23,264 nt of DNA. It comes from a virus. The notes beneath the pieces were generated by a model that did not search any database, was not told the DNA's origin, and saw nothing but the letters and a program-made list of their open reading frames with translations. The stretch covers positions 1-23,264 of the IMG/VR virus record IMGVR_UViG_3300032322_001690; one strand, 5' to 3'. Below, in pieces: positions 1-23,264 of the stretch. The first letter of the stretch is position 1; every line of letters begins with the position of its first letter. A program made the position numbers and the translations under genes.

Positions 1-134
1 AGTCCTCCCACCAGGGGGAGGGCATGACTTGTGAAATCGGTTGCGGTAGCTGGGGCGGGACGTGCATGTTTAAGGCTCTGGCTTAACTATGGATTAGTTG
101 AGGACCTTAGACTGGGCGTTGTTGATCAAGTCTC
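1..134. other. Left-edge segment upstream of the lysin gene
   Basis: I see no certain gene here. On the plus strand, one frame is open from the edge to a stop at 84-86 and contains ATG at 24 behind a purine-rich GGGGGAGG; it could be the tail of an upstream gene or a 20-codon peptide. On the minus strand, ATG at 67 opens a frame (begins MHVPPQLPQP) that runs off the edge and could be a divergent gene start. A short hairpin (CCTCCC at 4-9 with GGGAGG at 16-21) has no T tract. I find no convincing -10/-35 promoter for the lysin. Confidence 0.3.
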
Positions 135-1406
135 ATGGCCTCACTTGTCACCCCAGCTGTTGTCGAAGCGTTAAGTCCCTTACTAAAGTTCATTTACGCG
201 GGGGAAGGTGGCTATGACTCATACAATAGGGGTGTCGCTGGGGATTCTCCTGGGGCATACCCCGGTGGAGGGTTTAGTAGGCGGAGCATTGCTCAGATAA
301 TGGATCTGCAGGCGAATGAAAAAGTTTTTGCCGTGGGCGCACCGCAGTTCATTCCTAGCACTCTTGCAGAAGTTGTTAAAACCTCCGGTATTGATATAAC
401 TGAGAAGTTTACACCGGAAGTCCAAGATTGTCTTGCCGTCTGGCTCCTGATAGGGACAAAGCGTCCTGCACTCGCTGCTTATCTTTTGGGTAAGTCTGAC
501 GACTTGGATAAAGCCCACACCGCTCTAGCTATGGAATGGGCTTCGATTCCACTCCCGAGCGGCTTTGGTTACTATGACGGAGACAAAGGTGGTAACAAAG
601 CTACTCAGAAGGTGAGTGCAGTTAGGGCTGCGCTGAAGGCGGGCAGAGCAGCAATTGCAGAAGGGGGTAAGAAGGCAACGGGGGTCGCGGAGAAAAATAC
701 AAAAGTGAAGGCTGCTGTCTTATTCAAGATTACGGCAACGCAAGCCACGTTCCTGAAAAAGTCAACAGAGCCTGCAGCGGAATTGCCTGATAACCAGAAG
801 GTAGCTGTCGTATTGGGTAAGAGTTATGAAGTTGTCGAGGTTAAGGACGAAATTCCTAGAGACGCGCATCAGGAAGTTGTCCTGGGAGGGGGAGCCGGAA
901 CGTGGGTTATTTTCGCTCCTCATTGGCAGCGGACGTTTATGCAGGCTGCCGCGCCCGTAAGCGATAAGGAGATTAACTGGAAGAATTTTGAAGATAAAGT
1001 ATCCGCCCATCTCACTGTCGGTGAGGTATTGCAGTGGGATCCTCGGCGGGCACCTGTGCCTGGATCAACCGAGGAAGCCCGCATCCTCAAGACTGCTGAG
1101 CAGTATGAGCTAATGAGAAAAGAGTGGGGGCACCCTATTGGAGTCAGCTCCTTCTTCCGCCCGGAACCGATCAATCGGGAGGTCGGAGGTGTGCGCGGGA
1201 GTCACCATGTCTCCGGCTTCGCTATGGATCTGTACCCAGTTGGCGGTGGTGGTCTAGAGGAGTTCTACACATGGTCTCGCCCACGATGGACTGGCGGGCT
1301 CGGGGATGGCCGGTGGAGGGGGTTTCTACACTTTGACCTGAATGGAGGGCCGGGACACTTTGTGCCTGGTGCAGGGCGGTTGCCCGCCAGGGAGTGGAAA
1401 TATTGA
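135..1406 (+). CDS. Modular endolysin: muramidase-like + middle module + peptidase M15-like domain
   Basis: 423 residues, likely a peptidoglycan-degrading lysin that releases progeny. Residues about 15-150 look like a lysozyme/transglycosylase fold: GEGGYDSYNRG with E24 as candidate catalytic acid, then FAVGAPQFIPSTL at 65-77. Residues about 192-265 (FLKKST, LPDNQKV, GTWVIFAPHW) resemble a module I associate with cyanobacterial wall enzymes, possibly SH3-like. Residues about 280-423 match peptidase M15: FFRPEPINREVGG, then S-x-H-x-x-G-x-A-x-D with H358 and D365, and H399 in LHFD, giving a complete zinc triad. ATG at 135 is the first start after an in-frame TGA at 123; no Shine-Dalgarno is visible. 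It is the only plus-strand gene called, convergent with the holin-like gene. It could instead be a virion-associated lysin. No signal peptide is seen, so export should need a holin. Confidence 0.85.
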   Translation: MASLVTPAVVEALSPLLKFIYAGEGGYDSYNRGVAGDSPGAYPGGGFSRRSIAQIMDLQANEKVFAVGAPQFIPSTLAEVVKTSGIDITEKFTPEVQDCLAVWLLIGTKRPALAAYLLGKSDDLDKAHTALAMEWASIPLPSGFGYYDGDKGGNKATQKVSAVRAALKAGRAAIAEGGKKATGVAEKNTKVKAAVLFKITATQATFLKKSTEPAAELPDNQKVAVVLGKSYEVVEVKDEIPRDAHQEVVLGGGAGTWVIFAPHWQRTFMQAAAPVSDKEINWKNFEDKVSAHLTVGEVLQWDPRRAPVPGSTEEARILKTAEQYELMRKEWGHPIGVSSFFRPEPINREVGGVRGSHHVSGFAMDLYPVGGGGLEEFYTWSRPRWTGGLGDGRWRGFLHFDLNGGPGHFVPGAGRLPAREWKY

Positions 1407-1419
1407 TTTAGTTGCTGAA

Positions 1420-1460
1420 GGGCAGAACTTAGATAGCCGTGGGTGATCTAAGTTCTGCCT
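1420..1460. terminator. Bidirectional hairpin between convergent genes
   Basis: A perfect 14-bp inverted repeat: GGCAGAACTTAGAT at 1421-1434 and its complement at 1446-1459, with an 11-nt loop. It sits between the lysin stop (1404-1406) and the stop of the minus-strand gene (1460-1462), extended by a possible G-T pair 1420/1460. Its place between two convergent stops suggests a shared terminator. There is no T tract on either side, so termination would rest on the stem alone; a role as RNA stabiliser or protein site cannot be excluded. Confidence 0.7.
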
Positions 1461-1825
1461 CATCGGCTTGTGAGAATACCTTCGTGACGGGCAGTAACAG
1501 ACTCCAACTGACTGATTCGCGTAAAAATTTCTGAACGGAAGTCTCGGGTCTCTATTCGCATTTCCGCAAGTTCTTCACCAATATGACCGACGCTTCGACT
1601 AATACCTTCAAACGCCACAGCAGCCTTTTGCTGCTCCGCTATAAAAGCTTCAAATAGCTTGTTGTGCCTTTCGTCAGTTCGGCGTTTGTACGCGACTTCT
1701 GCTACCTTTTCTTCTCGTTTTGCTTCTGCTTGCGCTTTCAAATGATTGTCTAGCCGCTTACCCACAGCGAGAGAGATCAAACCGAAGATCCCGGCGGCAA
1801 TCGGGCTGACTAGGAGTTCAATCAC
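1460..1825 (-). CDS. Single-helix membrane protein with coiled coil; holin-like candidate
   Basis: 121 residues. An uncharged hydrophobic segment (about residues 3-21, with LLVSPIAAGIFGLISLAVG) is followed by a basic KR stretch and a long charged helix (about 25-121) with coiled-coil character and no further membrane segment. This fits a small membrane-anchored phage protein, and its place between the tail genes and the lysin fits a holin or holin partner. That role is inferred from position; I recognise no holin family motif. The start is GTG at 1825 with no Shine-Dalgarno; the frame is open further upstream but I found no better start. A 78-nt gap separates it from the preceding gene, the largest gap in the minus-strand set. 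Confidence 0.65.
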   Translation of the reverse strand: MIELLVSPIAAGIFGLISLAVGKRLDNHLKAQAEAKREEKVAEVAYKRRTDERHNKLFEAFIAEQQKAAVAFEGISRSVGHIGEELAEMRIETRDFRSEIFTRISQLESVTARHEGILTSR

Positions 1826-1903
1826 CGGGGGGATGCGGGGCTCAAAGGTTAGGTTAGCGGGGGCCGGGAGGAAGGCTTGACCCGGTGTTGGGGACAGTTG
1901 CGC

Positions 1904-2332
1904 TTATCCAGCACTTGGCAACTGGTAGGTATCCCCGAGTCCGCTGGCTATCAGGAGGGCTCCGATCTCAGACCAGTGGGCTGCGGTTAAATCGGTGGCT
2001 GCAGCGATTACATCTGCCAGCGACTGCTGCAGGGCAGTGACATTAGCGAAGCCAAACTGTGCGTTGATTAGATGTGTGACTAGCTCCAGGTTGGCCGTCA
2101 TCAGCTGCGGTGAGGCTGCTGTTTGGGTTTTAATTGCTTGGTAGGCGGCGGTTGTGATCAACCCGGTGTAGAAGGCTCGATAGCGAGCGCCGGAGTCTAC
2201 TATTTTCGGATGGACAGCCCATGCTTGGCGCATTATCCCGTCGTCTCCACGAACGGGGTTGAGGGTGATGAGGACTTCCGTTTCGGGGTCGTACTCGGGG
2301 GGAGCGGTGAGGGAAACGTGATTGATAATCAT
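1904..2332 (-). CDS. Hypothetical protein after the fibre gene
   Basis: 142 residues, not recognised. The N-terminal half has beta-like character (LTAPPEYDPETEVLITLNPVR); the second half is Ala/Leu-rich and likely helical, with no membrane segment or signal peptide. ATG at 2332 overlaps the TAA of the large fibre gene by one base (TAATG), so translation is probably coupled; no Shine-Dalgarno is seen. Its place directly behind the fibre gene suggests a fibre-associated protein such as an assembly chaperone or small tip component, but that is context only. Confidence 0.7.
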   Translation of the reverse strand: MIINHVSLTAPPEYDPETEVLITLNPVRGDDGIMRQAWAVHPKIVDSGARYRAFYTGLITTAAYQAIKTQTAASPQLMTANLELVTHLINAQFGFANVTALQQSLADVIAAATDLTAAHWSEIGALLIASGLGDTYQLPSAG

Positions 2333-5300
2333 TAGCCAAAAAAGCGATTGGATGGCAAGGAGCCTAGCACTTGAGTACCGTTATTTACGTCAATGCCTTT
2401 GTAAAAAGCGCTAATTTTGAGGTTAGCGGCGTTGTTATAGGCAAAGTCGTAGGATACTTGTGAACCTCCTGGGGTCGATGTCAAGGTTACGTTTGACGTT
2501 AAAAGCGCTCCGCTTGTGGCCATCTGCCATAGGGAATTATTGTAAGACGGCTCTCTGGCTATTTTTAGTCCCTCTTGGACTATAAGACCGACGCAAGGTT
2601 GGTCTGTTACATTCGAGATCGAATAACTGTAGTTTCCGAATGCTCCGGCGATCCCATAATGTTTATTTGGATTTGTAAAACCGCTAAACCAGGACGCATA
2701 GCCGCCCGTGATAAGGGTTGAACCGAAAGCGAGGTTGCCGATAAATCCGCTCATTGCCGCCCCCCGTGTACCGTTAGTGGCCGATCGGTTTGCTACCAGT
2801 CCGTAATTGCCGTTGTCGTCCAGAATATGGATGCAGTTTGTGTCGAAATTTTTGTCGGTACTGCCTACACTGTCAGGATTATTACCAAAATACGCAGTAA
2901 AGCCGACCCTTAGAGTGCGTGACGCACTACCTGCGGAGGAACTGATGTAAAACTGGCTGTTGAGTAATCCGAGAGCGTTGGTGACTGTAATGCCTTTCGC
3001 TATCGCTTTGGGCAGGCTTGCAGTGGTTAAGCTGGTATTTCCAAGAAAATAAATGCCGCCTGAGTACACTTCAGCGTCACCAGCAACCCAAACATTACAA
3101 GATCGAGTATCACTTTGCACGGATGGGCTTTTGGCGCCAAACACTATATCGCGTAGGTACAGCGTCCCCTTTCCGACTAAAATGTTAAGGTCAGACCAGA
3201 AACCGTAAACAGTGAAACCACTTGACACAGCGCCGTCAAAGTAGTTGTCAACAAAGTTCGCCAGGCTGACTCCTGGTGTCCTGTACGATCGCGAGGCCGC
3301 AGAGTAAATGGGGTCTGAGGGGAAATTGGTGGTATCAGCCAAGGTGGCCGAAGCGGATAACCAACAAACTGCGCGTACCGTACCACCGTAGGGAAGATTA
3401 AGCACGAAAGGGACCGCTACACCGCTTACAAATTGCTGAAAAGTAGACAACGAGAGGCTAATCCCTGTAGCGAAGCACGGCACAAGGAACGGACTCCGAG
3501 CGTCATGCAGAGCTTTTACATCTGTTGTTGGCTTAGTGTTTGCAGATGTGTAGCTTGCAACCACGGCTGTTTCTGAAAACCTAGCAGTAGCTCCTACTAC
3601 ATCAGCCTTATGGCCAAATGCCGCAGGGCTATTCCAATAAGGGCCGTTAGCCAATTGGTATCTTACCGTCTCCTCTGGGCTAAAAACTGCATTTGCATAG
3701 GCGACGGCGACCGCAAACGTAACCGCAGTTGCTCCCGTTAGAGGTGGTGCGTCAAATACTTCCGCGGTTGACCTAACTGGGTTGAGCGTCAACGTAGCCG
3801 AAGTCCCGTCAAAATTAAAAGTCTGCCCTGCTGCTGTTGCGCTATCGGGGACAACGTAAAGAGTAACGACTCCAGTTCTGCGGGTGAGCACCCCTGCATT
3901 TCGCGCCCAATAGTTCAAACCCTTGAGCGTGACCACCTCCGGGGTTGCGTCAATGTTCGCGTCCAGGGCAGCATCGTTTGCTCCTGCAATCGTGTTGGAT
4001 GACCGCAATGCAGCCGCGTTGGCCAGCTTGACCGGCCCGAGTGCAGTGGTACTACCGGGGTTGACTGATGGCAGCAACAGTGTTGATACCCCGCTGAGAT
4101 CCCAAACACCAGAGCCCACCAGCCCGTTTATGCTAATATCCCTAAAAGAGCTTGTTGCGGAATCCGTCTCGCCGCCAGCGATGTCCCCAGACAGAGTGAC
4201 ATCACCGGTTTCTGCCTCGGAAAGGCCGTAGTTTGTGACCTCTTGACCGTCTTCGTTGCAACCTCTGACAACAACACGCCCGCCTCCTCCGGTCGTGAAA
4301 TAAAGGCTGAACTGATTTGACGGCGAAAGCGTTTTCTGTGCTGACGGCAAACCGGTTGAATAGTTGCCGCGTCCGGCACCGACGTCGAAAGTGAAATTCG
4401 ACAATGTGATTGTTGTGGGTCGCCTCAGTTCAACAGCCCAGCGGGCGCGGCCAGAGGCGGCCCCACCTGACGGCGCAGTGGGGAAATCGGTGGCGCTCGC
4501 CGGATTCAGCCGCCGGGAAGCTGCCGCCCTCGGGGTGAGAGCCGCCCAGGCATCCGTGTCGGTGAAGCCCAAAGCCCGTAGGAAGGCGTAGAGGCCGAGG
4601 ACATCGGAACCTGAGCGGTATTGGTCTCGGACGGTTCCTGAATTGGTGAAAATCGTGGACCAGTTAATGCCGCAGGCAGTTGTTGCGTCGTTGGGGTCGG
4701 TGTCAGTGTTGTAAACGACCTGCGGAGCTTCGTTGAAGTCGCGCTCTGCCGGGTTGTACGCCTCCGGCATGTGGACATAGACCTCATCCCAGTCGGCGGC
4801 GGGAGGTGCCGCCTCAACAGCGTAAACATCTCTAACAGAGATCCAGTGCTTGTTGAGTGCTTTGACGGTGGTGCCTTTGCGGTAGAACTCCCCAACAACG
4901 TAATTCCGGCTGGGACAACCGCGCCGCAGTGTTATACGTGCCCCGCCGGTAATCTTTACGGAAGTGGTTACAGCGACGACCTCTTCACCATTCACCGCTA
5001 GGGCTCGCGTGATGCCGCCGCCCGAAACGCCAAGCGACGTTTGTAGGATTGCGGAGCGAACCGGGGTACGGCTGCCAGCAGATGTGCTGAGTTCAAGTGA
5101 GGCAGAGCGCTCAGATAGTGTTCTACTGTCAACGACACGGCGGATGTAGACCTGTTTACCGATCGCCTTGCTGACGCCAGAGGCGACAGGGACTGCGGCA
5201 TTGGTGCCTGATTGGGATAATGCCGCCGTGATGTTGATTATTGTAGGGGCACCCGAGGCCCAGGCAGATGCTGTTACAAGTGCCCTCCAATCATCACCAT

Positions 5301-6894
5301 CAGAGTTTTCAACCCAGACATAAGTCGCGCTCGGGAGAGAGTATTGGTCTTTCGCTAGGATTTGGGGGGTGGTGCCGGCAGCGTCAGCCGCGAGTCCCTG
5401 GACCAGCGTGATTGTCGAAGCGGTGTGCGCAGCGACCACGCCCAACGCGATGCGGCGAATGGCCGGTACTTTGTCGATTGGGTTTAGCGGTACGCTGATG
5501 CGATCCACCACCCAGCTTTTATCTTGAGGGAAGGAATTGCGGCGATAGCCGGTCGCGAGCGCGGCACAGGAACCAAAAGTGAAATTGCCGTTAGAGCTAA
5601 CGATTTCCCCGCCTAGGTCGGCACGGGCTCTTGCTGTGTGCCCAACGCCAAAGACGGAGACTTCACTGACAAAGGCGTCGTTTATCACCAGTAGGTGGTG
5701 ATGTGCCCGAGTGGGCTTGATGCGGCGGCTGTTGGGATCTGCGTTGATGTATGCCTGATAGGTGCTAGGTGTAACCCATGCGCCCCCTGCATAGATCTGC
5801 AGGCTGTTGAGATCAGTCTGCAGGCTGACACCAGTGAACTGCGCGGTGACGGAGGATTTTAGACCCCCGAGGTTGTCCCCATTGATGAAAAGGCCGCCCA
5901 TGCCCCAGTCGGAGCGCAGACTGATGCGTTCGGGATAGGCGGACGCGCCCTTTGTTGTGTCCCACGCGATTGTTGGTGTGTCAGCGAATGGGCCGACTAC
6001 TTGGTATTCTGAGGTGCGGGCTGCTAACAGCGCACTCGACAGGTTGGCGCTGCTCCCCAGTGAAGTCTGTACCTTGGTGTAGAAACCGTTGAGATGCGCC
6101 TGCGACGGGTAGCCGAGGGCAAATAGTAAGTGTAGGGATTGGTTCTGGTTGGGAGGATCGCGGAAAGTAAAATCAACTGCGTGGACGTCGGGTGTCAGAT
6201 ATAGGGCACAGCGGATATTGCTCCAGTCACTTGCGATGTCTGCAGGAGTGGGCGCCCATTGCGGAACAAGGGTTGTCTTGCGCAGATCCTCGCCGCAGAA
6301 TGCTGCACCACGGGGCAAGATAACACCACCTAGGGTGTCATCGTTGAACTTAATCAGTTCCTGCCATGTAGGAATCTTGCCATCCGCCCATGTAGTCAGC
6401 GAGACCGCGCTGGCGTGACTACCGGGGTGGTTGTAAAGAGGCTGTGGGCCTGCCCCCATGTGAATGATGACACAATCTCGATGGGCTCGGGCGTCAGAGT
6501 ATGTGTACCAATTGAGAGAAGTGATTATGGCCGCTTCCAAAACCGCCCGATTCAGTGTTTTGAACGGAGCATGCTTGGAGTAACCGCACTCAAGCCGCTG
6601 GTTTCGCAGCCTTTTAAGCTTTTGGGCGATTATCTCTTCAGCCGTCCCTGAAGCTTCGTAGGTGTTAAAATCACCTGTTACAAATGTATCTCGCCCAATA
6701 TCAAAGTCGACATAGAGTTGAAAAGGTGCTGTTAAAGGGTCCGTAGACTCAGACCCACCGTCTGCGATATTAGCGCCGCCAATCAGCTGCCGGAGCGCGG
6801 AGACCATGGCCCTCCACTGGGCCAGGGTGTTGGCAGCGGGAGTGTTGGTCTCGCCTAGCCAACCGGTGCGTCCACCGGGAACGATCTTGGGCAT
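2332..6894 (-). CDS. Very large tail fibre/spike protein (1520 aa)
   Basis: 1520 residues, likely the main receptor-binding fibre or spike. The N-terminal part carries FQLYVDFDIGRDTFVTGD, RLECGYSKHAPFKTLNRA and TTWADGKIPTWQELIKFNDD, motifs I associate from memory with large structural proteins of cyanophages. Around residues 400-480, GGEIVSSNGNFTFGSCA and neighbouring Gly/Ser/Asn-rich repeats suggest a beta-helix. The middle (near LGPVKLANAAALRS) resembles fibre spacers, and the C-terminal 400 residues are Gly/Asn/Ser-rich beta. No enzyme motif is evident and no C-terminal self-cleaving chaperone is recognised. ATG at 6894 follows the previous stop by 22 nt; an AGGGA lies about 13 nt upstream, farther than usual. 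An ATG at 6905 is out of frame. No frameshift is visible over the full length. Confidence 0.8.
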   Translation of the reverse strand: MPKIVPGGRTGWLGETNTPAANTLAQWRAMVSALRQLIGGANIADGGSESTDPLTAPFQLYVDFDIGRDTFVTGDFNTYEASGTAEEIIAQKLKRLRNQRLECGYSKHAPFKTLNRAVLEAAIITSLNWYTYSDARAHRDCVIIHMGAGPQPLYNHPGSHASAVSLTTWADGKIPTWQELIKFNDDTLGGVILPRGAAFCGEDLRKTTLVPQWAPTPADIASDWSNIRCALYLTPDVHAVDFTFRDPPNQNQSLHLLFALGYPSQAHLNGFYTKVQTSLGSSANLSSALLAARTSEYQVVGPFADTPTIAWDTTKGASAYPERISLRSDWGMGGLFINGDNLGGLKSSVTAQFTGVSLQTDLNSLQIYAGGAWVTPSTYQAYINADPNSRRIKPTRAHHHLLVINDAFVSEVSVFGVGHTARARADLGGEIVSSNGNFTFGSCAALATGYRRNSFPQDKSWVVDRISVPLNPIDKVPAIRRIALGVVAAHTASTITLVQGLAADAAGTTPQILAKDQYSLPSATYVWVENSDGDDWRALVTASAWASGAPTIINITAALSQSGTNAAVPVASGVSKAIGKQVYIRRVVDSRTLSERSASLELSTSAGSRTPVRSAILQTSLGVSGGGITRALAVNGEEVVAVTTSVKITGGARITLRRGCPSRNYVVGEFYRKGTTVKALNKHWISVRDVYAVEAAPPAADWDEVYVHMPEAYNPAERDFNEAPQVVYNTDTDPNDATTACGINWSTIFTNSGTVRDQYRSGSDVLGLYAFLRALGFTDTDAWAALTPRAAASRRLNPASATDFPTAPSGGAASGRARWAVELRRPTTITLSNFTFDVGAGRGNYSTGLPSAQKTLSPSNQFSLYFTTGGGGRVVVRGCNEDGQEVTNYGLSEAETGDVTLSGDIAGGETDSATSSFRDISINGLVGSGVWDLSGVSTLLLPSVNPGSTTALGPVKLANAAALRSSNTIAGANDAALDANIDATPEVVTLKGLNYWARNAGVLTRRTGVVTLYVVPDSATAAGQTFNFDGTSATLTLNPVRSTAEVFDAPPLTGATAVTFAVAVAYANAVFSPEETVRYQLANGPYWNSPAAFGHKADVVGATARFSETAVVASYTSANTKPTTDVKALHDARSPFLVPCFATGISLSLSTFQQFVSGVAVPFVLNLPYGGTVRAVCWLSASATLADTTNFPSDPIYSAASRSYRTPGVSLANFVDNYFDGAVSSGFTVYGFWSDLNILVGKGTLYLRDIVFGAKSPSVQSDTRSCNVWVAGDAEVYSGGIYFLGNTSLTTASLPKAIAKGITVTNALGLLNSQFYISSSAGSASRTLRVGFTAYFGNNPDSVGSTDKNFDTNCIHILDDNGNYGLVANRSATNGTRGAAMSGFIGNLAFGSTLITGGYASWFSGFTNPNKHYGIAGAFGNYSYSISNVTDQPCVGLIVQEGLKIAREPSYNNSLWQMATSGALLTSNVTLTSTPGGSQVSYDFAYNNAANLKISAFYKGIDVNNGTQVLGSLPSNRFFG

Positions 6895-6916
6895 ACTTAG
6901 GCATTCTGTCCCTAAA

Positions 6917-7795
6917 TCATACCCCCACCTTCAAGCGGACTGTACCTGTAGTGATGAATCGAGCGGAGCCTTCGATAAAGTCGGGAGCTGCTGTTTGGAT
7001 GGATGTACCTACAATTAGTAGCGGAACTTGATAGTAACAATCTCCGGGTAGAAGGTCTGTGCGAGGGTTCGCTACTCTATCAGCTATCATCCAGAAACGA
7101 CCTTCGGCGATGCAGCCACGCTCAACCATTAGGAGTAGGTTTAAGAGCATGGTTGAGTCGGCGTAATTTGTCTTAGTTCGTCTATCAATGAAGAAGTTGA
7201 GATCACCTCCGCCGGTAATTAGTGTCTTGAGGCTCTCCCCAAATCTTGCCCCGAGACCTGTTTGATCAACACTGGCCGCCTCGGTGTTAAGAGTCCACCT
7301 CTGCATGTCACAGACAATGAGCCAGTCACACTCAGCTGGGGTAATAGTTAAAGTGCCGAAATCTACAGAGGCTAAACTGATACGGCCTGTTGTGTCGCCG
7401 TTCAGACCGGCAGCGCGAGTGTTATAGAAGCTTACGCGGTTAAGCTGGTCAACACCAACATAGACATCGGCTGATGTCTGAATGGTGTAACTCGGCCAGA
7501 AGCTGGTAGGGAGTTGTGAAGGGAAGAACGTTGTATTATTTGCCCAAGAGGGGTGTCTAAATAGCGTCGTTCCGGGGTATAAGCCCATACCGCCAGGACA
7601 AAGAGGTATCCCGTCTGGGCCAAAAAATGGAATGCCGCTCTCGGAGAAAATCGTCACCTTGTCCCCCGGCCATAGGGTGGAAGGTCCTAACTGGATGACG
7701 GAGGCTGTTGCCGACAGGCCGGAGAACGTTACCTGTACGGGGTCTGGTGTTTCGCGGCGGAGTTCTAGGGAACCTCCACTACCTAAAACAGGCAT
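6917..7795 (-). CDS. Tail protein with C-terminal tail-tube-like domain
   Basis: 292 residues. Residues 1-160 are unrecognised and beta-rich. Residues 165-292 line up by eye with the preceding 131-residue tube-like protein: WTLN at 167-170, VD at 176-177, LG at 181-182, L-x-TL at 189-192, then GGGDLNFFIDRR at 195-206. The end (ARFITTGTVRLKVGV) is also typical of tube-fold proteins, so I call it a distal or minor tail protein. ATG at 7795 directly abuts the preceding TAA (TAAATG), with a weak GAGG ten nt upstream. It lies after the tip gene and before the fibre, suggesting a tip or fibre-attachment ring. Confidence 0.7.
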   Translation of the reverse strand: MPVLGSGGSLELRRETPDPVQVTFSGLSATASVIQLGPSTLWPGDKVTIFSESGIPFFGPDGIPLCPGGMGLYPGTTLFRHPSWANNTTFFPSQLPTSFWPSYTIQTSADVYVGVDQLNRVSFYNTRAAGLNGDTTGRISLASVDFGTLTITPAECDWLIVCDMQRWTLNTEAASVDQTGLGARFGESLKTLITGGGDLNFFIDRRTKTNYADSTMLLNLLLMVERGCIAEGRFWMIADRVANPRTDLLPGDCYYQVPLLIVGTSIQTAAPDFIEGSARFITTGTVRLKVGV

Positions 7796-8191
7796 TTAGA
7801 ACGAGCCTCGGGCCTTGCCTTGGATGGTGAAATTAAATGTCGTAGCCATAGCTTCACCAGTGTTCATGGGCACCGACATACTGTCGATAACACAGTCAGT
7901 ATCAATGACGCCATTGAGGTCCGTGTAGAAGACAAAACCTATACCCGTGACTTCTCTGGAGTCACTTAGGATCCGGTTGAACAGGTTAGAATGCTGAATG
8001 ATCGTGGGATCGTACAGGACGATAGCTGTTCCTGTTACGCCACGAAGTGTCTGTAGATATTCGCGGTCATACACACCCAAAGGCGTAATATCCACTTTGT
8101 CTCGCTGCACATTCAATGTCCAGCCTTTGCAACGTCCTACAGCGACGTTTTCGTACGTGAATGCACCATCACTTCCGGTAGGGACCGCCAC
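7796..8191 (-). CDS. Tail-tube-like protein downstream of the tip gene
   Basis: 131 residues. PTGSDGAFTYENVAVGR followed by KGWTLNVQRDKVDIT (22-36) and the R-x-x-x-G-x-x-x-LYDP pattern to residue 62 is the signature arrangement of phage tail tube proteins. It lies after the J-like gene rather than ahead of the tape measure, and a larger major tail protein exists at 20423-21451, so this is probably a distal tube, tip ring or minor tail component. Start is GTG at 8191: the frame closes with TAA two codons earlier (near 8197-8199), so it is the only option; no Shine-Dalgarno. A 41-nt gap precedes it. Confidence 0.8.
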   Translation of the reverse strand: MAVPTGSDGAFTYENVAVGRCKGWTLNVQRDKVDITPLGVYDREYLQTLRGVTGTAIVLYDPTIIQHSNLFNRILSDSREVTGIGFVFYTDLNGVIDTDCVIDSMSVPMNTGEAMATTFNFTIQGKARGSF

Positions 8192-8232
8192 TTTGGTTTA
8201 CGTTGCCGCTGTAGGTCAGTCTACCTAGCACT

Positions 8233-8622
8233 CTAAGCCAGTAGTCTCCCGCGCATGACCAGAGAGAGGGAGGAATAACCGGGGGCTCCCAGCAGGCTAT
8301 TCACCTCTGGTTCGTCTTTGATCGTCCAAGAGAGGTAGGCGGGGTAGGTGACCCCATCTAGCGCGAGGCCCTGAAGCAGACCTGGGGGTAGATCGACAGC
8401 TTTTGTGCCGCTGTAGCTGGAGGTCCAAGCGGTCCAAGCTTTCTGGGCGTCTGTGTCGGGCAAGGCGGGCCAAGAGGCGGTGATGGTGGCGCCAGTAATC
8501 CGATCCCCGAGGAGGACAGGAGTCTCTGCTCCGTTGAGAGCGGTGAAGATACGAACAGGGTGAGCGCCTGGAGTGAACCTTCGGACAGAAGGGACTTGAT
8601 CTAGAGGGAATGGGATAGCCAT
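8233..8622 (-). CDS. Small minor tail / tip protein
   Basis: 129 residues. The opening (PSVRRFTPGAHPVRIFTALNG) and the terminal region with EPEVNSLLGAPGYSSLSLVMRGR resemble a small tail protein family I have seen in phages with this kind of tail cluster; I cannot name it with certainty. Predicted soluble, beta-rich and without enzymatic motifs. ATG at 8622 begins two bases after the TAA of the tip gene (TAATCATG), implying coupled translation; no Shine-Dalgarno. Neighbours on both sides are tail components, supporting a structural role at the distal tail. Confidence 0.7.
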   Translation of the reverse strand: MAIPFPLDQVPSVRRFTPGAHPVRIFTALNGAETPVLLGDRITGATITASWPALPDTDAQKAWTAWTSSYSGTKAVDLPPGLLQGLALDGVTYPAYLSWTIKDEPEVNSLLGAPGYSSLSLVMRGRLLA

Positions 8623-8624
8623 GA

Positions 8625-11600
8625 TTAGACAGGAATTACAGTTCTAACACCCGAAACAGGGCTATCCGGTGCGCTGGTGTTGGTCGCAGTCGCTGTCACA
8701 GTATATGTTGTGCCCGCTGTCGGGAAAGAGATGCTACGACTAGAGCCGGAACCTGTAATTGTCGCCCCTGCAGGGGTAACACTCCAACTCCAGGAGGTAA
8801 CACTTGCCGTGCCGGATAGAGTTGCGGAATAAGTTGTCGCTACTGCCCTGGTAGGTGCGGACGCGCCAGATACGGTTACGGCTCCCAGCACAGGAACCGG
8901 AGTGACGACTTTAGTTTGCGTCTGGGGACTGTCGGTCGCATTGGGATTTGTACCTGTCGCTGTGAGGGTGTAGGCCGTGCTCGGGGTGGGGAAGGCAACA
9001 GCGACTGAGGCGCCTGTCCCAGTGATGGTTGCGTTGGCCGGGAAGGCGGACCAGGCCCAGACTGTGCCGCTGCTGCCGCCGGATTGAGTGGCCGTGTAGG
9101 TAGAGGAAATCCCTGCACCAGGCCCCTCAGCTCCGCTAATTGTTATGTCCTCAATCGTGTCGACCGGGCTCACATCAATGGACTTAACCGCAAGTACAGG
9201 ACTGAGAATGGCTGAAGGGTTGATCGCTTCTGCTCGCAGAACAAAGGGACCCTCAGAGGAATAAGTGACGCTTGCACTCGCCCCCGAGGAGGTGATGGTC
9301 GCATCTGTGTCAGGGGAAATATCCCATGTCCATGACACAGGAGCCAATGCGCCGGAGACTGTAGCTGTGTAGCTCTTTGTTTGACCCGCTACTGCAGTCG
9401 CAGCCCCCGTGATTGTTACATCTCCCATAGATTCAAACCCGCTGAGCCCCGCGACGTTAACGGTTCTTGTCGCAGTGCGGGTAACTCCGTTAGAAGTGAC
9501 TGAAAGGTTGATTGTTTTTGTCCCTGCGCTTGTAAAAGTAATTCTAGTGCTATTCTGTGTTGGGTTCGCGATTGTCATTCCTGAGCCTGACCACAAATAG
9601 CTGTAAGACCCTGAAGGGCCGTTGACAAGTGCGGTGTAGTCGCTAAAGCCGTTCAGAGGGGATGTTATATTACCTAGAATTTGGGCGCTTGCGAAGGGCT
9701 GGGTAATGACTACGCTTTCGTTACTGGTTACCCGTCCCTGGATAACCCAGTTAGCAGCAACGTCCCACCCGGCAACAAGGAGTGAAGTGCCGTCTTCGGC
9801 TAATGGGTATTCTGTCGCCTCGGCTTCTACATCCCCATCTACGTTGAAGCCGACTTTTGTGATCTTAAACGTCTGTGATGTCGGAGTCTCCTCCCCGAGC
9901 ATGAACACCGAACCAAACTCGGAGAGCGCCTTTCCGTCGACGACAACTACATCCTTTCGCTCAAGCGTCACTGCGGTCCCACTCCAAACGATCATCGGGT
10001 AGGTGCCCGAAGGAAGCGGACCCCCGGAGAGGTCTGCGGGAATGCAGACAACAGTCCCATCGCTCAGGATAATGCCGCTTCGGGGGTTGTTAAAGGTGAC
10101 CGTGCGCAGTGAGACTTTGACAATGCGCCCCGGCTCAAACGCGGCTTTATCAGGACGAGTGGTCAACTTCACCCCCGAAGTGATGAGCCGCCGCTTACGG
10201 CACTCCATCTTTCCGATGGCTATTGCTTGGATCTCCGACGTACACCACTTCGACACGTCGATGCTAATAATGGGAGCGGACTCGGGGGTTCCGGCTTCTC
10301 TGACGGTGACTTGCCGGGTGACAGGGAATATCCCACGGCTACTGATCGAGGTGTCGGGGCGCTCCTGTCGCCAGAGGACATTTACGACTGGCGGGGTGCG
10401 GACTTCGGGCTCGTACTGGGCGTAATCAAATTCAAAGACATTGCCCGCCGAATACATGGCCATCGGCACGTAGACAACGCCCTGTTCCGCAATCGGCTGT
10501 AAGTAAAATCTGGAGCCTTTTGCTAGGAGATCTAGAAGGAAGTAATTTGCTAATTCACTGCCTTTGACGCGGAGGTTAAATGGCTCTGAAACAGCCCCAT
10601 CGAAGAAATACCTACGGTTGTAGGTCCACACGTCCATTTCATCGAACGAGGGAGTGATCGCCGTGGGGCTGATTTGGTCGCCCAGTCCGAACTCGGGGTC
10701 AGTCGCAAGGATTCTTAGTACGGATCCAATAAGGTGGGTGTTGCCGACACCTTCGTTTATGTATGCGCTGATCTGCTGTGCAGATTGGAATTCGGTGCTG
10801 CTCCGCAGAGTGAGCGCTAGAGTGCTGAGCCCTGAGTATGTCGGGGTAGTTGGGTTTGTTATGATGTTATTGACATATGCGACCCTACACTCAGGCGCGT
10901 CGTTGGAGACACTAATCTCTTCGTAGGTAAAGATATTGGCAATACGGCCCCATGCGTCTGCGTAGCAGTACGCTCCGTTATCACCGATCTCTACGTCTCC
11001 GACTCCGACATATTTGTTAGACTGTAGTGAAGGTAAGGCAAACGTGGATTGTGAGAACGATAAAAAGCTTCCGTTGAATTCTACCGTAGCTCCTGCTCCG
11101 TAGACGGTTTGTAAGGTTGTCTGGCTTGCGTCGAGTAGGCAGAGCATGCCGGTTGCGTACCCATTGCGGATTTCCCATCCGTCAATAGGAAGCTGCTTAA
11201 ACTCGTAAATGTCGTTCGTTGGTAACTGGACCCTTAAGTAGTCTCGGCTCTCTGCCGCTCCGGCTCCTCTGAACAGGAGTATATGAGGAAAAACAGTCCA
11301 AGTCTCCGTGCCTAGAACCCTAAAGGAGAGCCTGGAGGCTACATAACGAATTTCAGGTATTTGTACTGTACCTGATTGGTATTGTGAGGTAACAATGACC
11401 CTGCTAGTATCCGCCCCCTTGCCAGATAAGTAGGTGCCGTCGTAGGTAAGACACCCATTCGCGTCTGCATAGGCGTATGTCTCTGTAGTTGAAAAGGAGC
11501 ATACACCATTATAGCGAAGATTGGCTGTTGTTTTGTATCCAATTTCAACTACCTGAGACGCCCGTGCCATGGTAAACGTAGCAACCGCTAATCTGTAGAG

Positions 11601-13097
11601 GTGGCTCCCGTTAGTCCCGTTTTTGTAGCTTACTGGGCTGTTAACTAATGTGCAATCATCGGTTCCAGACCCTACTACAGATAGCCCATCTACTATATTA
11701 CGATTTATCTTGCTGTAATCACTAAAACACATCACCCCTTGTTCAATCACCTTGAAGGTGTAGAAGATACTCTGCCCACCCGATGCAGGGGACACGTCCA
11801 TCCGACTCACAAATGGGACATTGCCAGGAGTCCGCCCAGTGAGGACGAGGATGGCAGTACCACACTTGTAGACTCCTCCAGGAACAAGGGCTTCATCCCA
11901 TGCTCGCTGCTTACCTGCGATGGACTCGGCTACATCGGCGCCTGTGAGTGTGCTTGTCTGTATGCCATTGTCGAATGTCCAGGTTGATAGATCGTCAGCC
12001 TCCCGTGACATGTAAAAAATACACTCTTGGTCTTTGGTGACGGTGTGGACACTCCCGGATGTTGTGGCAAAACCGCCCCCTCCGACGAAGTTGATATGGA
12101 CAAAGCCACTGCGGCAGCTAAAGGGGTACTCCTGCTTAGCCCTGCGCAACATTGACTGAGGGTCCTTCTTGCACACTAAATAGCTCTTATCCTGCTTTTT
12201 ACCTCTTATCTGTGTCTGTGCCTTGTAGGCAGACTCTACCCGAGGGTTGACTTTGATTCCAAGTTCATTTCCAATCGGAGAGTACAGCCCAAAAACCGTC
12301 TGATTACTAGGGGCGCTGGCGTAGCAGAAGGAGTCAGTCCACGCACCATTAACCCCACGGATTTGGAATACATCGGTTCCACCAGCGTTCTGAGAGTTAC
12401 CAATGTCAGTGGAGGGAGTTCTACCTGCGATGAAATCGCTGGATGTGATTCGACGACCCTCATTTTGATAGTAGACAGCCGCTCTGGAGGCGGTAGTTCC
12501 CGCAGGGTTTAGGTCGTATGAAGCGAGTACGTTATCGCCAATGGCGATTTGAGCGGGCTCGGGGGTGCCGATGCCTTTGACCCCCACCATGAGAAGGGCT
12601 TTGTAAAGTTGGCTGTCGCCGAGTGAATAGAGTTGAGACCATAGGAGGTTTGTGTTGACACGAACCCCTCCGTAGGTGATCCCGTCGATCGTTTCACGTT
12701 TGGTAAATACGACGGGGACGATGCTGCCTAGTTCAACAACGTTTTGGAGAGAGTCGAAGCCGGAAGATGGGGCGTATTTAGCATTATTGACAATAGATTG
12801 CCCTTCAACTGTGGTGGACTCTACCCGAGCAGATTTAGAGCGTTGCTGGGGGGCAAACAGTACAGATCCGAGGTAACTAAGTGCAAACCCTACGATTACT
12901 TGGATTAGTATCAGAGTGAACGGATCGAGCGCTGTCGGTTCCCCACTCTCCGCAAGTTCGACTGCCGCTCCCCGATGTTGACTTACAAACCAGTGATATT
13001 CCTCTTCCGTCCAGCCGGTAATCTCCAGCAACTCCCGCTCCTCGGGTAGCAGCCGCTGATTCTCCTCCTCTTCATTACCAAGACGGGGGCTCAGCAT
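8625..13097 (-). CDS. J-like tail tip / host specificity protein with four Ig-like repeats
   Basis: 1490 residues, probably the central tail tip protein contacting the host. Order: acidic N terminus (1-57); a hydrophobic segment at about 59-82 (FTLILIQVIVGFALSYLG); a hub region with NNAKYAPSSGFDSLQNVVEL and VVFTKRETIDGITYGGVRVN; a beta-rich middle; a second hub region near 820-1130; then four Ig/PKD-like repeats from about 1136 to the end. The hydrophobic segment could insert into the host membrane or be buried in the tip. ATG at 13097 overlaps the previous TAA (TAATG). Position after the tape measure and distal tail gene matches lambda J. The N-terminal part has some features of a separate tail assembly protein, so a fusion is possible. 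Confidence 0.82.
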   Translation of the reverse strand: MLSPRLGNEEEENQRLLPEERELLEITGWTEEEYHWFVSQHRGAAVELAESGEPTALDPFTLILIQVIVGFALSYLGSVLFAPQQRSKSARVESTTVEGQSIVNNAKYAPSSGFDSLQNVVELGSIVPVVFTKRETIDGITYGGVRVNTNLLWSQLYSLGDSQLYKALLMVGVKGIGTPEPAQIAIGDNVLASYDLNPAGTTASRAAVYYQNEGRRITSSDFIAGRTPSTDIGNSQNAGGTDVFQIRGVNGAWTDSFCYASAPSNQTVFGLYSPIGNELGIKVNPRVESAYKAQTQIRGKKQDKSYLVCKKDPQSMLRRAKQEYPFSCRSGFVHINFVGGGGFATTSGSVHTVTKDQECIFYMSREADDLSTWTFDNGIQTSTLTGADVAESIAGKQRAWDEALVPGGVYKCGTAILVLTGRTPGNVPFVSRMDVSPASGGQSIFYTFKVIEQGVMCFSDYSKINRNIVDGLSVVGSGTDDCTLVNSPVSYKNGTNGSHLYRLAVATFTMARASQVVEIGYKTTANLRYNGVCSFSTTETYAYADANGCLTYDGTYLSGKGADTSRVIVTSQYQSGTVQIPEIRYVASRLSFRVLGTETWTVFPHILLFRGAGAAESRDYLRVQLPTNDIYEFKQLPIDGWEIRNGYATGMLCLLDASQTTLQTVYGAGATVEFNGSFLSFSQSTFALPSLQSNKYVGVGDVEIGDNGAYCYADAWGRIANIFTYEEISVSNDAPECRVAYVNNIITNPTTPTYSGLSTLALTLRSSTEFQSAQQISAYINEGVGNTHLIGSVLRILATDPEFGLGDQISPTAITPSFDEMDVWTYNRRYFFDGAVSEPFNLRVKGSELANYFLLDLLAKGSRFYLQPIAEQGVVYVPMAMYSAGNVFEFDYAQYEPEVRTPPVVNVLWRQERPDTSISSRGIFPVTRQVTVREAGTPESAPIISIDVSKWCTSEIQAIAIGKMECRKRRLITSGVKLTTRPDKAAFEPGRIVKVSLRTVTFNNPRSGIILSDGTVVCIPADLSGGPLPSGTYPMIVWSGTAVTLERKDVVVVDGKALSEFGSVFMLGEETPTSQTFKITKVGFNVDGDVEAEATEYPLAEDGTSLLVAGWDVAANWVIQGRVTSNESVVITQPFASAQILGNITSPLNGFSDYTALVNGPSGSYSYLWSGSGMTIANPTQNSTRITFTSAGTKTINLSVTSNGVTRTATRTVNVAGLSGFESMGDVTITGAATAVAGQTKSYTATVSGALAPVSWTWDISPDTDATITSSGASASVTYSSEGPFVLRAEAINPSAILSPVLAVKSIDVSPVDTIEDITISGAEGPGAGISSTYTATQSGGSSGTVWAWSAFPANATITGTGASVAVAFPTPSTAYTLTATGTNPNATDSPQTQTKVVTPVPVLGAVTVSGASAPTRAVATTYSATLSGTASVTSWSWSVTPAGATITGSGSSRSISFPTAGTTYTVTATATNTSAPDSPVSGVRTVIPV
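8628..9690 (-). repeat. Four tandem Ig/PKD-like repeats in the tip protein
   Basis: Four diverged units of about 85-90 residues close the tip protein, at about residues 1136-1218, 1224-1311, 1314-1401 and 1402-1490. Shared pattern: V/I-T-I/V-S/T-GA at the start, YTAT near residue 20, a W-x-W pair (SWTWDI, VWAWSA, SWSWSV), ATITGSG-like turn, then a T-x-T-A-T strand. Repeats 2 to 4 are most alike; repeat 1 is more distant. Such domains on phage tips are known to aid surface binding; here that is inference. Confidence 0.8.
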
Positions 13098-13570
13098 TAC
13101 AGGGGTACGTTGCCGGTGGGGGGCAGATTGCCGACCATCGCCTGGGTAAGGCGTAGCCGGGGTAGTTCATAGCCTATCGCCGCGAGTGGGCTACCTAGAG
13201 TGATGCTTACTTTATCAATCCCATTGTGACCGAGGTACAGCACTTCAAATAAATCAACCATCCAATCACTCACAGGTGTGAGAGGTTCTCCGTCAAGCCA
13301 GGTGGTGGAGATCTCAGCTAGCCAGCGTTCGTTAGAGGCTATGCTGAATATGTTAAAGCTCAGCTCATTCATCGACATTAGCAACGACCCACTTACCGCT
13401 GATGCGCTGGAATCGGTGCTACCCCCGGAATAAGCAAAACCTGCGAAGGTGTACTCCTCCCCGAGCCTGGTGAGTGTGCGCCCTGCGGAGAAGTTTTGGA
13501 AGCGATACCCTGTGGGGCTACCATCGGGGAATAGTAAGCGTAGAAATGAGCCGATTGCGGGGGCACTCAT
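13097..13570 (-). CDS. Minor/distal tail protein
   Basis: 157 residues from the chosen start. MSAPAIGSFLRLLFPDG leads into GYRFQNFSAGRTLTRLGEEYTFAGF, a central Ser-rich SGSLLMSMNELSF and the ending AMVGNLPPTGNVPL, a pattern typical of tail proteins placed between tape measure and tip in siphoviruses (the lambda M/L position). No enzymatic motif. I chose ATG at 13570 because it overlaps the tape measure TAA by one base and has AGGAG at 13578-13582, seven nt upstream; a longer reading from 13618 adds 16 residues inside the tape measure gene and lacks support. Its stop overlaps the ATG of the tip gene, so the three genes are coupled. Confidence 0.8.
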   Translation of the reverse strand: MSAPAIGSFLRLLFPDGSPTGYRFQNFSAGRTLTRLGEEYTFAGFAYSGGSTDSSASAVSGSLLMSMNELSFNIFSIASNERWLAEISTTWLDGEPLTPVSDWMVDLFEVLYLGHNGIDKVSITLGSPLAAIGYELPRLRLTQAMVGNLPPTGNVPL

Positions 13571-16500
13571 TAGCGAACTCCTGGAACGCGGGTGTCGTTC
13601 CGCAAGGAACTGCGCCATTGTTGATCCGCTTCGCGCTTAGCGTCTCGGCGGATAGCTTTTCCAGAGTCCTCGATACCTTGACGGAACTGCTCTTCCGTGA
13701 CAAACGGTAGATCGCCGGTCCCAACACGTTCGTATTGGATGGTTAATGGTTGACTTGCGGCCATTAAAGTTGTTGTTTGGTAGTTCTCCTCCATGGCCCT
13801 TAATGAACCCAAGAGTGCTTCTTGGGAACCGCCGGATTGATAGTTCTGCTCCATGGCGCTGAGTGAGCCTTGAAGGGCCTGCGAGGCGGAGTCGCCCCGG
13901 AGTTCGACGGGGAGGGCTTTGCCGTTCGGCATTGGGATGACCGCCTCGGTGCCGTGCAGCTCTGCTAGGTAGCCGCTGGAGGAGCCTCGGGCGATGCCTC
14001 CAGAAGAGAAGGACGGAAGCTTGGCCATGCCCTCAGGGGTGAAGACACCACCATTGCGGGCGGAGCCCAGCAGATTGGGCATTTGGAGGGCTTGCCCGAA
14101 GGAGGTGGAAGGCGCACTGCTAAAGGCACTGCTGAAGGAAGCACCGCCGCCTCCGATGGCACCGACTCCTCCAGAGATCAAGCTGGAAGCCAGGGAGAAG
14201 GCTATTTTGGCGATGCTGGAGCCCCCTGAGGCGGCGCTGGCGCCAGCACTGGCGGCGATGGCACCGGTTAGGGCCACCAAAGCGGCGGTGTTTGCTGTAG
14301 TTGCTGCGGTTTGCAGACCTACAACCGTTGTGTTGGCGGCAGTAATTGTGCCTGCAGCGGTTAATGCACCTGTGTTTGACGCGGATGCGGAAGCCTGAAG
14401 GGCGGCGGTGGTCTGAACTCCAAGAAGCTGAGCGATGAATTGGGTTATGCTGGTTTCTAGAGGTTTAGCGACAAGGTCGAAAGACATATCCATAAACTTG
14501 TTTCCGATACTGCTTAGCATCTCACCGACCGCTACTGTTACGTCACCTCCAGTAGAAATAGTCTTTAGCATGTTACGGAACCCCCCAGTGAGTTCTCTAC
14601 CCATTTCAGAGGCTCTGGCCCATGTGTCGGATTGCTTTTTGGCGTTAACTTCAAGCGTACCCAGGGCCACCGCAGCATCTTTAACGGCTATTGCGTACTG
14701 ACCGACGACACGGTTTAGCTCTTCGTCAGTTATGAGTGGCCGCTCTTTTTTGATGTCAAGCTTTTTATTGGCGATGTCTGCATCTGCCTGAATCAGCCTA
14801 TTACCTACGAAGTCATCAGGGCGCAGACTCATAGAAGCGACCCTAACCCCGATGGCGATTTTTTGTCTCTCTAGGTTTAGCTGGACTTCAAGCAGTTCAT
14901 TCTGAATCCTTTGAATCTGAGCTGTTTCTTGCTTAGTCTTTAACGTCTGCCTCTCCAGTTCTACACGTCTCTCTTCGTTGGCAGGTTTACTCCTGTCAAG
15001 GCTAGCAACCTCTTGCCTTCTCCATTCGTCCAGCCTTTTAATCAAAGCTTCTTGCTTATCCATAGGGACTAAGGGGGTCCCGTCTGGCTTATTCTGCTTG
15101 ATTTTCTCCAACGCAGCATCGTAGATACGAATGAGCCCATTCATCTTTTGTTGATTGGCTACAGCAAGCTCAAACTCTTGAGGGTCGTAGACTTTGCCCA
15201 AATTTGCCCTTACTGACATTAGTTCTGTGTTTGCGTTCGCCAATGCAGTTCGTGCTTCTTCTAGCCCTACCTTGGGTAAGGCATTTGCTATTATGTTGTC
15301 AAACGCCTCAGCGGTATTTGCGCTAATAATCTTGGAGCTGAGGTCGTCAATGCGCTGAAGTTGAGCCTCAAGGTTCCTTGTCATAGACGCTTGAGCACCG
15401 GTTTGCCCGCTGAACAGTGCAGAAAGGTCGGGAACCTGCGGGGCGGCAAGCGCACTCGGGGGAGTACCTTTTTTCGCCTGTCCGTCTTCACCAACCCAAG
15501 CCTGCCCGTTCCAGGTGACAGACTTACCCCCGAGGGTGGACTTAGTCCCGACCGGGCGGCCCTGAACCGTAGAGGGACCCATGGTTGTGCCACTCGCCAT
15601 GGAGGTCTTAAGGCCGTGCAGCATCTGGTTGCCGGTGAGCAGCGAAGTGGCTGTGTAACCACCACCGCCATTTGTCCATTCGGCCTTGCTTACGGGGACT
15701 GGGATAAGTGTGCCTGCGGGCAGAGAAATGTCGACGGCGTTTTTACTTTGTCCGGGCCTGCGTCCCCGTGTGGAATCGTGAGCCCCTTGCTCTACGCTCA
15801 GCCTCCGTCGCAGTTCTTTCTCATCGGTAACATTGAGAATGTTTTTGTTTTGGGGTTCTAGCTTGGCTAGGTTAGGTAGCTCCATATAGGCCACTCCCGA
15901 TCTTTGCAGCGCCTTGACAATGGCTAGCGCCTCTTCGATGACTTTCTGCTTGTCAGGTCCACGCAGATCGAGGTGAGGGCCGGTGGAGTTGCCAGTGGAG
16001 CCCACCAGGAAGCCGGAGCCGACTCCTGGGGCGGTTATGGGATTGGAGGGGTTACCTTCTGATCGCCTCGCCTTCTCCTCTAGGGCCGCCTGCTGGACTT
16101 TGTATTCGGAAACCTTCTTTTCATAATCCCCGACTTTCATACGCATCTGAGCAATCGTCTTCTCAGCTTCAAACCTATAGTCCATAATGGACTTTTCCAT
16201 GCTGTTTATCTCGATCTGCAACGCTCTTCGATTATTTTCGATTGATTGCTCGCCTTTAGCCTTGATAGATAGATATTCGTTGATGCCTTGAGTCACACTA
16301 CGGGCTACACCTTCTTGACCTTCCAAAAGCTTCGCATTAAGCCGGTCAGCAGCTTTAATACGGAGATCGGACTCAAGACTGATAATCTCAGAGGCTTTCT
16401 GCAGAGACTGCTGGCGCAATTGGAACATTACGTTCTCATGGGCGCGTTCTTGAGCGCGAATCTCCTTACTAATATCAATTTTCTTTTGTCCTAGGATTCT

Positions 16501-19071
16501 GAGGTCTTCTTCTTGCTGTACTCTGTCCTTTAGATTACCGATTCTAGTAAGTTCATCTTTACTCTTCTGGTTGTCCTCCAGAAGCTTTTTCATTTGCTCC
16601 TGTTGTAACGTGTTTCTATCCAAATCTGGGGTAAAGCTGCTTAAAATTGCTAGCCCAAGTTCTGCCCAAGAGTTTAGTCCCTCAGTGGATATATCGTAGT
16701 TAAGGTCATTTAGAGCTTTATTCGTCTCTTGAATCTTCTTTGTAAGCTCATCCCACCTACTATTAACTTGAGCTTCATCAGCTTCCTTGCCTTTTTGAGC
16801 AGCGTATGAGGCATTATCTCCTAAGTCTTTGTAGACTGTACTGAGACGTTTAATCGCAAGCTCTGTTTTGGTCTGAGACGCTATCTCGTCCCTTGCCCGT
16901 TGCATACGGCCAAACAGGTCAATAAGCATAGCAGTCCCTACTTGAGCAACTACCATCCAAGCCATAAAGGACGCGAAGCTGAGAACCATGCCTTTTACAG
17001 CACCCCCGATAGCACCTGCCGCGCCTTTGACACTCTCGCCTAGCCTGTTCATTCCCTGTCTAGCTGTGTTCCCCACATCATTTGCGCTAACCTTAAGCTT
17101 CTCAAGCGCAAGAAGCATCTTTGTAGCTTCTATGTCAACAGCGCCGGCTGCTCTCGCCGCACCCAAAGATATTGCGTTAAAGCTACGCCCAACTTCACTA
17201 ATAGCAATGGCGAGTTTGGTGAATTGCGGGTACGCCTCTTGAACGAAGACTGCGATATTTACTAATGCTGTAGCTATAGCTCTAGCCAAGACTGCTGCCC
17301 ACTGTAGTGTGCTACTAATAAGCGTCGTGCCGAAGGTTACTAGCTTCCCTATAACAAAAGAAATGCCCTGAGAGGCACCTGCTATTGCGGTGCTAATCCA
17401 AGTGCCTACTTTAGTTAATCCGGCGCCGATAGCACTCACGACAGTGTCGAAACCTGCCTTGAATTGCATGATGCTCTTGAGGACCGAAGGCACAACCATG
17501 CCTATGCGGATAAGCCCATTAACTCCGATTTTTTCAAGTACCACGAATTGAGCGGTAACTTGACTAACATACTGAAAAAGTGGCAGTGCTATTAGTTGCC
17601 CATACACAGTTAAAAGCCCTGAGACCGCTGGGATCACAGTGGCATTCAGCACCGCCCCCATGTTGGCAAGTGTGTTAACTAGAATTTTTAGTTGTTCAAA
17701 CTTGAAGTCAGCAAAGCCTAAGAACAAATTCTTAAGCCCAGTGCCTACCATCACAAAAGCCTTTACCAGCTCGTCTGTGAATTTTGCGATAACCGGGCGC
17801 AGATTCTCTACTTGAGCCTGCACCGTAATAAACAGCTCCGCTGTCGCTTTGTTAATGTCGTTGAACAGATCCTTTTGTGCCCCATCATCGAACTTTTGCA
17901 GACTCGGGGCGGCCATACCTGCGCCGATAACTCCCTGTCCGATTGCCGCCCCGGCCCGCCCCATCCCGTCCGCGATCTCCATCGCCGGTTTGACAATGAG
18001 CGACATCCTCCGGTAGGTCTCACCTAGCCCGTCGAGGAGGGGTTGCAGCATGGGCGCCCCGAGAGCGCGGCCTAATTCCTGCTGGATTTCTTTGATGTTA
18101 GAGGTTATGCCGGCAAAGCCCTGTGCTTGTATCTTTTGCCCTGCAGTGAACGCGGCTAGCTTCTTTGTGATGAAATCGACCAGATCTCCCGCCTGCTTGG
18201 CTTTCTGGATGTCTTTATTGGTTATTCCTAGAGAACGGGCAAGGATGGAGTTGTTGTCAATGTCGCCCCGGAGCATCGAGCCGACTTCCTGGGTGGCTAG
18301 TCCAGGGTCGCTCATCCCAATGGTGCCGAGGGCCGCACTGAAGCTGAGTGCCAGCTTCTTGGCGTCTTCAATGGACCCACCGACCTGCCCGATCTGGCTT
18401 GAGACGGTCCCAAAGACTTGAATAATTGCTTCGGATGTTGTCCCGGCGATCTCTAGTGACTCGACCCTTATCTCGTCAATGGCTTTTTGAATTGGGCGCT
18501 TAAGCGCTAAGACGCTATCAAGTGGATTAGTTAGTTCAACTCCGTTTCTTAGAATTTTGTTTGTCGCTGCGATCGTTGTTTGCGTTTGCAGCATGACTTG
18601 CTGCAAACGGACCTCTCGCCCAATAGTCTCATCAAACATCCCGCCATAGGCGGATTTGAGAACGTTGACGCTTTGAGTCAGCCCGAAGATAGTGAAGCCC
18701 AGTCGGGCCACACTGTTGACAAGGGCGTCGGAAGCAATGACTGCACCCTGGAGGCTGACAGCTAGGGTCTTGCCGGGGCTTGCCTGGCTCAGCAGAATAG
18801 CCGCCTGAGCTGCGGTCTTGAACGTGTCCCCGAGGGCTTTTCCGACAGACTCAATGTCCATCAATGCCGGAACTACGTTCCTGGCAATACCGTAGGTGGT
18901 TTGTAGGGCTTTACCTACGTCTTGAACACCTTTGACCGTTTCCGATAAACTCGGGAACTGGACATTGATCTTAATTGGCGCTTGGAGATTCTTTAGCCTA
19001 TTGTCAATATTGTCGAGATCTCTCTGAGCCGCATTAGAATCACTTTCGACTCGGATTGTGTAGTCGGCCAC
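13570..19071 (-). CDS. Tape measure protein
   Basis: About 1833 residues; its length would set tail length. N terminus ADYTIRVESDSNAAQRDLDN is a typical tape measure opening. A helical, hydrophobic central stretch follows, clearest near 690-715 (MVLSFASFMAWMVVAQVG), then a charged coiled-coil region about 720-1000, a permuted M23-like domain at about 1015-1160, more coiled coil, an Ala/Ser/Gly-rich segment and a C-terminal GYLAELHGTEAVIPMPNGK motif common in tape measure proteins. No ATG start exists: candidates are TTG at 19092 and GTG at 19071. I prefer GTG because it yields M-ADYTIRVE; neither has a Shine-Dalgarno. It lies directly after the chaperone pair, as in lambda, and its stop overlaps the next ATG. 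Confidence 0.9.
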   Translation of the reverse strand: MADYTIRVESDSNAAQRDLDNIDNRLKNLQAPIKINVQFPSLSETVKGVQDVGKALQTTYGIARNVVPALMDIESVGKALGDTFKTAAQAAILLSQASPGKTLAVSLQGAVIASDALVNSVARLGFTIFGLTQSVNVLKSAYGGMFDETIGREVRLQQVMLQTQTTIAATNKILRNGVELTNPLDSVLALKRPIQKAIDEIRVESLEIAGTTSEAIIQVFGTVSSQIGQVGGSIEDAKKLALSFSAALGTIGMSDPGLATQEVGSMLRGDIDNNSILARSLGITNKDIQKAKQAGDLVDFITKKLAAFTAGQKIQAQGFAGITSNIKEIQQELGRALGAPMLQPLLDGLGETYRRMSLIVKPAMEIADGMGRAGAAIGQGVIGAGMAAPSLQKFDDGAQKDLFNDINKATAELFITVQAQVENLRPVIAKFTDELVKAFVMVGTGLKNLFLGFADFKFEQLKILVNTLANMGAVLNATVIPAVSGLLTVYGQLIALPLFQYVSQVTAQFVVLEKIGVNGLIRIGMVVPSVLKSIMQFKAGFDTVVSAIGAGLTKVGTWISTAIAGASQGISFVIGKLVTFGTTLISSTLQWAAVLARAIATALVNIAVFVQEAYPQFTKLAIAISEVGRSFNAISLGAARAAGAVDIEATKMLLALEKLKVSANDVGNTARQGMNRLGESVKGAAGAIGGAVKGMVLSFASFMAWMVVAQVGTAMLIDLFGRMQRARDEIASQTKTELAIKRLSTVYKDLGDNASYAAQKGKEADEAQVNSRWDELTKKIQETNKALNDLNYDISTEGLNSWAELGLAILSSFTPDLDRNTLQQEQMKKLLEDNQKSKDELTRIGNLKDRVQQEEDLRILGQKKIDISKEIRAQERAHENVMFQLRQQSLQKASEIISLESDLRIKAADRLNAKLLEGQEGVARSVTQGINEYLSIKAKGEQSIENNRRALQIEINSMEKSIMDYRFEAEKTIAQMRMKVGDYEKKVSEYKVQQAALEEKARRSEGNPSNPITAPGVGSGFLVGSTGNSTGPHLDLRGPDKQKVIEEALAIVKALQRSGVAYMELPNLAKLEPQNKNILNVTDEKELRRRLSVEQGAHDSTRGRRPGQSKNAVDISLPAGTLIPVPVSKAEWTNGGGGYTATSLLTGNQMLHGLKTSMASGTTMGPSTVQGRPVGTKSTLGGKSVTWNGQAWVGEDGQAKKGTPPSALAAPQVPDLSALFSGQTGAQASMTRNLEAQLQRIDDLSSKIISANTAEAFDNIIANALPKVGLEEARTALANANTELMSVRANLGKVYDPQEFELAVANQQKMNGLIRIYDAALEKIKQNKPDGTPLVPMDKQEALIKRLDEWRRQEVASLDRSKPANEERRVELERQTLKTKQETAQIQRIQNELLEVQLNLERQKIAIGVRVASMSLRPDDFVGNRLIQADADIANKKLDIKKERPLITDEELNRVVGQYAIAVKDAAVALGTLEVNAKKQSDTWARASEMGRELTGGFRNMLKTISTGGDVTVAVGEMLSSIGNKFMDMSFDLVAKPLETSITQFIAQLLGVQTTAALQASASASNTGALTAAGTITAANTTVVGLQTAATTANTAALVALTGAIAASAGASAASGGSSIAKIAFSLASSLISGGVGAIGGGGASFSSAFSSAPSTSFGQALQMPNLLGSARNGGVFTPEGMAKLPSFSSGGIARGSSSGYLAELHGTEAVIPMPNGKALPVELRGDSASQALQGSLSAMEQNYQSGGSQEALLGSLRAMEENYQTTTLMAASQPLTIQYERVGTGDLPFVTEEQFRQGIEDSGKAIRRDAKREADQQWRSSLRNDTRVPGVR
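13578..13582 (-). promoter_or_regulatory. Shine-Dalgarno AGGAG for the distal tail gene
   Basis: AGGAG on the minus strand, seven nt before the ATG at 13570 and lying inside the end of the tape measure gene. It decides the start of the 157-residue protein over the longer frame. Clear sites of this kind are rare in the window. Confidence 0.7.
13779..13882 (-). repeat. 60-nt tandem repeat near the tape measure C terminus
   Basis: Two adjacent copies encode GSLSAMEQNYQ and GSLRAMEENYQ; the CCATGG cores at 13791 and 13851 are exactly 60 bases (20 codons) apart. The copies have diverged at third positions, so the duplication is not recent. Confidence 0.75.
15590..16050 (-). other. Permuted M23-like domain within the tape measure protein
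   Basis: Numbered from GTG 19071: VGSTGNSTGPHLDLR (H1033, D1035) resembles the final motif of M23 peptidases (GSTG-x-STGPHLH). It is followed, not preceded, by NAVDISLPAGTLI (D1114), which resembles the first M23 motif, and by a GGGGY...MLHGL stretch (H1152) resembling the middle motif. The order is therefore circularly permuted. The usual His of H-x-x-x-D is Lys1110 and HLH is HLD, so zinc binding looks incomplete and the domain may be structural. The assignment is by eye. Confidence 0.55.
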
Positions 19072-19101
19072 CGAATTCGCCAAAAGAGCCAATAGGTCAG
19101 G

Positions 19102-20120
19102 CTATCGCCGGGGGCTAGACGGGCTCGGGGGGCGACTCAGTCGCATATACACATGGATCGGGATCCTGCGCTCCTGGACAAGGCGGTGGAGGACATGCTT
19201 GGTCCGCTCGGTGATTTTTAGGCGTACCTCGTCGGCTGACTCACCAGTGGTGACCTCCAAGCCTGGGAACGGCAGGAATATATCGGGATTTTTGAATTCT
19301 ACCTTTTGGCTGGGATTGAGGTGCTTAATTCCTAGGAAGTGGACAATGCTGGTCAGCTGCGCGGCGGTCGTTGCCGCGATGTTCGCGTCTCGTTGTTGAA
19401 GCTCATCAATCTTCTGCAGCAAAGCTTGAATCAGCTTTACCGGAGTACGAATAAATCTGTGAGCGGGGAAATCGTCCGCCAGGCATGAGTTGCGAAAACG
19501 GATGTAGATTTCACCCCAGTCGTACTCCGGCTCGGCCCAGAGCTTTTCGTAGGATCTGAGAATCGCGTCTATGTCTAAGTCGCCTTCGGGCGTAAGCTCA
19601 GCTTCGCCGCCTCTTCGTTTCCCTCGGCAGCGTCAGGCCAACCATTCCGCTCCCATGCAATGAAGTCGGACATTCTGTTGAGCACCTTTAGGGGAATGCG
19701 GCTAGTGTCTTCCAGCGTCCAGTCCTCAGTGGATTCCCAAACTCCGGTTTCGGGGTGTTTGACTTGACCCCGATACTGAAGAAGCATAAATGCGTAAGCC
19801 TGCAACTTAGCAGTTGACTCTTCTTGCGCGGCGTTTAGCGCTTGGATTTGGTCGAGGTAGTCGTAGATAATACTGTCTTTGTCTTCTGCGCCGGATCGCT
19901 GTAGTAGGTCGACGGCTTCTTTGTTGGTGATACCTTTGTCTTTGGCAATCTGCTTCGCCAGACGCATAGATTCGTAAGTCCCCTTGGAATACTCCTTCTC
20001 GATGGCCGTGATCTGAGTCACCTCTGCAGGGACCAGATCCTTGTGGATCGGAAAACGGAACGGCCCGATCTCGTAGTAGTCGCTAACCGGGAACAGCAGC
20101 CCTTTGTTGAACGTGCTCAT
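19102..20120 (-). CDS. Tail assembly chaperone GT-type fusion, by -1 frameshift
   Basis: The upstream gene is read for 168 codons to G GGA AAC, then continues in the -1 frame from 19617 to TAG at 19102-19104, giving about 339 residues. The -1 frame is open from just after a TGA at 19633-19635. Translating it by hand gives RRGGEAELTPEGDLDID, then YDWGEIYIRFRNSCLADDF, without a stop. It holds no ATG, GTG or TTG until a TTG at 19422 deep inside, so it cannot readily be made alone. Position just before the tape measure gene matches lambda gpGT, whose T part recruits tube protein while G binds the tape measure. Function is by analogy; the frames and heptamer are read directly. Confidence 0.85.
19575..20120 (-). 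CDS. Tail assembly chaperone G-type, zero-frame product
   Basis: 181 residues when translation does not slip; the reading ends at TAG 19575-19577 with LSLRPKAT. Mostly helical and charged (IEKEYSKGTYESMRLAKQIA, YLDQIQALNAAQEESTAKLQ), as expected for a chaperone that coats the tape measure protein. I use ATG at 20120; a TTG at 20138 would add six residues. No Shine-Dalgarno is seen, and the start lies inside the end of the preceding small gene (38-nt overlap), so coupling is likely. It resembles lambda gpG in place and partnership, not in obvious sequence. Confidence 0.82.
   Translation of the reverse strand: MSTFNKGLLFPVSDYYEIGPFRFPIHKDLVPAEVTQITAIEKEYSKGTYESMRLAKQIAKDKGITNKEAVDLLQRSGAEDKDSIIYDYLDQIQALNAAQEESTAKLQAYAFMLLQYRGQVKHPETGVWESTEDWTLEDTSRIPLKVLNRMSDFIAWERNGWPDAAEGNEEAAKLSLRPKAT
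19589..19623 (-). promoter_or_regulatory. Programmed -1 frameshift signal: GGGAAAC slippery site plus hairpin
   Basis: The minus strand reads ..GAG GGA AAC.. in the chaperone frame, giving the canonical X-XXY-YYZ heptamer G GGA AAC at 19623-19617. Eight nt later a stem can form at 19608-19589: GGCG-AAGC, loop TGA, GCTT, a bulged A, CGCC (eight pairs). The spacing suits a stimulatory structure. Lambda uses the closely related GGGAAAG at its G-T junction. Confidence 0.85.
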
Positions 20121-20352
20121 GGTGGTAAGGCAGCTCAACAGACCAGGCGATTAGGGCGTTCTGGCGGTTGAGCCATTGAGGGGGAAGATCAACTTCTACG
20201 TTAGCATCTTCGCCGGAAAGATGCACAGCCTGCTCGACGGTGAAGGGCTCTATGTAGATTGCCCCGACCTTAACGCTCTCGGGGAGGATCTCGCAATTGA
20301 CTGCGAAGATTGTGCAGATCGGATTTAATAGTAAATCGACTTCTTTGGACAT
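20083..20352 (-). CDS. Small hypothetical tail-cluster protein
   Basis: 89 residues, not recognised. It has a short hydrophobic beta-like N-terminal part (LLLNPICTIFAVNCEIL) and contains VGAIYIEPFTVEQAVHLSG and LPPQWLNRQNALIAW; no clear membrane helix. ATG at 20352 has no Shine-Dalgarno and follows the intrinsic terminator by about 20 nt, so its mRNA would depend on read-through or an unseen promoter. Its 3' end overlaps the chaperone start by 38 nt. Position between major tail protein and chaperone suggests a tail assembly role. It could be spurious, but the 230 bases upstream of the chaperone would otherwise be empty in a very compact region. Confidence 0.6.
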   Translation of the reverse strand: MSKEVDLLLNPICTIFAVNCEILPESVKVGAIYIEPFTVEQAVHLSGEDANVEVDLPPQWLNRQNALIAWSVELPYHHEHVQQRAAVPG

Positions 20353-20373
20353 TGACAGAAGGGTTTAGATCCC

Positions 20374-20400
20374 AAAAGAAAAGCCCCCGAGAACGGGGGC
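20374..20400 (-). terminator. Intrinsic terminator after the major tail gene
   Basis: On the minus strand GCCCCCG (20400-20394), loop TTCT, CGGGGGC (20389-20383), then TTTTCTTTT (20382-20374). A seven-pair GC-only stem, tight loop and T tract make a textbook Rho-independent terminator, 22 nt past the major tail stop (20423). It should cap most late transcripts here and lower expression of the chaperone, tape measure and tip genes. Confidence 0.9.
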
Positions 20401-20422
20401 GGAAGAGACGGTGAGGCCGAGA

Positions 20423-21451
20423 TCAAGCGGTGCGGAAGCTGGTCGAGAAACCACCGAGGGCTCGTCGGACCCCGCTGGCGCTGGCTACGCCCGCAGCATC
20501 CACAGCCTGGACGACGGCACCATCCCGAACGATCAGCTTGAAGTTGGTCGCGGCAGGCAGGGAGCCTGCAGGGGTGATAGTGGCAACTGCCGTGGTGGTG
20601 TTGTAGGTCACGGCGGCAGGCACTTGGACACCAGTTGAAGCCAGTTCCAAACGGAAGCCCGAGCCATCGGTTTGTCCCAGGCTGGTTTGGGTCAGCGCAA
20701 TTGTTCCGTTGCTTGTGTAAGTGACCGTGAGCGGTGCAGTGACTACGATCGCGGTTGCATTATCGGCAGGGACTGGAGCAAACCGGCGAACACCAGTCGT
20801 TACGGCTGCGTTGAAGGTCTGTAGTAGACCAGTCTGCACTCCGCCATAGTTCAGTCGACTAGAGCCTGCGTCGTAGAGGCCAGAGACTACACGGCCACGT
20901 CCTATTAGATCGTAGGAAAGCTGCGTGAGGTTCTGGGGATCAACGCCGGGCTTAAGGTTCTGTACTGAGCAGTTGACACCGGTAAAGGAATAGATCCAGT
21001 TACCGGAGTTGCCGTTGGCTTGGCCGAGATCTTGCAGAATTTCCAGGTAGATCTCGGTGTCCTCGGACTGCGTTGCAAGTTCCAGGATTCGGTAACCCTC
21101 CTCGTAAGCACCTCGGAAGGTGGGAACGAGCGAACTCCCTGAAAACTCCATGTCCTTCATCAGGAAGGAGGTAACGGAACCTTGCCAGCCGGCACCGGTT
21201 TTACGACTGTCTTCCCAGCCGTCGTCACCGAGGAGGCGGAACTTGTTGTCTTTGTCGCTTTTCGACCAATTCAGGGATTGGATACCTTGCAGCTCAGTGT
21301 AAGTCACCCCAGTGTCTAACGTGGGGAGGGTGACATAGCCGGCGGAGTTACGGGTGCCGAAATACCGGGCACCTAGGGGAAGTGCGACACAGCGCACAAT
21401 AGTGTCGGTTGCGTCGTGGAACGATTGACCGACTGCGTAGTCGTAGGGCAT
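20423..21451 (-). CDS. Major tail tube protein with C-terminal Ig-like (Big_5/SbsA-type) domain
   Basis: 342 residues, the expected subunit of the tail tube. Residues 1-215 form the tube part: LNWSKSDKDNKFRLLGDDGW (60-79), KTGAGWQGSVTSF (84-96), AYEEGYRILEL and LTQLSYDLIGRGRV. Residues about 220-328 match a bacterial Ig-like domain of the SbsA type: RFAPVPADNATAIVVTAPLT, then VTYNTTTAVATITPAGSLPA and FKLIVRDG. Such a domain would decorate the outside of the tail and may bind surface glycans. ATG at 21451 follows the previous stop by nine nt; GAGGG overlaps that stop as a likely ribosome site. The strong terminator just downstream fits its role as the most abundant tail protein. Confidence 0.85.
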   Translation of the reverse strand: MPYDYAVGQSFHDATDTIVRCVALPLGARYFGTRNSAGYVTLPTLDTGVTYTELQGIQSLNWSKSDKDNKFRLLGDDGWEDSRKTGAGWQGSVTSFLMKDMEFSGSSLVPTFRGAYEEGYRILELATQSEDTEIYLEILQDLGQANGNSGNWIYSFTGVNCSVQNLKPGVDPQNLTQLSYDLIGRGRVVSGLYDAGSSRLNYGGVQTGLLQTFNAAVTTGVRRFAPVPADNATAIVVTAPLTVTYTSNGTIALTQTSLGQTDGSGFRLELASTGVQVPAAVTYNTTTAVATITPAGSLPAATNFKLIVRDGAVVQAVDAAGVASASGVRRALGGFSTSFRTA

Positions 21452-21460
21452 GGGGATCCC

Positions 21461-21940
21461 TCAGGGGCGGAGGATAGGGCTGATGGAGGTTCCGCGAAAG
21501 CGGGCTGTCAGGGATTCCAAGGCAACCTCGGACCTGCGCATGTACCGAAGGTTAGCTGTGGGGAAAAGCCGCCCCATTCGGGACTGGACCTCTCGGAGGG
21601 TCAGGGTATTTTGAGTAGTTTCCGAGAATCCGAAGTTGGTGAATGTGATGGTCCATGTGGACACTGTGATGATCTGACCTCTGCCAGGAGTAATACGCTC
21701 TTCTGGGACTTCATCAATGACACATTGGATGCCGGAAGGTTTCCAGGTTGAAGGTACTAGGGTTGAACCTTCAGCGTATATGCAAGGAATAATCCCGGTT
21801 TTGGTGGTGTAGGATCCCGGCCAAAGAGAGACAGGCTTGAGCGTTATGTTGTCAGACTCATAGTATTCCAACACATCACGCTCGATCGGGTAGCGGATAT
21901 GAGCTACTTGAGGTTGGTATGTACCGCCGCTTACTGTCAT
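21461..21940 (-). CDS. Tail terminator / tail completion candidate
   Basis: 159 residues, soluble, beta-rich, no enzyme motif. Features visible are RDVLEYYESDNITLKPVSLWPG in the first third, a strand-rich centre with ITVSTWTITFTNFGFSETT, and a basic C terminus. I do not recognise the family; the call rests on gene order, between the gp10-like neck protein and the major tail protein, where siphoviruses place the tail terminator. ATG at 21940 overlaps the preceding stop by four bases (ATGA), so it is probably coupled. Only a weak AAAGAA lies upstream. Confidence 0.65.
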   Translation of the reverse strand: MTVSGGTYQPQVAHIRYPIERDVLEYYESDNITLKPVSLWPGSYTTKTGIIPCIYAEGSTLVPSTWKPSGIQCVIDEVPEERITPGRGQIITVSTWTITFTNFGFSETTQNTLTLREVQSRMGRLFPTANLRYMRRSEVALESLTARFRGTSISPILRP

Positions 21941-22314
21941 GATTTTGTTCTTTGTAGATTCTCTGCGAGGAGCTTCGCGTACATCGCCGGAAGTTCCGCG
22001 AGCGGATCCCGTGTCCAGGGACGGCCTGGGAAGCGGACGCCCTCGGGGGAGGTGCCTCCTTCGTGGACTTCTGTGGCGTAATCAGCCGCCCAGGTAATGT
22101 CGAAGCCGCCGCCGGGGAGCATACGGAGGCGAGCACTGTCTCGTAGGTTGCCTGTGTCGACGATGTCACGAATCTTGGGGTTTGTGGGGTAGGCCCACTC
22201 TGGAGAGTTCATTTCCTCCCGGCAGCGACGATTAAACCAAATGGCCAAGTCAGCCATGGTCTTTCGCTGAGCGTTCACAAAGTCGGCGGAAATGGACCGC
22301 GTGGCTATAGGCAT
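21937..22314 (-). CDS. HK97 gp10-like neck / tail completion protein
   Basis: 125 residues. VDTGNLRDS (52-60), the W-x-x-x-YA-x-x-VHEGG stretch (75-87) and PGRPW (96-100) are the typical arrangement of HK97 gp10-like proteins, which sit at the head-tail joint. An amphipathic helical N terminus (QRKTMADLAIWFNRRCREEM) fits the family, and length is usual. ATG at 22314 overlaps the previous TAA (TAATG) and has GGAGG six nt upstream, one of the few clear ribosome sites in the window. Neighbours on both sides are candidate connector proteins. Confidence 0.85.
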   Translation of the reverse strand: MPIATRSISADFVNAQRKTMADLAIWFNRRCREEMNSPEWAYPTNPKIRDIVDTGNLRDSARLRMLPGGGFDITWAADYATEVHEGGTSPEGVRFPGRPWTRDPLAELPAMYAKLLAENLQRTKS

Positions 22315-22709
22315 TAACCGCCTCCGGTGACACGGAATATACCTTGGACCATCTGCCTAAGGTCGATTCTGGCCGCCTGGTCCATGTTTAAGTCGAAGAT
22401 TAGTTCCAGCCGGCCATTCAGGCCGTTTACTGTGGCCACCGCCTGGGAACCGTTCGTGATCCGAGGGTCAAGCGTGTTTGGGGAAAGTAGACGCCCGGAG
22501 ATGTTGTAAGTCGTCTGGTCTGATCCAGGGGAAGAGCGCCAGTCAGGCTTCTGGATTGTCAGGGCCGCGAGGTACTCTAGTGTTGTTGTTCCGGCAATGT
22601 AATTGCCTGTCGCGGGATCTTGAGTAGCTGTCGCTGTTTCTACAGTAAAGGCTAACTGGGCGTTACCCCACGGGGCGTAGGCTGAAATGAGGGTGGGGTT
22701 AATAGCCAT
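22314..22709 (-). CDS. Head closure / connector candidate
   Basis: 131 residues, mainly beta. Notable stretches are FTVETATATQDPATGNYIAG, LEYLAALTIQKPDWRSSPGS, and a C terminus with DLRQMVQGIFRVTGGG. Proteins of this size and make-up just ahead of a gp10-like gene are usually head-tail stoppers; I infer that role from order, not from a firm motif match. ATG at 22709 lies 26 nt after the previous stop, with no Shine-Dalgarno in between. The stop overlaps the next ATG. Confidence 0.7.
   Translation of the reverse strand: MAINPTLISAYAPWGNAQLAFTVETATATQDPATGNYIAGTTTLEYLAALTIQKPDWRSSPGSDQTTYNISGRLLSPNTLDPRITNGSQAVATVNGLNGRLELIFDLNMDQAARIDLRQMVQGIFRVTGGG
22321..22325 (-). promoter_or_regulatory. 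Shine-Dalgarno GGAGG for the neck gene
   Basis: GGAGG on the minus strand, six nt before the ATG at 22314 and inside the last codons of the upstream gene. It supports the TAATG-coupled start. Confidence 0.65.
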
Positions 22710-22735
22710 GAGTAATGTTTAGACGGTCGGACGGG

Positions 22736-23264
22736 TCATGGTATCGCCGCAAATGCGTTGATCAGGGCTGTTAGGCGGACTTCGAGCAGTGCGAGGTTAA
22801 GAGACCCTCCAATACTATAAAATGCTGTGCGGTGAGCGGTATAAGCCGGGTTGCTGGTGCTTCCTCTCCTAAATACCAAAACAGCGGATGTCTCTGGAGC
22901 GCTGGAGGTTACTGATGTAGGGATGTCCGTTTGGTTGACTCGTACCGTGTAAGAGGTGGATGTTGCCCTGGAGTGACCTATCAGCCCTGGTAGCGGAATG
23001 ACTCCTGAGGAGGCGCCTACACTTGATCGTGATCTAGTAAAAATTGCGTTTACTTGGCCGCCCCCAATAAAGTTAGTTGCTCCAGCGGCCCCCTCGGCGC
23101 CGATAAATGATCCGCTTGCCGCACCGAGACTTGTGACGTAGACCGCGTTGTGGTTACTGTTCTGTGGGTCCGCGCTGTTTGATCTGTTGCTGCTTAAGTA
23201 GTTGTTAGTTCCATTTGCTAGCACTCCAGTTCTGCGGTTGTAGTTCCAACCACTCTCCGTACCG
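22736..23264 (-). CDS. Structural protein with jelly-roll-like C terminus (partial, runs off right edge)
   Basis: The frame is open through the right edge (GTESGWNYNRRTG precedes residue V at 23224), so the N terminus is outside the window and an internal GTG at 23224 is not a reliable start. About 176 residues are seen. Asn/Ser-rich loops (NGTNNYLSSNRSN), then LPGLIGHSRATSTSYTVRVN, VLVFRRGS, and an end with HRTAFYSIGGSLNLALLEVR resemble the C-terminal half of LamG/concanavalin-like jelly-roll domains found in phage and bacterial surface proteins. Its place before the neck genes suggests a capsid fibre, decoration or neck appendage, but a tail appendage is possible. Confidence 0.65.
   Translation of the reverse strand, partial: GTESGWNYNRRTGVLANGTNNYLSSNRSNSADPQNSNHNAVYVTSLGAASGSFIGAEGAAGATNFIGGGQVNAIFTRSRSSVGASSGVIPLPGLIGHSRATSTSYTVRVNQTDIPTSVTSSAPETSAVLVFRRGSTSNPAYTAHRTAFYSIGGSLNLALLEVRLTALINAFAAIP

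Follow-up and report, generated by a model that had tools for sequence, protein, structure and literature searches.

The window, by which we mean the entire 23,264-nt stretch of DNA analyzed, is taken from a metagenomic virus record and carries two overlapping open reading frames on the minus strand, directly ahead of a gene for a tail length tape measure protein (Table 1). The first of these (G) occupies the zero frame and the second (T) lies in the -1 frame relative to it. Near the end of G the zero frame on the minus strand reads GAG GGA AAC GAA, so that the heptamer GGGAAAC falls into the X_XXY_YYZ register of a slippery site. A sequence-only reading of this locus had placed G GGA AAC in the correct zero-frame register, and it is found there, at 19623-19617 within the 181-aa ORF. 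The same reading described a -1 frame that is open from 19632 to 19102 with no ATG, GTG, or TTG before 19422, and a direct reading of the sequence gave the same result. Across the window's genes, X_XXY_YYZ (Y = A or T) occurs at 7 of 7256 in-register codon positions, from which the chance expectation for a heptamer in the 19-codon G/T overlap is 0.018. In-register GGGAAA[C/G] has a single occurrence among these genes, which is the G/T site. The run of 177 open codons in the -1 frame has a chance probability of about 0.001. A predicted G-T fusion made by a -1 shift at the heptamer has 339 aa, comprising G residues 1-168 (ending in EGN) and 171 aa of the T frame (beginning with RRGG).

Table 1. 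Features of the G/T locus in the window
Feature	Position	Strand	Remarks
89-aa ORF overlapping the G start	20083..20352	-	89-aa ORF at the equivalent place in S-CBS4
G-like ORF (zero frame), putative tail assembly chaperone, short form	19575..20120	-	181 aa, ATG at 20120, TAG stop
Slippery heptamer G_GGA_AAC, in register	19617..19623	-	X_XXY_YYZ kept in 104 distinct sites
Possible stimulatory hairpin	19589..19608	-	arm 19608-19601 pairs with 19597-19589
Zero-frame stop TAG	19575..19577	-	39 nt past the heptamer
-1 frame (T part)	19102..19632	-	open 19632-19105, TAG at 19104-19102
Tail length tape measure protein gene	13570..19092	-	phrog_1292, E = 1.6e-10

The tape measure ORF begins 9 nt after the end of T. 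The pair had also been described as lying immediately ahead of the tape measure gene, and the PHROG match of the next ORF (E = 1.6e-10) confirmed this position. G and T are flanked by tail genes on one side and by the tape measure gene on the other, an order also present in the annotated genome of Synechococcus phage S-CBS4. At its other end, the start of G is overlapped by 38 nt by the 89-aa ORF (20083-20352, minus strand), and a clear Shine-Dalgarno sequence is absent ahead of the G ATG. As read from the sequence, this overlap and the lack of a clear ribosome binding site suggest that translation of the two ORFs is coupled.

Relatives were identified in viral contigs. A search with G alone returned ten matches at 33-37% identity, and in all ten contigs an in-register GGGAAAC lies close to where G ends, and a -1 frame about 147 codons long is conserved. 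With T as a lone single-sequence query no relatives were found among viral contigs, and alignments were required. Alignment-based searches widened the set to 194 loci with a G-like ORF, and the non-redundant set of relatives has 53 members. In the family alignment, G is 35-47% identical to relatives. An in-register X_XXY_YYZ heptamer in the overlap, with T in the -1 frame, is present at 187 of the 194 loci and corresponds to 104 distinct site sequences; because some contigs entered repeatedly under different loci, we rely on the number of distinct sites, which still share descent. These 104 sites comprise 72 GGGAAAC, 24 GGGAAAG, 3 GGGAAAA, 2 AAAAAAA, 2 AAAAAAC, and 1 AAAAAAG. The sequence-only reading had looked to related phages for conservation of the heptamer, and the heptamer and the -1 frame are indeed kept together in all 104. 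The remaining 7 of the 194 loci are distant relatives (L145-L151) with T in the -1 frame and no canonical heptamer. In this group, which includes several contigs of 65-118 kb, T overlaps G by 82-106 nt (e.g., L145:3157-3241). No X_XXY_YYZ was found when the full overlap was examined, and a conserved CAG GGG GAG (G_GGG_GAG) is the sole obvious candidate slip site. A host-genome scan with the G alignment returned no matches, and no host is therefore assigned to the window phage.

Codon usage at the site differs from that in the rest of G. Glycine at the site is encoded by GGA in 99 of 99 distinct sites compared with 142 of 825 glycines (17%) elsewhere in the same ORFs, and asparagine by AAC in 74 of 74 compared with 266 of 375. 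The base ahead of this codon pair is fixed, while the residue that precedes the pair can be any of eight (E, A, S, Q, T, P, V, or G). From these alignments we read the fixed GGA, AAC, and preceding base as a constraint on nucleotides, one required by a slippery site but not by protein coding. Slippage by RNA polymerase, with insertions or deletions in the mRNA taking the place of a ribosomal shift, would be conceivable at the A-runs of a few relatives (AAAAAAA, AAAAAAG, and AAAAAAC), where a polymerase could slip. However, the window and 72 of the 104 distinct relatives have GGGAAAC, in which no homopolymer exceeds three bases, and the strict codon register of X_XXY_YYZ is needed by ribosomal but not by polymerase slippage; we consider a transcriptional origin very improbable. 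Even less probability, close to none, attaches to the view that one continuous ORF is broken here by an error of sequencing or assembly, or by gene decay. The window does come from a metagenomic virus record, and single-base errors happen, but many metagenomes, and the isolate S-CBS4 as well, show the same break and heptamer (104 distinct sites), and both frames are conserved as protein. Sequencing error as the source of the frame break was rejected because relatives share the break.

Alignments of T show that this frame is conserved as a protein and, as far as can be read from its codons, has no start of its own. The first ATG, GTG, or TTG in the window's -1 frame is TTG 19422, which opens a 106-aa ORF, and T could be a separate gene translated from this codon or from a non-standard one, with the heptamer incidental to it; gp033 of S-CBS4 is annotated in just this way. 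Homology of T nevertheless reaches about 65 residues upstream of TTG 19422 (e.g., D35, Y40, F57, R59, and P61), and the positions between the junction and this codon that are invariant or nearly so are K2, L29, Y40, F57, R59, and P61. The first start codons in the T frame are scattered among relatives, and one relative (L082) has no start codon anywhere in T. No Shine-Dalgarno-like stretch was found ahead of TTG 19422 when the sequence was read directly, and a separate gene would leave the fixed GGA codon and the fixed preceding base unexplained. A -1-frame stop lies just ahead of the heptamer in many relatives and in several of them leaves slippage at the heptamer as the only entry into T. 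On this evidence we regard an independently started T as improbable, and entry by frameshifting at the heptamer is the reading retained below.

Frameshifting of this kind is long established in tailed phages, and the window is a further case that is ordinary in kind. The lambda proteins gpG and gpGT, in a ratio of about 30:1, both bind to the tape measure protein, with the T domain recruiting subunits of the tail tube (PMC5009743). The lambda slip site is G_GGA_AAG (Xu, Hendrix and Duda 2004 and later, as summarised in PMC5009743). Like lambda G/GT, the window has a zero-frame short form, a -1 extended form, and an X_XXY_YYZ heptamer near the 3' end of G, and the cassette lies directly before the tape measure gene with a T frame that lacks a start. 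Unlike lambda, its heptamer ends in AAC rather than AAG, its T part is longer (171 aa), and G and T have no detectable sequence or fold homology to the lambda proteins in the libraries searched. The statement that the arrangement matches lambda G/GT accordingly holds for gene order, recoding, and the size of the design, but not for homology in sequence or fold. Similarly, the description of the site as canonical is correct for the X_XXY_YYZ pattern but less so for the A-site codon, which is AAC and not the AAG preferred in lambda and at E. coli-type sites (PMC5009743). In A_AAA_AAZ constructs in E. coli, AAG slips most readily as the second codon, whereas AAC is weaker and more typical of mammalian sites (PMC5009743).

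GGGAAAC itself has been predicted in other phages at the chaperone pair ahead of the tape measure gene. Examples are gp18/gp19 of Burkholderia phage KL1, in which the heptamer lies directly before a TGA (PMC3483164), Caulobacter phage Colossus (PMC3556154), and the haloarchaeal virus HCTV-1 (PMC5009743). The comparison of these three with the window covered heptamer and gene position, and both are shared. In KL1 the stop abuts the heptamer, as it does in one clade of the window's relatives, whereas the zero-frame stop of the window is 39 nt away. The nearest named relative is S-CBS4 (HQ698895), with a G homologue at 27% identity (E = 3e-9). It resembles the window in having T in the -1 frame and the G/T order before an annotated tape measure gene, and differs in its in-register site, which is AAAAAAA.

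Searches for named families and folds were conducted with both proteins. No named chaperone family was matched by G or T in Pfam and PHROGs at E <= 1, no named family in NCBIfam, and no sequence or Foldseek match in the PDB at E <= 0.001; absence of a family or fold match does not exclude a distant relation of G and T to the lambda proteins. Structure models of G and T have mean pLDDT values of 82.6 and 84.1, respectively, and are predicted to be mainly helical. Fold searches against the PDB yielded weak generic helical matches only (best Z 5.7 for G and 2.7 for T). In BFVD, an entry named 'tail assembly chaperone' was found at rank 9 with a non-significant E value of 1.5. The top BFVD matches of G and T include the unnamed pair A0A346A5Z9 and A0A346A600, whose accessions look like neighbouring genes of one phage. 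With no homology found to the lambda proteins or to named families, the locus is placed in this class of cassettes by its arrangement and recoding, and a chaperone role is assigned by analogy.

The same lack of detectable homology to named chaperones would allow the frameshifted pair to be tail proteins that do something else than chaperone the tape measure. We consider such a role unlikely, if slightly less so than a separately started T. The place of the pair, with tail genes on one side and the tape measure gene on the other, the protein sizes, the mainly helical prediction, and the frameshift are all those of a lambda-type G/GT, and the weak, non-significant BFVD match points the same way. 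The locus is very probably a cassette for programmed -1 ribosomal frameshifting in a long-tailed phage, of the lambda G/GT type by arrangement, and the frameshift interpretation first put forward from the sequence is supported. By this reading, slippage on GGGAAAC almost certainly gives this aquatic phage two forms of a protein that helps to build the tail. Most ribosomes would translate the 181-aa G to the TAG at 19575. A minority would slip back one base with a glycine tRNA on GGA in the P site and an asparagine tRNA on AAC in the A site. The slipped tRNAs would re-pair on GGG AAA, and the T frame would then be read to 19102 to give the 339-aa fusion. We infer both this slippage in cells and its efficiency. 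By analogy with lambda gpG and gpGT, many copies of G and few of G-T would act as chaperones of the tape measure protein, with the T part recruiting tail tube subunits.

RNA structure downstream of the heptamer was compared with shuffled sequences in the window and its relatives. An eight-pair hairpin starting 8 nt past the heptamer had been predicted for the window, and it is present, with one bulged A at 19593. Statistical support for it was not obtained in the window alone (P = 0.065 for shuffles with a hairpin at the given position), and the folding energy of the window shows no excess over shuffles (general folding z of about 0). In four relatives with a zero-frame stop 12-18 nt past the heptamer, stems of differing sequence occur at about the same place (P of 0.01-0.045), and the two relatives closest to the window are among these four. 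The large group with a spacing of 39-51 nt, which is the window's group by spacing, has no excess structure (mean z of -0.2 to -0.6). A stimulatory role for the window hairpin is possible.

A separate clade (L002-L010 and L097-L131) has a zero-frame TAA or TGA that abuts GGGAAAC. Members of this immediate-stop clade have a long stem from 7-8 nt past the heptamer, with a mean z of -3.0 (n = 27) and values below -2 in 21 of the 27. Two-sided changes of paired bases occur in up to 10 of 23 sequences (columns 15-69, 21-63, and 24-60). The covariation score of this stem (0.243) is not reached by any of 500 shuffles or by any slid version; the number of pairs with double changes (4) does not exceed all of the shuffled and slid versions.

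The family varies in its heptamer (AAC, AAG, or AAA endings), in the distance to the stop (0 to 51 nt), and in RNA structure, and this natural variation could be used to ask what sets the frameshift rate outside E. coli-type hosts. There is an even chance, in our estimation, that these loci represent a large family of tail chaperones from aquatic phages, most of it undescribed and not covered by current Pfam and PHROG families, with a diversified frameshift cassette. Such a family would include cassettes in which the stop abuts GGGAAAC and a long covarying stem begins 7-8 nt past it, cassettes with a later stop and scant or absent structure, and those of a distant branch that has T in the -1 frame but no X_XXY_YYZ and perhaps slips at G_GGG_GAG.

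For annotation, the results mean that T should be joined to G in the window phage and in more than 100 related contigs. A gene caller had been expected to report a TTG-started protein of 106 residues and to miss about 65 residues of T. In the window, a caller starting at TTG 19422 would lose 65 of the 171, and gp032/gp033 of S-CBS4 provide an actual case. The record of this isolate carries the predicted annotation error, with gp033 (T) annotated about 84 residues short. The two S-CBS4 genes (L012:6001-6971) are annotated as separate hypothetical proteins and look like one frameshifted G/T pair. T residues 1-67 of the window (19423-19622, minus strand) precede every ATG, GTG, and TTG, hold family-conserved positions, and would be missed by standard gene calls.
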